From an uncultured Acidobacteriota bacterium (GTDB lineage: Bacteria > Acidobacteriota > Terriglobia > Terriglobales > Acidobacteriaceae): a stretch of 64,000 nucleotides of DNA. The DNA is taken from the NCBI GenBank assembly GCA_903873705.1, contig CAIQPK010000086.1, forward strand, positions 1 to 64,000, read 5' to 3'. Below the pieces are notes generated by a model, which worked only from the letters and a program-made list of their open reading frames with translations, did no database searches and had not been told where the DNA came from. Shown here piece after piece: positions 1-64,000 of this stretch (its first letter is position 1; every line of letters starts with the position of its first letter). Both the position numbers and the translations under genes were made by a program.

Positions 1-139
1 GGCGCGGGCGCGGGCGGCGAGCGGGAATGCGGCGGGTGCTCGCGAGGCGTACCAGCGGCTGCTAAAGATGTGGGAACATGCCGACCCGGACCTTCCTGCG
101 CTGGTGGAAGCGAAGCGGGAGATGGCGAAGCTCTCCTGA
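1..139 (+). CDS. C-terminal fragment of a probable TPR protein (kinase-linked type)
   Basis: The frame is open from base 2 to a TGA at 137-139 and runs off the left edge, so only about 45 residues are visible. They include REAYQRLLKMWEHADPDLPA and end in an EAKREMAKLS-like helix. I know this tail (YQ-x-L-L-x-W-x-x-ADPD-x-P-x-L-x-x-A-K-x-E) from the C-termini of acidobacterial serine/threonine kinase or CadC-type proteins that end in tetratricopeptide repeats. The kinase or sensor part would lie to the left. Family identity rests on a short tail only. Confidence 0.5.
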   Translation, partial: ARARAASGNAAGAREAYQRLLKMWEHADPDLPALVEAKREMAKLS

Positions 140-173
140 GAGCTAAAATCGGACGCAACGGAGAACCTGACGT

Positions 174-1139
174 TTGCCTTTGAGTCCCGCTCGTTTCGCA
201 CCGCTGCTGATGTTCGGGATTCTTCGCCTTGCGGCTGCGCAGGTGATGGAGAAGCCGGCGGCGGTGCCACTGGCACTGGTTTCCGAGAACGCGACGCGCT
301 TGCCGAGTCTGAACACGGTTCTTGATGGTTTCAATGGCAGCGTAACGTTTGCCGTGGCGCACGATTCTTATATCGGGTGGTACGACGTGGTGACGCCGGT
401 GTTGAGTTATGCGTTTACGCCTCGGTATTCGGCGGATGTGAGCTTCTCGGTGTATCCGTACCGGCTTGCGCCGAACCAGAGCGCTACGGTGACCGCCGCT
501 ACCCGGCTGCTGACGACGAAGGGCGACCTGAGCGATGTGTTGCTGGCGTTTCATGCGACGTTCCGTCCGGGAGTGCTGCAGGACGCGGTGACGTTTTCGA
601 TGACGGCGCCGACGGGGAATCGGCCGCACGGGCTGGGGATGGGGCAGAGCACGTTCGACCTGAGCAACTATATGCAGCGCTACACGCGGCGGGGCGGGTG
701 GCTGGTGGAAACGGGTGTGGGTGACTCGGCGGGACTGTTCAACCGGCTGGTGCCGGCTGAGGACGTGTCGGCTGCGCCGGTGGCGCACTTTCAGGCGGGT
801 CTGTTTGCGTGGATGGTGGGGCGGAGTTACCTGGAGAGCGTGGCCTATGAGCAGCTGCCGATCGGCGATCAGAAGCTGTACACGACGGTGGTGGTGCGGC
901 CGGGATTTCCGCCGCAGGCCGTGGTGACGGGACGCCGGGTGGCCGAGGACAACGGGTTGACGACGTCGGTGGGGGTGCCGCTGTCGTCGCACGTGACGTG
1001 GACGACGGCTTACAACCGCAGCCTGCGGTTGCACCTGGATACGTTTTCAACGGGGGTGACTTATGTGTTCCGGTCGAGGCGGCGGTCGGATGAGGCGCTG
1101 ATCGATGCGGCTCTGCGTGAGGCGGAGCGGACGCAGTAA
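174..1139 (+). CDS. Exported protein, possible outer-membrane beta-barrel
   Basis: A 321-residue protein starting at a TTG preceded by GGAG at about 160. The first 22 residues are a hydrophobic signal-peptide-like stretch ending in AAAQ. The remainder is rich in alternating polar and aromatic residues, for example VTFAVAHDSYIGWYD and YSADVSFSVYPYR, suggesting amphipathic beta strands. A charged helical tail (RRRSDEALIDAALREAERT) closes it. It lies 34 bp behind the TPR tail on the same strand. I do not recognise the family; an outer-membrane or periplasmic location is inference from the signal and strand pattern. Confidence 0.6.
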   Translation: MPLSPARFAPLLMFGILRLAAAQVMEKPAAVPLALVSENATRLPSLNTVLDGFNGSVTFAVAHDSYIGWYDVVTPVLSYAFTPRYSADVSFSVYPYRLAPNQSATVTAATRLLTTKGDLSDVLLAFHATFRPGVLQDAVTFSMTAPTGNRPHGLGMGQSTFDLSNYMQRYTRRGGWLVETGVGDSAGLFNRLVPAEDVSAAPVAHFQAGLFAWMVGRSYLESVAYEQLPIGDQKLYTTVVVRPGFPPQAVVTGRRVAEDNGLTTSVGVPLSSHVTWTTAYNRSLRLHLDTFSTGVTYVFRSRRRSDEALIDAALREAERTQ

Positions 1140-1141
1140 AC

Positions 1142-1735
1142 CTACTGCAGCTTTTCGATCCTGGCGACCTGGTCGGGGTCCATCTGCTGGCGGATTTCCA
1201 AGAGCACCTTGATGGTGGTTTTCTGCAGGGCAGAGCGGGCCTGCGCGACAGCGTCAACCTGCGCGAAGACGGCCGCCTGGTCGACGTTGGAGGCCTTGGT
1301 GAGCTGGTCGAGCCGGGCCTTCTGGGTTTCGAGATCCTTGTAGCTGGCCAGGATGGCGCCCTTGTTGGCGTCGAAGATCGAGTCCATCCTGCGCTGCTGG
1401 TCTTTGCGCAGGCCGATGGAGTTGACGACGGTCTTGTTATCCCACCAGCGGCCGGGAGGGCCGAGGGGCGTGGCCGAACGCGAGGCGTTGCCGTTATTGG
1501 GTGATGCGGCTGGGTTGGCCGACGGTGCGTTGCGGGGCTCGCGGATGGGGCCACGGTCGCCGCGATCGCCACGTTCGCCGGGCATGCCCATGCCGCCTGG
1601 GCCTCCTGGCATGCCTGGGCCACCCGGGCCGCGCGGCGGGCCGCCGGGGCCACGGTTCTGCGCACTGGCGCTGAGGGCCAGCGCGGCAGTGAAGCAGGAA
1701 ACCGTCAGGAGATGTCTTGCCAGTCGAGCGGTCAT
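1142..1735 (-). CDS. Spy/CpxP-like periplasmic protein with Gly-Pro-rich linker
   Basis: Start chosen at the ATG at 1735, with AAGGA about 6 nt upstream; an earlier in-frame ATG at 1774 would bury the signal peptide. After the signal peptide (ending ALSASAQ) comes a collagen-like Gly/Pro/Arg-rich linker of about 50 residues, then a helical part. LRKDQQRRMDSIFDANKGAI followed by long amphipathic helices matches the LTXXQ/Spy-CpxP layout of periplasmic metal- or stress-responsive chaperones. It is convergent with the upstream gene, with 2 bp between the stops. The low-complexity linker is unusual for Spy. Confidence 0.6.
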   Translation of the reverse strand: MTARLARHLLTVSCFTAALALSASAQNRGPGGPPRGPGGPGMPGGPGGMGMPGERGDRGDRGPIREPRNAPSANPAASPNNGNASRSATPLGPPGRWWDNKTVVNSIGLRKDQQRRMDSIFDANKGAILASYKDLETQKARLDQLTKASNVDQAAVFAQVDAVAQARSALQKTTIKVLLEIRQQMDPDQVARIEKLQ

Positions 1736-2100
1736 CTCGGTCCTTGGTGGAAACCGCCTGGAAACGTGCGGCATTGATACTGGGCTTGTTACTCGGCGCT
1801 CTGGGTGTTTGCCGATCCGGTTACAAGTGGATCATAAAACCGGGATCGCCTTTTGCCTATATCAACAGAGACGACAGAAGGGGGGGTAAAGGTTACATGG
1901 AATACAGATAAATTCTGCGGCTGAGGCGAGATACGCTGGCCGGGCGGCCACCTGGGGTGCGTTGCCGTTGGCGCAGGACTCCGAAGTTGCCGGGTGGGCT
2001 GGCAAGTGGACGGTGGTAAGGATAGGATGATGGGCAGTAACGATGAGTCCCAACTAATTTTTCTGACGCCGCAAGCCGGCGTACAAGAATGGAAGAATTG
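1736..2100. other. Intergenic region, no gene seen
   Basis: This 365-bp stretch lies between two divergent genes that encode exported proteins and should hold both promoters. I see no convincing coding frame, tRNA or riboswitch fold in it. Confidence 0.5.
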
Positions 2101-2598
2101 ATGCGAAAAGCGAGTTTGACGATGGTATTGGCGGTATCGGTTCTGGCGGTGGCTTCATTCCGGGGCGCGATGGGGCAGGCTAAGGCTGCTGACGATGCGG
2201 GCGCACGCCAGTGTGTCGCTAACTATATTGATGGCTTCAATCATCACGACGCAAAAGAAGTGGCGATGGCGTTTGCCGAGGATGCGGACCGGACCACGGT
2301 GCGCGGCGACTATGCGCATGGCCGCGAGGAGCTGGAGAAGAGCTATGCCGGGCTGTTCAGCGGACGGTTGAAGAACGCCGTGCGGACAGCGAAGGTGACG
2401 AGGGTGCGCTGGGTGGCGCCGGGTGTCGCGGTGGTGGATGCTGACTGGGAAATGACCGGAGCGGTGACGGAAACCGGCGCACCGGCCCCGGCGGGCAAGG
2501 GCTTTATCGACCTGGTTGCGACTAAGGTGAAGGGTGCGTGGAAGATTACGGTTTTCCATGAGGCACAGTTTCCGGCGGCTCCTGCACCGGCCAAGTAG
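2101..2598 (+). CDS. Exported SnoaL-like (SgcJ/EcaC-type) protein
   Basis: A 165-residue protein from the ATG at 2101, which has GGAAG just upstream; an ATG at 2089 is possible but lacks a Shine-Dalgarno. An N-terminal signal peptide (about 25 residues, ending GAMGQA) is followed by a single NTF2-like fold domain. Typical elements are the helix CVANYIDGFNHHDAKEVAMA, the AEDADRTT strand, a GREELEKSY helix, and strands ending WKITVFHEAQF. Such DUF4440/SgcJ domains bind small molecules, but no substrate can be inferred. It is monocistronic with a clear terminator behind it. Confidence 0.7.
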   Translation: MRKASLTMVLAVSVLAVASFRGAMGQAKAADDAGARQCVANYIDGFNHHDAKEVAMAFAEDADRTTVRGDYAHGREELEKSYAGLFSGRLKNAVRTAKVTRVRWVAPGVAVVDADWEMTGAVTETGAPAPAGKGFIDLVATKVKGAWKITVFHEAQFPAAPAPAK

Positions 2599-2623
2599 AA
2601 CGCGCTCGATCTGGTGTACGACG

Positions 2624-2648
2624 AAAGCCCTCCTTGTGGAGGGCTTTT
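2624..2648 (+). terminator. Intrinsic terminator
   Basis: A perfect 10-bp stem (AAAGCCCTCC at 2624-2633 with GGAGGGCTTT at 2638-2647, loop TTGT) runs into a short T-run. It lies 26 bp past the stop of the SnoaL-like gene. Confidence 0.75.
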
Positions 2649-2698
2649 GCCTGGGTGGCGTGTCGGGGTAGAGCCGACGTGGGGAGCGGGACAGGGCT

Positions 2699-3217
2699 TC
2701 AGCGCGCGGCGGTTGCTTGGCTTGCCTTCGGGGCGTTTTTCTTCGCCTTCTCCGCCTGACCGGCTTTGGTTTTCAAGCGCGATTGTTCGTACATCTCGAT
2801 CCACTGCTCGCTTGAAATTTCCGAGATGAGTTTGCCGATGGCTTCGAGCGGCAGATCCTCCGGCGACTTGAAGTGCACGCAACATTTTCCCATGTCGAGC
2901 TTCTTCCCGGCCGCTTTAAAGACGGCTTTGAGCTGCTCGAGTTGGCTTTCACTCCAGAACGCGCCCATCAGGTAGAGCGAGCAGTAGTTCTTCTGCGAAG
3001 CGACGGCGACGTAGAGGATCGGCTGCTGGTTGTACGTATCGGGATAGCGTGACAAGGGGATCGTCCAACCGATGGTGCCCCAGACAAGGCACTCATGGTA
3101 GCCGGGCGGAATGTATTTGTTGACGAGGGCTCGGACCGCCGTGATGGTCTTGGCACGGTCGGCAGGGAGCGAGGCGATGTATTGGGCCGGTGTCTTGACG
3201 TTGGGTGGTGGCTTCAT
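2699..3217 (-). CDS. DUF1801 (YdhG-like) domain protein
   Basis: A 172-residue cytoplasmic protein. The ATG at 3217 has GGGAGAA upstream. The DUF1801 core fills residues 8-140: an N-terminal helix (QYIASLPADRAKTITAVRAL), then the strand WGTIGWTIPLS, YVAVASQKNYCSLYLMG, and a Cys-containing strand GKCCVHFKSPEDLPLEAIGK. A Lys/Ala-rich tail follows. Members resemble the frataxin-like YdhG fold, and their function is unknown. It stands alone, convergent with the SnoaL-like gene. Confidence 0.75.
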   Translation of the reverse strand: MKPPPNVKTPAQYIASLPADRAKTITAVRALVNKYIPPGYHECLVWGTIGWTIPLSRYPDTYNQQPILYVAVASQKNYCSLYLMGAFWSESQLEQLKAVFKAAGKKLDMGKCCVHFKSPEDLPLEAIGKLISEISSEQWIEMYEQSRLKTKAGQAEKAKKNAPKASQATAAR

Positions 3218-3332
3218 GGGTTCGTTTTCTCCCGGTGCGGTGGATTCTGCTACCGTGGCGGAGGGTTGTCAATGGAAACGGGAGTGGTGGGGGAAGAGCA
3301 GGGTGACTCTTCCTCCTGAAACGATGGTTGGT

Positions 3333-4463
3333 TCATGACCGGACGTTTTGAACAATCCCCTTGGCTCGCAGACCGGCCTCAGCCCTGGAGAAATAGTCTT
3401 CGACCGTTCCTTGAGTGCCGATCCACTCGATGTAGCGCGCAATACCTTGCTCGATGGTGGTTTGTGGAACGTATCCGATCGATCGCATGCGACTGATATC
3501 CGAGATCAAGGAACGAATCTCTCCGGGACGAAACTCTCCCCGGACGAGTGGGGCGACGTTGACCCCGAGCTGATTTGCGATGATGCCGGCAAGGTCGCGC
3601 ACGCTGGTTGCTCGTCCGCTGCCGACATTAACTGGCAGACCATCCAGGTCACTGCAGGTGGCCGCAAGCAGGTTGGCTTGTGCGATGTCTTCGACAAAGC
3701 AGAGATCGCGGGTCTGTCCTCCATCTTCGTACATAACCGGGGGCTGGCCGTTCAAAAGACGGGTGCAGAAGATGGCAATGACGCCGGTGTAGGGATTGAA
3801 GAGCGATTGACGCGGACCGTAGGTGCAGGAGTAACGTAGCGCCACGGTCGGGATGCCGGTCTGCTTGCCCCACAGAAGGACGAGCCGTTCCTGATCGACC
3901 TTGGTCAGTGCGTAAACGGTTTCGCCACCGCCGGGCGTGGCTTCAGGCGTGGGGATGGAGGTGGTGGGCTTGCCACAGAGGGGACAGTGGACACTGAAGT
4001 CACCGGCGCGGAGCTGCTCTGCGGGACGCAACAGAGGAACGACGTGGCCATGTTGCGGGCAGTTGGCCGCGCCCTCGCTGTATACGGCCTGCGAACTGGC
4101 TACGAGAACCTTTTGGATCGGTAGATGGTGGTCGCGAATGATCTCCAGCATCTGCGCTGTGCCAAAGCTGTTGACCAGGACGTACTTCGCCATCTCCGGC
4201 ATATAGCCGCCGTAAGCGGCCTCGTGAAAGACGACATCAATGTCGATGAGGGCGGAGTGCATCGTTTCGTAGTCCTGTACGTTTCCGAGACGCAATTCCG
4301 CTGCGGGGTTTACCCACTCGGGCTTGCCGTTCTTGTGCGTCTGCGGCTCCAGGTTGTCGAGGATGCGGACAGTCCAGCCCTCGCTCAGGAGGAGATCGAC
4401 GATGTGAGATCCGATGAGACCGGCGACGCCGGTGACGAGTGCACGCTTTCGATGTGTGACCAT
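3333..4463 (-). CDS. NAD-dependent epimerase, dTDP-L-rhamnose 4-epimerase type
   Basis: A 376-residue extended short-chain dehydrogenase. GVAGLIGSH near residue 13 is the NAD-binding glycine motif, and YALTKVDQE is the catalytic YxxxK. Between them is a Cys-rich insertion (CPQHGHVVPLL then VHCPLCGKP) followed by TPEATPGGGETVYA. To my knowledge this insertion marks the WbiB-like dTDP-L-rhamnose 4-epimerase subgroup. GVIAIFCTRLLNG and the DGGQTRDLCFVEDIAQAN segment also match. GGAG precedes the ATG. It is the last gene of a minus-strand run with glycosyltransferases, so a nucleotide-sugar substrate is likely. Confidence 0.75.
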   Translation of the reverse strand: MVTHRKRALVTGVAGLIGSHIVDLLLSEGWTVRILDNLEPQTHKNGKPEWVNPAAELRLGNVQDYETMHSALIDIDVVFHEAAYGGYMPEMAKYVLVNSFGTAQMLEIIRDHHLPIQKVLVASSQAVYSEGAANCPQHGHVVPLLRPAEQLRAGDFSVHCPLCGKPTTSIPTPEATPGGGETVYALTKVDQERLVLLWGKQTGIPTVALRYSCTYGPRQSLFNPYTGVIAIFCTRLLNGQPPVMYEDGGQTRDLCFVEDIAQANLLAATCSDLDGLPVNVGSGRATSVRDLAGIIANQLGVNVAPLVRGEFRPGEIRSLISDISRMRSIGYVPQTTIEQGIARYIEWIGTQGTVEDYFSRAEAGLRAKGIVQNVRS

Positions 4464-4504
4464 AATCCGTCTCCGTAAAAAATTGCCGAGTAACGTTGTG
4501 AGGC

Positions 4505-5203
4505 CTACGTGCGGCCAGGATAAGAAGTGCGAAGGAGCACGGCGAGAATGCGGACCCCGGTCTTCAAGGATGCCATCAGGTTGCCCGATACTTTACTCAA
4601 TCCGCCTCTTCTGCACTGGTAGTCGACGGCAATCTCCTGAATGCGGAGGTGCTGCTTCGCGGCCTTGGCCTGCATTTCCAGGTTCCAGCCGTAAGTCATT
4701 TCGGACATCATCAGCTGCTCCAGCGACGACCTGCGAATCGCGCGGAACGGGCCCATATCGGTGTAGCGAACACCGTGAAGAAGACGCAGGAGCAGCGCTA
4801 CGAAGTGTCCTGCGAAGACCTGGCTGGCAAGCATTGAACCGGGCTCACGATGGCCTCGAAGCCGCGAACCGATGACGAAGTCCGCTTCACCTGCTGCGAT
4901 GGGAGCGACAAGGCGTGGGAGGTCGGCAATGACGTCGCTGCCATCGCCATCCATGAAGACGAGGATCGTACTGCTGGTTATGGCGGCACTGGAGCCGGCG
5001 CTGCAAGCGGCGCCGTAACCTCGGGGCGAAGTAACGACGCGCGCTCCAGCCGCGGCGGCAATCTCCGCCGTGCCATCACTGGAGCCGTTGTCGACAACGA
5101 TGCACTCGGCGATGCTGGACCACGGCATCGCGGCGACGACCTGCCCGATCGAATCCTGTTCATTGAGCGCCGGGATGATAACCGAGATGGTTGGTGAACT
5201 CAC
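4505..5203 (-). CDS. GT2 family glycosyltransferase
   Basis: Start set at the GTG at 5203, because the family core begins right after it (PTISVIIPALNEQDSIGQVV) and GGAG lies upstream; the open frame extends further without family similarity. This is a DPM1/DPG-synthase-like GT-A domain: VVDNGSSDGTAEIAAAAGA, then FMDGDGSD as the DxD metal site, then DFVIGSRLRG and DMGPFRAIRR. There is no long C-terminal membrane domain. It probably moves a sugar from a nucleotide donor to a lipid carrier or glycan. It lies 52 bp behind the membrane mannosyltransferase-like gene and 41 bp before the epimerase. Confidence 0.8.
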   Translation of the reverse strand: MSSPTISVIIPALNEQDSIGQVVAAMPWSSIAECIVVDNGSSDGTAEIAAAAGARVVTSPRGYGAACSAGSSAAITSSTILVFMDGDGSDVIADLPRLVAPIAAGEADFVIGSRLRGHREPGSMLASQVFAGHFVALLLRLLHGVRYTDMGPFRAIRRSSLEQLMMSEMTYGWNLEMQAKAAKQHLRIQEIAVDYQCRRGGLSKVSGNLMASLKTGVRILAVLLRTSYPGRT

Positions 5204-5255
5204 GAACTCATGCTCTCCAGCTTTGGCCTTTGACGAGAAAACGAACGGCGGCGAG

Positions 5256-6680
5256 TCATTGCCGATGCTCCTGTACGAGCCTGAAATAGGGCCGATGAAT
5301 GGGCCAGCGACGCAGCAATACATCCAACAGGAACGCGGTGAGGACGCCGCTGTACAGGATTTTATTGAGCAAATATTGTTGCGGCCCGGCGCCTACGGCG
5401 AGAGCGGTAGTGCACATGTAGAAGAGACCGCAAACGTAGGCGAAAACCGTGAGGTCCGGAACCAGCGTGAGGAAGGGCACCAGCCACGCGACGTACCAGG
5501 GGTAGTGCGGCGAAAAGAGCAGCATCAGCGCGAGCGCCAGCGCGAAGGCGGGAACCAGAAAGCCGGCATCGGCAGGAAGGCCGAAGCGACGGATTTGCGC
5601 ACTGTCCGTTCGGACGGGCTGCGGTCGGCAGCACGTTCTCCAGCACCAGGCGACGAGTGCGGCGAAGATGAGCGCAGCAAAAACAAGATACGGTACGGTC
5701 GAAAGCTGATGAAGGCCCGGGGTGTGTTGCGCGAGTTCGAGGAGGAAGTAGCGCGCTCCGCTGTCCATCCCCTCTTCCTGCACGTAGCTTCCAAGGAAGC
5801 CAAAGACCCGGATGCCGACGCTGGAGTAACAACCGTAGCCGAGCGCAATGACGGCGGCGACCGTTGCGGGCATCTTGTATTCTCCGCGGCGAAAGAGTGC
5901 GGGCAGCAGAACGAGCGGATACATCTTGGTCATGATGGCGAGGCCCAGGAAGAGCCCGGTGAGGATCGGCTGCTTGCGGTAGCGCGACAGAAGAGCGAGC
6001 GCGATGAAGGCCATGGCGATGGAGTCGAGGTGGCCGGAGCTCCCGATCTCCCAGACGAGTAACGGGCACCACGCATAGAGCAGCGATTGCTCACGGCGGA
6101 TGCCGAGTTCGCGCAGGAATTTTATGAGGGCGTACAGGGTCAGGCCTTCGAAAAGAACCATCGCCGTTTTCATGAACGTCATCGTGGGGTTGATGAAGGT
6201 GATGACGTAGAAGAAGAGCTGCGCGACCGGCGGATAGATGGTATGGGCGTAGTCGCGGCGATTGATGTTGTCGAAGAGTTCCTGGTTCGGTTCGCGCAGA
6301 AACGAGAGGGCCGGATCACCGGGCACATAGCGGTAGGGCGAAATGCCGGCGTGCTGAACGACACCGTCCCAGGCATAACGGTAGATATCGGATGAGAGGT
6401 GCGGCGGCGGAAACAAGGTGACCAGGCGGAAGGCAACCGCAAAGGCGAGGATGATTCCGAAGGTGTAACGATCGACAGGCTGCGTGAGGATGATGATGAC
6501 GGCGAACGCGTAAAGGATGGCGGACCAGCCGGAAACGCCTGAAAAACCCATGGTGAAGTGGTCGAACTCGCTGACGAGTTGGCGCGTGAGAAGAAGTAGG
6601 CCCGACCCGATGAGGATCAGGGCGGCGTTGGTCTGCCATGGCCGTGCATGGCTCCAATGGCCAGGGCGTGTGAGCTTCAT
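5256..6680 (-). CDS. Polytopic membrane glycosyltransferase, GT87/mannosyltransferase-like
   Basis: A 474-residue protein with about 11 hydrophobic segments. The first luminal-type loop carries LSSDIYRYAWDGVVQHAGIS and PYRYVPGDP, the layout of GT-C enzymes (DUF2029/GT87) that use lipid-linked sugars. A later LLFSPHYPWYVAWLVPFL matches the conserved C-terminal motif. Its ATG overlaps the stop of the DUF2064 gene (ATGA), so translation is probably coupled. The GT2 next door could supply its polyprenyl-phosphate sugar donor. The acceptor is not evident. Confidence 0.75.
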   Translation of the reverse strand: MKLTRPGHWSHARPWQTNAALILIGSGLLLLTRQLVSEFDHFTMGFSGVSGWSAILYAFAVIIILTQPVDRYTFGIILAFAVAFRLVTLFPPPHLSSDIYRYAWDGVVQHAGISPYRYVPGDPALSFLREPNQELFDNINRRDYAHTIYPPVAQLFFYVITFINPTMTFMKTAMVLFEGLTLYALIKFLRELGIRREQSLLYAWCPLLVWEIGSSGHLDSIAMAFIALALLSRYRKQPILTGLFLGLAIMTKMYPLVLLPALFRRGEYKMPATVAAVIALGYGCYSSVGIRVFGFLGSYVQEEGMDSGARYFLLELAQHTPGLHQLSTVPYLVFAALIFAALVAWCWRTCCRPQPVRTDSAQIRRFGLPADAGFLVPAFALALALMLLFSPHYPWYVAWLVPFLTLVPDLTVFAYVCGLFYMCTTALAVGAGPQQYLLNKILYSGVLTAFLLDVLLRRWPIHRPYFRLVQEHRQ

Positions 6681-7435
6681 GGGCGCGGTCCAAAAAGTTG
6701 TTGGAGGAATTCGCGGCTATGCGGGGCTGGATATCCAGGAGCTTGCGTAAAGTACGGCGGCTTGCTCTCGAGAAGTTCATCGCAAAGCAGATCGAGGGTC
6801 TTGCCGTCGTCAACGTCGTACCAGATGGGAAGCTCCATCAGCTCAATGCCTGCACTGGCGATGGCCAAAGCCGTCTCGGCGTAGACGGCTGGCGTGCTCC
6901 AGTTGATGTTGGCGAAGGGTTCCGGGTGCGGTTGCTTGAGACCGATCAGGTAGTATCCGCCGTCATCTGAGCCGCCCAGTACGATGCGGTCGCCGGGACG
7001 GTTCAGCTCCGCAGCGGCCTTCTCAAAGACACTGGCGGGTACGGTCGGAGAATCGGAGTCGATCAGGCATACCGCGCCAAAACCGCACGCAAGGAGGTCT
7101 TTCGCAGCGGCCAGCAGCCTTTCTCCAAAGCCGTCACCGCGTTGAGGAATGAGCGCGAAGCCGTCGGGAAGGAGGCCATCGAAGAGGTCCTCGTCCCCAA
7201 CGGGAGTGTAGGAGATAAGGCCGGATGCCACTCCGCCCGCGGCCACTTCGGCAATGTTCTGGGTCGTATCCCTAAGGAAGCAGATGTTGAGCGCTGCTGA
7301 CTGCTCGAGCGTAAGAGGGGGACACAACCGGGTCTTCACCTTACCCGGGCGAGGCGCCTTCGCCATCACGGCAAGGGCACACTTCGACCCTAACGCAGGG
7401 TCGAAGTGCGATGGATCAAGAATGAGACAGGACAT
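6677..7435 (-). CDS. TIGR04282/DUF2064 family glycosyltransferase
   Basis: A 252-residue single-domain GT-A-like protein. Diagnostic segments are LAVMAKAPRPGKVKTRLCPP at the N-terminus, QRGDGFGERLLAA, CLIDSDSPTVPASVFEKA, GGSDDGGYYLIGL and YDVDDGKTLDLL. Members are often called arsenosugar-biosynthesis glycosyltransferases because some sit beside arsM. No arsM-type enzyme is visible here, so that name is not transferred. Its ATG follows the methyltransferase stop directly (TGAATG). Confidence 0.8.
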   Translation of the reverse strand: MSCLILDPSHFDPALGSKCALAVMAKAPRPGKVKTRLCPPLTLEQSAALNICFLRDTTQNIAEVAAGGVASGLISYTPVGDEDLFDGLLPDGFALIPQRGDGFGERLLAAAKDLLACGFGAVCLIDSDSPTVPASVFEKAAAELNRPGDRIVLGGSDDGGYYLIGLKQPHPEPFANINWSTPAVYAETALAIASAGIELMELPIWYDVDDGKTLDLLCDELLESKPPYFTQAPGYPAPHSREFLQQLFGPRP

Positions 7436-8164
7436 TCAGGCGGCACTCCGGTTGGACTCGTCGATGTGCAACTTGCCCTTTTCGCAAATCGCATATTGAT
7501 ACCAGCCATCGTAGTGCACATCCACCGAAGCCCAGCGGGGTGTCTGAACCAGTGCAACGAAATCCGCGCGCGGCATGACCTCGGCCTGTTGTGGCTCGCG
7601 GTATTTCTCCGCGGGGTTGGCGGTGAGGCGGGCCAGCAGCCACATTGCGCTCAGGGGCAGGCGAGTTCGGAATCCGGAAGTGGGTTCCGCGATGAAGCAT
7701 CGGCCGCCCGGCCGCAGGACGCGAAAGATCTCCGCGAGGACCGCTTTCTTGTCGGGAACGATGAGGAATAGGCGGGACACGATCACCGCATCTACGGAAG
7801 CCGTGGGCTCGGCCAGCTTCTGGGCATCGCCCTCGGAAAAACTGCAGTTCCGCAGACTGAGGTTTTCGGCGCGAGTCCGGGCCCGGCGGATAAGGCGTTT
7901 GGATAAGTCGATGCCCGTCGCCGTGATTTGGGGAAAGTCCTTGGCAAAGCGACAGGCATAAAGCCCTGGACCACATCCCAGCTCAAGCACCCGGGCGCCC
8001 GCAACCGGAGTGCCGCCGGGAAAAAACGCGCTGGTAATTTCCGGAGTGTGGTCGCGAAACAGGTACTCCCGGCAAAGCGCATATAACCAGTGACATCGTT
8101 CGAACAGGCTTTCCGGCGCGGCCGCCATGTTTTGGCCGGCGATATCGTATTGGTTTAAATCCAT
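7436..8164 (-). CDS. Class I SAM-dependent methyltransferase
   Basis: A 242-residue protein with a Rossmann-fold methyltransferase domain at about residues 40-160. VLELGCGPGLYACRFA is motif I, GIDLSKRLIRRAR motif II, GDAQKLAEP and VDAVIVSRLF motif III/IV, and LRPGGRCFIAEP the post-motif region. An N-terminal aromatic-rich helix (CHWLYALCREYLF) may form the substrate cap. It is translationally adjacent to the DUF2064 gene and probably methylates a sugar or lipid intermediate of the same pathway, which is inference. A 195-bp gap separates it from the oxidoreductase gene. Confidence 0.75.
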   Translation of the reverse strand: MDLNQYDIAGQNMAAAPESLFERCHWLYALCREYLFRDHTPEITSAFFPGGTPVAGARVLELGCGPGLYACRFAKDFPQITATGIDLSKRLIRRARTRAENLSLRNCSFSEGDAQKLAEPTASVDAVIVSRLFLIVPDKKAVLAEIFRVLRPGGRCFIAEPTSGFRTRLPLSAMWLLARLTANPAEKYREPQQAEVMPRADFVALVQTPRWASVDVHYDGWYQYAICEKGKLHIDESNRSAA

Positions 8165-8359
8165 GGTTTCAGCTCACTTGAACCTGGGATGAGAGGTAAA
8201 GCATAGGCAAGCCGGTTGCAGGATATATTCCGACAATGTTGGACGCCGAACTGCAGGAGTAGAGTCTGGGCGGGCAAGCCGGGTTGTATGGTCAACCAGC
8301 CGGTCATTTGCCGCCTGTTATGTGTTGACGGCAACGGCAGTGATGACGCGTGATGTTTT

Positions 8360-9513
8360 TCATAGTCCGGCGTACCAGTCATAGCCAAGTTTGGTCCAGT
8401 AATCGTCGGGTCGCCGATTGGTGTAGCTGATCAACCCTATGCGCTTGATCTGTTTGTATCCATATTTGATGGGCATGTGCAGGCGCAGCGGAGCTCCGTG
8501 AAACTGCGTCAGGGGAACGCCCATCATTTCCGTGACGAGCAGCGTCTGCGGATGGCGGCAATCGCTGAGATCGTAGCCGGTGTAGTAATCGCCGTCCGGT
8601 GTCTCCATGTAGATGTACTTTGGCTCCTGGCCGTCAATAGAGTCGGGCGGATAGGCGTCGAGGAAATCGGCCAGGCGAACGCCGCCCAATGGACAATCTC
8701 GCTCCATCCTTCAATGCATTTGAATTGCGTCACCAACTCGTGCCGCGGAAGCGCCAGGATGTCTTGCATCGTAAGCAGCAGGCCGGGGGTGCCAGGCATG
8801 AGGGTGCTCCTGCTCTCGCCGGCTTCTTCCTGGCCGCGTGGCATTCTGCGGCCAGTGCTCTCTTCAGCCTGCCCAGCCAGACTCAACATCGATTCCGGAG
8901 CCATCTTTGCGGCTGTCCTGGCATTGGGATCAACCTTGGTGTCGTGGCCTTGGCTTTCGCCATTGATCACAGTCTCATACCGGTATTCCCAGGCAGTGAC
9001 GTCGTTCGTGAAGCGGGGGTGATGGGCGGCGTTCCGCACTCCGACCAACTGCAGACGCCAGCTTTCTGGAGCGAGCATCTTCTTCAGGCCGTAAACACCG
9101 TTGACGCGGAGGTCCTTTGCCTCTTCGGGGGCGTAAGTGGGCGCGAGGGCGTGGTCGCGAGAAAGCGCCTGCGCGATAGCTGCGTTGGCGAGAAAGGCGC
9201 GGCGGAGAGGAGCGGGCTGCATCTCGGCACCGGGGCTTTGATCGATCCAACGATAGAAGCCGTAGCCTGCCACGGCGGCTGCCGTCGCACCCACGAACGA
9301 ACGACGGGTATGCTTGCGGGACTCCTCCAGAACGGCAGAGTCAGCTGCCTCATTGCGCGTCGCGGCGGAGTCCGCATCCGCGGGAGAGGCGGCTGGACTT
9401 GTCGTAACTTGCGGCGCGTCGGTCGCGGCTGGCACTTCCTGTGCGGCAGGCGTCTCTTCGACGGCAGATCCGTCTTCCCGCGGGTCTATGGGCAACTTGT
9501 CCTGTTCACTCAT
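8360..9513 (-). pseudogene. Tat-exported molybdopterin oxidoreductase (SUOX fold), frameshifted
   Basis: Two frames together give a full sulfite-oxidase-fold protein. The first (from 9513) has a long Ala/Pro/Glu N-terminus, a Tat motif (HTRRSFVGATAA), and runs to FKCIEGWSEIVHW, where the Cys is the expected molybdenum ligand. It then loses homology. The second frame takes over with GGVRLADFLDAYPP and ends ...YDWYAGL at 8360. The shift maps to the CCC at 8685-8687 (GGG on the coding strand): one extra G would restore the frame. It overlaps the cytochrome b gene by ATGA. Either a real inactivating deletion or a homopolymer error; everything else looks intact. Confidence 0.8.
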
Positions 9514-10253
9514 GCGCGAGTCCTCCGTGCCTTTTCGACCGAAGGAGCATCGATGGGTTGAATTTCTCTGCCGCTGACCATGGCGCGAAAGTTATTCCAT
9601 CCCGCGAGCAGGACCTGGACGACGTGGACAACGAAAAAGCCGAGAAAGCTCATGGTGAGCCAGAAATGCAGCCAGCGGGCCATCTCGTAGCCGCCAAATA
9701 GAGTGGTGAGCCAGTGCGCCTGGGTGGGCTTGTAGATAGCGAGACCAGTCGCCAGCATGCCCGCACCCATCAGGATGACTGACGTATAAGCGATACGCTG
9801 CGCCCCGTTATATTTTGTTTGATCGGGCAAACCCTTGCGCAGATGAAGGTCCACCAACATCACCTGAATCGCGTCGCTCAGGCTGCGGCGTTCCGGTAGC
9901 AGGAAACGCCATTCACCCGAAAGAGCGGTATAGAGCACGTAGGCCATACCATTAAGCGCGAAGATCCACATAAAGAAGAAGTGATAGCCCAGGCCCTGGG
10001 TGACGTGGTAGGGGACATGCAGCTTCTGGTAAAGCCACTCCGGGAAGAATCGAATGAGGGTAAATTTGCCGATGCCCAGACGATAGACGGCGTGAGGGTG
10101 CTGATAGGCGTTGTCGGAGTCGTTCCAGTAAATGAGAAGGCCGCTCCAGATCATCGTGAACAGCACGGGAAAGTTCACCCAATGCATCCAACGGATGACG
10201 AGAGGGTGCTTGAGTTCTAGACGGACCGACGCATTTGAGTTGGCTTCAGGCAT
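9510..10253 (-). CDS. Membrane cytochrome b (b561/thiosulfate-reductase type)
   Basis: A 247-residue protein with four or five transmembrane helices. Candidate heme ligands include HPLVIRWMHWVNFPVLF in helix 1 and MARWLHFWLTMSFLGFFVVH in the last helix. The arrangement matches the cytochrome b/b6-like subunit that carries electrons between quinone and a periplasmic molybdoenzyme. It overlaps the molybdopterin oxidoreductase gene by 4 bp (ATGA), so the two should form a complex. It is the first gene of the minus-strand run continuing into the sugar genes. Confidence 0.8.
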   Translation of the reverse strand: MPEANSNASVRLELKHPLVIRWMHWVNFPVLFTMIWSGLLIYWNDSDNAYQHPHAVYRLGIGKFTLIRFFPEWLYQKLHVPYHVTQGLGYHFFFMWIFALNGMAYVLYTALSGEWRFLLPERRSLSDAIQVMLVDLHLRKGLPDQTKYNGAQRIAYTSVILMGAGMLATGLAIYKPTQAHWLTTLFGGYEMARWLHFWLTMSFLGFFVVHVVQVLLAGWNNFRAMVSGREIQPIDAPSVEKARRTRA

Positions 10254-10458
10254 AGATGCTGCTGCGCGTGCTCCGTTGAGTGGAATTGAACCGGCCAGAC
10301 CCGCGTTAGAGCGGCACGGGCGGCCAAAGGTTACAAGGAATTGCAGGCCGCGGGTTCTGATCTCTGAACGCCGCTCGATGGGTGAAGCTGTTGGGGTTCA
10401 TTATGAGGCCGCGAGAAGCAACTGAAAATTCTTTCGCTGTGGTTTGATCGCGACAGCA

Positions 10459-10489
10459 ACAGAGAGCCTGCAACTGGCAAGCTCTCTGT
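10459..10489 (-). terminator. Hairpin, possible terminator without T-run
   Basis: A 9-bp inverted repeat (ACAGAGAGC at 10459-10467, GCTCTCTGT at 10481-10489) lies 25 bp past the stop of the alpha/beta hydrolase gene on the minus strand. No T-tract follows, so termination is uncertain. Confidence 0.4.
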
Positions 10490-10513
10490 CGCTCAAGTCG
10501 TGACGGCAGTCCT

Positions 10514-11422
10514 TCAGGGCTTTACGGCAACCGTGGCCTCATAGAACGCGTGGATGTGCTTGGAGATGTAAGGCAGGCAGTCTTCAACGGCGAAGTGCCC
10601 GGCAGTCAAACGGTGCAACTCGGCGCCTGGCAGATCGTGCAGGTAGGCCTCGCCGCCAGCTGGCGTAAAGAAGATATCGCCCTGTCCCCAGAAGATCAGG
10701 GTCTTGGGCTGCCGCTCTTTGAGAAAGATCTGCCACTCAGGGTAGAGGGCAACGTTGGTCCGGTAGTCGTAGAACAGGTCCAGCTGAATCCTCCGCGCGT
10801 GCGGACGCTGCAGCGTCAAGAGATAATCCGAGTTCCAGTTGTCAGGGCTGATCAACTCCGGAATCGATGAGCCGGTGAGATACACCGCTTTGACCGTTCC
10901 GAGTTCCAGCAGCCCGGCGGCACCCGCTTCGTTCTCTTCACTCCTGTCCAGCCACAGCTTGTTGCGCAGGCCTGCCCAAGCTTCACTGAAGCCGATCTCG
11001 TAGGCATTCGTGTTCTGGATAATGAGCCACTCCAAAACCTCGGGCCTGCGGGTGATGATGCGAAATCCAACCGGACCACCATAGTCCTGCACAAAAAGGC
11101 CAAACCGATGAAATCCCTTTTTCTGAAGGAAGCGCTCGACGACGTCCGCCAGCTTGTCGAAAGTGTAAGCGAAGGTTGCGGGATCGGGCGCGTCGCTATC
11201 CCCAAAGCCGGGGTAGTCCGGGCAGATTACATGAAAACGATCGGCCAACGCCGGTATAAGGTCCCGGTATTGATGCGAGGAAGACGGCCATCCGTGAAGC
11301 AGGACCAGCTTGGGGTGGGATGGATCGCCCGCTTCGCGATACGCAATGTTGAGTCCGTCGACCTCGATTGTCTTGTAGGTGACCGTTTTGGGTGAAATTG
11401 CAGGGGCATAAGTCGATGACAT
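10514..11422 (-). CDS. Alpha/beta hydrolase, haloalkane dehalogenase/epoxide hydrolase-like
   Basis: Start set at the ATG at 11422 (MSSTYAP...), with GAGGAAG upstream; an upstream ATG would add 39 unrelated residues and run into the divergent promoter. About 302 residues. LVLLHGWPSSSHQYRDLIPA is the oxyanion-hole region, GFGDSDAPD the next conserved loop, FVQDYGGPVGFRI places Asp as nucleophile as in dehalogenases and epoxide hydrolases, and LTAGHFAVED carries the catalytic His. Substrate unknown. It faces a LysR gene across about 120-145 bp containing an inverted repeat, so it is probably that regulator's target. Confidence 0.75.
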   Translation of the reverse strand: MSSTYAPAISPKTVTYKTIEVDGLNIAYREAGDPSHPKLVLLHGWPSSSHQYRDLIPALADRFHVICPDYPGFGDSDAPDPATFAYTFDKLADVVERFLQKKGFHRFGLFVQDYGGPVGFRIITRRPEVLEWLIIQNTNAYEIGFSEAWAGLRNKLWLDRSEENEAGAAGLLELGTVKAVYLTGSSIPELISPDNWNSDYLLTLQRPHARRIQLDLFYDYRTNVALYPEWQIFLKERQPKTLIFWGQGDIFFTPAGGEAYLHDLPGAELHRLTAGHFAVEDCLPYISKHIHAFYEATVAVKP

Positions 11423-11514
11423 GGTCGTTCTCTCTTCCTCAGGAGCTCTGACTGCGGCTACGTGAGTGATTGGACAACCTGTGCAGTTAGAAGTTACAGC
11501 GTTCTTATTACTGA

Positions 11515-11536
11515 CTATCATCGAAAATACCGATAG
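11515..11536. promoter_or_regulatory. Inverted repeat, candidate LysR operator
   Basis: CTATC at 11515-11519 and GATAG at 11532-11536 form a dyad with a 12-bp spacer between the divergent hydrolase and LysR genes. The size and position suit a LysR-type binding site close to its own start codon. No binding data can be read from sequence. Confidence 0.45.
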
Positions 11537-11565
11537 CACAAGCGATGAGTGATACGCTGCTCTGC

Positions 11566-12459
11566 ATGGAACTGCGTCATCTCAGATACTTTTGTGCCGT
11601 AGCTGAGAACGGAAGTTTTACGCTGGCTGCGCGGCAACTCAACGTATCTCAATCCGGAGTGAGCGGCCAGGTCGGCGATCTCGAAAGAGAGATCGGCGTC
11701 ATCCTGCTGCGGCGGAATCAGCGCGACGTGACGCTCACGTCCGCGGGGAAGATTTTCCTTGATGAGGCCACTGAAATTCTGATCCGTGCCGAGCGTGCTG
11801 TGGAGCTTGCTGTTCGCGCTTCCACGGGCCAGTCAGGAACCTTGACGGTGGGCCTGTGCGGACCTGTCACGGCGACATTTCTTCCAAAATTGATGCGCAC
11901 ATTTCGAAAGCAGTTTCCCGGTGTTTCACTGGCGCTGAGAGAGCGGGCGCCCTCGGAGCAGGTGGACGCCCTGGTGAACGGTCACATCGATATTGCCTTT
12001 ACCCGCGGAGTTCCGCGCGAGTCCAGGCGGCTGGTAAATTACGAGACACTTTTCCGGGAGCAGGTGATCGTGGCCGTGCCAAAGGGACACCTGCTGGCGA
12101 GAAATCAGACGATCGACGTCGGCAGCCTTGCTTCCGAACGTCTCGTTCTTTATTGCCGCGAGGGCGCACCGGAGTTATTCGATGCCATCGTTGCGCTGTG
12201 CGCGAGTGCAAAATTTTCGCCCAGGATCGGCGACACGCCGCGATCGTGGCAGTCCGTGTTGACGATGGTCGAAGCCGGTGAGGGCATAGGATTGGTCCCG
12301 GCCTGCGTCCAATATCTGCGTGCCAACGACATCGTCTTTCGCCCCCTAACGGGCGGGCGGTGCAAGGTGGAAGCGATTTTTGCCTGGCGCCGCCATGAAA
12401 GCAACCCTGCCATCGAGAGTTTCCTTTCGCTGCTTCGGGCAAATCGTGACGGATTGTAA
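11566..12459 (+). CDS. LysR family transcriptional regulator
   Basis: About 297 residues. Start placed at MELRHLRYFCAVAENGSFTL, the usual LysR beginning; an in-frame ATG at 11545 adds seven residues and neither has a clear Shine-Dalgarno. The winged helix-turn-helix spans residues 1-60 (TLAARQLNVSQSGVSGQVGD). The effector-binding domain follows, with GLCGPVTATFLPKLM and a final GEGIGLVPACVQ. It is divergent from the alpha/beta hydrolase and likely controls both itself and that gene. Confidence 0.85.
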   Translation: MELRHLRYFCAVAENGSFTLAARQLNVSQSGVSGQVGDLEREIGVILLRRNQRDVTLTSAGKIFLDEATEILIRAERAVELAVRASTGQSGTLTVGLCGPVTATFLPKLMRTFRKQFPGVSLALRERAPSEQVDALVNGHIDIAFTRGVPRESRRLVNYETLFREQVIVAVPKGHLLARNQTIDVGSLASERLVLYCREGAPELFDAIVALCASAKFSPRIGDTPRSWQSVLTMVEAGEGIGLVPACVQYLRANDIVFRPLTGGRCKVEAIFAWRRHESNPAIESFLSLLRANRDGL

Positions 12460-12588
12460 CTATTTAGCCGCCAACATCTCTAACATTCCTGAAGGTCCGT
12501 TTCCAGGCCTGCAATTCGTGCAAGGCCATGCGGTTCGTCTTCAGGGCGGAATCGATCAGATGAAGTAAAGGGATGATGAAGGTAAGTG

Positions 12589-13284
12589 ATGCCGTTGCCG
12601 GGGGAGCCGTTGAGACCGATCGACCACTCCGCTGTGGGCAGTGGCGCGATCCTGACCCGTATGGACGTCGCACTCACAACCCGCAACGAAGCTGAGATGA
12701 TCGCCTCCATCCTTGGCGGAGATCCGGAGCGATATCACGAGCTCATCCGGCCGTACGAGCGCCACGTCTATCGGATGGCCTTGTCTTTCGTAAAAAATGA
12801 AGCGGACGCGGAGGACGTTGCCCAGGAAGCTTTTCTAAAGGCTTTCCATCACCTGGCAAGTTTTCGCGGACAGGCCAAATTCAGCACCTGGCTCATCAGC
12901 ATCGCCTTGAATGAGGCGCGAAGCCGTCTGCGGCTGCAAAGCGCTGTCCGGATGGAATCGCTCGATGAAGGTCCCGGCGAAGACGGCCAGATCTCCCCTG
13001 CGCTACTGCGGGACTGGCGAGAGATTCCATCACAGGCACTGGAGCGGAAGGAAGTCCGCGCCATGGTGCGGGCGGCGATCGAAAACCTTTCCCCTATCTA
13101 TCGTGAGGTGGTGATCTTGCGCGACATGGAAGAACTCAGTATTGAAGAGACGGCCGCCATGCTGACCATTAGCACTGCATCTGTCAAAGTTCGCCTGCAT
13201 CGTGCGCGCATCATGCTACAGAAGGTCCTCGCACCTCAACTGAAGAGTTCAGCCCCCCAAAGGAGGTGGTTTCCGTGGTCATAG
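12589..13284 (+). CDS. ECF-type RNA polymerase sigma factor
   Basis: About 231 residues from the ATG at 12589, with AAGG upstream; a later ATG at 12661 is possible. Region 2 is VYRMALSFVKNEADAEDVAQ with EAFLKAFHHL and FSTWLISIALNEARSRLR. Region 4 is LSPIYREVVILRDMEELSIE followed by the helix-turn-helix ETAAMLTISTASVKVRLHRA. The next gene encodes a zinc-finger anti-sigma and starts inside its 3' end, a classic ECF/anti-sigma pair. Confidence 0.9.
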   Translation: MPLPGEPLRPIDHSAVGSGAILTRMDVALTTRNEAEMIASILGGDPERYHELIRPYERHVYRMALSFVKNEADAEDVAQEAFLKAFHHLASFRGQAKFSTWLISIALNEARSRLRLQSAVRMESLDEGPGEDGQISPALLRDWREIPSQALERKEVRAMVRAAIENLSPIYREVVILRDMEELSIEETAAMLTISTASVKVRLHRARIMLQKVLAPQLKSSAPQRRWFPWS

Positions 13285-13523
13285 AGTGCAAACACGTTTG
13301 GGACCACCTCTCCGGCTATCTGGATAGTTCGCTGCCGGCTGATACTCGAGCGCTGGTGCAGAAGCACCTGGAGCATTGCGAAATATGTTCGGCAATTCTG
13401 GATTCAACGCGGAACATCCTTATTCTCACTGCCGATGACCGCGTCTTCGAGTTTCCTGTCGGATTCAGCGAACGACTTCACGCTCGACTGAATGAAGAGT
13501 TTCATCGCGATACGGGAAAGTAA
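13275..13523 (+). CDS. Zinc-finger (zf-HC2) anti-sigma factor
   Basis: An 82-residue protein. The GTG at 13275 has a strong AAAGGAGG ending 8 nt upstream, so it is preferred over the GTG at 13266. The N-terminus carries the ZAS-type motif: CKHVWDHLSGYLD then HLEHCEICSAIL (H-x3-C-x2-C). There is no transmembrane helix, so it should act in the cytoplasm, probably as a redox- or zinc-sensitive antisigma. It overlaps the sigma gene by 10 bp. Confidence 0.85.
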   Translation: MVIECKHVWDHLSGYLDSSLPADTRALVQKHLEHCEICSAILDSTRNILILTADDRVFEFPVGFSERLHARLNEEFHRDTGK

Positions 13524-13540
13524 CCTGAGTACCTGGCCGG

Positions 13541-13984
13541 TCAGATAGTCCGATGAAAGTGGAGATGACCGAACCATTCGAAAGCGAGAAGCAGAAGGCT
13601 GACCGTGGCCAGAGCAATTTGAATGGTCTCGGCACGCTTGTCAGATGGCTTGGTCGGGCCTACTCTCCACTGCGATGACGGTCGCGAACGAAGCGACCGT
13701 ATCCGCCAAACCGCGTAGAGATTGAGGAGAGATCCGGCAACGGCCAGAATCTCCATGGGCGTGCGAATCGCGCGGCCATGGATAGCGCCAAGAAACCTCA
13801 AACTTGAAGTGGCGAATCCAAGTGAGCCGATCCCGATTGCGAGGCGCAGGCCACTGATGGCCATGAACGCCGTGCAAGCGCTCTGCAGCAGGACGAAAAA
13901 GAGGCTAGTTGATCCGACGATCCAGGAAGGTCGGTCCCCCGGCATCATGTTCGGCGCCGCAGTCTGGGCTTCCGGTTCGATCAT
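13541..13984 (-). CDS. Membrane protein of unknown function
   Basis: About 147 residues from the ATG at 13984; a TTG at 14026 would add 14 residues. Hydrophobic helices are visible at WIVGSTSLFFVLLQSACTAF, the following SGLRLAIGIGSLGFA, TPMEILAVAGSLLNLYAVW and IQIALATVSLLLLAFEW, giving four likely membrane spans. No family recognised. It converges with the anti-sigma gene, with 17 bp between the stops. Confidence 0.55.
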   Translation of the reverse strand: MIEPEAQTAAPNMMPGDRPSWIVGSTSLFFVLLQSACTAFMAISGLRLAIGIGSLGFATSSLRFLGAIHGRAIRTPMEILAVAGSLLNLYAVWRIRSLRSRPSSQWRVGPTKPSDKRAETIQIALATVSLLLLAFEWFGHLHFHRTI

Positions 13985-14090
13985 TCCATACCCCCATCCC
14001 CAAGTTCCTTCACTATTCTGCACCAAGGCAGCTGGTATTGAGGGGCTGACTCAAAAGGAGTTGGAGGTTATTGGAGATGAGCAGCGATGC

Positions 14091-14290
14091 TGACCTGCCC
14101 CCTAGCTGATCCCACCCAGGCGGACGGCCGCTAGTCCGGGTGCCCCAGGGTTTCCCTTTATCTCTTATGGCAACACGAATGCGGGGCGCGGGCGACGGTG
14201 AAGGTCGAAAAGGCAACGTCGGTGTGCGGTAGTCCAGCGAACTATGCGGAGGCTCGTGGTTGTACTCGTCGCGTCCGGCTGCCCGAGTCC
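14091..14290 (-). mobile_element. IS3-family insertion sequence remnant (transposase C-terminus and one end)
   Basis: On the minus strand 14200-14275 encodes RDEYNHEPPHSSLDYRTP, the nearly invariant C-terminus of IS3-family integrase-type transposases. About 110 bp beyond it, 14091-14102 reads TGACCTGCCCCC, so the minus strand ends in GGGGGCAGGTCA, as expected for an IS3-type terminal repeat ending in CA. The rest of the transposase is missing: upstream sequence runs straight into the racemase-like gene's 3' flank. The element is dead and marks an old insertion or deletion at the edge of the MFS/hydrolase/racemase operon. Confidence 0.75.
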
Positions 14291-14355
14291 ACCGGACATC
14301 GTGCAGCGGCCGGAAGCAGCTTGGGGCAAGGCGCATCGTCGGGGCAACGCGGCAC

Positions 14356-15078
14356 TCAGGTGCGTAGCAGGCGTCCGGCACCGGGCACCGTCGCCCTGAC
14401 GCCTGCTGTTCGTAGCGCGTGCCACATCATCGCGGATGCCGCGGAGATCACTGGCTTACCGAGGTCGCACTCCATCGCCTCGATCGCGTCCAGCGTCGGC
14501 ATGCCGACGCCGCTGATGAACACCGCCTGCGCCTCCGGATGGTCAGCCATCCGCCCAAGCTGATAGGCCCGCTCGGGCGTCTCGTCGTAGATGTTCGTGG
14601 CGCCGGGCAGCGAGACGTGGTTCGGCACGCTCAGGCCGTGCTGCTCGAGTAGGGCCTTGCCGCGCAGGGTATTGCTCATGGCGTAAGGCGTACCCAGCGC
14701 CACGCGGCTGACGCCCAGATGCGCCAGTGCCGCTATGACGCTGCCGAAGGCGGTGATGAAGCGGCAGCCATGGGTCGCCTCCATGCGCGCGACCAGGTCC
14801 CGCTCGCCGGAGACGCCCAGCGTGTAGCTCGTCGCGGTGTGCGCGAGTACGATCACCTTCGGCTGCACCATCGCCAACAGCGAGACGCACTGGTCCAGGC
14901 TCGCGATCTGCTCGAGGTTGCGCTCCTCCTGCCCCTGCAGACTGCCGGTAATCCCAGACGCGCTCATGCGGGCGTAGTGTACGGAAACGCCGTGTGGCGT
15001 CATCGCCGTCATCTCCGGCTCGACAGTCGGGTTGCCGGGCGGCACCAGGAAGCCCAGCCGTGTACGCCATCCGATCAT
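14356..15078 (-). CDS. Asp/Glu racemase superfamily protein (maleate isomerase/AMDase-like) without catalytic Cys
   Basis: 240 residues from the ATG at 15078, whose ATGA overlaps the hydrolase stop. The N-terminal RLGFLVPPGNPTVEPEM and the later GVGMPTLDAIEAMECDLGKP with SAASAMMWHALR are typical of the maleate cis-trans isomerase/arylmalonate decarboxylase group. These enzymes use two cysteines, or Gly plus Cys. Here the first site reads LAHTATSYTLG and the second FISGVGMPTLDAI, with Gly where Cys is expected, so neither Cys is present. Function is uncertain; context suggests work on a small dicarboxylate-like compound. Confidence 0.7.
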   Translation of the reverse strand: MIGWRTRLGFLVPPGNPTVEPEMTAMTPHGVSVHYARMSASGITGSLQGQEERNLEQIASLDQCVSLLAMVQPKVIVLAHTATSYTLGVSGERDLVARMEATHGCRFITAFGSVIAALAHLGVSRVALGTPYAMSNTLRGKALLEQHGLSVPNHVSLPGATNIYDETPERAYQLGRMADHPEAQAVFISGVGMPTLDAIEAMECDLGKPVISAASAMMWHALRTAGVRATVPGAGRLLRT

Positions 15079-15974
15079 TGCTTGCTCTCCGCCGTTTTTC
15101 GGCCAGCGTTCTCGGCGATGAACGCCGCTATTTTGCGTGCGCACGCGTCGGGATGCGTGGCAGCGATGTGGTAAGAGTTGGCCGGGATGGTTTCCAGAAT
15201 GGAATTTGGAACCTTGCGCTGCAGTCCGGCGATGGCCGATGCGCTGGGCCGTTGGTCGAACTTTCCAGAAACGTAGGCATCGCCCTCCGCGGCCAGGAAC
15301 AGGGTCGGGCACAGTATGCGCTCCGGGTGGGGCGCCTCCTTGATGCCGGGCAACATGCGGAAGCAGTGGATGACCGTCTCGGCGGGTGCCCTGCCCATGA
15401 GGTCAGTCCACCATTGCGTGGCCGCCGGCGTAAGGTTGTCGGCCATGCGGCCCGGCATGGTTTGCGCTGCCCATTCCCGGGAGCCGCCGCTTTCCACGAG
15501 CTTGATCCAGTCATCGATCCATGCCGCAAGCGATCCCGCCGGCGAGGCTAGCATGCCGGGCAACGAGAGGGACTTGACCCAGCCATGCTGCCGCTGCGCG
15601 ATCTCGAAGGCGATGAGCGCACCCAGCTTGGTGGCCACGAGGTGGACGCGCTCCGCTTGAAGGTGGGACACCAACGCTTCCATGTCATCAGCCCAGTCGG
15701 CCAAGGCGAACTTCCCGCCCGGCGGAAGTGCGGAGGAGGCGCCAAAGCCGCGCAGATCAACGGTGACGACCCGGTACTGCCTGGCAAGATAGGGGATGAA
15801 CGGTCGCCAGATGCAGGCCTCCTCGGCGATGCCGTGCAGCATGATGACCGTGTCGGCGGTGCCCCACGGATCGCTGTAGTCGTCCACGACGTAGCGCATC
15901 TGCCCCCCGGAAAGGGGCAGCATCGCTTCGCTATGTGTCGGACGTGCTGCAAAACTCATCGTCATCTCCATCAT
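15075..15974 (-). CDS. Alpha/beta hydrolase with Lys at the nucleophile position
   Basis: About 299 residues; the ATG at 15974 overlaps the MFS stop (ATGA), with further in-frame ATGs at 15971, 15965 and 15959. VIMLHGIAEEACIWRPFIPY is the oxyanion-hole region and TVDLRGFGASSA the next loop. The nucleophile elbow, usually GHSxGG, reads LVATKLGALIAFEIA, so Ser is replaced by Lys. An acidic residue (AAEGDAYV) and a His (NSYHIAATHPDA) remain in place. In gene order and type the operon resembles the nicotinate-pathway genes nicT, nicD and nicE, but this protein lacks the NicD-type Ser. Confidence 0.75.
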   Translation of the reverse strand: MMEMTMSFAARPTHSEAMLPLSGGQMRYVVDDYSDPWGTADTVIMLHGIAEEACIWRPFIPYLARQYRVVTVDLRGFGASSALPPGGKFALADWADDMEALVSHLQAERVHLVATKLGALIAFEIAQRQHGWVKSLSLPGMLASPAGSLAAWIDDWIKLVESGGSREWAAQTMPGRMADNLTPAATQWWTDLMGRAPAETVIHCFRMLPGIKEAPHPERILCPTLFLAAEGDAYVSGKFDQRPSASAIAGLQRKVPNSILETIPANSYHIAATHPDACARKIAAFIAENAGRKTAESKQ

Positions 15975-17263
15975 TGCGCCTCGGCGAGGACGGGCCGCGG
16001 TCGCCCGAGCGTCAGGGTCACGGTTGCGGCCACGAGAGCGAGCAATACCATCGGCAGCAGCCCCATCCTGAAGCTGCCGGAGAGGTCCTTGATCCACCCC
16101 ACCAAGAACGGGCATACCAGGCTTGCAATGTTGCCCACGGCGCAGACCTGGGCAATGCCGACGGGCGAGGCGGCGGCTGACAGCGACTCCGCGGTGAGCG
16201 CGAAAATGGGCGCCTTCGCTGCGTAGATGCCCACCAGCGCAACGGTCAGCGCCAGCATGGTGGGCGTCAAGGTCGTCATCATCATGCACGCGCCCAGACC
16301 CGCGGCGGAAAGCAGCAGCGGCAGCGCGGTGTGCCATACGCGCTCGCCGGTCGTATCGGACCGCTGCGCCCAGAGCACCATGGCGACGGCGGCAAAGCCG
16401 AATGGGATGGCGCTGACGAACCCGGTTTGCAGGTTGGTAAGCCCGAACGATTTCACGATCTGCGGCTGCCAGTAGGAAAGCGCGTAGGCGGCGCCCACGC
16501 TGCCTGAATAGATCACGGCCAGCGCGAGCACACGCGGGTGCAGCATCGTCTTCCAAGGCGAGTGGGTGGCGACCAGGGCCGGGTCAGTTCGCTCGGCGGC
16601 CAGCGCCGCAGCCAGCCAGTCCTGCTCGGCGGGTGTCAGCCAGGCGGCCTCCCGCGGCGTTGACGGCATCCAGATCAGGGCCAGGAGCCCCAGAATGACG
16701 GCCGGCACAGCCTCAATGATGAACAGCCACTGCCAGCCATGTAGTCCCAGCCAGCCCTCAGTCCCGAGCAGGGCGCCCGAGATCGGCGAGCCGATGAAGT
16801 TGGAAATCGGCAGCGCCATCACGAAGAAGCTCATCGCCTTCGCGCGGTGCTCGCGCGGGAACCAGTAGGTCAGATATAGGATCACGCCGGGAAAGAAGCC
16901 AGCCTCCGCCGCGCCGAGCAGGAAGCGCATTGCGACAAAGCTCTTGACCCCGGTGATGAACGCTGTGGCTCCGGAGATGATGCCCCAGGTGATCATGATG
17001 CGCGAGATCCAGAGCCGGGCGCCGAAGCGGCGCATCGCCATATTGCTCGGCACCTCGCACAGGCACAGTGTGACGAAGAACGCGCTGACGCCCCAGCCGA
17101 AGACGGTGGCGGTGAAGTGCAGGTCGCGGTTCATCTCCAGCGCTGCGAAGCCGACGTTCACGCGGTCAAGATAAGAGATAAACATGCAGATCACGACGAA
17201 CGGGACGATCCGAAGGTTCACCTTGCGCATTGTTGACGTGGCTGTGGCGTCCGGTTCGACCAT
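15971..17263 (-). CDS. MFS transporter, anion:cation symporter (ACS) type
   Basis: A 430-residue, 12-helix permease. NLRIVPFVVICMFISYLDRV followed by NVGFAALEMNRDL is the signature start of the ACS family, which imports organic acids such as phthalate, hydroxyphenylacetate, tartrate and nicotinate. GAAEAGFFPGVILYLTYWFP and the RAKAMSFFVMALPISN loop also match. First gene of a three-gene operon coupled by ATGA overlaps, so the downstream enzymes probably process its cargo. The only visible edge of the acquired segment is the IS3 remnant on the other side. Confidence 0.85.
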   Translation of the reverse strand: MVEPDATATSTMRKVNLRIVPFVVICMFISYLDRVNVGFAALEMNRDLHFTATVFGWGVSAFFVTLCLCEVPSNMAMRRFGARLWISRIMITWGIISGATAFITGVKSFVAMRFLLGAAEAGFFPGVILYLTYWFPREHRAKAMSFFVMALPISNFIGSPISGALLGTEGWLGLHGWQWLFIIEAVPAVILGLLALIWMPSTPREAAWLTPAEQDWLAAALAAERTDPALVATHSPWKTMLHPRVLALAVIYSGSVGAAYALSYWQPQIVKSFGLTNLQTGFVSAIPFGFAAVAMVLWAQRSDTTGERVWHTALPLLLSAAGLGACMMMTTLTPTMLALTVALVGIYAAKAPIFALTAESLSAAASPVGIAQVCAVGNIASLVCPFLVGWIKDLSGSFRMGLLPMVLLALVAATVTLTLGRPRPVLAEAQ

Positions 17264-17444
17264 CGTTTCTCCCTGCCGAAGGCATCTTGCGCGTCATGAT
17301 TGGGGGCAGCTGCCACCGCCCCGGCCTGTTGAGTATAAGCTGTCGGGCAAAAGAACTTTTGTGGCTTTCTGAAGAGCCGCGCTCGTAAACTTTCGGCGGC
17401 TTGAGCATCTTCGTCGTTTGCGGCCGGCGAAAAGTTGTCACCGG

Positions 17445-18671
17445 CTACAGCTTCAGCATTCCCATCCACCACATGGTGTCCTTGCCCGTGTCGATGTCGT
17501 AAACGCGCTCAAAGCGCAGCGTGCCATCGCTCTGGAGGCGAAAGACCGTGAGGCCAGCGGCAACAACGCGGACACTATCGCCGTCGCGAACATTCACAGG
17601 AAGATTATGCTGCACGACCATGATGCGTTCGCTTGGATCGATCTGGAACGTGCGGGGGTGAACCTTCCGGGTGTCCATGCGCTGTATCGCGGTGGGTTTG
17701 CCGTTCGCTGGGTCGATTGAAAATACCGAGATGCTATTTTCGCCTCCAGCAAAGACCCTTCTGCCGGCGAAGTCAACGGTGCTGTCGGCGCGGTTCGCGA
17801 CATAGACGAATTTACCGTTGGGATGGATGTGGATGGTGCCAGCGATCTGCCGGGGCATCTTGCGACCGGGATCGGCGACGGTATCGGTCATAAAATCCGG
17901 CGCGCTGGCGAGGCGTCCCTTTTCGAGACGGTACATCAAAAGCTTGCTTTGGGTTTCCAACGAGACATAGACCCACGGGCGTGTGGGATGGAAGTCGAGG
18001 TGCCGAGGACCGAATCCTCTGCCTCCATTGGGTGCGATCGAAACTTCGTTGGACAAGACGCCGCGATCATAGTCGAACATCTTCAGACCGCCCGGGTCTT
18101 CGGGCGTCGTATCAGTGGCCGGACTGCCGCGCGTTACCAGGATGGCGTGCCGGTCGTCCGGGGTTACGCGGATCTGGTGTGCATAGAAGCCACCGTCAAC
18201 GACTCCGGGTTCGGGCACTTCGGCACCGACGCTTCGATCCGGCTGCACGCGAAACACCCGCAACCCACTAGGAATATTGAAAGCTACGAGCACGAAGTGG
18301 GACAGAAGGTCGGTGCTGACATGGATGGGACGGTAGGGGAGTGCGACGGACTCGCCGAGTTGAGAAAGTTCGCCGGTGGCCGGATCAACCTTGAGGGCAG
18401 TAAGGTGATGGCGTCTGGCATTGTCGCTGGACACCACATACAGGCATCGCCGGGAAACATGCGGCCAGGCGTACTGAACGCCTGCCGGCAAGGTGAAAGA
18501 CCCGCGGCGAGTGAGTGTGGCATTGGCGGCGTCTACTTCCCAGTGCCACAGCACCGCGCCAACATTTGCATACAGGGCCACCCTGCCCGTTTCGAGCGAC
18601 GGAAGGCCGGCTGCTGCGGAAGTGGCCAGGCTGCCTAGAGAGAGCGATAAAAATTTTCTGCGATTGATCAT
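17445..18671 (-). CDS. Lactonase-family beta-propeller protein, Tat-exported
   Basis: A 408-residue protein. MINRRKFLSLSLGSLATSAA is a Tat-type signal (RRKFL). The rest has the repeating layout of the seven-bladed 6-phosphogluconolactonase-like propeller (PF10282). Examples are HVSRRCLYVVSSDN, FGPRHLDFHPTRPWVYVSLE, GTIHIHPNGKFVYVANRADS and KVHPRTFQIDPSERIMVV. The GPRH/HP-x-G-K-F-x-Y-V-x-N motifs are typical. Export makes a classic pentose-phosphate role unlikely; a lactone of sugar or aromatic origin is possible. No partner genes are nearby. Confidence 0.75.
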   Translation of the reverse strand: MINRRKFLSLSLGSLATSAAAGLPSLETGRVALYANVGAVLWHWEVDAANATLTRRGSFTLPAGVQYAWPHVSRRCLYVVSSDNARRHHLTALKVDPATGELSQLGESVALPYRPIHVSTDLLSHFVLVAFNIPSGLRVFRVQPDRSVGAEVPEPGVVDGGFYAHQIRVTPDDRHAILVTRGSPATDTTPEDPGGLKMFDYDRGVLSNEVSIAPNGGRGFGPRHLDFHPTRPWVYVSLETQSKLLMYRLEKGRLASAPDFMTDTVADPGRKMPRQIAGTIHIHPNGKFVYVANRADSTVDFAGRRVFAGGENSISVFSIDPANGKPTAIQRMDTRKVHPRTFQIDPSERIMVVQHNLPVNVRDGDSVRVVAAGLTVFRLQSDGTLRFERVYDIDTGKDTMWWMGMLKL

Positions 18672-18797
18672 GGCGTGGGCGCTCTATGAGTCAACAAGCT
18701 AACACTGCCGGGGTTCGATTGGCTAAGACTGTTCCCCTTACTTGCGATCCGACTCTCGGTGCAATGTCCAGCACGGCAACTCTCTGGATAGTGGTGA

Positions 18798-18947
18798 GCA
18801 CCACGTAGAGAAGTGTCCGTCCAGCGAGACGGCGCAGGTTCATGGGTTTGGAGGCCGGTGCATTTTATGCAAAACGGGACGCCCGGGGCGGATACTACTA
18901 CGGTCGTGTCCAACACGGTGACGGTCACGGTGAAAGCTGCAGAATAG
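18798..18947 (+). pseudogene. Possible C-terminal remnant of an exported protein
   Basis: A frame open for 150 bp between two stops, without a start, reads VSVQRDGAGSWVWRPVHF, then MQNGTPGADTTTVVSNTVTV and a TVKAAE end. The Ser/Thr/Val-rich strand pattern looks like the last strand of an Ig-like or secreted repeat domain rather than random high-GC sequence. No upstream part is visible. Weak call. Confidence 0.3.
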
Positions 18948-19284
18948 TGGGCGCGATAACTGGACCGGGTTTCAGTTATGCAAGTATTTGCCTCAATGTA
19001 CGGAGGTTGCAAAATCATGCCTGGCCCGCGAGAGATTGGCCGCAAGACCGCATGGCGGTGCCTGCGGCGATGCCGGACGGATCGGCTACGGAATCCGACG
19101 TCGTTATCGCGGGCGTTTCAGGTTTGGTGAGGTCACACGGGCAAGCGTCGAGAAGCTCACACCTAAGTGATGTCGCGCCGGACGCCATAAGAATTGGTGG
19201 ATTACTCTATCGCGGTCTTGTACTCTTGGTCGAGTTTCCGGGGATCATCCCAGCGCCACGGAACAATAACCATTGGAGGTCTCA
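18948..19284. other. Intergenic region upstream of the TonB receptor
   Basis: I see no gene with a convincing start and no RNA fold here. It should contain the receptor promoter; GGAGG at 19275-19279 is the receptor's ribosome-binding site. Confidence 0.4.
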
Positions 19285-22203
19285 GTGCGGGGTCGCAAAA
19301 ATTATCTCATCTCCTTTGTGTGCGCCATGCTTTTCTCGGTATCCAGCCCCCGCCTGGTTGCTCAAAATACCGCCAGCATTTCGGGCACTCTCAAAGACAC
19401 CTCCGGCGCCATCTTCCCCGGAGCCGCCGTCACTCTCGTTTCCTCCCAGAATGCGCAACCCGTTACCGCCACCGCCAACGCGCAGGGCGGCTTTGAGTTT
19501 CGCCGCCTTGCCCCTGGCAGTTATACCGTTACTGTTGATGTGACCGGCTTCGTGCATTACGAGCAGGGAATCGAAGTCAGCGCCGGACAGCCCCAGCGAC
19601 TTAACATCACGCTCACCATCGCCACTGTGCAGGAACAGGTTGACGTCGACACCGACGCCGCGCAGGTCGGCGTTAGCGCTCAGAACAGCGCCAGCTCCAT
19701 TTCCCTCAACGCCACGGACCTCGACGCCTTTTCCGACGATCCCGATGAGCTGGAAACGCAACTTCGCGCGTTGGCCGGTCCAGCGGCCGGTCCCAATGGC
19801 GGCCAGCTTTACGTCGACGGCTTCACGGCCGAAAGCGGAACGCTGCCGCCCAAGAACTCCATTCTGGCTATCCGAGTGAACCAGGACCCGTTTTCTTCCC
19901 AATACGATCGCCTCGGTTACGGGCGCGTTGAGATCCTTACCAAGCCCGGAGCCAGTGTTTATCACGGCAGGTTTCAGGCATCCGGAAACGATCTCGCCTT
20001 CGATACCAAGGACCCCTTTGCTGTCTCCGAACCCGGCTACTATTCTCTGCTGACTTCCGCCGACCTCAGCGGTCCTCTCGGCAAGAAGGGCTCTTTCTTC
20101 TACACCTATCAGCATCGCAATATCGACAATAACGGCATCATCACCGCCTATAAGCTGGACTCAAATAACAATCCCGTCCCGGACAATGCCACTCTGGGTA
20201 TGCCGAGCCATCTCGATGTCACGGGGCCCCGTTTCGATTTCCAGCTCAGCAAAAACAATGTCTACAGCTTCACCTACCAGTGGTCGAAGCAAATCCAGAA
20301 CAACCTCGGCGTCGGACAGTTTTATAAAGCTGACCAGGCATACGCTCTGGAAAGCCTGATGAACCAGTTCCGCATGAGAGACACCCAAGTCGTCGGCAGC
20401 CGATTTGTGAATGAGATCAACTTTCAGATGCAGGATCAGGCCTACACCGACACCCCAGCCAGCATGCTGCCGGAGAGAGATGTGCTGGGCGGATTCATCG
20501 ACGGCGGCAACAGCCTTAGTTACCTGAATGAACATCACCATCACACGGAAACGAACTACCTGGCCACGCTCTCGCTCCGCAATCACACCGTCTCATTTGG
20601 CGGCCGCTTGCGCACTGTCCAGGAACCCTATGTGAGCCCCGGCGACTTCAATGGCACGTTCACATTTACGTCATTGAACACGTTCGCAACTAAAACGCCT
20701 TCGCAATACCACCTCACCATCGGCGATCCCGTGACCAAGCTGTACTCCGACGATTTGGGTGTTTTTATTACCGATGACTGGCGCGCGCGACACAATGTGC
20801 TGGTGAGCTTCGGTGTGCGCTTTGAAAACCAGAACTACCTGCATGACCAGGCCGACTTTGCGCCGCGCGCCAGCGTTGCATGGGGAGTAGGGAAAGGTAA
20901 GTCCACACCTAAAACCGTCCTGCGCTTCGGTTATGGCGTCTTTTTCGACCGTTTCAGCCAGCAAATGCAATTGCAGGAAATGGAGTTGAACGGCGTGAAG
21001 CAGACGGAATACCTACTCCGATTCGGAACAGATGGGCCGGGCCTCGCTGCCGCCACCAGCTTTTACACCAAGTACTATCCACAGAGTCCCGGTGGTCAGT
21101 ACCTTACTCCCAAGGCCTCAGATCTACTTTCCCTGGGCGCGGTCACTACCTTCTACCAACCTAATAACAAGTTGCACGCTCCCTACACACTGCAGGCGGC
21201 CTTGGGTGCGGAGCGTCAAATCTCAAAATTCATCACGGCGTCCGCCACCTGGTTGAACTCGCGCGGCGGTGACCAGTTCATCACCACAAACATCAATGCA
21301 CCGAGAGCCGACGGCACGCGACCCACTCCCACCGCCGGAAACATTTATCAATACCAGTCCGCGGCCATTTTCCGTCAAAATCAACTCATCACAAACGCCA
21401 CTGTCCGTTTCCGCCGCATCTCGTTGTTTGGCAGCTACACCCTGACCTATGCCAACAGCGACAGCGCCGGCCCAGGCAGTTTTCCTGACGATCAATACAA
21501 CATCGCCGGGGATTACGGCCGCGCCTCTTTTGATATCCGCCACCGCGCCGTCACGGGCGGAAGCGTCCCTTTCAAATATGGAATCACCTTTAGCCCACTG
21601 ATGAACGTGCAGTCGGGCGCGCCTTACAACTTCACGCTCGGACAGGATTTGCGGGGCAGCACCGTCTTCAACCAGCGCCCTTCTTATGCCACGCCTGGCG
21701 CGACCGGGCCGAACATCGTGAAGACGGCCTTTGGCACCTTCAACACCAATCCGGCTTATACCGACGCCCGCATCCCTATCAACCTGGGACAAGGACCTGC
21801 AGCCTTCGTCTTCAATCTGCGCGCCAGCAAGAGCTTCGGATTCGGGAAGAGAGGTGGTAGCGGCCCAGGAGGCGGAGGAGGCGGCAGCGCGGGCATGGGC
21901 GGCAGCGGCGGTTCCCCCAACACGCGTCCCGGCACCAACAACCAGGCTGGCGCCGGGGGCAACCTCGGCGGTCGCGGACTCGGTGGAGCCGCTGGCGGCG
22001 GGGGCGGCAGCTCTGCTAATCGGCGCTTTGGTCTCACTGTCAGCGCCGAGGCGCGCAATCTCTTCAACAACGTGAACCTCGGTCCGCCGGTGGGTATCGT
22101 GACTTCGCCTCTACTGGGCAAATCGAACAGGCTGGAGGGAGGCGTCTACTCCTTCTCCGGCACCAATCGCCGCATCGATCTGCAGGTAGGCCTCAGCTTT
22201 TAG
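19285..22203 (+). CDS. TonB-dependent receptor, Oar-like, with Gly-rich insertion
   Basis: 972 residues from the GTG at 19285, with GGAGG 5 nt upstream; the in-frame TTG at 19273 overlaps that site. Order of parts: signal peptide ending LVAQ (about residue 27); a carboxypeptidase-regulatory beta domain (SISGTLKDTSGAIFPGAAVT, FEFRRLAPGSYTVTVDVTGF); a plug (GGQLYVDGFTAESG, YDRLGYGRVEILTKPG); a long outer-membrane barrel; and a C-terminal strand ending VGLSF. This architecture is abundant in Acidobacteria and is thought to take up glycans or peptides. Oddity: about 57 residues (855-912) of almost pure Gly/Ser/Asn/Ala sit in the barrel just before EARNLFNNVN. Confidence 0.85.
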   Translation: MRGRKNYLISFVCAMLFSVSSPRLVAQNTASISGTLKDTSGAIFPGAAVTLVSSQNAQPVTATANAQGGFEFRRLAPGSYTVTVDVTGFVHYEQGIEVSAGQPQRLNITLTIATVQEQVDVDTDAAQVGVSAQNSASSISLNATDLDAFSDDPDELETQLRALAGPAAGPNGGQLYVDGFTAESGTLPPKNSILAIRVNQDPFSSQYDRLGYGRVEILTKPGASVYHGRFQASGNDLAFDTKDPFAVSEPGYYSLLTSADLSGPLGKKGSFFYTYQHRNIDNNGIITAYKLDSNNNPVPDNATLGMPSHLDVTGPRFDFQLSKNNVYSFTYQWSKQIQNNLGVGQFYKADQAYALESLMNQFRMRDTQVVGSRFVNEINFQMQDQAYTDTPASMLPERDVLGGFIDGGNSLSYLNEHHHHTETNYLATLSLRNHTVSFGGRLRTVQEPYVSPGDFNGTFTFTSLNTFATKTPSQYHLTIGDPVTKLYSDDLGVFITDDWRARHNVLVSFGVRFENQNYLHDQADFAPRASVAWGVGKGKSTPKTVLRFGYGVFFDRFSQQMQLQEMELNGVKQTEYLLRFGTDGPGLAAATSFYTKYYPQSPGGQYLTPKASDLLSLGAVTTFYQPNNKLHAPYTLQAALGAERQISKFITASATWLNSRGGDQFITTNINAPRADGTRPTPTAGNIYQYQSAAIFRQNQLITNATVRFRRISLFGSYTLTYANSDSAGPGSFPDDQYNIAGDYGRASFDIRHRAVTGGSVPFKYGITFSPLMNVQSGAPYNFTLGQDLRGSTVFNQRPSYATPGATGPNIVKTAFGTFNTNPAYTDARIPINLGQGPAAFVFNLRASKSFGFGKRGGSGPGGGGGGSAGMGGSGGSPNTRPGTNNQAGAGGNLGGRGLGGAAGGGGGSSANRRFGLTVSAEARNLFNNVNLGPPVGIVTSPLLGKSNRLEGGVYSFSGTNRRIDLQVGLSF

Positions 22204-22415
22204 TCATGCAATAACGGTTGCAGCTGGGACAGCTGCTGCGGAAACATGCTGAACGACAGCAGCGCGAGCAACAGATAGGCGATGAACTCCCGGCTATGCT
22301 TGATCCAAAGTAGAACGCGATGATAGCCGCCACAAAGCAGGCAGACTCGCGCATCGCATCGCGGGTGAACTGAAGATATTTGCTAAATGACTACATTATG
22401 GCTACACAACAACAA

Positions 22416-22438
22416 AGCCCCCAAGATTTTCGGGGGCT
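22416..22438 (-). terminator. Terminator downstream of tRNA-Cys
   Basis: AGCCCCC (22416-22422) pairs with GGGGGCT (22432-22438). On the minus strand the stem is followed by TTTGTTGTTG. It lies 16 bp past the 3' end of tRNA-Cys and probably ends the tRNA transcript. Confidence 0.65.
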
Positions 22439-22454
22439 AAGTCGTTGAAAAATT

Positions 22455-22529
22455 TGGAGGCGCGGGTCGGGATCGAACCGACGCATAAAGGTTTTGCAGA
22501 CCTCTCCCTTACCACTTGGGTACCGCGCC
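22455..22529 (-). tRNA. tRNA-Cys (GCA)
   Basis: The minus strand from 22529 folds as a tRNA: acceptor GGCGCGG paired with CCGCGCC, discriminator U, encoded CCA at 22457-22455, anticodon loop CUGCAAA with anticodon GCA, and a T-loop GGUUCGAUCC. 75 nt, no intron. Confidence 0.95.
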
Positions 22530-22608
22530 TCAGCTCAGCTGCCTGAATTGGGAGGCGCCGTGCGAACTGCTCTGATTGTTTATGGAGTGTATCGCAGATG
22601 AGGTTTTT

Positions 22609-22683
22609 TGGAGCGGGAGACCGGGGTCGAACCGGCGACATCTTCCTTGGCAAGGAAGCACTCTACCACTGAGCTACTCCCGC
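22609..22683 (-). tRNA. tRNA-Gly (GCC)
   Basis: The minus strand from 22683 reads GCGGGAGUAGCUCAGUGGUA, then an anticodon arm CUUCCUUGCCAAGGAAG with anticodon GCC, a T-arm with GGUUCGACCC, and acceptor CUCCCGC-U-CCA. 75 nt with encoded CCA. It lies 79 bp upstream of tRNA-Cys and is probably co-transcribed. Confidence 0.95.
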
Positions 22684-22750
22684 CCTGCCTTTGCAAGTAT
22701 AGCGAAGGGGGGATGTGGGGTCAATCTGGGGCCACGGTGACCACTGGCAC

Positions 22751-23116
22751 TCACCTACACCCTACCTGAACTACGCCCGACTTCTTGGTCAATGTACAGA
22801 CGGTCAACCTCTTACTCAGCTCGATAAAGAGCCCTGATCGTACACCCCGATATTCGCAGACCATCTGCACGCCGCTCCCTTTATCTGCGTTTGTGACGTA
22901 CCACGTCTGAAACCAGTCGTCGCCCTCCAGACGTGACTGGTCCGCCGCGAGTGGCGTTCGGTCATTCTCCATCGTCCTTGTCGCACTCGACGTTGTCCAC
23001 GCAAAGAAAGCAGCATCGGTGAGGGGCTTGCCCTCGCGTTTAGCAGGGCAGGTGACGACCTCGGCTGATGCCGAAACGACCGTCAACAACAGTAGAGAAA
23101 CGACCGCTCTTTTCAT
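22751..23116 (-). CDS. Small exported protein, possibly STY0301-like
   Basis: 121 residues with a clear signal peptide (MKRAVVSLLLLTVVSASAEV). The mature part has three or four Cys (VTCPAKREGKPL, MVCEYRG, CTLTKKSGVVQVGCR). The pattern of a leading CP motif, an ADQ/DDWFQTWYV middle and a C-terminal Cys resembles STY0301-family periplasmic proteins of unknown function; this is a weak match by eye. It lies 12 bp downstream of the secretin gene on the same strand and may be co-transcribed. Confidence 0.55.
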   Translation of the reverse strand: MKRAVVSLLLLTVVSASAEVVTCPAKREGKPLTDAAFFAWTTSSATRTMENDRTPLAADQSRLEGDDWFQTWYVTNADKGSGVQMVCEYRGVRSGLFIELSKRLTVCTLTKKSGVVQVGCR

Positions 23117-23128
23117 TCCGGTTCCGAA

Positions 23129-25054
23129 TTACTGTTCCACCACGCTGACGTTGGCCACCAGCCGGCGGCTGGCGATGATGCTGGAGCGGCGACGGACGAT
23201 GGCGGGGGTGATGGTGATGAGGAGCTCGCCGGAGTCCTTTTCTACGGACTTGTCGGTGCCCTGGAAGCCGGGGATTTCGCTGAGGCCGGGGAGGCCTTCG
23301 ATGGAGTGCTGCTCCATGCTGGAGACTTCGCTGGCGAGCAGCGCGGTGCCGCCCATGGGGACGGTGATGTCGGAGGTGAGGGTGCGCTGGTTGAGGACGG
23401 GGATGCCGTTGAGGGAGCCGGCGCCGAGGGCTTCGACCTTGAGGTCGAGGTGGACGTGGACGTCGCCGGACTTGAGCGCCTGGGGCGTGGCCTTGAGGGT
23501 GAGGCCGAGGTCTTCGTATTGAATTTGCGGGACGGTGAGGCTGTTGGATGAGCCGAGGTACTGCGAGAGCAGTGCGCTGGCCGGGGTGCCGTTGATCTTG
23601 ACGCCGGCGAGCGCGGAGGTGAGGGCGCTGCTGACGCTGCTGGAGTACGTCGACGTGGTGATGGGGTAGCGGGTGCCGGAGCGGAAGGTGCCGAGCTGGT
23701 TGTCGGCGACGCGAAGCTGCACTTCGTCGAGCAGGTGAATTTCGCTGGAGTTGAGCAGCGCATTGAAGCTGGCGCCGGAGCCGAGGAAGACGCCGGCTAG
23801 GGTGAGTCCGCCGCCGAAGTAGCCGATGAGGTTGGAGACCTGCGAAGCGCTGACGAGGCCGGAGCCGAGCAGGAAGCCGAGTTCCTGCTCAAGCTGATGC
23901 AGCGGCGAGCCGGTGAGGGTGAGGTAGCCGGCGGCGATGGCTTGCTGCAGGATGGACTGGTTGGCGCTGACGATGGACTGCGCTTCGGCGGCGATGCTGA
24001 AGGCGCCGATGGAGGTGGGTAGGTCGGCGCCGACGCGGCGGATGTGCGACTTGTCGACTTCGTAGAGTCGGATCTGGAGCATGACTTCGGCGCCGCCGTC
24101 GAGGAGGTCGGCGAAGGTGGCGTTGACGAGCTTCATGGCGTCTTCGCTGCCGCGCATGACGATGCGGCTGCCGCTGGCCTGGACGGCTACCTGCTTGAGG
24201 TCGTAGATGTTTTTGGCAACGTTGGAGAGCTCGGTGAGCTGCTCGGTGGGAAGGCCGGGGAGGTAGAAGGTTTCTTCTACCTGGGGGGTGAGGCGGTCGT
24301 GGTTTTCCTGCGTGTCCCTGGCGATGAGGACGCTGTGAGTGTCGAGGGGGGTGGCGAAGACGTCGGCCATTTGATTGAGGACGCGGATGGCGGTGGGGAA
24401 GTCAACATCGTCGAGATCAAAGCGGATGGCGCGGGCGGTGAGCGAGGGGTCGAAGGTGGGACGGATGCCGTAGGCGGTGTAGACCTCGCGGATGAGTTCC
24501 TGGGCGTCGCCGCGGCGGTGGAAGCTGTGAGTGCCGGGGGTGGAAGCGAGGCGGATGGGGCCGGCGAGTCTTGAGATGGCGTCCGAGGCGTTGGTGGCGC
24601 CGGGCTCTTCGCCGATGGCGAGGTTGATGCTGCCCTGGTCGAGGTGCTGGGTGACGATGAGGTTGTCGGGATCGAGCTCGCGGGCTTCGGCGAAGAGGCG
24701 GTCGGCTTCGGCGGTGTGTCCGAGGAGGCGGGCCTTAGCGGCGGACTGAATGAGTGCGGTGACGTGATGCTCTTTGGCGACGGCGAGGGAGAGCGCGTAG
24801 TCAGTCTTGCCGGGGTCGAGGGAGAGGGCGCGGGCGAAGCTGTTCTGGGCGGCTGCGGCGTCGTTGGCGGCGAGCTGGCGGGCACCGGTGAGGTAGGCGT
24901 TGGAGGCGGCGCGGGCGTTGCGGGGGGAGGCCGGTGGCTGGATGGCGGCGGGTTGCTGCTGGGGTTCGGGGGTGGCTTCCTGTGCGGGGAGAGTGAGGGT
25001 GCAAAGCGCCAGCGCGGCAGTAGTGATGATGCGGCGGTGGGCTGGGGAAGGCAT
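23129..25054 (-). CDS. Secretin-domain exported protein (type II/III/IV pilus secretin-like)
   Basis: 641 residues with an N-terminal signal peptide (to about 25). Residues 45-130 look like TPRs (LAANDAAAAQNSFARALSLD). Residues 200-290 form a secretin N-domain region (ALRAIRFD-like strand, RVLNQMADVFATPLDTHSVL, LSNVAKNIYDLKQVAVQASG). The C-terminal half is a secretin core with VMLQIRLYEVDKSHIRRVGA, then QYEDLGLTLKATPQALKSGD and the closing SGELLITITPAIVRRR. No other secretion-system gene is adjacent; such lone TPR-secretins occur in Acidobacteria. Confidence 0.75.
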   Translation of the reverse strand: MPSPAHRRIITTAALALCTLTLPAQEATPEPQQQPAAIQPPASPRNARAASNAYLTGARQLAANDAAAAQNSFARALSLDPGKTDYALSLAVAKEHHVTALIQSAAKARLLGHTAEADRLFAEARELDPDNLIVTQHLDQGSINLAIGEEPGATNASDAISRLAGPIRLASTPGTHSFHRRGDAQELIREVYTAYGIRPTFDPSLTARAIRFDLDDVDFPTAIRVLNQMADVFATPLDTHSVLIARDTQENHDRLTPQVEETFYLPGLPTEQLTELSNVAKNIYDLKQVAVQASGSRIVMRGSEDAMKLVNATFADLLDGGAEVMLQIRLYEVDKSHIRRVGADLPTSIGAFSIAAEAQSIVSANQSILQQAIAAGYLTLTGSPLHQLEQELGFLLGSGLVSASQVSNLIGYFGGGLTLAGVFLGSGASFNALLNSSEIHLLDEVQLRVADNQLGTFRSGTRYPITTSTYSSSVSSALTSALAGVKINGTPASALLSQYLGSSNSLTVPQIQYEDLGLTLKATPQALKSGDVHVHLDLKVEALGAGSLNGIPVLNQRTLTSDITVPMGGTALLASEVSSMEQHSIEGLPGLSEIPGFQGTDKSVEKDSGELLITITPAIVRRRSSIIASRRLVANVSVVEQ

Positions 25055-25149
25055 TGATCTACTAGGTTAGACGACGCAGGGGATGGAATGCGAGTTGGCG
25101 CTCTTTTTGCGTGGCGTGCCCTGTGGGCGAAGTGAGCGAGAGCATACCC

Positions 25150-25210
25150 CAGGGGCTAAAGCCCAACCCGTGTTTGTTCCTATGAGGCCCAAGGCTGAAG
25201 CCTTGGGTTA
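25150..25210. repeat. Dispersed palindromic repeat unit (acidobacterial type)
   Basis: Two hairpins lie 23 bp apart in the gap between the secretin and Fis-type genes: GGGCT-AA-AGCCC at 25153-25164 and CCCAAGGCT-GA-AGCCTTGGG at 25188-25207. The wording (CCCCAGGGGCTAAAGCCC ... AAGGCTGAAGCC) is one I know as a REP-like dispersed element in Terriglobia genomes. Only one copy is in this window. Confidence 0.55.
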
Positions 25211-25281
25211 CCTAGAAGCCACGGCAACGTCACAAGCGACGCATATGCAGTTGCTTCAGGGTTCGCTCTATGGGATGGCGC

Positions 25282-25560
25282 TTAGCGGATGTTAGAGACG
25301 ACCTGGAGTGCGGGGCGCACGGAGCGGGGTGGGCGGCGGAGGCCGCGCTTGATCTGCTCGGTGTTGAGGTCGAGCTCAGCGAGGGTGCGGCTGAGGGTGT
25401 TGCGGTGCATGCCGAGTTCTTCGGCGGCCTTGCACTGGTTGCCGCGATGGCGCGCGAGCACCTCGGTGATGAAACGCTTTTTGAACTCGCGTACGGCATC
25501 GGCGTAGGGGATACCGGCGGCGTGCATCTGGAAGACGAGATGGTCTAGTTCGCGTTTCAC
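25282..25560 (-). CDS. Fis-type helix-turn-helix DNA-binding protein
   Basis: 92 residues. The core RFITEVLARHRGNQCKAAEE followed by LGMHRNTLSRTLAELDL is the Fis/NtrC C-terminal helix-turn-helix (a helix, then AA-x-x-L-G-x-x-R-x-T-L). The N-terminus (LDHLVFQMHAAGIPYADAVR) is a helical dimerisation-like part. Short Fis-like proteins of this kind lie next to cvpA/smc-type genes in acidobacteria; targets are unknown. Confidence 0.75.
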   Translation of the reverse strand: MKRELDHLVFQMHAAGIPYADAVREFKKRFITEVLARHRGNQCKAAEELGMHRNTLSRTLAELDLNTEQIKRGLRRPPRSVRPALQVVSNIR

Positions 25561-25605
25561 GTGAGAGATGTTCCTTCGTGCAAGTGGACTAACAACAGTG
25601 TGAGG

Positions 25606-26148
25606 CTAAGGGGCCGGTTTGATCCAATCGGGTGTCGTGTGCTTGATGCGTGCGACGCCGTCGGTCAACTTGTGGCTGAGGTCTTCCGGTACGACGAAGG
25701 ATACAGCATGTGCGGCCCGGAGAAAATAGGGTGCCATAACCGAGTCGCGAATCCAAGGGGCCGTGGGAAGAAAAGCGATAAAAGCCATCAGCACTGCCGT
25801 TCCCAGAAGACAGCCGCGCACAAATCCGAACACAGCGCCGCCAAGGCGGTCAAGCAGACCGAGGCCGACGGCGGAAGCGGTCTTGCGGAGGAGGCGACCG
25901 GCGAGGTTGGCGATGACCATCGTTGCTGCGAGGATCAGCAGGAACGCCGCGAACTGCGCTATGGGTTGCGACGTGATGAGGCCAGTGAGGTGCTGCGCGG
26001 CGGTGCGGTAGAACCAGCTCGCGAGGAGCAGGCCGATGACGATGCCGCCGAGCGAGAAGGCCTCGCGGAAGAAGCCCTGCATGGCCGCGCGGATGACGGA
26101 GTAGGCGAGGAGCGCGGTGAGGAGCCAGTCGAGAGGGTTCATGTTCAC
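25606..26148 (-). CDS. CvpA family membrane protein
   Basis: 180 residues with four membrane helices. NPLDWLLTALLAYSVIRAAM followed by QGFFREAFSLGGIVIGLLLA is the CvpA signature (a D-x-x-x-x and G-F-x-R-E pattern). FLLILAATMVIANLAGRLLR and LLDRLGGAVFGFVRGCLLGT fit helices 3 and 4 of the family. CvpA proteins are linked to envelope homeostasis and colicin V production in E. coli; no channel role can be read here. It overlaps the DUF1905 gene by ATGA. Confidence 0.8.
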   Translation of the reverse strand: MNMNPLDWLLTALLAYSVIRAAMQGFFREAFSLGGIVIGLLLASWFYRTAAQHLTGLITSQPIAQFAAFLLILAATMVIANLAGRLLRKTASAVGLGLLDRLGGAVFGFVRGCLLGTAVLMAFIAFLPTAPWIRDSVMAPYFLRAAHAVSFVVPEDLSHKLTDGVARIKHTTPDWIKPAP

Positions 26149-26615
26149 GATTTATTTCTCGCGGCTATTTCGGAGCGGAGCACGGCACTTGCTTTCTGCA
26201 TGCGGCGCTGCTGGGTTGATATTTGTTTGGCCGAGGTGATCCAGTTGCGGTACTCCTTGCGGCGGGTGAGGCTCAACGATTCGAAGCCGGCTAGAAGTTT
26301 TTGCTGACGCAGCAGACGGAGAAAAGCTGTTGGCAATTCGACTGTACGCGGAGCGTCGTCCTTCCACAAAATCACCGCGATGACATCGCCGGGCACAAGC
26401 TGGAGTTGCTTGTACTTGGCCTGCGGGACAGGCAGGCGATGGTAGCCGGAGCGGTCGGGCATCAGTGATCCCATGTAAGGCAGGCCGCCGAGGAGCGCCT
26501 GTACGGGAACTCTTGCGCGTGTGCCAAATTCCTTCTGAACGTCGTGAGGGAAGAAGACGAAGGCGCCCCAGCCGGTGCTGCGCTGGATGGCGGCACTGAA
26601 CGGATAGCGCTTCAT
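26145..26615 (-). CDS. DUF1905/YdeI-like protein
   Basis: 156 residues. The first 100 residues form a DUF1905 beta-barrel: FSAAIQRSTGWGAFVFFPHD, TRARVPVQALLGGLPYMGSL, and LPVPQAKYKQLQLVPGDVIA. The remainder is a bacteriocin-protection YdeI/OmpD-type helical tail (LTRRKEYRNWITSAKQISTQ). Function unknown. It is 3 bp downstream of the smc stop and overlaps cvpA, so smc, this gene and cvpA form a likely operon. Confidence 0.75.
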   Translation of the reverse strand: MKRYPFSAAIQRSTGWGAFVFFPHDVQKEFGTRARVPVQALLGGLPYMGSLMPDRSGYHRLPVPQAKYKQLQLVPGDVIAVILWKDDAPRTVELPTAFLRLLRQQKLLAGFESLSLTRRKEYRNWITSAKQISTQQRRMQKASAVLRSEIAARNKS

Positions 26616-26618
26616 GGC

Positions 26619-29600
26619 CTAGGCGACGGCGCGCTGGGACTGCATTTTGCCGCCGAGCGAGACGCTGACGATCTTGGAGACGCCGGGCTCCTGCATGGTG
26701 ACGCCGTACATGACGTCGGCCTGCTCCATGGTGCGCTTGGAGTGGGTGATGACGACGAACTGGGTGGTCTGTGCCATGTCGGCGATGAGGCGGGCGAAGC
26801 GGCCGACGTTGGTGTCGTCGAGCGGCGCGTCGACTTCGTCGAGGATGCAAAAGGGAGCGGGCTGGAACTGGAAGATACCGACCAGCAACGAGAGCGCGGT
26901 GAGGGCTTTTTCTCCGCCGGAGAGCAGCAGGATGTTCTGCAGCTTTTTGCCCGGGGGCGAGGCGACGATGTCGATGCCGGACTCGGCGGTGTTGACCTCG
27001 TCGGTGAGCTTCATGAGGGCCTGGCCGCCGCCGAAAAGCTTGGTGAAGGTGGTGGAGAAGTTTTCGTTGATGACGGCGAAGGCCTGGTCGAATTTTTCGC
27101 GGGAGACGTCGTCGATTTCCTTAATGGAGGCCTGGGTGTTTTCGATGGAGTCGATGAGGTCCTTGCGCTGGGTTTCGAGGAACTCGTGGCGGGCGGCGGT
27201 TTCGGTGTACTCGTCGAGGGCCATCATGTTGACGGGGCCCATGGCTTCAAGGCGCTGACGAAGGGCACGGGCGGCTTCTTCTTCGGTGGCGAGGAGATCA
27301 GCTTCGATGCGCTGGATGTTCGCGTCCTCGCGGAGGATGGCGGGTTCGACGGCGAGGTCGTTGATGCAGGTCTGCTCCATGTGCTCGACGTCGGAGGTGA
27401 GCTTGGCGGCGCGAGCGGAGAGACCGGCGCGGGTCTCGCGAAGGGCTTCGGTTTCGTGGCGCAGGGTGCGGAGCTGGGTGTCGAGCGCGGTCATCTGCGC
27501 GCGGAGCTCGGTGGCCTGGGTGGAAAGGGTTTCGCCTTCGGCGGTGGCCTGGGCGCGCATCTCGGTGAGCTCGGTGTGCTGGATGGAGAGCTGCGCGGTG
27601 TCTTCTTCGCGGCGCTGTCGCTCGGCGGCGGCGGTGCTCAGTTGCTGAGCTAATTGCGCTATGCGAGCCTCCTGGCTCACATAGAGACGAGACGTCTGCT
27701 CGAAGTTGGCGTTGGCGTTGCGGCGGCGCTCTTCTAATCCCGCTAACGCGATGGCCGCGGTGGAAGCGGCTTGCTGGAGCTCTTCGCGGTTGGCGCGGAG
27801 CGAGCCGATCTGCGCGGTGAGCTCGGCGATCTGGGCTTCGACCTGGCTGCGCTCGGCTTCGAACTGGGCGGCTTCCTGCTGCTTGCGGGCGATGAGCTCC
27901 TGCTTTTGCGCGCGGGCGGCGTGGTTGCGGTCGGTGGCGGCCTGCCACTCCTGCAGGCGGCGCTCGATGCGAGCGGTTTCGGCTTCCATCTGGCGGAGCG
28001 CGGCGCCGGAGTTGGCGGACTCGCGCTCGGCGTCGCGGCGCTCGTGGTTCTTGCCTTCGAGGCTGGCGGTGAGTTCGGTGAGCTGCTGTTGGAGGTCGCG
28101 GGTGGCGAGGTCGGTCTTGGTGAGCTCGGCTTCGACTGAGGTGATTTTTTGCTGGACTTCGCCTAGCTCGCGCTTGAGAGCTAGGGGGCCCTGCTCGCGC
28201 GGCTTGCCGCCGGTGACGGTGACGTTGTGGAACGTCTCGCCGGTGGGGGAGAGGAAGAAGGCCTGCGGGTATTGGGTGGCGAGGGAGCGGGCGGTGGCGG
28301 TGTCGGGTGCGACGAAGCCGTTGCCGAGCTTGGGGAGGATGGTGGAGAGGGAGGTGCCGAAGCCGTTGAGGACGCGGATGACGTCGCGGAGGGGCGTCGC
28401 GTTCTTGCCGGCGGTGAGTTCCGTGGCAGCCCACGTCCCAGAATCGGGACTTGGGGCACCCGGTTCGGTGGAAGGGCCGTGGATGAGGAACGTGGCGCGG
28501 CCGGCTACGTCGGTTTGCAGGAGGCGGAGGCCTTCGTTGGCGGCGTCCCAGGATTTGACGACGACGTAGTTGAGCTCGTCGCGGAGGAACTCGTCGATGA
28601 TGCTTTCGTACTTGGCGTCGACTTCGAGGTAGTCGGCGAGTGTACCGACGGCGCCCATGATGTTGCCCTGCGGGCTGTTGGCGCGCTGGGCGTTCACCTT
28701 GAAGATGTTACGGACGGTGTCGGTGGAGTAGCTGTGTTCGCGGATGAGGGCTTCGAGCGAGCCGCGGCGGCCGAGCAGCGTGGCGAGCTGGCCGCGGAGT
28801 TCGTCGCCGCGGCGCTTGGACTGCGTTTCTTCGGAGCGGCGGGCGTCCATCGCGTGGCGGAGGTCGTTGATCTCGGTTTCGAGGCGCTTGAGGCGTGCCG
28901 TCACATCTTCGAACGACATCTTGATCTGCGAGCGCTGCAGGCCGAGTGAATCGAGCTCGGTGCGGGCGGTGTCGGACTCGGAGGCGAGGCGTTCGCTTTC
29001 GCGTTCGAGGCCGGAGAGGGCGGCACCGGCCTGGGCTTCTTCGTTGTTGGCCTGAGAGGCCCGCTGCATGATGTGCATGGCGTTGCGGCGGCGGTCTTCA
29101 GTCTGCTGCTCGGCTGCGGCAACGGCACGGATGGCCTGCTGCGCCGCCTGTTGCTGCTGCTGGGCGTTGGCGCGCGAGGCTTCGGCTTCGGTGGTGGCGT
29201 TTTCGAGGAAGCTGCGGTGCTCTTCCTGCTCCCCGGCGAGGGCGGCGAGCTGGCCGCGGGCTTGCCCCAACTCTTCCTCACCTGTCGCAAGGCGCTGGGT
29301 GAGGTCGGCTACGCGGTCGGCGTTGGAAGCGGTGCGGGCGGCGATGCGCTCAAGCTCGACGGCCGACTGGTTGGCGCGGGCGGCGGCTTCGCGGATCTGC
29401 TGGTCGAGCTCATAGCCCTTGGCGACGCCGGCGGAGTGGTCGGCGTCCATCGTCTCGAGCGCGGCGGCCTGGTGGTCGATCTGGGTGGCGAGGCGGGTGA
29501 TCTCAGCGGCGATAGCGGTCTGCTCGGCGTCCATTTGCGCGAGGCGGCTGGCGAGCACGACGCGGAGCTTGCCGCGCAGCTCGTCGCGCAGGGCGCCGTA

Positions 29601-30608
29601 GCGCTCGGCCTTGGCGGCCTGGCGCTTGAGGGTCTGCATCTGTTTCGTGACTTCTTCGAAGATGTCGTTGACGCGGGAGAGGTTTTGTTTGGCGGACTCG
29701 AGGCGGAGTTCGGCGAGGCGTTTTTTGGTCTTGAAGCGGGTGATGCCGGCGGCTTCTTCGATGATGGAGCGGCGGTCGAGGGGTTTAGAGGAGAGGAGTT
29801 GGCCGATGCGTTCCTGACCAATGATGGCGTAGGTTTCGCCGCCGAGGCCGGTGCCCATGAAGATGTCCTGAATGTCGCGGAGGCGGCAGATTTTGCCGTT
29901 GAGCAGGTATTCGGAGTCGCCGGTGCGGAAGAGGCGGCGGGTGATGGTGATTTCGCCGGCGCGGATGGGAGCGCGGCCGAACTTGCGGCGGCGGATCTTG
30001 AGGACAACATTGTTTGCTGCGGCGCTGCTGTCGGAGGGCGGGGCAAGGGCGGCGTCGGAGGGGGCTTCGTGCGTGGCGTGGCCGCCGCGCTCCTCTTCGT
30101 CTTCGTCGATGGCCTCGGCTGCTGCGGCGATCTCTTCGGGCGTGGAGTGCTCGTGGAGGACGCGGCGCTTCTTTCCGGGAGCTTCGTAGGTGGTGCCGGG
30201 CTGGGCTTCGGCTACGGCTTCTTCGGTTTCTTCGGCGGCCTCGGCGCGGGCGGCGGTTTCGTCCCAGTCGCCAGAGATTTCAGAGACGAGTTTGCCATCG
30301 ATGACGAGCTCGGGGCCGGTGCCGGCGTCGTCGTAGACCTCGGGGTCGACCAGGGTGAGGGAGACTTCTGCCATGCCGGTGGCCTTGCGGTCGCGGGTGC
30401 CGGCGAAGATGACGTCTTCCATCTTGATGCCGCGGAGGCTCTTGGCGGAGTGCTCGCCGAGGACCCAGGTGATGGCGTCGGAGATATTGGATTTACCGCA
30501 GCCGTTGGGCCCGACGATGGCGGCGATGCCGTGGCCCGCAAGCTGCACCTCAGTGCGATCGCAAAACGACTTGAAACCGAGAATCTGGACTTTGCGGAGC
30601 TTGAGCAA
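26619..30608 (-). CDS. smc: Chromosome segregation ATPase SMC with acidic insertion in the head
   Basis: About 1329 residues against about 1190 usual. Start placed at the TTG at 30608 (MLKLRKVQILGFKSF), which has AGAGG 7 nt upstream; the GTG at 30614 sits against that site. Parts: Walker A GPNGCGKSNISDA; coiled coil; hinge with GNIMGAVGTLADYLEVDAKY; second coiled coil; signature LLSGGEKALTALSLL, Walker B ILDEVDAPLDD and the THSKRTMEQAD switch. Between LTLVDPEVYDD and KFGRAPIRAGEITITRRLF lies an Ala/Glu/Asp-rich insertion of roughly 120 residues (about 29970-30344), presumably a flexible loop on the N-terminal ATPase head. It is the main structural maintenance protein of nucleoid compaction. 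Confidence 0.95.
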   Translation of the reverse strand: MLKLRKVQILGFKSFCDRTEVQLAGHGIAAIVGPNGCGKSNISDAITWVLGEHSAKSLRGIKMEDVIFAGTRDRKATGMAEVSLTLVDPEVYDDAGTGPELVIDGKLVSEISGDWDETAARAEAAEETEEAVAEAQPGTTYEAPGKKRRVLHEHSTPEEIAAAAEAIDEDEEERGGHATHEAPSDAALAPPSDSSAAANNVVLKIRRRKFGRAPIRAGEITITRRLFRTGDSEYLLNGKICRLRDIQDIFMGTGLGGETYAIIGQERIGQLLSSKPLDRRSIIEEAAGITRFKTKKRLAELRLESAKQNLSRVNDIFEEVTKQMQTLKRQAAKAERYGALRDELRGKLRVVLASRLAQMDAEQTAIAAEITRLATQIDHQAAALETMDADHSAGVAKGYELDQQIREAAARANQSAVELERIAARTASNADRVADLTQRLATGEEELGQARGQLAALAGEQEEHRSFLENATTEAEASRANAQQQQQAAQQAIRAVAAAEQQTEDRRRNAMHIMQRASQANNEEAQAGAALSGLERESERLASESDTARTELDSLGLQRSQIKMSFEDVTARLKRLETEINDLRHAMDARRSEETQSKRRGDELRGQLATLLGRRGSLEALIREHSYSTDTVRNIFKVNAQRANSPQGNIMGAVGTLADYLEVDAKYESIIDEFLRDELNYVVVKSWDAANEGLRLLQTDVAGRATFLIHGPSTEPGAPSPDSGTWAATELTAGKNATPLRDVIRVLNGFGTSLSTILPKLGNGFVAPDTATARSLATQYPQAFFLSPTGETFHNVTVTGGKPREQGPLALKRELGEVQQKITSVEAELTKTDLATRDLQQQLTELTASLEGKNHERRDAERESANSGAALRQMEAETARIERRLQEWQAATDRNHAARAQKQELIARKQQEAAQFEAERSQVEAQIAELTAQIGSLRANREELQQAASTAAIALAGLEERRRNANANFEQTSRLYVSQEARIAQLAQQLSTAAAERQRREEDTAQLSIQHTELTEMRAQATAEGETLSTQATELRAQMTALDTQLRTLRHETEALRETRAGLSARAAKLTSDVEHMEQTCINDLAVEPAILREDANIQRIEADLLATEEEAARALRQRLEAMGPVNMMALDEYTETAARHEFLETQRKDLIDSIENTQASIKEIDDVSREKFDQAFAVINENFSTTFTKLFGGGQALMKLTDEVNTAESGIDIVASPPGKKLQNILLLSGGEKALTALSLLVGIFQFQPAPFCILDEVDAPLDDTNVGRFARLIADMAQTTQFVVITHSKRTMEQADVMYGVTMQEPGVSKIVSVSLGGKMQSQRAVA

Positions 30609-30867
30609 CGGCACACCTCTGAAATCTTTTATTAATTTTTTTTGTTACGGGCGGCGGCGGCGCGAGGGCGGCGGCCTGCCTGAATCGTAGCGTCGAGATG
30701 GGGTGGAAACAACACGCTGCGACGAGATGTTGTGGATAAGGCGTCCGCGTCGCAACTATTGATGAATATGGCGGGTTGGAGAGACTGAGACGAGGGGACG
30801 GGAGGCCTAAAAACAGGGCTGAACGGTTTTCTTGCGAGGAGCGTCCAAGGGTTGGAGGGGGCACGGC
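30609..30867. other. Divergent intergenic region between smc and a TPR gene
   Basis: The 393 bp between the two genes (up to 31001) hold the smc promoter, with an A/T-rich stretch at 30628-30645 next to the smc start, and the promoter of the TPR gene listed separately. No further gene is seen. Confidence 0.5.
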
Positions 30868-30896
30868 TTGCCAAGGAGCAACCGCGTTTCTATAAT
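30868..30896 (+). promoter_or_regulatory. Sigma-70 type promoter of the TPR gene
   Basis: TTGCCA (30868-30873), 17-bp spacer, TATAAT (30891-30896). Predicted start near 30903, leaving a 5' leader of about 99 nt before the ATG at 31002. Confidence 0.75.
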
Positions 30897-31001
30897 CCGC
30901 ATCATCACCGTAACGTTCCCAGAACCTGCGGGGTGACGGGCCGCCCGCGCTGTTCTGCGGCGAAATACACAAATTTGAAGTCTCCTGAGGAGTGTTTTCA
31001 T

Positions 31002-32318
31002 ATGAAGAAGGTCGTACTAGCTTCTCTGCTGGCCGTAGCCGGCGCCGGGCCCTTGGCGCATGTCGGTTTCGCACAGGATGCTGCTGCCGCACAGGCTGGC
31101 GGGCAGGTCCAGATGTCGGCGGAAGAATATGCCGCCTACAACAACGCGGGGACGCAGACCACGCCGGCGGCCAAGGCTGCGGCGTTCGAAGCATATCTGA
31201 AGGCGTATCCGAACTCGGCTGTAAAGGCCGACGTCCTGCAGCAGCTTGCGCTGGCTTACAGCGGAAGCGACGTGAACAAGGCGCTCGATTACGCGGATCA
31301 GCTGGTTGCGCTGGATCCGACCAACTTCCGTGGGTTCGTGTTCGACGTTTCTCTGCGTCGCGCTGCAAGCGATGCGATGACCGACGCCGGCGCCAAGCAG
31401 GCTGCGCTGGATAAGGCTGCCGACGCCTCCACGAAGGGCCTGGCGCTGGCTAAGCCCAAGGATGTGAGCGACGACGACTGGACCAAGTTGAAGTCTGCCG
31501 GTTATCCGATCTTCTACAGCGCGATCGGTACCGCCGACCTGAACAAGAAGGACAACGCGGGCGCGATTGCGGCGTTCAAGTCCGAGTTGGGTTCGGTACC
31601 CGTTGCGCAGACCACCGCGCCTGGCCTGCAGCTGCAGGACACGTTCTTCCTGGCCCAGGCGTACTACACGTCGACCCCGCCGGACTTTGTGAACTGCACC
31701 TACTATGCGACGCGCGCCATGACGTACGCTCCGGAGCCGTACAAGACGCAGTTCAGCAAGCTGGCTGGGTACTGCTATCGCAAGTTCCACGGCAAGGATG
31801 AGGGCTACGAAGCAGTTGTCGCTGCTTCCAAGGACAACCTGAATCCCCCGCAGGGCTTCGGGATTGCCCCGGCTCCGACTCCTGAGAGCATCGTTTCCGA
31901 CCTGATCAAGACCACCCCGGATCTTTCGACGCTCGCGCTCTCCGACAAGGAGTACGTGCTGCAGAACGGCAAGGCTGAGGATGCGGAGAAGGTGTTCGCG
32001 ACGATCAAGGGCAAGGCGGTCAAGATTCCTGATGCGACCGTGATCGAGGCCACTCCTGACTCGTTGAAGGTGGCGGTTTCTGACGACGCTGTGCAGGGCA
32101 AGATCGCCGACTTCTCGTTCAACTTCAAGGAGCCGTTGAAGACGGTTCCGGCGGTGGGCGACAAGGTGACGATTTCCGGCACCTATGACGCTTACACGCA
32201 GAGCCCGGTGATGATCACCATGGTCGACTCCGACCTGGAAGTGAAGAAGGTGGCACCGAAGGCTGGTGCGGCGCACCGTCCTGCTCCGGCTGCGCATCGT
32301 CCTGCTGCAAAGAAGTAA
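31002..32318 (+). CDS. Exported TPR-like protein, abundant acidobacterial type
   Basis: 438 residues from the ATG at 31002 (GAGGAG 9 nt upstream). A signal peptide ends around VGFAQD. Residues 35-270 are helical repeats of TPR type (AAFEAYLKAYPNSAVKADVL, LAYSGSDVNKALDYADQLVA). The C-terminal 150 residues form beta strands (AVKIPDATVIEATPDSLKVA, VGDKVTISGTYDAYTQSPVM), ending in an Ala/His/Pro/Lys tail. No enzymatic motif. A strong promoter, strong ribosome-binding site and strong terminator suggest high expression. Family function is unknown to me. Confidence 0.7.
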   Translation: MKKVVLASLLAVAGAGPLAHVGFAQDAAAAQAGGQVQMSAEEYAAYNNAGTQTTPAAKAAAFEAYLKAYPNSAVKADVLQQLALAYSGSDVNKALDYADQLVALDPTNFRGFVFDVSLRRAASDAMTDAGAKQAALDKAADASTKGLALAKPKDVSDDDWTKLKSAGYPIFYSAIGTADLNKKDNAGAIAAFKSELGSVPVAQTTAPGLQLQDTFFLAQAYYTSTPPDFVNCTYYATRAMTYAPEPYKTQFSKLAGYCYRKFHGKDEGYEAVVAASKDNLNPPQGFGIAPAPTPESIVSDLIKTTPDLSTLALSDKEYVLQNGKAEDAEKVFATIKGKAVKIPDATVIEATPDSLKVAVSDDAVQGKIADFSFNFKEPLKTVPAVGDKVTISGTYDAYTQSPVMITMVDSDLEVKKVAPKAGAAHRPAPAAHRPAAKK

Positions 32319-32335
32319 CGGCTGTAACGGAAGGC

Positions 32336-32368
32336 GAACGGCCTCCCTTTGGGGAGGCCGTTCTGTTT
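32336..32368 (+). terminator. Intrinsic terminator
   Basis: A perfect 12-bp stem, GAACGGCCTCCC (32336-32347) with GGGAGGCCGTTC (32352-32363), loop TTTG, followed by TGTTT. It is 17 bp past the TPR gene stop. Confidence 0.85.
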
Positions 32369-32474
32369 GGGTGGTGTTTGGTTTGTGGCTGGATGTCGGC
32401 AGTGGCGTGACGGGCTCTATTTCAGCACCAGGCAGCGGTAAAAACGGGAGAAGGCAAAGGCGGTGAAGCAGGTC

Positions 32475-32660
<186 letters not shown>

Positions 32661-32717
32661 GTGGTTTTGGTGGTTGTAGGTGGTGGCCGTGGTGCTTGTG
32701 GTGTGGTGCGGTGGCGG

Positions 32718-35540
32718 CTATTTGCGGCCCAGGCTTAGCATGTTGGCGAAGAGGCGGTAGGCGCCGGGGACGGCTTCGGGGAGCTGGCGGTAGAGGGCGA
32801 AGGCGTCGTAGACGTAGAAGCCCTTGCCCACCGGGGCGACCAGCAGGCCGCCGCGCTGGGGGGGCTGGCCGGCGTCGTGGACTTCGGTGGGGGCGACGTA
32901 GTGGGTGTCCCAGGTGGCGGGGAAGCCGTGGCCGCGTTCTTCTACCCAGCCTTCGAAGTCGGCGGATTCGATCCTGTTGGGAGCGGAGAGCAGCGTGGTG
33001 TCCGACTGCGTGAGGGTGACTTTGGCGTCTTCCTCGACGACGCGGGTCCCGTCGCCTTCCAGCGTTATGGGATACGGCGCGTAGCTGGGCAGGTAGGCGT
33101 GGGCCTGGTACTGAACGATGACGGTGCCGCCGTTGCGGGCGAAATCGAGGATGCCGGGGGTGGCGTCGGGGAGCTCCTTGTGGGCGGTGTAGGCGCGGAC
33201 GCCGATGATGAGGACGTCGAAGACCGAGAGGTTGGCGGTGGAGAGGTCCGCAACTTTGAGGGTTGTGGGGTGGATGCCGATGTTGTCGAGGAGTTCCGGG
33301 ACCTCGTCGCCGGTGCCGGGGATGTAGGCGACGCGGAGGTGGGGGGCGATGGCGACATCGAGGGGTGTGACGCGGACGACGGCGGGCGTGTAGAGCGGCG
33401 TGGGCGTGAGGCCGGGGTAGCCGACGAGGCGGTAGCTGCCGGTGACGCGGCCGTTGAGGGTTTCGGCTTCGGCGGAGGCGGTGTAGACGCCGCGCTGCGT
33501 GGCGGCGGGGACGACGGTAAACGGAATCGAGCGCGTCTCGCCGCCGGGCGCGGCTTCGAGCGGGGCGGTAGTCGCTCCGCTTGATGTCGACCAGCCAGTG
33601 GGCAGGTGCAGGACGACGTCACCGTTGAGCGGGGCGCTGGCGTCGTTGGTGACGCTAACGTTGATGTGGAAGCTATCGGATGACCGCGGGACGACGATGG
33701 CGCTGGGAGCGATGGCGACGCGCACGGCGGGAGCGACGCGCAGGGGGATGCTGGGGTCGGTGGGCTTGGTCTGCGTGGTGACGACGTGGCCAAGCAGGAG
33801 CTCGACGCCGGCGTAGGAGAAGCGCGTCCAGAAGGCGTTGGGCGGAGTTTGCGGCGCGAGGCGGAGGGTGGGGTCGGTGAGGTCGTAGAAGGGCTGCTCG
33901 TGGTTGGGGCGGGAGAAGAAGGGCTGGCCTTGGGCGCGGGCGAGCGCGAGGGGATCTGGCTTGAGCGACTGCGGTCCGCTGCCGGAAGAGGGGACCATCA
34001 TGGAGAAGGTGGAGCGCTCGGGCCAGAGGCGCTCGCCGGGGGCGAGGAAGGCGGTGAAGGGCGCCCAGGTGCGCTCGTCCTTTGATTCGCCGGTGTAGGA
34101 GGTGAAGTCGGAAACGACGCGGACGCTGCCGACGGGGCCGTTGGTGACGATGGTGTTGACGACCGCGGTGCAGGAGGGGAGGACGGCAGTGCGGCAGGTG
34201 TTGGGGTGCGTGGTGTCGAGCTCGGTGGTGACGGAGAGGCCGAGCGCGAGCACGAGGGCGTCGTTGAGCTGGACGTGCTTGATGCGGAGCTCGTGGAGCA
34301 CGTCGCTGCGTTCGATGGCGGGGATGCTGAGGCTTGGGAGGCTCTCGATGATGCCGTCAAGGGCGCGCATGGCATCAGCGAGCACGGGGGCGATGTTGGC
34401 GGGTTTGGCGGCGTCCATGCGGGCGGCGACGTCGAAGCGCTGGCCGAGCATATCGAGCTGCTGACGCAGCGATGCGGGGGCGTGGGGCGCGAGGGTGGCG
34501 ATGGCGGCGATGGAGGTGTCGATGCCTTCGAAGAAGTCGCGCTCCTGCGGGTTGGCGGGCACGCGCGAGCCGTAGCGGGTGTAGGCGACGTCGAACGCAC
34601 CGGCGGGAGGCACGCGTACCCCGGCGCCGATCTGGGTCTTCTGGAGGGCCAGGCCCTGGCGGGCGAACTGGACGTAGGTCATGCCGAGCGCGTCAGAAAA
34701 TTCGCCTTCGTGGATCTGGATGTTGGCGGTGGGGACGGCGTCGAGCCACTTCTTTTCGACGTAGTTGTAGAAGCGGACGGGGACGTACTGCTCGGTAGCG
34801 GAGTCGTAAATGCCTTCGGCGGTGACGCGGGCGTTGGGTGCGCGGGCATAGACCTTGAGGGGCGCCCAGGGTTCGAGGCCCTGCTGGATCTGGTCGGGGA
34901 AGACCTTGGGGTCGGCGGCGGCGTCGAAGACTTCCTGGGCCATCTGCCCGGCGACCTGGTGGTGGCCGTGGCCGTCGGTGGGGTTGCCGGTGAAGACGCT
35001 GGTGATGACCAGCGGGCGATAGAGGCGGACGGCGCGGACGGCGTCGTAGAGCACGCGATCGTGGGTCCACTGGGCGAGCGCTTCTTCGCGGGTCTTGGAG
35101 AAGCCGAAGTCGATCTCGGTGCCGAACATCTGGTCGGTGCCGAAGTAGCGGTCGGCGGAGAGCAGCTCCTGGGTGCGGATGAGGCCGAGGGCGTCGTCGA
35201 AGTCGCCGGTCATCAGGTTCTGTCCGCCTTCGCCGCGGTTGAGTGTGAGCATGGCCGCGCGGACGCCGTGGCCACGGACTTCGTAGGTCAACATGCCGCC
35301 GTCTTCGTCGTCGGGGTGGGCGACGATCATCATGAGCGAGGCGCGGGTGCGGAGGCGGAGCAGCATCTGCTGGAGGCCTTTGGCGCCCTGGTCGATGGGC
35401 AGCTCGAGGCCGGTGCGGGGCTTGACGCGCTCGCCGCGGAGGTTGGCGGGGTCGACGAAGGGGACGGACTGCGCGACGGCGACAGGCAAAACGAACAGAG
35501 AAAGAAGGGCCACGTGCAGGCCGGTCCGCAATGAGGTCAT
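32718..35540 (-). CDS. Large exported PIG-L (LmbE-like) deacetylase
   Basis: 940 residues with a signal peptide ending VAVAQS. The PIG-L domain occupies about 65-300: MIVAHPDDEDGGMLTYEVRG carries the zinc-binding AHPDDE (residue 74), with TLNRGEGGQNL and DGHGHHQVAG as the second metal motif. Beyond about 480 come beta-sandwich parts (IVVPRSSDSFHINVSVTNDA), and near the C-terminus a Rossmann-like segment (VFDVLIIGVRAYTAHKELPD) resembling a class I GATase-like domain. This is the acidobacterial multidomain form, probably an N-deacetylase for a periplasmic amino-sugar substrate. It stands alone. Confidence 0.8.
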   Translation of the reverse strand: MTSLRTGLHVALLSLFVLPVAVAQSVPFVDPANLRGERVKPRTGLELPIDQGAKGLQQMLLRLRTRASLMMIVAHPDDEDGGMLTYEVRGHGVRAAMLTLNRGEGGQNLMTGDFDDALGLIRTQELLSADRYFGTDQMFGTEIDFGFSKTREEALAQWTHDRVLYDAVRAVRLYRPLVITSVFTGNPTDGHGHHQVAGQMAQEVFDAAADPKVFPDQIQQGLEPWAPLKVYARAPNARVTAEGIYDSATEQYVPVRFYNYVEKKWLDAVPTANIQIHEGEFSDALGMTYVQFARQGLALQKTQIGAGVRVPPAGAFDVAYTRYGSRVPANPQERDFFEGIDTSIAAIATLAPHAPASLRQQLDMLGQRFDVAARMDAAKPANIAPVLADAMRALDGIIESLPSLSIPAIERSDVLHELRIKHVQLNDALVLALGLSVTTELDTTHPNTCRTAVLPSCTAVVNTIVTNGPVGSVRVVSDFTSYTGESKDERTWAPFTAFLAPGERLWPERSTFSMMVPSSGSGPQSLKPDPLALARAQGQPFFSRPNHEQPFYDLTDPTLRLAPQTPPNAFWTRFSYAGVELLLGHVVTTQTKPTDPSIPLRVAPAVRVAIAPSAIVVPRSSDSFHINVSVTNDASAPLNGDVVLHLPTGWSTSSGATTAPLEAAPGGETRSIPFTVVPAATQRGVYTASAEAETLNGRVTGSYRLVGYPGLTPTPLYTPAVVRVTPLDVAIAPHLRVAYIPGTGDEVPELLDNIGIHPTTLKVADLSTANLSVFDVLIIGVRAYTAHKELPDATPGILDFARNGGTVIVQYQAHAYLPSYAPYPITLEGDGTRVVEEDAKVTLTQSDTTLLSAPNRIESADFEGWVEERGHGFPATWDTHYVAPTEVHDAGQPPQRGGLLVAPVGKGFYVYDAFALYRQLPEAVPGAYRLFANMLSLGRK

Positions 35541-35583
35541 GAGGTTAATCTAAACTCATCGCATCGCACATTCGAAACAAACC

Positions 35584-37023
35584 GTGGATTTGACTAGCCC
35601 TGCACCGCTGGAACGGACGCTGACGCTGCGCAGCGCGGTGACGCTGAACCTGCTGGACATGATCGGCGTGGGGCCTTTTATTACGCTGCCGCTGCTGCTG
35701 GCCGCGATGGGCGGACCGCAGGCGATGCTGGGTTGGGTGCTGGGTGCGGGGCTCGCGCTGTGCGATGGGCTGGTGTGGGCGGAACTGGGTGCGGCCATGC
35801 CGGAGGCGGGTGGGACGTATCACTATCTGCGGCAGATTTATGGCGGGCGACTGGGGCGGCTGCTGAGTTTTCTGTTCCTGTTTCAGCTTTGTTTTTCGGC
35901 GCCGCTGTCGGTAGCGAGCGGGTGCATTGGGCTGGCGCAGTATGCGACGTTCCTGTGGCCGTCGCTGGGCGGGCAGGTGACGGCGCATACGTTCAAGCTG
36001 GGTGTGTATAGCGCGGCCGTAAGCTTTGGGCCAACGACGCTGGTGGCGATGGGGGCGATTGCGCTGGCGGTGCTGCTGCTGTATCGCAACCTGACGAAGA
36101 TGCGTGCGCTGGCCGCGCTGCTGCTGACGACGGTGCTGATCACGATTGGCTGGGCCGTGGTGACCGGGCTGCTGCATGGGCACATCGGACAGGCGTTCGC
36201 GTTTGCGCCGGGGGCGTGGCATCCAGACCGGGCGTTCTTTACGGGGCTGGGGTCGGCGATGTTGATTGCGACGTACGACTACTGGGGCTACTACAACGTG
36301 ACGTTCCTGGGCGGCGAGGCGAAGGACCCGGGACGGACGATTCCGCGGGCGGTGCTGATTGCGATTGCGATTGTGGCGGCGCTGTACCTTGCGCTGAACG
36401 TGAGCATTTTGTCGGTGCTGCCGTCGCCGGTGTTGCTGGCGTTGCAGAATATTGAGGCGCGGCGGGCGCTGCTGTCGCAGTTTATGCAGGTGGCGTATAC
36501 GCCGTCGCTGGGCGCGAGTGGCGGTCTGCTGATGGGGCGGATTGCGGCTGTGCTGGTGATGGTGACGGCGTTTGCGAGCGTGTTTTCGCTGCTGCTGGGG
36601 TACTCGCGTATACCGTTTGCGGCTGCGCGCGAGGGTGGGTTCTTCAGCGTGTTTGGACGGCTGCATCCGACACGGCATTTTCCGCATGTGGCCCTGCTGG
36701 CGCTGGCGGGCGTGGCCTGCCTGGCATGCTTTTTTTCGCTGGGCGACGTGGTGGCGGCGCTGGTGGTGATCCGGATACTGCTGCAGTTTCTGCTGCAGCA
36801 TGTGGGTGTGATGGTGTTGCGGAGCCGGCAGCCGGAGCTGCCACGGCCGTTTCGGATGAAGCTTTATCCGCTGCCTCCGGTGCTGGCGCTGCTGGGATTC
36901 CTGTACATTGTGGTCTTTCGGCCGAACTTTCATCGCGAGGTGGCGCTGGCGGGAATCGTGATGATCGCCGGGGTGCTGGCTTATGCGGTGTGGCTAAGGC
37001 TGGCGAGGGAAGAGCAGATTTGA
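35584..37023 (+). CDS. APC superfamily permease (amino acid/polyamine)
   Basis: 479 residues, about 12 membrane helices. TLRSAVTLNLLDMIGVGPFI carries the helix-1 GVGPF break, close to the usual GIGxGIF. WAELGAAMPEAGGTYHYLRQ is the family's E-x-x-x-x-P-x-x-G-G-x-Y motif, and EAKDPGRTIPRAVLIAIAIV the conserved E-x-x-x-P-x-R-x-I-P. A GTG start is used; no clear Shine-Dalgarno. Substrate cannot be named. It lies 126 bp before msrP. Confidence 0.85.
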   Translation: MDLTSPAPLERTLTLRSAVTLNLLDMIGVGPFITLPLLLAAMGGPQAMLGWVLGAGLALCDGLVWAELGAAMPEAGGTYHYLRQIYGGRLGRLLSFLFLFQLCFSAPLSVASGCIGLAQYATFLWPSLGGQVTAHTFKLGVYSAAVSFGPTTLVAMGAIALAVLLLYRNLTKMRALAALLLTTVLITIGWAVVTGLLHGHIGQAFAFAPGAWHPDRAFFTGLGSAMLIATYDYWGYYNVTFLGGEAKDPGRTIPRAVLIAIAIVAALYLALNVSILSVLPSPVLLALQNIEARRALLSQFMQVAYTPSLGASGGLLMGRIAAVLVMVTAFASVFSLLLGYSRIPFAAAREGGFFSVFGRLHPTRHFPHVALLALAGVACLACFFSLGDVVAALVVIRILLQFLLQHVGVMVLRSRQPELPRPFRMKLYPLPPVLALLGFLYIVVFRPNFHREVALAGIVMIAGVLAYAVWLRLAREEQI

Positions 37024-37148
37024 GGCCATTTATGACGAATTGGAGACATCTGTGGGTCGCTTGAAAACGTATTGTCACCAAAGGGGCGTTTTTGCGTCTC
37101 ATGTACGAGTTGACTGCCGACAGGCGCAGCAACGGAGGAGAAAAAGTC

Positions 37149-38138
37149 ATGCTGATTGGTAAAGCGTCGGACATTCGTTCATCGGAGATTACGCCCAAGG
37201 GTGTTTATGAAGCTTTTCACTCCGACCGCCGCAGCTTCCTGAGCGGGATGGGTGCGATCGGTGCTACGGCGATGGCGGCAGGGCTGCTGCCAGGGATGGC
37301 ACATGCGGCTGCTGCTGATGCACCGCTGACCAAGCTGACGACCGTGCCGAGCAAGTACAAGGTGGACGAGACCGTCACGCCGGAAGCGAAGGCCCAGAGC
37401 TACAACAATTATTACGAGTTTGGTACGGACAAGTCTGACCCCAAGAGCAATGCGCACACCATGCATACGCGGCCGTGGACGGTTGCCGTGACCGGGCTGG
37501 TGAAAGAGCCGAAGGCGTTCGATGTGGACACGCTGATGAAGTACCGGCCGCTGGAAGACCGGACGTATCGCTTCCGCTGCGTGGAGGCCTGGTCGATGGT
37601 GATTCCGTGGAATGGCTATTCGCTGTCGGAGTTCATCAAGGCGGTAAATCCGCTGCCGAGCGCGAAGTATGTGCAGTTCCTTTCGCTGGCGGACCGCAAG
37701 CAGATGCCGCTGATTGGCGATAGCGGGATTAATCCGCCGTACTCTGAGGCGCTGCGGATGGACGAGGCGATGAATCCGCTGACGCTGCTGACGTTTGGCA
37801 GCTACGGCGAAACGCTGGCCAACCAGCAGGGCGCGCCGATGCGCATTATTGTGCCATGGAAGTATGGGTTCAAGTCGGCGAAGTCGATTGTGCGGGTGAA
37901 CTTTACTGACCAGCAGCCGCATACAACGTGGAACGATCTCTCGTCGATTGAGTACGGGTTCTACTCGAACGTGAACCCGAGTGTGGACCATCCGCGGTGG
38001 TCGCAGGCGTCAGAGCGGCGGCTGGACTCGGCGGGAAATCCGCTGTTTCCCAAGCGGGTGAAGACGCTGCCGTTCAACGGCTATGCGAATGAAGTGGCGA
38101 GCATGTACCAGGGCATGGACCTGAAGAAGAACTTTTAG
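37149..38138 (+). CDS. msrP: Protein-methionine-sulfoxide reductase catalytic subunit MsrP (YedY)
   Basis: 329 residues from the ATG at 37149 (GGAGGAG upstream). MLIGKASDIRSSEITPKGVY is the family's invariant start, and SDRRSFLSGMGAIGA the Tat signal. The molybdopterin domain has YRFRCVEAWSMVIPW with Cys144 as molybdenum ligand, FLSLADRKQ and GAPMRIIVPWKYGFKSAKSI. It repairs oxidised methionines in periplasmic proteins. The membrane partner msrQ starts 35 bp downstream. Confidence 0.93.
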   Translation: MLIGKASDIRSSEITPKGVYEAFHSDRRSFLSGMGAIGATAMAAGLLPGMAHAAAADAPLTKLTTVPSKYKVDETVTPEAKAQSYNNYYEFGTDKSDPKSNAHTMHTRPWTVAVTGLVKEPKAFDVDTLMKYRPLEDRTYRFRCVEAWSMVIPWNGYSLSEFIKAVNPLPSAKYVQFLSLADRKQMPLIGDSGINPPYSEALRMDEAMNPLTLLTFGSYGETLANQQGAPMRIIVPWKYGFKSAKSIVRVNFTDQQPHTTWNDLSSIEYGFYSNVNPSVDHPRWSQASERRLDSAGNPLFPKRVKTLPFNGYANEVASMYQGMDLKKNF

Positions 38139-38172
38139 GGCGACGGCCATCACGTAAGCTGAACGAGAGACC

Positions 38173-38874
38173 ATGCCTGCACGCGCGATTCCTTACCTGA
38201 AGATTGTGGTTCACCTGCTGTGCCTGCTGCCGTTTGTGTGGCTGCTGCACATGTATCAAAACGGCGACCTGGCCAACCAGGCCGACCCGGTGAACTACCT
38301 GACGCACTACACCGGCGACTGGGCGGTGTGGATTCTGCTGGCTGACCTGACGATCACGCCGCTGCGGCGCTTCAGCGTGAAGCTGGCGTGGTTGGTGCGG
38401 TTTCGGCGGATGGTGGGGCTGTACGCGTTTTTCTACGCAACGCTGCACCTGATGATCTACGTCTTCATGTTTTCCGGGTACGACGTGCCGACGGCGTTTG
38501 CGGGCTTGCAGGCTGGGCACCTGGCTGAGCCGTGGCGGCAGTTCAAGGTGATCTGGCCGACGATCCATGACGACATCTTCAAGCGCAAATTCATCCAGAT
38601 TGGGTTTGCGGCGTGGCTTTTGCTGCTGGCGCTGGCGGTGACGAGCCCGCAGCGGATTATGCGCGCGATGGGTGGGAAGAACTGGCAGCGGCTGCACAGG
38701 CTGGTGTATGTGGCGGGGATTTTTGCGTGCATCCACTACTGGTGGCTGGTGAAGACGGGAGTGCGGCGGCCGATGAAGGACACGGTGGTGCTGGGTGTGT
38801 TGCTGCTGGCGCGGGTGCTTTATGCGCTGTGGAAGCGGCGTCCGATGGCGGCGAAGACTGCGGTAAAGGCCTAA
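38173..38874 (+). CDS. msrQ: Heme b membrane subunit MsrQ (YedZ)
   Basis: 233 residues, six membrane helices. TGDWAVWILLADLTITPLRR, RRMVGLYAFFYATLHLMIYV and QRLHRLVYVAGIFACIHYWW are the ferric-reductase-like heme-binding helices of MsrQ. It passes electrons from the quinone pool or a flavin reductase to MsrP. Start ATG at 38173. Confidence 0.93.
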   Translation: MPARAIPYLKIVVHLLCLLPFVWLLHMYQNGDLANQADPVNYLTHYTGDWAVWILLADLTITPLRRFSVKLAWLVRFRRMVGLYAFFYATLHLMIYVFMFSGYDVPTAFAGLQAGHLAEPWRQFKVIWPTIHDDIFKRKFIQIGFAAWLLLLALAVTSPQRIMRAMGGKNWQRLHRLVYVAGIFACIHYWWLVKTGVRRPMKDTVVLGVLLLARVLYALWKRRPMAAKTAVKA

Positions 38875-38944
38875 GGCGCGGGCAAATGCGTGGCGTGCGC
38901 AACTCGGTACGGGTTGGCGGGGTCTAATCAGGCAGGGGTGACCC

Positions 38945-41017
38945 ATGCGCGCACGTCTTTCTGTTCTTTTCGCGGCTCTTTTCGTGCTGACGTTGCCGAT
39001 AGTGGCACAGAACAAAGGCCCGAAGGCCACGGCTCGACCCAGGGCTACGGCGAAGCCCGTAGCGCTGATGCCGTTGACGCCGCGGGAGCGCACGCTGCAG
39101 TTGCTGAACCGCTTTACGTTCGGTCCGCGACCGGGCGAGGTGGAGCGGGTATTGGCGATTGGGCCGGAGAGCTGGGTCAATCGGCAGCTGACGCCGGAGT
39201 CTTACCCGGACCCGATGCTGGACAAGCGGCTGGCGGAGTATCCGACGTTGAACATGTCCGCCGAGCAGGCGCTGCGGGTGTTCCCGGATCGTGGGGCGAT
39301 CACCGCCGTGGCGCAGGGCAAGGCCCAGGCGCCGACTGATCCGCTGCTGGCTGCGGTGTACGCGGTGCAGGTTTACAAGTGGCAGCAGGAGCAGGATGCG
39401 AAGAAGCCTGACGCCGGCGGGCAGGCGCCTGGGGAGCCGACCGATGCCGACAAGGATGCGCTGAAGAAGCAGGGGCAGGCGACGGCGGCGCGGATTGCGG
39501 GCGACCTGTATGCGTTGCCGAAGAACCAGCGGATGGATGCGCTGATCAGGATGCCGCTGGAAGAGCGTGTGGCGTTTACGCAGTATCTTGCGGGCGACCA
39601 ACGCAATTTACTGCTCGGCGACTTTACGCCACGGGAGCGCGAGGCGTTCAATGCGATGTCGGCGCAGGTGGGGTCGCAGTACAACATCGGCAATGAGCTG
39701 GCGCAGGCGCGCGTGTTGCGCGATGTGCTGACGGAGCGGCAGCTGCAGGAGGTGATGACCGATTTCTGGTTCAACCACTTCAACGTGTTTATCGGGAAGG
39801 ACTCCGACCAGTGGTACACGACGAGCTATGAGCGCGACGTGATTCGGAAACATGCGCTGGGGAAGTTTCGTGACCTGCTGACGGCGACGGCGGAGTCGCC
39901 CGCGATGATGGCCTATCTCGACAACTGGCTTTCGATTGGGCCGAACTCGGCGGCGAACGGCGTCGATCCGAAGAACCCGAAGGCGCGCAAGGGGAACCGC
40001 GGGTTGAACGAGAATTATGGGCGCGAGGTGATGGAGCTGCATACTGTCGGCGTCGATGGCGGTTATACGCAGGCGGATGTGACGGCGCTGGCGGCGATCT
40101 TGACGGGGTGGGGTGTCGATCGGCCTAACCAGGGCGGGCCGTTTCTGTTTGATCAGAAGAAGCATGAGCCGGGGGACAAGCAGTGGTTTGGGCATACGAT
40201 CCGCGAGGGGCGCAATGCGGATGGATCGCCGGATGGCATGAACGAGGGGCTGCAGGCGCTGAACTTGCTGGCTGCCAGTCCGCAGACGGCGCATTTTGTT
40301 TCGTATCTGCTGGCGCAGCGGTTTGTGGCGGATGAGCCGCCGCCGGCACTGGTGGCGAGACTTTCGGAGGTTTATCTCGCGAACGATGGCGACATCAAAG
40401 CGATGCTGCGGGCGCTGATGGCGTCGCCGGAGTTCAATTCGCGGCAGTATTTTCGCAACAAGGTAAAAACGCCCGTGGAGTTTATCGCTTCGGCGTTTCG
40501 GATGACGGGGACGGATCCGGCGAATCCGGGAGCAATGGTGAACGCGATCAAGACGATGGGCATGCCGCTTTACAACGCGCTGCCGCCGACGGGGTACTAC
40601 ATCACAGCGGACCAGTGGATGAATACGACGGCGCTGGTGGACCGCCTGAACTTTGCTTACCAGCTGGCGAACAACAAGTTTGCCAACCAGAAGTTCGATG
40701 CGCCAAAACTGCTGGCGCTGGGGCTGCTACTGCCGGTCGTGCCCAAGGCGGTTGCGGCTCCTGTTGTGAGCCGTGGCGATGCGCGGATGATGGGCGTGGC
40801 GGTGGTGTCGGCTGAGCCTGCAAAGATGCCCGCGCAGGGAGCGGATGTGGCGCTGGGGGTGCTGGAGGCGACGTTGATCGGTGGGGAGGTTTCGCCGAAG
40901 ACGAATGAGCTGATTCATCAGCAATTGGAACAGCAGGCGGGGAGTGCGAACGCGATGGACCAGTTGAATTTGCTGACGGCGCTGGTGTTGGGCTCGCCGG
41001 AGTTTCAGAGCCACTGA
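38945..41017 (+). CDS. DUF1800 exported protein
   Basis: 690 residues with a signal peptide (to VAQ, about 22). LLNRFTFGPRPGEVERVLAI near residue 55 is the DUF1800 opening. LQEVMTDFWFNHFNVFIGKD, NENYGREVMELHTVGVDGGY and TQADVTALAAILTGWGVD are its core motifs, and FVSYLLAQRFVADEPP with ALMASPEFNSRQYFRNKVKT close it. DUF1800 usually pairs with a DUF1501 gene; none follows here, where a convergent gene begins 3 bp after the stop. Function unknown. Confidence 0.85.
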   Translation: MRARLSVLFAALFVLTLPIVAQNKGPKATARPRATAKPVALMPLTPRERTLQLLNRFTFGPRPGEVERVLAIGPESWVNRQLTPESYPDPMLDKRLAEYPTLNMSAEQALRVFPDRGAITAVAQGKAQAPTDPLLAAVYAVQVYKWQQEQDAKKPDAGGQAPGEPTDADKDALKKQGQATAARIAGDLYALPKNQRMDALIRMPLEERVAFTQYLAGDQRNLLLGDFTPREREAFNAMSAQVGSQYNIGNELAQARVLRDVLTERQLQEVMTDFWFNHFNVFIGKDSDQWYTTSYERDVIRKHALGKFRDLLTATAESPAMMAYLDNWLSIGPNSAANGVDPKNPKARKGNRGLNENYGREVMELHTVGVDGGYTQADVTALAAILTGWGVDRPNQGGPFLFDQKKHEPGDKQWFGHTIREGRNADGSPDGMNEGLQALNLLAASPQTAHFVSYLLAQRFVADEPPPALVARLSEVYLANDGDIKAMLRALMASPEFNSRQYFRNKVKTPVEFIASAFRMTGTDPANPGAMVNAIKTMGMPLYNALPPTGYYITADQWMNTTALVDRLNFAYQLANNKFANQKFDAPKLLALGLLLPVVPKAVAAPVVSRGDARMMGVAVVSAEPAKMPAQGADVALGVLEATLIGGEVSPKTNELIHQQLEQQAGSANAMDQLNLLTALVLGSPEFQSH

Positions 41018-41019
41018 GG

Positions 41020-42336
41020 CTACTGCGGCGACACGACGGTGCCGAGGGTGCCGGGGTCGAACTGCGGCGATGGCTTGTTGGCATCGGGTGGGAGGGGGAC
41101 CTCGACGAGGGGAAGAGTAACGTCCGCTACGTCGGAGTCCTTCACGATGACTGACGTGGTGGCGTCGGCGAAGGCGTGGGTGGCCTTGATGATCTCCCGG
41201 GGGACCTGCATACCGGAAGGGAAGCCGTCGGGCAATGTGCCGATCAGCGCTCCGGTTGCAGAGAGCGTGTAAGTCCCGGAGGGAACAGAGCCAAAGGCAA
41301 AGCTGCCGCTGGTGTCTACCAGGGCGTTGAAGATCAGGGTGTCGTCGGCGGTGTCGGTGAGGGTGAGTGTGGCGGTCGTCATGTCGCGGCCATCCTTGCT
41401 GGTGAGGTGGCCCAGAACGCGGTGGAAGGCAACGTCGGGAATGGTGATGTCGACGCCGGTGACCTCGTCGCCGGTGCGCAGTTCGTAGGTCTTCGCGGAT
41501 TTCTTGTGCAGGGTGTCGCCGCTGTAGATGTGCACGTCACGCGGCGAGCCCATGCCCATCATCACGCCGAAACCTTCTGCATTAGCGCCGTTCAGGGGAT
41601 TTTCAGCGGCTTCGACGGCGGCAACGCGATAGGTGCCGGGCTTGAGGCCGGCGATACGGAAGCGGCCCTGGTCGTCGGTACCGAGGCTCTGGTGCATGAA
41701 CATGGTGGACATGACGACGCGGGGGTCGAACCCGTCCATGGGGGATTTTTGTGCGGCTGCGTTGGCGTTGACGTCGTCCACGGCTATGGTGACCTGGGAT
41801 GCGGGCGAGCCGTCGGTGTAGAGCACACGACCGCTGACGGCGGCGCCGCGCTCGAGTGAGAGATCGCGGCGGACGGCCTCTCGTCCTGTAACGGTGACGG
41901 TGCCGAAGCGGAGCATCAGGGCGCGGGTCTTCTGGGGCGTGCTGTCGTTCAGGTCGCCCGCGTCCATGTCGTTGATGGGCGAAAGATAGCCGGGCAGGAG
42001 GGCAAGGACGCTGTACTCGCCGGGCGCGAGGTGGGCGGCGGTGTAGGTGCCGTCGGAAGCGACACGGGTGAAAGCCTGCGAAGGGGTGCCCGCGCCGATT
42101 TTACCGTCGGTTGAGGGGACAGGGAGAACGAGGATCAGGGCGCCGCGGGCGGGTCTGCGGGTGTCCGCACAAAGGACGGTGCCGGTGATGCGGCCGTTGC
42201 TGGGGGGTGCCGGGATGGCGGGTGAGGCTTTGCGGTGCAGCGGGTCCGGGGCGGAGTCCGGGGTGTCCTGCGCGAAGGCCGGCAGGGTTGCGAAGGCGAG
42301 CAGAACAGAGAGGCCGAAGCGAGCGGGGCGCGGCAT
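41020..42336 (-). CDS. Exported carboxypeptidase-regulatory-like domain protein
   Basis: 438 residues from the ATG at 42336; the signal peptide (ending AFAQD) sets this start. It consists of about four beta-sandwich repeats of the CarboxypepD_reg/SdrD-B type, for example GRITGTVLCADTRRPARGAL, DGTYTAAHLAPGEYSVLALL, DQGRFRIAGLKPGTYRVAAV and GSFAFGSVPSGTYTLSATGA. There is no barrel or enzyme domain, so it is probably a periplasmic or surface scaffold. Convergent with the DUF1800 gene. Confidence 0.8.
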   Translation of the reverse strand: MPRPARFGLSVLLAFATLPAFAQDTPDSAPDPLHRKASPAIPAPPSNGRITGTVLCADTRRPARGALILVLPVPSTDGKIGAGTPSQAFTRVASDGTYTAAHLAPGEYSVLALLPGYLSPINDMDAGDLNDSTPQKTRALMLRFGTVTVTGREAVRRDLSLERGAAVSGRVLYTDGSPASQVTIAVDDVNANAAAQKSPMDGFDPRVVMSTMFMHQSLGTDDQGRFRIAGLKPGTYRVAAVEAAENPLNGANAEGFGVMMGMGSPRDVHIYSGDTLHKKSAKTYELRTGDEVTGVDITIPDVAFHRVLGHLTSKDGRDMTTATLTLTDTADDTLIFNALVDTSGSFAFGSVPSGTYTLSATGALIGTLPDGFPSGMQVPREIIKATHAFADATTSVIVKDSDVADVTLPLVEVPLPPDANKPSPQFDPGTLGTVVSPQ

Positions 42337-42403
42337 GCCGCTAGTGTAGCGTTTCGTCACGAAGAAATAGGCGACGAAAAAACGGTTTGGTAAACTCCCG
42401 AGC

Positions 42404-43465
42404 ATGGCGATCCAAACTGAACCTATCGGCAGCATTCCGCGGCCCGCTTCTCTTTTGCAGGCGCTCGGCGCATTTCAAGCCAGTGAACTGAGTGCAGAGA
42501 CGCTTGCGGAGGAGCAGGCCAGTGCGCTGCGCGACACGATCGAGCGACTTGAGCAGACGGGATCGCCGGTGATTTCAGACGGCGAGCAGACGAAGCCGAG
42601 CTTTGCTACTTACCCGCTGGCTGGGCTTGCCCTTGCGCCGGATGGGGTGGTGATTCCGTTTGCGGATGGGCATACACGGCAGCTGCCACGGCTGGCTGCG
42701 GCGCCGTTTCGGTACGGGATTCATGCGGCGGGCTACTTGAAGGCGGCGAAGGCTTACAGTACGCTGCCGATAAAGCAGGCCGTGATTTCGGCTTCGGCGA
42801 TGAGCCTGCTTTATCCGGCGGACGGCATTGCGGGGTATCCTCGCGAGGCGTTTATTGCGGACCTGGTGGCGGGGGCGGCGGAGGATATTCGCGGCGCGCT
42901 GGATGCAGGTGCAGCGAATGTGCAGATCGATTTCACGGAGGCGCGGCTGTCACTTAAGCTCGATCCTTCCGGTGGGTTGCTGCGCAGCTTTGTCGCATTG
43001 AATAATGCGGTGCTCGAAGGCTTTACGGCGGAAGAGCGCAAGAAGATTGGCGTTCACGTTTGTCCTGGGGGCGACCATGATTCGACGCACAGCGCCGATG
43101 TTGACTATGCGGCGCTGCTGCCGGAGCTGTTCCAGATGAACGTGGGGCGGTTCTACCTTCAGATGGCGAGTGAGCCGGACCGGAAACGCGTGCTGGGGGT
43201 TGTGAAGCAGGTGCTTCAGCCGCAGCATATCGTTTTCGTCGGTGTGATTGACCCGATCAACCCGCAGATTGAAACGCCGAACGAGGTCAGGGATCGCGTG
43301 CTTGAAGCGGCTGCGGTGCTCCCTGTTGCGCAGCTTGGCACGACGGATGATTGCGGCTTCTCCCCGTTTGCCGACGATACGTCGACGGCGCGGGAGACGG
43401 CGTTCAGCAAGATCCGGGCGCGGGTGGAGGGGACGGAAATGGCGGCACGGGAACTAGGCGTTTAA
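42404..43465 (+). CDS. MetE-like (core-MetE) methyltransferase
   Basis: 353 residues: only the C-terminal catalytic barrel of cobalamin-independent methionine synthase, without the N-terminal half. EPIGSIPRPASLLQAL is the opening, and SDGEQTKPSF fits the substrate loop. Zinc ligands are visible at VHVCPGGDH (H-x-C), an acidic residue after FYLQMASEP, and the Cys in GTTDDCGFSPF. VIDPINPQIETPNEVRDRVL also matches. Family members include YxjG-type proteins and core-MetE enzymes that may take methyl groups from other donors; which applies here is not decidable. It overlaps the convergent PIG-L gene by 4 bp. Confidence 0.8.
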   Translation: MAIQTEPIGSIPRPASLLQALGAFQASELSAETLAEEQASALRDTIERLEQTGSPVISDGEQTKPSFATYPLAGLALAPDGVVIPFADGHTRQLPRLAAAPFRYGIHAAGYLKAAKAYSTLPIKQAVISASAMSLLYPADGIAGYPREAFIADLVAGAAEDIRGALDAGAANVQIDFTEARLSLKLDPSGGLLRSFVALNNAVLEGFTAEERKKIGVHVCPGGDHDSTHSADVDYAALLPELFQMNVGRFYLQMASEPDRKRVLGVVKQVLQPQHIVFVGVIDPINPQIETPNEVRDRVLEAAAVLPVAQLGTTDDCGFSPFADDTSTARETAFSKIRARVEGTEMAARELGV

Positions 43466-44199
43466 GTCTCATCGGCGATGGCCTCAAACATGTCCGTGGA
43501 TTGAACGGAGGGCTGCGGAACCAGGGATGCGGCCAGCGTGTAGTACTCCTTTTGGCCGTGCAACTGGAAGAGGCCGCGGACCTGCTGCTCGAGTGGGGCC
43601 TGCGATGTGTGCTTGCGGAAGGCTTCCATCTTTTTCTCGAAGACGGAGCCGATGTCGAGAGCAAGCGTCCAGGGTGCGGGCAGCGGCTTGTGGCGGTCGG
43701 GGAGAAAGAAGTTGGTGGTCTGGTGGAAGAGGCGTTGTGGCTGCCAGAGCGGTCCGCGGTCGAGCAGCCGTTTGGGGTTGCCGGCCCAGTGGAAGGCGGC
43801 GGAGGTGGCGGCGGAGACGGCGGTGTGGTCGGGGTGGGTGTTGGCGCCGCCGTCGAGGCCGAAGGTGACGACCACGTGCGGGCGGAAGCTGCGGATGCGT
43901 TCGAGGATGTCGCCGGCGATTTTTGCGAGAGGCTCAAATTCGAGGCGGGCATCCTGGTAGGCGAGCATTTCGTGTTGGGCGACGCCGAGGACGTCGCAGG
44001 AGGCAGCGAACTCTTCGCTGCGCATTTTGCCGAGCTCCTGGCCGCTGGTTGCACTGCCGCGGTGCATAGCGGCCTGGCCGTCGGTGAGGCAGAGGACGGA
44101 GGTTTCGACGCCGTGGGCTGCGGCGAGGGCGAGTGCGCCGCCGAAGGCGAAACATTCGTCGTCGGGATGGGCGCCAACGCAGAGGAGTCTCAGGCCCAT
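43462..44199 (-). CDS. PIG-L family deacetylase (LmbE/BshB-like)
   Basis: 245 residues, cytoplasmic, single domain. LLCVGAHPDDECFAFGGALA holds the AHPDDE zinc motif, CLTDGQAAMHRG follows, and GANTHPDHTAVSAATSAAFH is the HPDH ligand site. In size it matches small-molecule N-deacetylases such as those of bacillithiol or mycothiol synthesis, but no bshA or bshC lies nearby. Its start overlaps the rnhB 3' end by 10 bp, so the two are co-transcribed. Confidence 0.85.
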   Translation of the reverse strand: MGLRLLCVGAHPDDECFAFGGALALAAAHGVETSVLCLTDGQAAMHRGSATSGQELGKMRSEEFAASCDVLGVAQHEMLAYQDARLEFEPLAKIAGDILERIRSFRPHVVVTFGLDGGANTHPDHTAVSAATSAAFHWAGNPKRLLDRGPLWQPQRLFHQTTNFFLPDRHKPLPAPWTLALDIGSVFEKKMEAFRKHTSQAPLEQQVRGLFQLHGQKEYYTLAASLVPQPSVQSTDMFEAIADET

Positions 44200-44978
44200 G
44201 TCGCGCCTTCGGCGGGGAGTTCTCCGGGGAAGAGTTCTTCGGGGAAGAGTTCGCCGGTTTCGAGAATTTCTTCGAGCGCGGCGTCGGGGCCGGACTTATG
44301 GGCTTTCCAGACCGGTGCGAAGCTGCGGCGGTGGAATGGGCAGGGGCCGTGCTCGGTGAGGGCGCGGCGGTGCTCGGGGGTGGCGTAGCCCTTGTGCGAG
44401 GCGAGGCCGTATTGCGGATACTGGTCGTGCAGCGTGCGCATCATGGCGTCGCGGTGGACCTTGGCGATGACCGAGGCGGCGGCGATGGAGAGGCAGAGCG
44501 CGTCACCGTAGAAGAGCTTGGTCTGTGCGCAAGGGTGGTCGAGGTGCATGGCGTCGATGATGAGGTGGTCGGGCGCGACGGAGAGGCCGACGACTGCCTG
44601 CAGCATGGCGATGCGGGTGGCCTGATAGATGTTGACGCGGTCGATAGTTTCGGCGTCGACCTCCGCTACGCTGATGGCGATGGCCGAGCGGCGGATGCGG
44701 CGGTCGAGACGCTCGCGGTCTTCGCGGGGCATTTGCTTGGAGTCCTTGAGGCCGGCGCGGGCCAGCGCGGCAATGCTGGCCGGGAGGATGACGGCGGCGG
44801 CGACGACCGGGCCGAAGAGCGCGCCACGGCCCACCTCGTCGACGCCCGCGATGGAGCGGAAGCCGTGGAAGCGGAGGGCCTGCTCGGGGGCGTCGGAGCA
44901 GACGAGCTGCTTGAGCATCCGCTGCTTGGCGGTGGCCTTGGTGACGTTCTGCCTGGTGGGGCGGCCTGCGGGTTTCAT
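44190..44978 (-). CDS. rnhB: Ribonuclease HII
   Basis: 262 residues. SIAGVDEVGRGALFGPVVAA carries the D-E-x-G-R-G active-site motif, LKDSKQMPREDRERL the next, and DAMHLDH supplies a catalytic Asp. AAASVIAKVHRDAMM and GLASHKGYATPEH complete the family. It removes ribonucleotides from DNA. The C-terminal tail contains a tandem repeat (EELFPEELFPGEL) encoded by a near-identical 15-bp duplication at about 44222-44251. Confidence 0.93.
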   Translation of the reverse strand: MKPAGRPTRQNVTKATAKQRMLKQLVCSDAPEQALRFHGFRSIAGVDEVGRGALFGPVVAAAVILPASIAALARAGLKDSKQMPREDRERLDRRIRRSAIAISVAEVDAETIDRVNIYQATRIAMLQAVVGLSVAPDHLIIDAMHLDHPCAQTKLFYGDALCLSIAAASVIAKVHRDAMMRTLHDQYPQYGLASHKGYATPEHRRALTEHGPCPFHRRSFAPVWKAHKSGPDAALEEILETGELFPEELFPGELPAEGATWA

Positions 44979-45080
44979 TTCAGCTCATAGTTTATGACGC
45001 CTGGCCGAAATAGAGGATGCAGGTGGGCGTTCTGTCGCCTATCCTGTGCGTGGCCCCCTTATTTTCAACTGGAGTTTGCG

Positions 45081-46121
45081 ATGTGCAAGGTTGTGCGTCT
45101 TCGTTGGGCGGTAGCGTGTGGGCTGTTGTCGGCTGCGATGGTGTGTGGCGTCGGGTTGCAGGCGCAGGATATTGTGCCGTATCCGCAACCCAAAGCGACG
45201 ACGGCGCCGCCGGCACCCGCTGCGACTCCAGTTTCTGTGTCGCCCGCTGTGCAAAGCCCCGTGAGCGGTGCTGCGAAAGAGAGCAGCAAGGCGAAGAAGG
45301 CTGGTTACAACGGGCCCGATACGGTGGTGGAGCTGGCGGCGACGCCGATGCTCGACGGCGAGGGGCGGCAGATGCTCGATCCTGACGGCAAACCGATGTT
45401 CAACCTGCCGATCCGGCAGCAGCGCGACAAAAAAGGGCATCCGGTCTTTGACGAGCATGGCAAGCCGGTAATGCAGACAGAGAAAGAGCTCGGCTACGAC
45501 GAGAAGGGGAAGAAGATCCGCTCGGCTAAAGAGAAGAAGGTGGACCGTACACCGGTGCAGATTGTCCGTGGCATCCTGACGGTAGATGGGCTGCCGGGCA
45601 AGGCGGCGTTGAACTACGACATTGCCGATCTGAAGTTTCTGTACTTCTATGCGCCGGGGATCGGGACAACTGTTGTGTCGAATGTGCCGTTCACAGGAGC
45701 GACCGAGCAGAAAGACGCGTTCATGGACAAGACGCTGACGGTGAGCGCGGGTGGGCATATGTTGCAGCTGGCGTCGGATGAGCGACTGCTGGGTAAGAAG
45801 CCTGAGTCGGCTTATGTTTTGGTGGACCGCGGGACGTCGCTGCCTTCGCGCTTTCCGGTGATGGGGTATGGGACGACGTTGAAGGCACCGTACACGTGGC
45901 CGGGGGCAAAGGCTAATGAGAAGCTCGACGGGTTGGTTACTCCGCCGCCGCTGCCGAAGAACCTGGTGCCGGTGCAACTGCTCGAGCCCTGCCCGGCGGG
46001 GCAGATGCGGCCTTCGGCGAAGCCCGCGCTGCCGGGTGAGGTGGTGACTGTCGCGGCGTGCGTGGCGATTGCCAAGGCTGCGCCGAAGGCGGGATCGGCG
46101 CCTGCGCTGGCGAAGGATTGA
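45081..46121 (+). CDS. Exported protein of unknown function
   Basis: 346 residues from the ATG at 45081 (CTGGAG upstream). Signal peptide ends VGLQAQD; a Pro/Ala-rich linker follows to about residue 65. Then comes a run of short repeats of the form D-x-x-G-x-P-V/M (LDPDGKPMFNLP, DKKGHPVFDEHGKPVMQTEK), reminiscent of YD/MORN-like text but not a clear match. The C-terminal half is beta-rich (AALNYDIADLKFLYFYAP). No enzymatic motif. It ends 9 bp before a strong bidirectional terminator. Confidence 0.6.
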   Translation: MCKVVRLRWAVACGLLSAAMVCGVGLQAQDIVPYPQPKATTAPPAPAATPVSVSPAVQSPVSGAAKESSKAKKAGYNGPDTVVELAATPMLDGEGRQMLDPDGKPMFNLPIRQQRDKKGHPVFDEHGKPVMQTEKELGYDEKGKKIRSAKEKKVDRTPVQIVRGILTVDGLPGKAALNYDIADLKFLYFYAPGIGTTVVSNVPFTGATEQKDAFMDKTLTVSAGGHMLQLASDERLLGKKPESAYVLVDRGTSLPSRFPVMGYGTTLKAPYTWPGAKANEKLDGLVTPPPLPKNLVPVQLLEPCPAGQMRPSAKPALPGEVVTVAACVAIAKAAPKAGSAPALAKD

Positions 46122-46130
46122 GGGGACCGC

Positions 46131-46169
46131 AAATAAGAGCGGCGACCCCAGGGGTCGCCGCTCTTATTT
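46131..46169. terminator. Bidirectional intrinsic terminator
   Basis: AAATAAGAGCGGCGACCCC at 46131-46149 is mirrored exactly by GGGGTCGCCGCTCTTATTT at 46151-46169. The A/T-rich ends give T-runs on both strands, so it can serve both the upstream plus-strand gene and rplS on the minus strand. Confidence 0.9.
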
Positions 46170-46181
46170 GTTGGAGGAAAA

Positions 46182-46538
46182 CTAGACGGCGCGCGCTACT
46201 TCCTTCAAACGGGCTGCCTTGCCGCGGAGCCCGCGGAGGTAGAAGAGCTTGGAGCGGCGGACCTGGTAGGAGCGGACTTTCTCGACCTTGTCGACAACCT
46301 TGGAGTTGTACGGGAAGATGCGCTCGACGCCCTGGCCGAAGCTCATCTTGCGGACGGTGAAGCTGCCCTGGGGGCCCTTCTTGCAGGCAATGACCATGCC
46401 TTCAAAAGCCTGGAGGCGTTCTTTTTCGCCTTCTTTGATCTTTACCTGCACGCGGACGGTGTCGCCAGGAGCGAAGGCCGGGAGGTCGGTGCGCTGGAGC
46501 TTGTCGGCCAGCTTCTGCATGATGGGATGAATAGACAT
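46182..46538 (-). CDS. rplS: 50S ribosomal protein L19
   Basis: 118 residues. [55 protein letters not shown] and [20 protein letters not shown] are conserved L19 segments. It would normally follow trmD; here trmD lies about 2.9 kb upstream, with three unrelated genes and a terminator in between. It therefore needs its own promoter. Confidence 0.97.
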
Positions 46539-46581
46539 AGTGTGATTCCTTGCTTGAAGTCGCAGGATTTAGTTTACACGA

Positions 46582-46617
46582 AAACGGGCTATTTGCAGAG
46601 GGTTTTGCACATAGCCC
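46582..46617 (-). terminator. Terminator of the GyrI-like gene
   Basis: GGGCTAT (46586-46592) pairs with ATAGCCC (46611-46617), with a second inner TGCA/TGCA pairing. On the minus strand the stem is followed by GTTTTC. It lies just past the GyrI-like gene stop and separates it from rplS. Confidence 0.6.
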
Positions 46618-46631
46618 TTTGGGGAGCGCGG

Positions 46632-47090
46632 TCAGGCCAGCAAATACTTGATCGTCGTCTGCAGCAGGGCGGGGTCGTTGTTCCAGTGACCATAGACTTC
46701 CCAAGAGGCCTGGCCGATCTTGCGGTTGTTGGCGGCGCACCAGGCGTGGATGGCCTGGTGCGCGTCGCCCAGACGGTCGTACGGGCCGACATGCAGCGTG
46801 GTGGCCACCTGGCCTGAGGGCGTGGCGGCGCAGCGGACGTTGCCGGCGGGGTCGAAGGAATGAGCGATTTCGACGCCGAAGTCGATGTTCATGGGTTCAT
46901 TGCGGTTAGCTGGGTGGTGATACAGAAACAGGTTGCGGCCCGGTTTGATGTCGGGATGAGACCTCATGAACGCCCACACCTGGTCGAGGGCGGGTTTCCA
47001 GGCGCGGGCGATCTCGGAACGATGCACCGTGGCGGAGACCGCGGCTATCAGTACTGACGGGGCTGTTTCGACGCTTACTTCGTAATGCAT
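46632..47090 (-). CDS. GyrI-like (AraC effector-binding type) small-molecule-binding protein
   Basis: 152 residues from the ATG at 47090 with GGAGGA 5 nt upstream. This is a SOUL/GyrI-like fold: MHYEVSVETAPSVLIAAVSA, AWAFMRSHPDIKPGRNLFLY-like helix and strand, GQVATTLHVGPYDRLGDAHQ, and a terminal ASWEVYGHWNNDP. The LHVGPYDRL motif is characteristic. Such domains bind hydrophobic ligands or block gyrase. It starts 10 bp after the TPR gene stop, so they share a transcript. Confidence 0.75.
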   Translation of the reverse strand: MHYEVSVETAPSVLIAAVSATVHRSEIARAWKPALDQVWAFMRSHPDIKPGRNLFLYHHPANRNEPMNIDFGVEIAHSFDPAGNVRCAATPSGQVATTLHVGPYDRLGDAHQAIHAWCAANNRKIGQASWEVYGHWNNDPALLQTTIKYLLA

Positions 47091-47100
47091 CAGGTCCTCC

Positions 47101-48768
47101 CTACTTCGCCGCTGGCGGGGCCATGCCCGCGAGCTTGACCGCGTGGGCCAGCTCCGGCCTCTGGCTGTGGACGCCGTTGCCGGTCTGGTTCGCGGCGGCG
47201 GCGTAGTAGGTGTGCGCGAGGGCATGCTGGCCGGATTGCTCGGCGGCCATGCCGGCACTCAGCAGCCCGTTCAGGCGGTTGGGGCTAAGCTTGAGGGCGA
47301 TGCGATACTCGGCGAGGGCCTCGGCGGGTTTGTGTTCCATCAGCAGCAGGTCGCCGACCATCTCGCGGGCGGGAATGTCGACCTCTGCCTGGCCTAGCTT
47401 GTCCTGGGTGTCGGCTGCGGAGCGCATGGCGGCAAGGGCGGCTTCGGGCTTGTCTTCGGAGAAGGCCTGCCAGCCAACCAGTTCGTTCCGCATGACCAGA
47501 ACGCCGTTGATGTAGTCGGCGAAGTAAGACTTCTTGATGGCCTCGATGGAGGCGTCCAGATGTGACAGCGCGGCGGCGGCGAGCTTCGGATCGTGCAGGT
47601 GACCGGCGGCGACACCCTGTGCCCACCAGGTGTGCATGGTTTCAAATTCTGGCGAGCCGGGTTGCGGGGTGAGGGCGGCGGCGGTTTTCCACTGGTGCAT
47701 CTCCATCGGAAGAACGGCATTGAGTTCGTTGGCGAAGAAGGGCCCGTCGTCCTTCATGTCGTCCATGCCGGGCATGGCCTTCATGTGGTCGCCAATGCCT
47801 TGCATGCGAGCGGTGAGGGCGGCGGCTTTCTGGTCTTCGCCGGTCTGGAGCCAGGCGTAGATGAGGAACTCGTCGGCGTGCATCTGGTGGGCGGCGCCGG
47901 GCTCGTGTTTGGCTTCGGAGGCTTCAGACGCCTTGACGCTGGCGAGGTTGGAGGCGATATCTTCGGGCCACATGCCGAGGCGGGCAAAGATGTGTCCGGG
48001 CATATGTAGTGCGTGGGCGGAGGAAGGCGCGATCTTCGCGTACTCCTGCGCGGCGGAAAGGCCGTCGGCAGCGAGCGCGGGTGTATCGCAGGTGTGGATG
48101 ATGTAGTGCGCGAGCCCGGGGTGGCCGGGGTGCGCCTTGAAGAGCGGAACGAGGATGGCGAGGGCGGCGTGCTCGTGGGTGAGGGACGTGTCGCCGGGCG
48201 CGGTGGAGGCGATGAGCGAGAGCGCGTCAAACGCGGCGCCTTCGACGTCGGCAGGGAACCGGGCATGGAGCGCGTTCATGCCGGCAGCGTAGGCGTCGGC
48301 GCGGTGCTGCGCGTCGGGCTGCGCGGGGTCGAAGAAGGCGCTGAGGGCGGCGATGTAGGCCTGCTCGCGGGGGGTTGTTTTTCCGGGGCCGGAAAGGGCA
48401 CGAGCTTTGGCCATTTCGTCTGCGCCGAGCTTGAGGGCAGGGGGCTCGGGGCGTCCCCAGAGCTCCTGAAACTGGGTCATCGCGATGCCCCAGTGGGCCA
48501 TCGCGCAGGCCGGGTCGGCCTTGGCGATGGCTTCGAACTGCATCTGCGCTTCGACGTAGCCGAAGGAGTGCAGCAACGCGATGCCGCGCTGGATCTTCGG
48601 CTGCGAGGCGGTGGAACAGGAGGTCGGGAAGGAGACGCTGCCTAGCTTTTCGGCTTCGTCATGGTGATGGTGGTCCATGCCCGGCATGTCAGGCATGGAC
48701 TGCGCCGAGGCGGCGCCGGTGAGCAGGAAGGCGCACAGTGCGCCACGCGTCAAAACGTTCATTCGCAT
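47101..48768 (-). CDS. Exported TPR protein with His/Met-rich N-terminus
   Basis: 555 residues. A signal peptide (to ASAQ) is followed by a Met/His-rich stretch (MPDMPGMDHHHHDEAEKLGS), a likely metal-binding segment. TPR-like helices fill the rest (GYVEAQMQFEAIAKADPACA, MAHWGIAMTQFQELWG, YAKIAPSSAHALHMPGHIFA, PAEALAEYRIALKLSPNRLN). The HALHMPGHIF motif is conserved among such exported TPR proteins. A second Met-rich patch (GMDDMKDDGP) lies near residue 330. Role unknown; copper or other metal binding is a guess from composition. Confidence 0.7.
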   Translation of the reverse strand: MRMNVLTRGALCAFLLTGAASAQSMPDMPGMDHHHHDEAEKLGSVSFPTSCSTASQPKIQRGIALLHSFGYVEAQMQFEAIAKADPACAMAHWGIAMTQFQELWGRPEPPALKLGADEMAKARALSGPGKTTPREQAYIAALSAFFDPAQPDAQHRADAYAAGMNALHARFPADVEGAAFDALSLIASTAPGDTSLTHEHAALAILVPLFKAHPGHPGLAHYIIHTCDTPALAADGLSAAQEYAKIAPSSAHALHMPGHIFARLGMWPEDIASNLASVKASEASEAKHEPGAAHQMHADEFLIYAWLQTGEDQKAAALTARMQGIGDHMKAMPGMDDMKDDGPFFANELNAVLPMEMHQWKTAAALTPQPGSPEFETMHTWWAQGVAAGHLHDPKLAAAALSHLDASIEAIKKSYFADYINGVLVMRNELVGWQAFSEDKPEAALAAMRSAADTQDKLGQAEVDIPAREMVGDLLLMEHKPAEALAEYRIALKLSPNRLNGLLSAGMAAEQSGQHALAHTYYAAAANQTGNGVHSQRPELAHAVKLAGMAPPAAK

Positions 48769-48858
48769 GGAGTAACGCTAATGCGGTTAACGGCTTAGTG
48801 CAAGAGTTTTAGCACTGCACTCGACCAAATACGGAGAACGCCTTCATGCCGGCGATCC

Positions 48859-49458
48859 TTATCCGCAGGAATCCATGTCACCGAAAGCATCATTGTCCCG
48901 GGTCCATCCGGTTGCTCCCGAAGCCGTTCGAACCTTCACCCACCAGACGGCGCCTTCGTCCGCTTTATCGAGCAACGTATTGCCTTCAGCCAGGTCCTGG
49001 TCGTCATCCGTATCGAGAATGCCGAAATCGTAGACCTTTCCACGCCACCAGAGATGAACATATCCTTCGCCGAGCCTGTCGAGCAGCCATATCTCCTCAG
49101 CGGCAGGAATTGTTACGTCGCTACGACCGCCTTTCCTGGTCACGGATGGGTTTACCACGATCGCATGGCGGAGGACATGGCTGACGGGGTGCAAGATCAC
49201 CATGCCGGTGAGGCCGCGGACGTGGTGGGTATGGTGCGAGTCGATTCGCGCGATGCGCGTCGAAGAATTGGGATTTGCGTAAAGATCGACGGAGCGTGCA
49301 ACGGTCCACTCTCGAAACGTACAGCACTCGAATGGGCAGGCACCACGGGCGATGTAGGGATCCGTGGGGCGAACTGGCTTATCTATCGACAAAGCGGGGC
49401 CAGCGTTTATGAGGGAAAGAAGGATGACGGCGGATAGGGTGATGTCCCGAATCTTCAT
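48859..49458 (-). CDS. Exported protein of unknown function, possible SH3-like fold
   Basis: 199 residues from the ATG at 49458; another ATG lies 12 bp earlier. Signal peptide ends ALSID. The mature part has RGACPFECCTFREWTVARSV, then NPNSSTRIARIDSHHTHHV, and ends with WVKVRTASGATGWTRDNDAF, which resembles the last strands of an SH3-like domain. It lies 21 bp downstream of trmD. Base composition is slightly less GC-rich than its neighbours. No firm family. Confidence 0.5.
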   Translation of the reverse strand: MKIRDITLSAVILLSLINAGPALSIDKPVRPTDPYIARGACPFECCTFREWTVARSVDLYANPNSSTRIARIDSHHTHHVRGLTGMVILHPVSHVLRHAIVVNPSVTRKGGRSDVTIPAAEEIWLLDRLGEGYVHLWWRGKVYDFGILDTDDDQDLAEGNTLLDKADEGAVWWVKVRTASGATGWTRDNDAFGDMDSCG

Positions 49459-49479
49459 AATCAGCCTCATCGAACAATC

Positions 49480-50295
49480 TCAACCTTCGTTCAGATCAAG
49501 CCCAAAGAGATAGGCGCGGTCGTCGTCGCTCAACTGGGCACCGGCGAGCAGGTCCGGGCGGTTGGCGAGGGTTTTGGCGAGCTGGGCCTGGCGACGCCAT
49601 TTGCGGATAACGCTGTGGTCGCCGGTGGCGAGGACTTCGGGCACGGGGGCGCCACGGAATTCGGCAGGACGGGTGTAGTGGGGGTAGTCGAGCAGGCCTC
49701 CGGCGCCGTGCGTGGAGCGAGGAACGCCGTCGGTGGTTTTTTCCAAGTCGCCGGTGTCGCCTTCGCCAAAGCTCTCGTAGCGCGAGCTGTCGGCGTGGCC
49801 GAGTGTGCCGGGCAGCAGGCGGACGACAGCGTCGACGATGACGGCTGCGCCGAGCTCGCCACCGGACATAACGTAGTCGCCGATGGAGAGCTCCTGGTCG
49901 CAGAGCAGGTCGTTGACGCGCTCGTCGACGCCTTCGTAGCGTCCGCAGACGAGCACGATGCGTTCCAGCTTGGCGAGATTCCTCGCGGTGGCCTGGGTGA
50001 AGCGGCGGCCCTGCGCGGAGAGCAGGATGACGGACTCGCGGGTGGTGTCGCGCTCGGCCTTGGGCGCTATGCCGAGGGACTCGACGCAGGCGAAGATGGG
50101 TTCGGGCTTGAGGACCATGCCTTCGCCGCCGCCGAAGGGACGGTCGTCGACGGTGCGATGGCGGTCGTGGGTGAAGGCGCGGAGGTCGTGGGTTTGCGCC
50201 GAGGCCACACCGTCGCGAAAGGCGCGGGGGACGACACCGAAGTCGAAGGGGCCCTGGAAGAATTCGGGGAAGATGGTGACGATGTCAAAGCGCAT
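49480..50295 (-). CDS. trmD: tRNA (guanine37-N1)-methyltransferase
   Basis: 271 residues. MRFDIVTIFPEFFQGPFDFG is the family start, DDRPFGGGEGMVLKPEPIF and LVCGRYEGVDERV form the SAM-binding trefoil knot, and SIGDYVMSGGELGAAVIVDA with LLDYPHYTRPAEFRG complete it. It methylates G37 next to the anticodon to prevent frameshifting. It starts 2 bp after rimM. Confidence 0.96.
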   Translation of the reverse strand: MRFDIVTIFPEFFQGPFDFGVVPRAFRDGVASAQTHDLRAFTHDRHRTVDDRPFGGGEGMVLKPEPIFACVESLGIAPKAERDTTRESVILLSAQGRRFTQATARNLAKLERIVLVCGRYEGVDERVNDLLCDQELSIGDYVMSGGELGAAVIVDAVVRLLPGTLGHADSSRYESFGEGDTGDLEKTTDGVPRSTHGAGGLLDYPHYTRPAEFRGAPVPEVLATGDHSVIRKWRRQAQLAKTLANRPDLLAGAQLSDDDRAYLFGLDLNEG

Positions 50296-50297
50296 GT

Positions 50298-50948
50298 TCA
50301 GGCGGTCTCGCTTTCTTCTTCTTCGCCGGGAGCGTCGAGTTCGGTGATGTTTCCGATTAATCCGGCGGGTAGTTGCATGACGATGCGGTGGGCGGCGATA
50401 TCGACGGAGATGAGCTGGGCGTTGACGAAGGGCACGAGTTCGGGATCGTCGTCGTCGGTGGCGCCGGCGAGTTGCACGACCAGCAGCGGCGCGGCTTCAG
50501 CGAGACGGGTGCGGCCGTCGGGGCTCATGGCGAACTCGACGTCGATGACTTCGCCGACGAGCGTCTCGCCGTCGAAGAGGGTGGAGCCGATGAGGTCGCT
50601 GACGTAGAACGTGTCGGGGTCTAGCGCTCGGCGCTCGGCGATGGGGACCATCAGCTGCATGTTGGCGAGGCGCTCAGCGTCGTTGATGCTGTCGCATCCG
50701 GCGAGTTTGATGACAACGCGGCCGGCGTTTTTGCCGGTGGGCATCCAGTGGTCTTCGATCACGGTGCGTGTGGCGGCAGGCGGGGGCGCGGCGGCGTTCG
50801 CGGCGACGAGAAAGAGGCCGGCGGGATTCGAGAGTTGTTCGGGGAAGTCAGTCAGGAGGTCGGCGAGCAGCTCTCCGCGGCGGCCCTGGGGACGCAGCAG
50901 ACGCGCAAGCGTGATGAACTCCGGCGATGCTGGGGATTGAGTCGACAC
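50298..50948 (-). CDS. rimM: 16S rRNA processing protein RimM
   Basis: 216 residues; start is GTG. FITLARLLRPQGRRGELLAD is the RimM N-terminal barrel start, then GCDSINDAERLANMQLMVPI and a C-terminal PRC-barrel (FYVSDLIGSTLFDGETLVGE) ending LPAGLIGNITELD. It assists 30S head maturation with S19. It lies between khpA and trmD, in the usual order. Confidence 0.93.
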   Translation of the reverse strand: MSTQSPASPEFITLARLLRPQGRRGELLADLLTDFPEQLSNPAGLFLVAANAAAPPPAATRTVIEDHWMPTGKNAGRVVIKLAGCDSINDAERLANMQLMVPIAERRALDPDTFYVSDLIGSTLFDGETLVGEVIDVEFAMSPDGRTRLAEAAPLLVVQLAGATDDDDPELVPFVNAQLISVDIAAHRIVMQLPAGLIGNITELDAPGEEEESETA

Positions 50949-50992
50949 TCAGGCGATTGTAGACCGCGGTGAGGCCGCACCGGCCCGAACGC

Positions 50993-51286
50993 TTACGCGT
51001 CCGGACCGTCGTTGTCGACTTCGACGATGTCGAGGCCGTAACGGTGCTGCAGCTTCATGCTCGCGGCGCCCAGGATGGTGCGGAGCGATCGTGCTGTCCG
51101 TCCCTGTTTGCCGATTACTTTGCCAATATCGCCGGGAGCGACATGGAGACGAAGCAGTGTTGATTCGCCTTCTGCAATTGCTTCAACCTGGACCGCTTCG
51201 GGCGCATCAACCAGCGCCTTGGCAATCTCAGTCATCAACTCCCGCATGTTCGGGGAAGTATTGTTTGTTACACCTTCAGCCATCCG
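50993..51286 (-). CDS. khpA: KH-domain RNA-binding protein KhpA (YlqC)
   Basis: About 97 residues from the ATG at 51286 (MAEGVTNN), with AGAGG upstream; an ATG at 51310 would add eight residues. The KH domain has MRELMTEIAKALVDAPEAVQ, then LRLHVAPGDIGKVIGKQGRT with the GKQG loop, and LRTILGAASMKLQHRYGLDI. It binds RNA, often with KhpB. It sits between rpsP and rimM, the standard place. Confidence 0.92.
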   Translation of the reverse strand, partial: RMAEGVTNNTSPNMRELMTEIAKALVDAPEAVQVEAIAEGESTLLRLHVAPGDIGKVIGKQGRTARSLRTILGAASMKLQHRYGLDIVEVDNDGPDA

Positions 51287-51539
51287 CCCTACCTCTAAAG
51301 AAGTTGCCATGACCGGCCCTGGCGCCCGCTTCCATCTTTGACGTGGAAGTCGGAACGCTCGTAGAAAAACCCGCCCATTAAGCGAAGTCAACCCGTGTCT
51401 TAGTAGTAACGACCCGTCTGACCACCTAAATACCGCTTTTACGGTAGTTATGATGCAAAGTGTACGCGAACGGACCGGGATTTCAACGACTCTTTGGAAA
51501 CCCTGTACAGGTTACCGTAAGTCGAATATAAAAAGTTAC

Positions 51540-51800
51540 TTAGGCAGCAGCAACAGGCTCGGATGACGACACAGTTTCAGCCTTGGCGAGTAACTTGCCA
51601 ACGCGCTCTGAAAGCTGGGCGCCGTTCTTGGTCCAATAGTCGATGCGATCACGCTTCAGTTCAACCGTCGCTGGGTTGGTGCGCGGGTTGTAGGTGCCCA
51701 CCACTTCAATCGAACGGCCATTGCGGGCGCGGTCTTTTTCGATAACAACAATGCGGTAGTGGGGCTGTTTACGGGCGCCAAAGCGCGCCAGACGAATCAT
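51540..51800 (-). CDS. rpsP: 30S ribosomal protein S16
   Basis: 86 residues from the ATG at 51800. MIRLARFGARKQPHYRIVVI, EKDRARNGRSIEVVGTYNPR and KRDRIDYWTKNGAQLSERVG are fully typical of S16. First gene of the rpsP-khpA-rimM-trmD order; about 253 bp separate it from khpA. Confidence 0.97.
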   Translation of the reverse strand: MIRLARFGARKQPHYRIVVIEKDRARNGRSIEVVGTYNPRTNPATVELKRDRIDYWTKNGAQLSERVGKLLAKAETVSSSEPVAAA

Positions 51801-52118
51801 TAACAAGGGGTACTTCCTCTCACTGCTTGGATTTTTGTTCGTAAGGGACAATGCGGTTGCCGGGGAGAATCTGGCTCCCGCAGACCTAAAAAAGCCGAAC
51901 AATTAAGTATGGCTGTTTTCAGCTAATTCCGCAATCAAAATGCGGTCTGGGCGCTGGATTCCGCCGCTAGATGACGATCTGGAAAGACTGCTGTCAGCCA
52001 GGCGGTGAAAAGTGCCTCAAAACGCAACACGCTGCAGGCGTTGTGACCACAAGTATCGTGTGACCGATGGGCGAATTTCCACAGGACAAGGTCGGCATCG
52101 GGTACCTTGTGGGGCTGC
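51801..52118. other. Upstream region of rpsP
   Basis: 318 bp between the esterase stop and rpsP. It should hold the rpsP promoter and leader. Small hairpins are present (CCGCA/TGCGG around 51926-51942; GCTG/CAGC around 51913-51924), but I cannot assign a known ribosomal-protein leader. No gene seen. Confidence 0.4.
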
Positions 52119-53051
52119 TCACTCGCGCGTTGGTTCACACTGCGGCGCCCCGAAGAGAAAACGGAGTACATCGCCGAAGCGTGCTGCCCAGGCTTCCTCG
52201 TTGTGAACCCCGCCAGCGATGCGCTCGTATTGCAGGTCGACGCCATCCTTCCAGCCCTTCAGGAGCAAGCGCCGATGCAGCTGGTCGGTGTCGCGCAGGT
52301 GGCGCAGGCCTTCAGCGGTGCCCATATCGAGCCAGATTTTAGTGCCGGGCTTGCTGCGCAGGGCGTTTACCAGCGCCAGCAGGCTCCGCTTATCCCACCA
52401 GACGCTGGGAGACATGACGGCAAGCTTGCCGAAGACGTCCGGGTATTCGAGGCCGAGGGCGAGCGAGATGAGGCCGCCGAGGGAGGAGCCGCCGAGGGCG
52501 GTGTTGCCGGCGTCAGCGAGGGTGCGGAAGCGGCGATCGATGAGGGGCTTGAGGTCTTCGGTGATGAGGCGGCCGTAGCGTCCGCCTTCGCCGCCGCCGA
52601 GCCGGGGGTCCCGGGTGGGGGTGTACTCGGCCATGCGGCGGACGCCGGTGTTGGCGATGCCGACCAGGATGACGGGCTCGATGACGCGGGCGCGGGTGAG
52701 TTCATCCGCCGTGGTGTGCGCGCGCCAGGTGCGATTGACCACGTATGCGGTGCGGCCGTCGAAAAGATTCTGTCCGTCGTGCAGGTAGAAGACCGGGAAG
52801 CGGCGGCGCGGCTGGCTGCGGTAGGCCTCGGGAAGGTAGATGGCGATGTTGCGGTCGTCGCGCAGGAAGCGGGAGTGGAAGTTTTCGAGCAGCCGGTATC
52901 GTGGGTTGTCATCCAGCTCGTGGCCGGGACCGGGTTCGCCTTCGAATTGGTCGTCGGGCACGGCACGCTCCGCCGCCAGCAGAGGGGACTCTCCGGCGGG
53001 ATAGCCCCAATCTTCAACATCGTGGTCAAATTGGGCAAACGAATGATTCAA
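52119..53051 (-). CDS. Alpha/beta-hydrolase esterase (esterase D/enterochelin-esterase-like)
   Basis: 310 residues, no signal peptide. RDDRNIAIYLPEAYRSQPRR followed by FPVFYLHDGQNLFDGRTAYV is the conserved entry. VILVGIANTGVRRMAEYTPT, the nucleophile elbow ALGGSSLGGLISLALGLEYP and VMSPSVWW follow, and a late His sits in IAGGVHNEEAW. It is divergent from the five-gene operon across 66 bp that begins with another esterase, so it may belong to the same regulon. Confidence 0.8.
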   Translation of the reverse strand: MNHSFAQFDHDVEDWGYPAGESPLLAAERAVPDDQFEGEPGPGHELDDNPRYRLLENFHSRFLRDDRNIAIYLPEAYRSQPRRRFPVFYLHDGQNLFDGRTAYVVNRTWRAHTTADELTRARVIEPVILVGIANTGVRRMAEYTPTRDPRLGGGEGGRYGRLITEDLKPLIDRRFRTLADAGNTALGGSSLGGLISLALGLEYPDVFGKLAVMSPSVWWDKRSLLALVNALRSKPGTKIWLDMGTAEGLRHLRDTDQLHRRLLLKGWKDGVDLQYERIAGGVHNEEAWAARFGDVLRFLFGAPQCEPTRE

Positions 53052-53117
53052 ACCGGGAGCATAACCTGCTGCGTGAGGGTAACCTCAGAGTAGCAGAGGC
53101 CTGTTGAGAGGAACGAT

Positions 53118-53834
53118 ATGAAGCGGCAATACCACAAGTGGTACGCGGAGCGCCTGGGCCGGACGATGGAGTTACTGGTGTTCGGCCACGATGGATTGCC
53201 GGCGATTGTTTTCCCGACGTCGCAGGGCCGCTTCTTCGAGTTTGAAGATCGGGGCATGGTGGACGCCGTCCGCGATAAGCTCGATGCCGGGCGGCTGCAG
53301 CTTTTTTGCGTCGACTCTGTGGACAGCGAGAGCTGGTACAACCGCGACGTCCCGCCGCGCTGGCGGATTGCCCGACACCTGCAGTATGAGCAGTACATCA
53401 TGGAAGAGGTCGTGCCACTGGTGCGCCAGCTGAACGGACGGCCGCAACTGGCGTCGGTGGGCTGCAGCTTTGGTGGATATCACGCGGCCAATATTGCGTT
53501 CCGTCATCCAGACAAATTTACCGGCTTTCTTTCCATGGGCGGGGCGTTCGATTTGCAGCAGCTGGGCTTCCTGAACGGCTATCACGATAACGACGTCTAT
53601 ATGAGCCAGCCGATGCAGTACCTGCCCAATATGCACGATCCCTGGTACCTGGACCGCTATCGGCGCAACACGTATGTGCTGGCGACGGGCGTGCATGATC
53701 AATGCTGGAACGACAATGAGCGGCTGGCGCGCATCCTACGCGATAAGGGTGTTCCTGTTCGGCTGGACGTTTGGGGTGATAACACCGGGCACGACTGGCC
53801 GTGGTGGCAACGTATGGCGCAACAGTACCTGTAG
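53118..53834 (+). CDS. Esterase-family alpha/beta hydrolase, first gene of the amidoligase operon
   Basis: 238 residues; GAGAGGAA precedes the ATG. TMELLVFGHDGLPAIVFPTS and QGRFFEFEDRGMVDAVRD form the entry. LASVGCSFGGYHAANIAFRH is the nucleophile elbow (Ser in GCSFGG), and VWGDNTGHDWPWWQR carries the His. Cytoplasmic. It lies 16 bp before the ATP-grasp gene. In this company it could cleave an ester or thioester bond of the product or its precursor; that is inference. Confidence 0.8.
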   Translation: MKRQYHKWYAERLGRTMELLVFGHDGLPAIVFPTSQGRFFEFEDRGMVDAVRDKLDAGRLQLFCVDSVDSESWYNRDVPPRWRIARHLQYEQYIMEEVVPLVRQLNGRPQLASVGCSFGGYHAANIAFRHPDKFTGFLSMGGAFDLQQLGFLNGYHDNDVYMSQPMQYLPNMHDPWYLDRYRRNTYVLATGVHDQCWNDNERLARILRDKGVPVRLDVWGDNTGHDWPWWQRMAQQYL

Positions 53835-53850
53835 CGCGGAGGATTGAGTT

Positions 53851-54855
53851 ATGGCAGTGAAGAAAAAGATTGGCGTCCTGTTCGGCATGGAGAACACGTT
53901 TCCCGGCGCCCTGGTTGAGAAGATCAACGCGATGGAACTCGACGGGATCACGGCGGAGTTCGTCGAGGTGGGTGGCGTGCAGATGGCCAAGCCGTGCCCG
54001 TATACGGTGATTGTGGACCGCATCTCGCATGATGTGCCGTTTTACCGGTCATATTTGAAGAATGCGATTCTGACGGGATCGCAGGTAATCAACAATCCGT
54101 TCTGGTGGTCGGCGGACGACAAGTTTTTCAACTATGCACTGGCGGCCAAGCTCGGCGTCGCGGTGCCACGCACGATCCTGCTGCCGCACAAGTTCTTTCC
54201 ACCGAGCACGAATGATCGCTCTTTCCGCAACCTGCAGTTTCCGCTGGATTGGGACGCGATTTTTGATTACGTGAAGTTTCCGGCGTTCCTGAAGCCGCAT
54301 GACGGCGGAGGATGGCGCGATGTGTTCCATGTGCACAACCGCGAGGAATTTTTCCACGCTTATGACTCGACGCGGGACCTATGCATGACGCTGCAGGCGG
54401 CGGTGAACTTCAAGGAGTACTTCCGCTGCTACGTCGTTGGGCAGGAGGATGTGCGCATCATGGCGTACGATCCGCGGCGGCCGCATGAACATCGGTATGT
54501 GCTCGAGCCGCAGGAGTACCCGAAGGGGTTGCTGGGGCGCGTGGAGAAGGATGCGCTGACGCTCTGCCGTGCGTTGGGCTATGACCTGAACACGGTGGAG
54601 TTTGCGGTGGAGGACGGCATTCCTTACGCCATCGACTTCATGAATCCGGCGCCGGATGCGGACCGGCTCTCGGTGGGTGAAGAGAACTTCCAGTGGATCG
54701 TGGAGAAGGTGGCGAAGCTGGCGGTGAAGAAGGCGCAGAATCCGGTGAAGTCCGTGGAACTGCGGTGGGCGGGCTTTTTGAAGGGTGAGGCGGCGACCGC
54801 AGCGCCGGTTGGTGTGAAGCAGACGGCCGCGAAGAAGCCTGTCAAGGGTAAGTAA
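53851..54855 (+). CDS. ATP-grasp ligase (RimK-like)
   Basis: 334 residues; GGAGG 8 nt before the ATG. The N-terminal preATP-grasp part reads KKIGVLFGMENTFPGALVEK. The ATP-grasp region has FPAFLKPHDGGGWRDVFHVH (Lys and Gly-rich loop over the adenine), EYFRCYVVGQEDVRIMAYDP, and LNTVEFAVEDGIPYAIDFMN as the metal-binding Glu and Asn site. A Lys/Ala-rich tail of about 30 residues ends it. Members join a carboxylate to an amine through an acyl-phosphate. It is flanked by an esterase and a second kind of carboxylate-amine ligase. Confidence 0.82.
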   Translation: MAVKKKIGVLFGMENTFPGALVEKINAMELDGITAEFVEVGGVQMAKPCPYTVIVDRISHDVPFYRSYLKNAILTGSQVINNPFWWSADDKFFNYALAAKLGVAVPRTILLPHKFFPPSTNDRSFRNLQFPLDWDAIFDYVKFPAFLKPHDGGGWRDVFHVHNREEFFHAYDSTRDLCMTLQAAVNFKEYFRCYVVGQEDVRIMAYDPRRPHEHRYVLEPQEYPKGLLGRVEKDALTLCRALGYDLNTVEFAVEDGIPYAIDFMNPAPDADRLSVGEENFQWIVEKVAKLAVKKAQNPVKSVELRWAGFLKGEAATAAPVGVKQTAAKKPVKGK

Positions 54856-54890
54856 AACGCGGTTGCGGTGGACGATGACTCGGAGGAAAT

Positions 54891-56000
54891 ATGCGGCCTA
54901 GCTTTTCGCTCGGGATTGAAGAGGAATATCAGACGATCGATCCGGTGACGCGCGATCTGCGCTCGCATATTGCGACGGAGATGCTGGCGCAGGGCAAGCT
55001 GCGGCTGGAAGAGCGCGTGAAGGCCGAGATGCACCAGTCGGTGATTGAGGTTGGCACGCGCATCTGCCTCAACATTGAAGAAGCCCGCGAAGATATCTAC
55101 GACCTCCGGCGCAACATGATTCATCTTGCCGAAGAAAACGGGCTGGTGCTGGTGGCTGGCGCGACGCATCCCTTTGCCGACTGGCGCGATCAGGAAATTT
55201 ATCCTGACCCTCGCTACGACAAGGTGGTCGAGGATCTGCAGCTGGTTGCTCGCGCTAACTTGATCTTCGGTCTGCATGTGCATGTGGGGATTGAAGACAA
55301 GGAAGATGCCATCCGGATTATGAATTCGCTGCGGTATTTTCTACCGCATATCCTGGCGCTTTCGACTAACTCGCCGTTCTGGCTGGGTATGGAGACGGGA
55401 TATAAGAGCTATCGCGCGAAAGTATTCGAAAACTTTCCTCGGACTAACCTGCCGGATACGTTTGCGAGTTACTCGGAGTTTGAGAATTACGTGAACCTGC
55501 TGATCAAGACCGGCAGTATCGATAACGCCAAGAAGATCTGGTGGGATGTGCGGCCGCATCCTTACTTCGACACGGTTGAGGTTAGGGTCTGCGATATTCC
55601 GCTGCGTGCGGAGGAAACCGTGGCGATTGCCGCGCTGATCCAGGCGACGGCGTGCAAACTGTGGAAGCTGCACGAGGGCAACCTTGATTTTCGCCAGTAT
55701 TCGCGGGCTTTGTTGATGGAGAACAAGTTTCGCGCGGTGCGCTACGGGTTGGATGGCAAGCTGATCGATTTTGGCAAGCAGGAAGAAGTGGATGAGCGCG
55801 ACCTGATCGGCGAGTATCTGGCTTTTATCGAGGACGTTATTCCTGAGTTGGAAAGCCGTGCCGCAATTGACACCATCACGCGGATGATGGAGATGGGTTC
55901 CGGAGCGGACCGGCAGCTGAAAGTTTTTCGTGAAACGGGCGATCTGAAAAAAGTCGTGGACTACATGGCCGAAGAGACACGCTTCGGCCTGGGCATCTAA
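54891..56000 (+). CDS. GCS2/YbdK family carboxylate-amine ligase
   Basis: 369 residues; GGAGG 5 nt before the ATG. FSLGIEEEYQTIDPVTRDLR is the GCS2 signature, GLVLVAGATHPFADWRDQEI the next motif, and FGLHVHVGIEDKEDAIRIMN holds metal and substrate residues. WWDVRPHPYFDTVEVRVCDI and the Arg-rich LPLRAEETVAIAAL-like region complete the fold. This glutamine-synthetase-like enzyme makes gamma-glutamyl-type or other amide bonds with ATP. Together with the neighbouring ATP-grasp it implies two successive amide-forming steps. Confidence 0.88.
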   Translation: MRPSFSLGIEEEYQTIDPVTRDLRSHIATEMLAQGKLRLEERVKAEMHQSVIEVGTRICLNIEEAREDIYDLRRNMIHLAEENGLVLVAGATHPFADWRDQEIYPDPRYDKVVEDLQLVARANLIFGLHVHVGIEDKEDAIRIMNSLRYFLPHILALSTNSPFWLGMETGYKSYRAKVFENFPRTNLPDTFASYSEFENYVNLLIKTGSIDNAKKIWWDVRPHPYFDTVEVRVCDIPLRAEETVAIAALIQATACKLWKLHEGNLDFRQYSRALLMENKFRAVRYGLDGKLIDFGKQEEVDERDLIGEYLAFIEDVIPELESRAAIDTITRMMEMGSGADRQLKVFRETGDLKKVVDYMAEETRFGLGI

Positions 56001-56041
56001 TCGGTAGTTGCAAAAATTGGAGTCTGAAAGGGCCGGAAATA

Positions 56042-57112
56042 GTGCAGAGCACCGAGGAAACTTCTAAGTCAGTTGAGATAACCGATCTGAGGACGGTCGC
56101 CTTTCCGCCTGAGTTCAGCGAGGGTGCGCGCAATGCCGTGACGACCTGTCTGCGGATTTCACCGGCCGAAAAGGTTACGGTCATTACCGATGAGCGCTGC
56201 CTGACGATCGCGGCATCGCTGGTAGCGGAGCTTGCGAAAATTGGCTGCGCATGGAATGCGTTTGTGCTTGAGGAGGTTGCCGAGCGGCCGCTGAATGGCA
56301 TGCCTCAGGTTGTGCTTGATGACATGGAGACGTCGCAGGTGAGCATCTTCGCCGTGCAGGTGCAGCCTAACGAACTGCGTTCGCGGATGGATATGACCGA
56401 CGTGGTGAATCGCCGCCACATGCGCCATGCACACATGGTCAACATCACGCCTGAAGTGATGGTTGAAGGTATGCGTGCGGACTTCAACGCGGTGGATCGA
56501 CTCAGCCAGGTTGTACTGGACAAGGTTCGCCAGGCTACTTATGTACGCGCCACGACGCCCGCAGGGACGGATATTCGAGCGGAACTGAACCCGGCTTATA
56601 AGTGGTTCAAAACGTCGGGCATTATCAGCCCGGAGAAGTGGGGCAACCTGCCAGGAGGTGAGTGTTTTACGGCGCCCGGAGAAGTAAACGGCGTGTTCGT
56701 GGTGGACGGCGTGGTCGGCGATTTTCTCTGTGCGCGCTACGGCATACTGCGCGAAACGCCACTGACGATTCAGATTGTGCGAAACCGGATGACTTCGGTG
56801 TCCTCCGATAACAAGCAGTTGGAGAAGGAATTCTGGAGCTATACGCACACCGATGAGAACTCCGACCGCGTGGGGGAGTTTGCGATTGGAACGAACATTG
56901 GGGTTTCGCGCGTGATCGGCAATATTCTGCAGGATGAAAAATTCCCGGGAATACATATTGCTTTCGGCGATCCCTATGGCGCGCACACCGGGGCGCAGTG
57001 GAAGTCGACCACGCACATCGACGTGGTGGGACTTTCGTTCAATATCTGGCTAGGCGGGCCGGAGGGCGAAGAACAGATCATGTGCGAAGGAAAGTTCCTG
57101 ATCGAGGCGTGA
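56042..57112 (+). CDS. M29-family aminopeptidase
   Basis: 356 residues from a GTG. AVTTCLRISPAEKVTVITDE is the M29 N-terminal domain. The catalytic part has LPGGECFTAPGEVNGVFVVD (metal Glu), DENSDRVGEFAIGTNIGVSR (metal Glu), IHIAFGDPYGAHTGAQW (metal His and Asp) and THIDVVGL. Thermophilic M29 enzymes are broad aminopeptidases. Embedded among amide ligases, this one may release or trim an amino-acid cap. Its TGA overlaps the next ATG by one base. Confidence 0.85.
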   Translation: MQSTEETSKSVEITDLRTVAFPPEFSEGARNAVTTCLRISPAEKVTVITDERCLTIAASLVAELAKIGCAWNAFVLEEVAERPLNGMPQVVLDDMETSQVSIFAVQVQPNELRSRMDMTDVVNRRHMRHAHMVNITPEVMVEGMRADFNAVDRLSQVVLDKVRQATYVRATTPAGTDIRAELNPAYKWFKTSGIISPEKWGNLPGGECFTAPGEVNGVFVVDGVVGDFLCARYGILRETPLTIQIVRNRMTSVSSDNKQLEKEFWSYTHTDENSDRVGEFAIGTNIGVSRVIGNILQDEKFPGIHIAFGDPYGAHTGAQWKSTTHIDVVGLSFNIWLGGPEGEEQIMCEGKFLIEA

Positions 57113-58353
57113 TGATTGAGAGCTATCGCAGGGACTTCAATGCTCGATTCACGCCCGGGAAGTACGCTGAGTTGCTGCGCCGTCTGGATGAGCAGACGAA
57201 GACCCACATTGAATTTCGCGTAGCAGAAACACCATGCTTCTTTCCGCGCGAATTGATGGAAGAAATGGTGCGCGCGGGAGTCGAACTGACGCACCAGCTA
57301 CTCGAGAACCCGGAGTACATGCGGCTCTCGGGCGCGTCTATTCCCGAAGAATTCCGCGTTCCGAACGAAGATAAGCATCCACATTTCATGACCGTTGATT
57401 TTGGCCTGGTGCGCGATGCCGCGGGAGCATTGCGGCCAAAGCTCGTCGAGATGCAGGCTTTTCCCTCGATCTTTGGTTATCAACCGCTGTTGGCGGAGCA
57501 CTATGTTTCCGTGTTTGGAGTGGACCCGAAGCTTGAATATTTTTTCGGTGGACTGGACGAAGCCGACTATTGGGAACTCATGCGCAAGGTGATCGTCGGA
57601 GAGAACGACCCTGCGAATGTGGTTCTCGCAGAGGTCGATCCCGAGCGCCAGAAGACGCTGCCGGACTTTCGGATGCATGAGCAGAAGCTGGGTATAAGGA
57701 CGGTGAACGTCCGCGAGTTGGTACAGGTGGGCCGCAAGCTGCACTACCTCGACGGCGCCCGACTGGTGCCGATCTATCGGATTTACAACCGGGTGATCGT
57801 GGACGAGCTCGAGCGCGAGGGCATTACGCTTCCGTTTGACTACCGCGACGACCTGGACGTGACGTGGGCCGGTCATCCGAACTGGTACTTCCGGATCAGC
57901 AAATTTTCAATCCCGTATCTGGACCACCCGACGGTGCCGGCGGCTGTGTTTCTGGACGACTGGTTTGCCGACAAGGGGCGTGACAAGCTGCCCGAGCGGC
58001 GCGAAGACTGGGTTTTTAAACCGCTGTACAGCTTTGCGGGCAAGGGCATCCAGTTTGGGCCGTCGGACGCCGACCTTGCGGCAATCCCGGTCGACCAGCG
58101 GCACAACTACCTGCTGCAGGAGCGGGTGCAGTTTGAGCCGGTGATTGCCACGCCGGAAGGCATGACGCAGGCAGAGGTCCGCATCCTGTACGTGTGGCCG
58201 GACGAGGGCCAGATGACGCCGATGACCAGCCTGGTGCGGATGGGCCGGGGCTTGATGATGGGGGTGGACCACAATCGCGACCGGACTTGGGTGGGCGGGT
58301 CGGCGGGACTGTTCCCAGGTGAATACGTGGCCGATTTGCCACAGGTCAAGTAG
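57112..58353 (+). CDS. ATP-grasp-like protein, last gene of the amidoligase operon
   Basis: 413 residues from the ATG at 57112, overlapping the peptidase stop by one base. The C-terminal third resembles an ATP-grasp: EDWVFKPLYSFAGKGIQFGP (Lys and Gly-rich loop), HNYLLQERVQFEPVIATPEG (Gln/Glu hinge), QAEVRILYVW and VRMGRGLMMG. The first 200 residues (FRVAETPCFFPRELMEEMVR, LRPKLVEMQAFPSIFGYQPL, and a DGARLVPIYRIYNRVIVDEL strand) have no assignment I can make. Likely a distinct, possibly permuted, carboxylate-amine ligase; I do not recognise a named family. Confidence 0.65.
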   Translation: MIESYRRDFNARFTPGKYAELLRRLDEQTKTHIEFRVAETPCFFPRELMEEMVRAGVELTHQLLENPEYMRLSGASIPEEFRVPNEDKHPHFMTVDFGLVRDAAGALRPKLVEMQAFPSIFGYQPLLAEHYVSVFGVDPKLEYFFGGLDEADYWELMRKVIVGENDPANVVLAEVDPERQKTLPDFRMHEQKLGIRTVNVRELVQVGRKLHYLDGARLVPIYRIYNRVIVDELEREGITLPFDYRDDLDVTWAGHPNWYFRISKFSIPYLDHPTVPAAVFLDDWFADKGRDKLPERREDWVFKPLYSFAGKGIQFGPSDADLAAIPVDQRHNYLLQERVQFEPVIATPEGMTQAEVRILYVWPDEGQMTPMTSLVRMGRGLMMGVDHNRDRTWVGGSAGLFPGEYVADLPQVK

Positions 58354-58365
58354 AATGCGTTCGGA

Positions 58366-58379
58366 GTTACTATAGTAAC
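58366..58379. promoter_or_regulatory. Perfect 14-bp palindrome, candidate operator
   Basis: GTTACTATAGTAAC is a perfect dyad 12 bp after the amidoligase operon and 37 bp before the PilZ gene. It contains a TATAGT that could be a -10 element, so protein binding would block or reshape a promoter here. No clear -35 was found. Confidence 0.45.
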
Positions 58380-58416
58380 AATCGCCCAGCAGAGCAGAGC
58401 AGAACAGAGGAGAGCG

Positions 58417-58752
58417 GTGTCCACTATCGATGGGTTAGTTCCGACAGATCCGGTACGAACGGCGGTGCGCTTCCCGCTCCATTTGAATGTCACCATTCTT
58501 TGGGAAAAGGGCGCGTTTGATGCGGTGACGGAAGATGTTTCCGCCAACGGCATTCTGTTTGAATCTGAGGTAAAGCCTCCCGTTGGCACAGTTGTGGAGT
58601 TCAAGCTGGCGATGCCGGCCGAGATTATGGGTGCACCCGAAGATGTTGTTCTGCACTGCAAAGGACGCATCGTACGGCACCAGGAACGCGATGGCCGGCA
58701 CCTGGTGGCCGCCGTCATTGAAGAATATTCACTAAAGGCTGAGCATTCATGA
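58417..58752 (+). CDS. PilZ-domain protein (c-di-GMP binding type)
   Basis: 111 residues from a GTG with AGGAGAG upstream. Both c-di-GMP motifs are intact: RTAVRFP (RxxxR, Arg14 and Arg18) and DVSANG (DxSxxG, residues 40-45), followed by the beta-barrel strand ILFESEVKPPVGTVVEFKLA and a second barrel half. It is a stand-alone PilZ. It overlaps the response regulator by ATGA, so the two are made together. Confidence 0.82.
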   Translation: MSTIDGLVPTDPVRTAVRFPLHLNVTILWEKGAFDAVTEDVSANGILFESEVKPPVGTVVEFKLAMPAEIMGAPEDVVLHCKGRIVRHQERDGRHLVAAVIEEYSLKAEHS

Positions 58753-59516
58753 GCGTTAACGAAACCACCGCACCGGGCCACTTCGAAGACATCGCCGACG
58801 ACACTGCCCAGCCGACGATCCGGATCATCCTCGCCGACTCGCAGGCAATCTATCGCGTGGGCATGCGGAAGATTTTTGCGCTCGAAGATGACATTCGCGT
58901 CGTTGCCCAGGCCGAAAATCTCGAGAACCTGTACGCTGCCCTGCAGCATTTTCCTGCCGACCTGGTGCTGCTGGAAGCGGCGCTGATTACGGGCACGACC
59001 GACGCGATACCCGAGTTTGTGCGGCGGGCTCCGGACGCCAAGCTGATTGTGCAGGTGTCGGATGCCGACGAGTCGAACACCGTGGAGCTCTATCGGCGCG
59101 GCGTGCGCGGCGTGGTGCCGCGGTCCATTTCGCCCGATCTGCTGATCAAGTGCGTGCGCAAGATTGCCGCTGGCGAAACGTGGATCGACAACAAGTCGAT
59201 CAGCTGGGTGATCGATGCCTACCGGGCACAGGCCACCAACCTGACCAATCCCAAGACGCAGCCCAAGCTTTCGCCCAAGGAGCTGTCCATCATCGGGTGC
59301 ATTACGCGGGGTATGCGCAATAAGGAAATCGCCTACCAGATCGGCACGACCGAGCAGGTGGTGAAGAACTACCTGCGCAAGATTTACGACAAGCTGGGTG
59401 TTTCTGACCGCCTGGAACTGGCGCTGTACTGCATGCACCACGAGACGCTGAAGAAGGACAACCCGATGAACGAGGCGCCGGTGCCGCTGGCAGCGCCCGC
59501 TCGCGGGAAGTCGTAG
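58749..59516 (+). CDS. NarL/LuxR-type response regulator with degenerate receiver
   Basis: 255 residues. The receiver (about 24-140) begins IRIILADSQAIYRVGMRKIF. The phospho-acceptor position reads ADLVLLEAALI, Glu76 instead of Asp, and the conserved Lys site reads GVVPRSIS, with Arg in place of Lys. The output domain (about 170-235) is a normal LuxR helix-turn-helix: LSPKELSIIGCITRGMRNKE then IAYQIGTTEQVVKNYLRKIY. An Asp-to-Glu change suggests phosphorylation-independent, possibly constitutive, activity. No histidine kinase is adjacent. Confidence 0.88.
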   Translation: MSVNETTAPGHFEDIADDTAQPTIRIILADSQAIYRVGMRKIFALEDDIRVVAQAENLENLYAALQHFPADLVLLEAALITGTTDAIPEFVRRAPDAKLIVQVSDADESNTVELYRRGVRGVVPRSISPDLLIKCVRKIAAGETWIDNKSISWVIDAYRAQATNLTNPKTQPKLSPKELSIIGCITRGMRNKEIAYQIGTTEQVVKNYLRKIYDKLGVSDRLELALYCMHHETLKKDNPMNEAPVPLAAPARGKS

Positions 59517-59594
59517 GTATCAGGCGCGAGCAACACGCGTCGCCGACCACCGCGCTGAAGGCTGGCCAGGCATCCAATGCAACGAGGGAAGCTT

Positions 59595-60350
59595 ATGTCC
59601 GCCGTCACTTCATCCCGCCTTCACGCCGCCGAACCTTACCTGATCCAGCAGGACTGGGCCGCCTATACGGCGGAGCAGCACGCGCTGTGGGCGGAACTGG
59701 TGACGCGCCGCCTGCCGCAGTTGCAGCAGCATGCCTGCGCTGAGTATCTCCAGGGCTTTGACCTGATCGGACTGCAGGCTGACCGGCTGCCTGACCTGAC
59801 TGCCGTGAGCGCGCGGCTACAGCCGAGGACCGGATGGCAGTCGACGCCGGTGAGCGGTTTTCTGCCGGCGGATGCGTTTTTCGAGATGCTGGCGGCGCGG
59901 ATGTTTCCGACGACGACGTGGATTCGCGGGCGCGAGTCGATGGAGTACACGCCGGAGCCGGACATTTTTCACGATGTTTTTGGCCACGTGCCGATGCATG
60001 CGCACCCGGTGTTTGCGGACTTCCTGGAGCACTACGGAAAGGTGTGCGCGTCGTTGACCGACCCGTTGGCGCTGGAGCGGATGGGGCGGCTGTTCTGGTT
60101 TACGGTGGAGTTCGGCGTCATCCGCGAAAAGGGTGCGATCAAGGTCTATGGGTCGGGGCTGATCTCGTCGCACGGCGAGTGCACGCACGTAGTGGAGCAT
60201 GGCGAAGGGCTGGAGATTCGCGACTTCGACATTGAGCGCGTACTGGAAGAGCCGGTGGATACGGGCAACATGCAGAAGGTGCTGTACGCGATTGAGTCAT
60301 TCGACCAGATTTATGAAGCGGCGCGTGAGGCGGAGTCGCGGCTGGGATAA
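59595..60350 (+). CDS. phhA: Phenylalanine-4-hydroxylase
   Basis: 251 residues from the ATG at 59595 (GAGGGAAG upstream); an ATG at 59577 lacks a ribosome-binding site. The iron ligands are visible: FHDVFGHVPMHAHPVFADFL gives His126 and His131, and LFWFTVEFGVIREKG gives Glu172. SGLISSHGECTHVVE forms the pterin pocket. It lacks a regulatory ACT domain, as usual for bacterial enzymes. It converts Phe to Tyr with tetrahydropterin and oxygen. No pterin-4a-carbinolamine dehydratase gene is adjacent. Confidence 0.93.
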   Translation: MSAVTSSRLHAAEPYLIQQDWAAYTAEQHALWAELVTRRLPQLQQHACAEYLQGFDLIGLQADRLPDLTAVSARLQPRTGWQSTPVSGFLPADAFFEMLAARMFPTTTWIRGRESMEYTPEPDIFHDVFGHVPMHAHPVFADFLEHYGKVCASLTDPLALERMGRLFWFTVEFGVIREKGAIKVYGSGLISSHGECTHVVEHGEGLEIRDFDIERVLEEPVDTGNMQKVLYAIESFDQIYEAAREAESRLG

Positions 60351-60382
60351 TTACGGGCCAGGGCGTTATAGGGGAGGACGCG

Positions 60383-61210
60383 GTGTTGGGGCCTCTGGGA
60401 AAGTTCTTTGCCATCACATTCGCGGTGACCTGGACATGCTTCTTTGTCGCGATGGGCCTTGTTCATGCAGCACAACTGAGCGGACAGGAGATAGGGCCAG
60501 TTCCCGGGCTGCTGGTGTTTGCCGGGACTGTTGCACCAGCCTTCCTAGCGTTGATCATCTCTTCGCGCAACGGCGGGATACCGCTTCTGTCGCAAAGGCG
60601 ATTCGAGTGGAGAGTGGCGGCGCGATGGTATGGTTTCGCGCTCGGTTACATGGCGGCGATCAGGTTGGTTGTGGCGTTTCTGGAGCGCGTCATAACGGGT
60701 TCCTGGCCTGGCGTGGAGAGCGCGCCGGCCGGTGCCTTGCTGGTAGCCATCATCATTTCAACCCCGTTCCAGGCAGGTGAAGAGATTGGATGGCGGGGCT
60801 ACGCGCTCCCGCGTCTTGCAGAACGCATCGGGATAAGTTGGGCGAGTGTGGTGCTGGGGATGATCTGGGCGCTGTGGCACCTGCCGCTGTTCTTCCTCGC
60901 GCTGCCGGGCAACGCTGAGTACGGAAGCTCCTTTCCCCTGTGGGCATGGGGTGTGACGGCGTTGTCGGTCGCCTTTGCGTGGCTATATGTGCGTACCGGG
61001 GGGAGCCTGCTGCTCACCATGGTGATGCACTCCGCGGTGAACAACATGCCGCACTTTCAGTCGCCGTCCGCTGCCGGAGTGCAGAACGTCTTTTCGTTGC
61101 ATGGTCCACTCTCATTGTGGCTGACGGCTGTGTGCCTGTGGGGCTGCGCGCTCTATTTTCTGTACCGGATGAGGTTCATGAAGCCGCCGTCGGAAGGGGT
61201 AATCCCCTAG
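60383..61210 (+). CDS. CPBP family intramembrane metalloprotease (Abi-type)
   Basis: 275 residues, about eight membrane helices, GTG start with GGAGG upstream. The three CPBP motifs are present: GEEIGWRGYALPRLAERIG (EExxxR), MIWALWHLPLFFL (FxxxH-like, His) and MVMHSAVNNMP (HxxxN). Homologues include Rce1-like CAAX proteases and bacteriocin self-immunity proteins. Function here is open; it is a single gene. Confidence 0.88.
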   Translation: MLGPLGKFFAITFAVTWTCFFVAMGLVHAAQLSGQEIGPVPGLLVFAGTVAPAFLALIISSRNGGIPLLSQRRFEWRVAARWYGFALGYMAAIRLVVAFLERVITGSWPGVESAPAGALLVAIIISTPFQAGEEIGWRGYALPRLAERIGISWASVVLGMIWALWHLPLFFLALPGNAEYGSSFPLWAWGVTALSVAFAWLYVRTGGSLLLTMVMHSAVNNMPHFQSPSAAGVQNVFSLHGPLSLWLTAVCLWGCALYFLYRMRFMKPPSEGVIP

Positions 61211-61220
61211 CCTTCCGTTC

Positions 61221-61249
61221 TTGACCTCAGTGACCGCTGCGGCTATGCT
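61221..61249 (+). promoter_or_regulatory. Sigma-70 promoter of the sulfite reductase operon
   Basis: TTGACC (61221-61226), a 17-bp spacer, TATGCT (61244-61249). The expected start, 7 bp past the -10, is position 61256, which is the G of the GTG that opens the Cys leader ORF. This makes the leader ORF leaderless. Confidence 0.75.
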
Positions 61250-61255
61250 CGAAGG

Positions 61256-61330
61256 GTGAGCTTTGTATCCACTACCGCAGCCTGTTGTCCTCGCCTTGGC
61301 GCCCAGGGACCCGCTGCTGTTGCTCACTGA
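61256..61330 (+). CDS. Leaderless Cys-containing leader peptide of the sulfite reductase operon
   Basis: A 24-codon ORF with GTG start and TGA at 61328-61330, reading MSFVSTTAACCPRLGAQG then PAAVAH. Codons 10 and 11 are tandem Cys (TGTTGT at 61283-61288). The GTG sits at the predicted transcription start, and GAAGG directly abuts it, too close to act as a ribosome-binding site, so initiation would be leaderless. It is followed 35 bp later by a strong intrinsic terminator and then by the reductase gene. This is the layout of ribosome-mediated attenuation by cysteine supply. Related leaderless poly-Cys ORFs are known in mycobacteria; I know of none in Acidobacteria. Confidence 0.65.
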   Translation: MSFVSTTAACCPRLGAQGPAAVAH

Positions 61331-61364
61331 CCATCGAGCCCATAGCAACGCCCAACACCCCAGC

Positions 61365-61393
61365 GCCCACGAAAATCGTGGGCTTTTTATTTT
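61365..61393 (+). terminator. Attenuator terminator before the sulfite reductase gene
   Basis: GCCCACG (61365-61371), loop AAAAT, CGTGGGC (61377-61383), then TTTTTATTTT. It lies 12 bp before the ATG at 61406 and downstream of the promoter of the same operon, so readthrough must be regulated. An alternative pairing is possible: GGCGC at 61298-61302, just behind the Cys codons, can pair with GCGCC at 61363-61367, which covers the start of the terminator stem. A side hairpin GTTGCT/AGCAAC lies at 61319-61349. Confidence 0.8.
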
Positions 61394-61405
61394 GAACGGA
61401 GACAC

Positions 61406-63136
61406 ATGAGCGACACACCGAATCCCGCCGCGGCCGTAGCCAAGGCTCCCAAGGAAACCAAGGCGCAGCGTTCCGAGCGTTTGAAGCTCGCCAAGAACCC
61501 CTGGGAGGCGTGGCAGGAGGTGCGCGAGTTTGCGAAGCAGGGACGCGAGAGCGTGCTGCCGGAGTGGGCGAATCTCTACTTCAAGTGGTGGGGGGTTTAC
61601 ACGCAGGGCGACGGCATTGGCGTAACCGGCGGCAAGGACGGCGAAGGCAAGACGACCGAGTACTTCATGATGCGCATCGGGCTGCCCAACGGCCTGCTGA
61701 GCGCGCACCAGCTGCACGTGATCGCCGACATTACCGAAAAATACGGGCAGGGCGTGGCCGACATTACGACGCGGCAGAACATCCAGCTGCACTGGCTGAC
61801 GATCGAGTCGATGCCGGAAGTGGTGGACTTGCTGACGGAGATTGGCCTTTCGCCCAAGGGTGCTTGCGGCGACGTGGTGCGCAACGTGACGGGCTGCCCG
61901 CTGGCGGGTCTCGATGGACATGAGCTCGTGGATGCTTCGCCGCTCGCGGTGGATATCGCCCGCGTGCTGACGGCGAATCCGGAGTTCTACAACCTGCCGC
62001 GCAAGTTCAAAATCTCGGTGACGGGCTGCCCACTGTGGTGCTCGTACCCAGAGATTAACGACGCCGCGCTCACCGCGCTGAAGCGGGTGAAGGACGGCAA
62101 GGAAGAGATTGGTTACAGCCTGCGCGTGGGCGGCGGGCTTTCGAGCGAGCCGCACCTGGCGGTTCGTCTGAACGCGTTCATCCCGCAGGACAAGGCGCTG
62201 GAGGCGGTGATTGCCGTCTGCCGCGTCTTCCGCGAGCAGGATGCGCTACGCGAGAGTCGCACTCATGCCCGGATCAAGTACCTCTTTATGAAGCATGGCT
62301 GGACTGCGGAGACGATGCTCGCGGCGATTGAACAGAAGCTGGGCTACACGTTTGACCCGGCGGACGAAGGCCCGATTGTGGATGATGTGTATCGCGACCA
62401 TGTGGGTGTGCGCGCCCAGAAACAGGAAGGCCTGAGCTCGATTGGAGCGACGGTGTTGAACGGGCGGCTCAACCCACTGCAGCTGCATGAGCTCGCGATG
62501 CTGTCAGAGAAGTATGGCAACGGCCACCTGCGCGCCACGATCATGCAGAACATCGTGCTGGTGAACATTCCGAACGCCAAGGTGCCGGAGGTGGTGGAAG
62601 CGATCACCGCCTTGGGCCTGCAGGTTGAGCCGACGGTGTTCTATCGCGGCGCGATTGCCTGCACGGGTACCGAGTTCTGCAAGCTGGCGATTGCCGAGAC
62701 GAAGGGCTTCGCAAAGTGGCTGGTGGGCGAGATGGAGGAGCGGATTCCGGGCTTCGATCAACAGATCAAGCTGCATGTGACCGGCTGCACCAACAGTTGC
62801 GGACAGAGCTGGATTGCGGACATCGGGCTCGAAGGCAAGAAGATCAAGAAGGACGGCAAGACGGTCGACGCCTTCTACTTCTGCGTTGGCGGAGCAGTGG
62901 GTGCTCAAGCGCGTATTGCGCGGCAGATTGGGTATCGTGCTGCCGCGGAGGATTGCCCGGAGGCGATCGAGCGGCTGCTGCGCGGGTATCTGGCGCGACG
63001 GACGCAGGGCGAAGATCTGCGCTCGTACTTTGCCCGCACCACGGACGAAACGCTGCGCGCGGATCTTGCCGGCGCGGTCGTTGAGCCGGTGGAGCGCGAT
63101 GCGGCGCCGGGACGCGTTCCGGCGAGTGTGGGTTAG
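61406..63136 (+). CDS. Ferredoxin-type sulfite/nitrite reductase (siroheme, 4Fe-4S)
   Basis: 576 residues; GGAG 4 nt before the ATG. It has the two-fold repeated siroheme reductase fold: TEYFMMRIGLPNGLLSAHQL, ADITTRQNIQLHWLTIE, RNVTGCPLAG and FKISVTGCPLWCS in the first half; GHLRATIMQNIVLVNIPNAK in the second. The cluster/siroheme ligands are ACTGTEFCKLA (C-x5-C) and TGCTNSCGQ (C-x3-C). Sulfite versus nitrite cannot be settled by eye, but the Cys leader and the siroheme genes behind it favour sulfite assimilation to cysteine. Confidence 0.88.
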   Translation: MSDTPNPAAAVAKAPKETKAQRSERLKLAKNPWEAWQEVREFAKQGRESVLPEWANLYFKWWGVYTQGDGIGVTGGKDGEGKTTEYFMMRIGLPNGLLSAHQLHVIADITEKYGQGVADITTRQNIQLHWLTIESMPEVVDLLTEIGLSPKGACGDVVRNVTGCPLAGLDGHELVDASPLAVDIARVLTANPEFYNLPRKFKISVTGCPLWCSYPEINDAALTALKRVKDGKEEIGYSLRVGGGLSSEPHLAVRLNAFIPQDKALEAVIAVCRVFREQDALRESRTHARIKYLFMKHGWTAETMLAAIEQKLGYTFDPADEGPIVDDVYRDHVGVRAQKQEGLSSIGATVLNGRLNPLQLHELAMLSEKYGNGHLRATIMQNIVLVNIPNAKVPEVVEAITALGLQVEPTVFYRGAIACTGTEFCKLAIAETKGFAKWLVGEMEERIPGFDQQIKLHVTGCTNSCGQSWIADIGLEGKKIKKDGKTVDAFYFCVGGAVGAQARIARQIGYRAAAEDCPEAIERLLRGYLARRTQGEDLRSYFARTTDETLRADLAGAVVEPVERDAAPGRVPASVG

Positions 63137-63138
63137 CG

Positions 63139-63855
63139 ATGAGCCTGTTTCCGATCTTCATGAAGCTCGCCGGTAAGCCTTGCGTCGTCATCGGCGCCGG
63201 AAATATCGCTGAGTCGAAGATCGAGAGCCTGCTGCAGGCTGAGGCGCGGGTCACGGTGATCGCACCGGAAGCGTTGCCGCGCGTGGCCGCGTGGGCCGAG
63301 GGTGGCGATATCACCTGGGAGCAGCGCGAGTATGTTGCAGGCGACCTTGCCGGGGCCTTCCTGGTGGTGGCGGCGACGGCGACGGCGGCGGTGAATCGCG
63401 CGGTCTTTGCCGAGGCGGCTGTGGCGGACATTCTCTGCAATGCCGTTGATGATCCACCGTACTGCGATTTTTATTTTCCGTCGGTAGTGCGCCGGGGCGA
63501 ACTGCAGATTGCGATTTCGACCGCTGGCGAAAGCCCGGCCTTTGCGCAGCGTTTGCGCAAAGAACTTAATGCGCAGCTGCCGCAGGACCTGGGCGAATGG
63601 CTGATGGAGCTGGGGCGGCTACGGCGAGAGGTGACGGCGGTAGAGCCTATCGGCGAGCCTCGGAAAATGCTGCTGCATGAGCTGGCACAGCGCGATGTTT
63701 GCGGCTACGACCGGTGTCCTTCGCGGTTGAGAGCGCGTGAACATGCGGTAGTGCATGGGTTCGTGCCGGCGCCGACGTTTCCCATGTCCGAGAATCCGGA
63801 CATGGGGCACCCGGTGGTGGGTACAGGTAACGCTGTCGACGAGGTGAGCAAGTGA
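63139..63855 (+). CDS. Precorrin-2 dehydrogenase/sirohydrochlorin ferrochelatase
   Basis: 238 residues, 2 bp after the reductase stop. [20 protein letters not shown] is the family start with the NAD-binding GAGN, then [36 protein letters not shown] with the catalytic Asp region, and [20 protein letters not shown]. This matches the Met8p/CysG N-terminal module. The last 60 residues ([20 protein letters not shown] onward) are an extra tail not typical of the module. It makes siroheme for the reductase. Confidence 0.9.
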
Positions 63856-64000
63856 TACGCGCGGAGAAGGGGACGGTCTATCTCGTCGGTGCAGGGCCGG
63901 GTGATCCGGAGTTGTTGACCGTACGTGCGCTGCGGTTGCTGGAGCAGGCGGACGTGGTGTTCCACGATGATCTGGTGCCCGATGCGACGCTGGCGCTGGT
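63852..64000 (+). CDS. cobA: Uroporphyrinogen-III C-methyltransferase, 5' part
   Basis: Starts at GTG 63852 overlapping the previous stop (GTGA) and runs off the right edge. The visible 49 residues include [20 protein letters not shown] and [17 protein letters not shown], the exact start of SUMT (CobA/CysG C-terminal) enzymes. It methylates uroporphyrinogen III to precorrin-2, the substrate of the preceding enzyme. Confidence 0.93.

Follow-up and report, generated by a model that had tools for sequence, protein, structure and literature searches.

Polycysteine leaderless short open reading frames (ORFs) of mycobacteria are reportedly the subject of Canestrari et al. 2020 (doi 10.1111/mmi.14498). 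The initial annotation of the locus analysed here had pointed to such ORFs, and this was borne out: leaderless short ORFs with contiguous Cys codons precede mycobacterial cysteine-metabolism operons and are described, in the portions of the two papers available to us, as translational attenuators (PMC13236596, PMC9031893). Leader ORFs with Cys runs near the stop codon also precede cys operons of Mycobacterium and Propionibacterium, where, in the accessible part of the source, terminators are absent and Rho was proposed (Seliverstov et al. 2005, PMC1262725). In Rhodobacterales, uORFC-8-2 before cysS consists of a tandem-Cys short ORF followed by an intrinsic terminator, and transcription attenuation was proposed in the available text (a survey of the Brewer et al. 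type, PMC8632094). Leaderless leader ORFs with Rho-independent terminators are represented, as far as the excerpts of these sources go, by leuL2 and trpL1 of Streptomyces lividans (PMC8079986), and a further leaderless case is trpL of Sinorhizobium meliloti (PMC7298713). Attenuators predicted in Acidobacteria were left almost without assigned function in the part of the relevant study at hand (Naville and Gautheret 2010, PMC2965389). In line with the initial annotation, no description of such a leader in Acidobacteria was found in the literature searched, which covered few subscription papers.

We analysed a window of 64,000 nucleotides, the whole stretch of DNA under study from a soil acidobacterium, and propose that positions 61221–61405 very probably act in ribosome-mediated transcription attenuation that responds to cysteine by means of a leaderless leader ORF. 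As far as the accessible portions of the cited papers allow comparison, this sirA leader resembles the mycobacterial polycysteine ORFs in its predicted leaderless start, in its contiguous Cys codons and in the presence of such leaders before several operons per genome, the mycobacterial response being put down to ribosome speed on Cys codons; unlike those translational systems, it possesses an intrinsic terminator before the gene, belongs to another phylum and carries its Cys codons in the middle of the ORF. Because of this terminator we do not class it with the mycobacterial attenuators, although the two are alike in sensing. A second leader of the same genome, before cysDNH (described below), is closer to the mycobacterial kind, with Cys codons beside the stop and no terminator, and is also similar to the leaders of Seliverstov et al. 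2005 (PMC1262725) in the position of its Cys codons near the stop, whereas the sirA leader differs from these by its terminator. Like uORFC-8-2, the sirA leader is a short ORF with Cys codons in tandem and a terminator behind it, but uORFC-8-2 belongs to cysS of Alphaproteobacteria, is dominated by UGC and has no mention of leaderlessness in its available description, while the sirA leader precedes a siroheme reductase and is dominated by TGT. The likeness to leuL2, trpL1 and trpL lies in a transcript start at the leader's start codon (predicted for the sirA leader), regulatory codons and transcription attenuation; those leaders use Leu or Trp codons in Actinobacteria and Alphaproteobacteria, whereas the codons here are Cys. 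Each ingredient is known elsewhere, and judging by the sequence it is at this locus that a leaderless start, Cys codons and an intrinsic terminator come together. If true, the proposal would extend attenuation by cysteine codons to a phylum in which hardly any predicted attenuator had been assigned a function.

All features of the leader lie on the forward strand. The promoter, with equivalents in relatives, consists of a -35 element TTGACC (61221–61226), a 17-nt spacer and a -10 element TATGCT (61244–61249), and is the sole promoter-like site in 60900–61500 (shuffle mean 0.1). Six nucleotides separate the -10 element from the GTG at 61256, the predicted start of both the transcript and a putatively translated ORF of 24 codons that is kept in relatives (61256–61330; MSFVSTTAACCPRLGAQGPAAVAH); its codons 10–11 are TGT TGT (61283–61288), and relatives' leaders also contain Cys-Cys. 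The coordinates and codons of promoter, start and ORF hold as initially annotated. A GC-rich terminator before the reductase ATG is also present, its stem being of 8 pairs, not 7 as annotated: it is formed by GCCCACGA-AAA-TCGTGGGC at 61365–61383 (-13.2 kcal/mol, z -5.3) and is followed by the T-run TTTTTATTTT (61384–61393), so that the whole element, recognisable in sequence, fold and relatives, spans 61365–61393. The promoter sits between this terminator and the end, at 61210, of an upstream CPBP/CAAX-protease-like gene (match below the model's cut-off). No Rfam 15 covariance model (riboswitch, T-box or S-box) matched at E up to 1 in 55000–64000 on both strands, by which a riboswitch or T-box identity was rejected, and the 24-aa leader peptide matched no NCBIfam model at E up to 1.

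The gene directly behind the leader (61406–63136) encodes, by profile and structure-relative matches, a siroheme reductase of SirA/NirA type of 576 aa. It is followed by a siroheme gene of CysG N-terminal (precorrin-2 dehydrogenase) type (63139–63855; TIGR01470 above its cut-off) and by a third gene on the same strand, of which only the start lies in the window (63852–64000) and whose ORF, in L115, reaches ~64655 on the contig; from its N-terminal motif we take this to be probably a uroporphyrinogen-III methyltransferase. The reductase matches NirA and related models, all below their cut-offs, and the nearest relative with a solved structure is 1zj8 of M. tuberculosis, whose deposited name is 'probable ferredoxin-dependent nitrite reductase NirA' and which we assume to be the protein described as sulfite reductase SirA. 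Aligned with 1zj8, the reductase shares two residues, Tyr in WWGxYTQ and Cys in ACGD, presumably those of SirA's cross-link; the position of the latter is not Cys in nitrite reductase 3b0h, suggesting that sulfite is the likely substrate. The annotated label 'sulfite reductase' is therefore retained as to the siroheme reductase of SirA/NirA type and qualified as to its substrate, the nearest structure being deposited as NirA. A Cys leader before such genes would in turn lend indirect support to sulfite reduction by these NirA/SirA-type proteins.

Homologous upstream regions were collected from the best 80 of 200 relatives in a scan of named genomes and from a second source, in which 61 genomes were searched, 54 had a match and 30 loci were obtained, the window's own included. 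After removal of 17 of 110 loci as duplicates (same last 200 nt upstream as another), 93 remained, of which 90 were counted; L009, L016 and L067 were left out because their upstream sequence is shorter than 250 nt. A tandem-Cys short ORF was defined as 10–45 codons with tandem Cys codons, and was called leaderless when a promoter with at least 8/12 matches lay 5–8 nt before its start; dinucleotide shuffles and 5980 overlapping stretches, taken on both strands from other parts of these loci, served as controls. In this set, which is biased to close relatives, 82 of the 90 regions possess a tandem-Cys short ORF (14.4 per 90 in shuffles), and the full layout of promoter, leaderless start and tandem Cys was found in 65 (0.05 per 90 expected from shuffles). 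Among the control stretches, 609/5980 contained the ORF alone and 5/5980 the full layout; a rescan reduced the latter to 4 distinct ORFs, including the genuine leader of L066, a locus whose reductase start the script had misplaced. Inspection by eye brought the number of real leaders to 81/90 (82 minus L048 and L053, plus L066). The leader layout is far beyond chance.

To avoid circularity, ORFs were also chosen without the Cys criterion, by promoter and start alone, and Cys-Cys was in frame in 61/63 of them, compared to 4/63 and 8/63 in the other frames. Of 71 loci, 33 have a gap of 6 nt between the -10 element and the start, and 27 have one of 7 nt (60/71 at 6–7 nt); the mean for the same gap in S. 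lividans is 6.3 nt in the accessible part of the source (PMC8079986), and a 6–7-nt gap fits a transcription start on the leader's start codon. The Cys codons of the leaders are TGT in 228/345 cases, versus 77/742 in the reductase genes of the same loci. Behind the leader, the script detected a terminator with a T-run in 79/84 tandem-Cys loci, or in 77/81 once L048, L051 and L053 are excluded as chance ORFs by eye. In three of the script's four misses (L006, L019 and L041) the reductase start had been placed inside or before the terminator, which is present on reading, raising the count to 80/81; in L046 neither script nor reading revealed a terminator between leader and reductase.

The alignment check proposed with the initial annotation thus supported it, in that Acidobacteriaceae keep the Cys codons, the leaderless spacing and the terminator. 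Lack of Cys conservation in relatives, named there as a refuting outcome, did not occur, and Cys-rich leaders extend to a second family of the order, where all eight fetched SirA-type loci with more than 1 kb upstream carry a Cys-rich short ORF, five of them leaderless by the scan rule. Nothing convincing was found upstream of L130 (34% identical), and the upstream region of L131 ends at 259 nt; the single locus from another family of the class (L126) showed no leader, nor did the paralogues or second copies L125, L128 and L129. Within Acidobacteriaceae, leaders were not found at L034, L048, L050 (Terriglobus roseus), L051, L053, L065 and L070. Two of the paralogues or second copies, the second PF01077 gene of the genome under study (C48, L128) and the G002 paralogue (L129), had been considered as leader-bearing and were rejected. 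Genome G004 has two SirA-type genes, L125 (C58) and L101 (C87), and the Cys leader is present only at the C87 copy. At L047 and L061, leaderless ORFs occupy the same position and have lost the Cys pair, one Cys being left in each; they may be regarded as natural cases of a decayed sensor.

According to the proposed mechanism, the polymerase would start on the GTG at 61256 and a ribosome would load at the 5' end of the mRNA. With ample Cys-tRNA, it would reach the stop at 61330 and cover the second half of the ORF, so that the stem at 61365–61383 could form and transcription would end before the reductase. Under a shortage of Cys-tRNA, it would instead pause at codons 10–11 and block a predicted protector (1:2) hairpin that starts within the second Cys codon (61287–61310), freeing GGCGC at 61298–61302; the latter, a candidate antiterminator 5' segment, would pair with GCGCC at 61363–61367 before the 3' arm of the terminator is made, and the polymerase would enter the reductase/siroheme operon. 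Cysteine would accordingly act as the signal through the charging of its tRNA.

Predicted folds are consistent with parts of this scheme. The free leader folds into the 61287–61310 hairpin and the terminator (minimum-energy fold of 61256–61392), the leader as a whole being no more stable than its shuffles (z -1.0). If a ribosome occupies the Cys codons while the terminator 3' arm is still to be made, 61298–61302 is predicted to pair with 61363–61367, and this pairing closes the minimum-energy fold of 61298–61372 (-23.6 kcal/mol, z -2.1, 4/200 shuffles as good). The alternative pairing put forward initially exists, but it overlaps the 5' arm of the terminator by only 3 bases (GCC, 61365–61367), and full-length folds with the ribosome at the Cys codons kept the window terminator in 8/8 cases, which means that the switch would have to be kinetic, decided during transcription.

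When the second half of the ORF is paired with the pre-terminator/terminator arm, the mean energy over 77 leaders is -14.91 kcal/mol, compared to -12.87 (sd 0.31) for shuffled ORF halves and -13.34 (sd 0.29) for mismatched loci, with 0/50 as good in each control. In the Granulicella-type loci L014, L015, L018, L101 and L105, the terminator arm back-pairs into the ORF with a probability of just 0.08. A hairpin 10–21 nt after the Cys codons covaries in an alignment of 20 leaders (0/500 shuffles reach the score), a signal that may reflect few events since many rows are close kin; the window's own hairpin at 61287–61310 uses nearby but other columns. For the antiterminator, no fixed-column covariation above shuffles was detected in the 20-leader alignment, in which its pairing is 71–72% in register versus 20–59% when slid; in a second clade of nine leaders the figures are 88.7% and 20–52%, with one compensatory pair. 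Predicted from pairing energy, not from column covariation, the antiterminator is moderately backed. Behind the stop codon, the nine leaders of this second clade, A2 (L056, L059, L060, L063, L064, L073, L080, L113 and L068), have a hairpin of 9 bp (CCTGGGTC.../...ATCCACGG, columns 39–47 with 67–76), which is kept inside the predicted antiterminator.

These data bear unequally on three other explanations. A leaderless Cys leader could act mainly via Rho-dependent termination or control of reductase translation, the hairpin being of little regulatory weight. The mycobacterial Cys leaders are, in the accessible text, reported to be translational (PMC13236596, PMC9031893) or suspected of Rho dependence (PMC1262725), the cysDNH leader of the same genome has no evident intrinsic terminator, and the support for the antiterminator is moderate; yet the retention of a stem and T-run ahead of the reductase in 77/81 loci by script, or 80/81 with reading, renders this outlet improbable. 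Considerably less probable is that the ORF encodes a small Cys-rich peptide with a metal- or redox-related function of its own, its place before the reductase reflecting operon membership. In-frame enrichment of Cys is strong and some leaders have up to nine Cys, as such a peptide might, but little besides the Cys pairs is kept between the leader peptides of different clades, the rare TGT codon is preferred in leaders, and the terminator separates the ORF from the reductase.

The remaining explanation, that a promoter of the ordinary kind, an ORF arising by chance and the upstream gene's own terminator happen to adjoin, might draw on the frequency of the tandem-Cys ORF alone in control stretches and on the direction of the longest upstream frame, which is the same as that of the reductase in 45/76 loci; against it, this frame is opposite in 13/76 (18 being unclear), and the promoter lies between the upstream gene end and the terminator. 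Upstream-gene orientation was set aside as a weak control. It is the full layout (65/90) and the in-frame Cys-Cys (61/63) by which the chance explanation is practically refuted. Ribosome-mediated attenuation by tandem Cys codons, as initially suggested, is supported by the Cys codons, leaderless spacing and terminator conserved in Acidobacteriaceae.

The second leaderless Cys leader of the genome lies on another contig (L143:5646-5696; G000:C3) and reads TTGCGG-18-TATCAT-6-ATG, with the peptide MGPLMPTRCPQLSGCC* and Cys codons that abut the stop. It precedes an operon (L143:5845-9097) with PF01507 matches in its first and third genes, which we take to be cysD-cysN-cysH; no convincing intrinsic terminator was found after this leader. 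A cysD-type first gene was found in 34 of 51 genomes searched, from which 30 loci were obtained. In nine of these, no convincing intrinsic terminator accompanies such a leader; in five (L169, L171–L174), a very Cys-rich leader, such as MVFSRTFANTSCCSCCCQACICGCACCR, is followed by one. Among the other 16, possible leaders were seen at L160 and L175 and nothing convincing at the remainder. Pooled over the nine terminator-less leaders, the first 80 nt behind the stop are rich in C (C 264, G 143; L155 alone even), which, as a suggestion only, would suit Rho; no conserved fold was found after their stops (RNAalifold -0.67 kcal/mol). A scan of other cysteine genes of the genome (promoter score at least 7, gap 5–8 nt, Cys-Cys; weaker promoters escape this rule) revealed no leader at the PALP (cysK-type) or cysS loci, one short Cys-Cys ORF lying ~300 nt before a cysS match without promoter-like spacing; SATase_N and Sulfate_transp had no match in this genome.

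These observations raise the possibility, to which we give slightly less than even weight, of a cysteine ribulon in Acidobacteriaceae that would operate without a dedicated regulator. Leaderless Cys ORFs before cysDNH and the sirA-siroheme operon, the two halves of sulfate assimilation, would read the same charged tRNA-Cys yet act through different outlets. At sirA the outlet would be an intrinsic terminator; at cysDNH it would, in part of Granulicella, be C-rich, devoid of a terminator and of Rho-type or translational nature, with a terminator replacing it in other species; TGT would be kept over the common TGC for a sharper response. Two Cys leaders with seemingly different outlets in one genome would allow the splitting of one charged-tRNA signal to be tested by single-codon changes.

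Finally, a covariance model was built from 20 Granulicella-type leaders (alignment A1 was made without L109, L111, L107 and L020, members of the first Granulicella-type set). It matches 25 of 28 genus genomes, each directly before the reductase, a position that is partly by construction. Of the three others, G027 has a leader by ORF scan (L020/L108), the contig of G011 ends 82 nt upstream, and the reductase match of G019 is just 32%. A second match was given by G025 alone among the 28, absence elsewhere being incomplete because just 147 of 625–2107 first-look candidates per genome were scored. This orphan sirA-type leader copy (L202 ~5242-5340, minus strand; G025:C41:215242-215338), consisting of MSFLPTALCCLRLGIEALASAAG and a terminator, lies upstream of sugar-isomerase-like and oxidoreductase-like genes and may be a relic from a move of the reductase operon.
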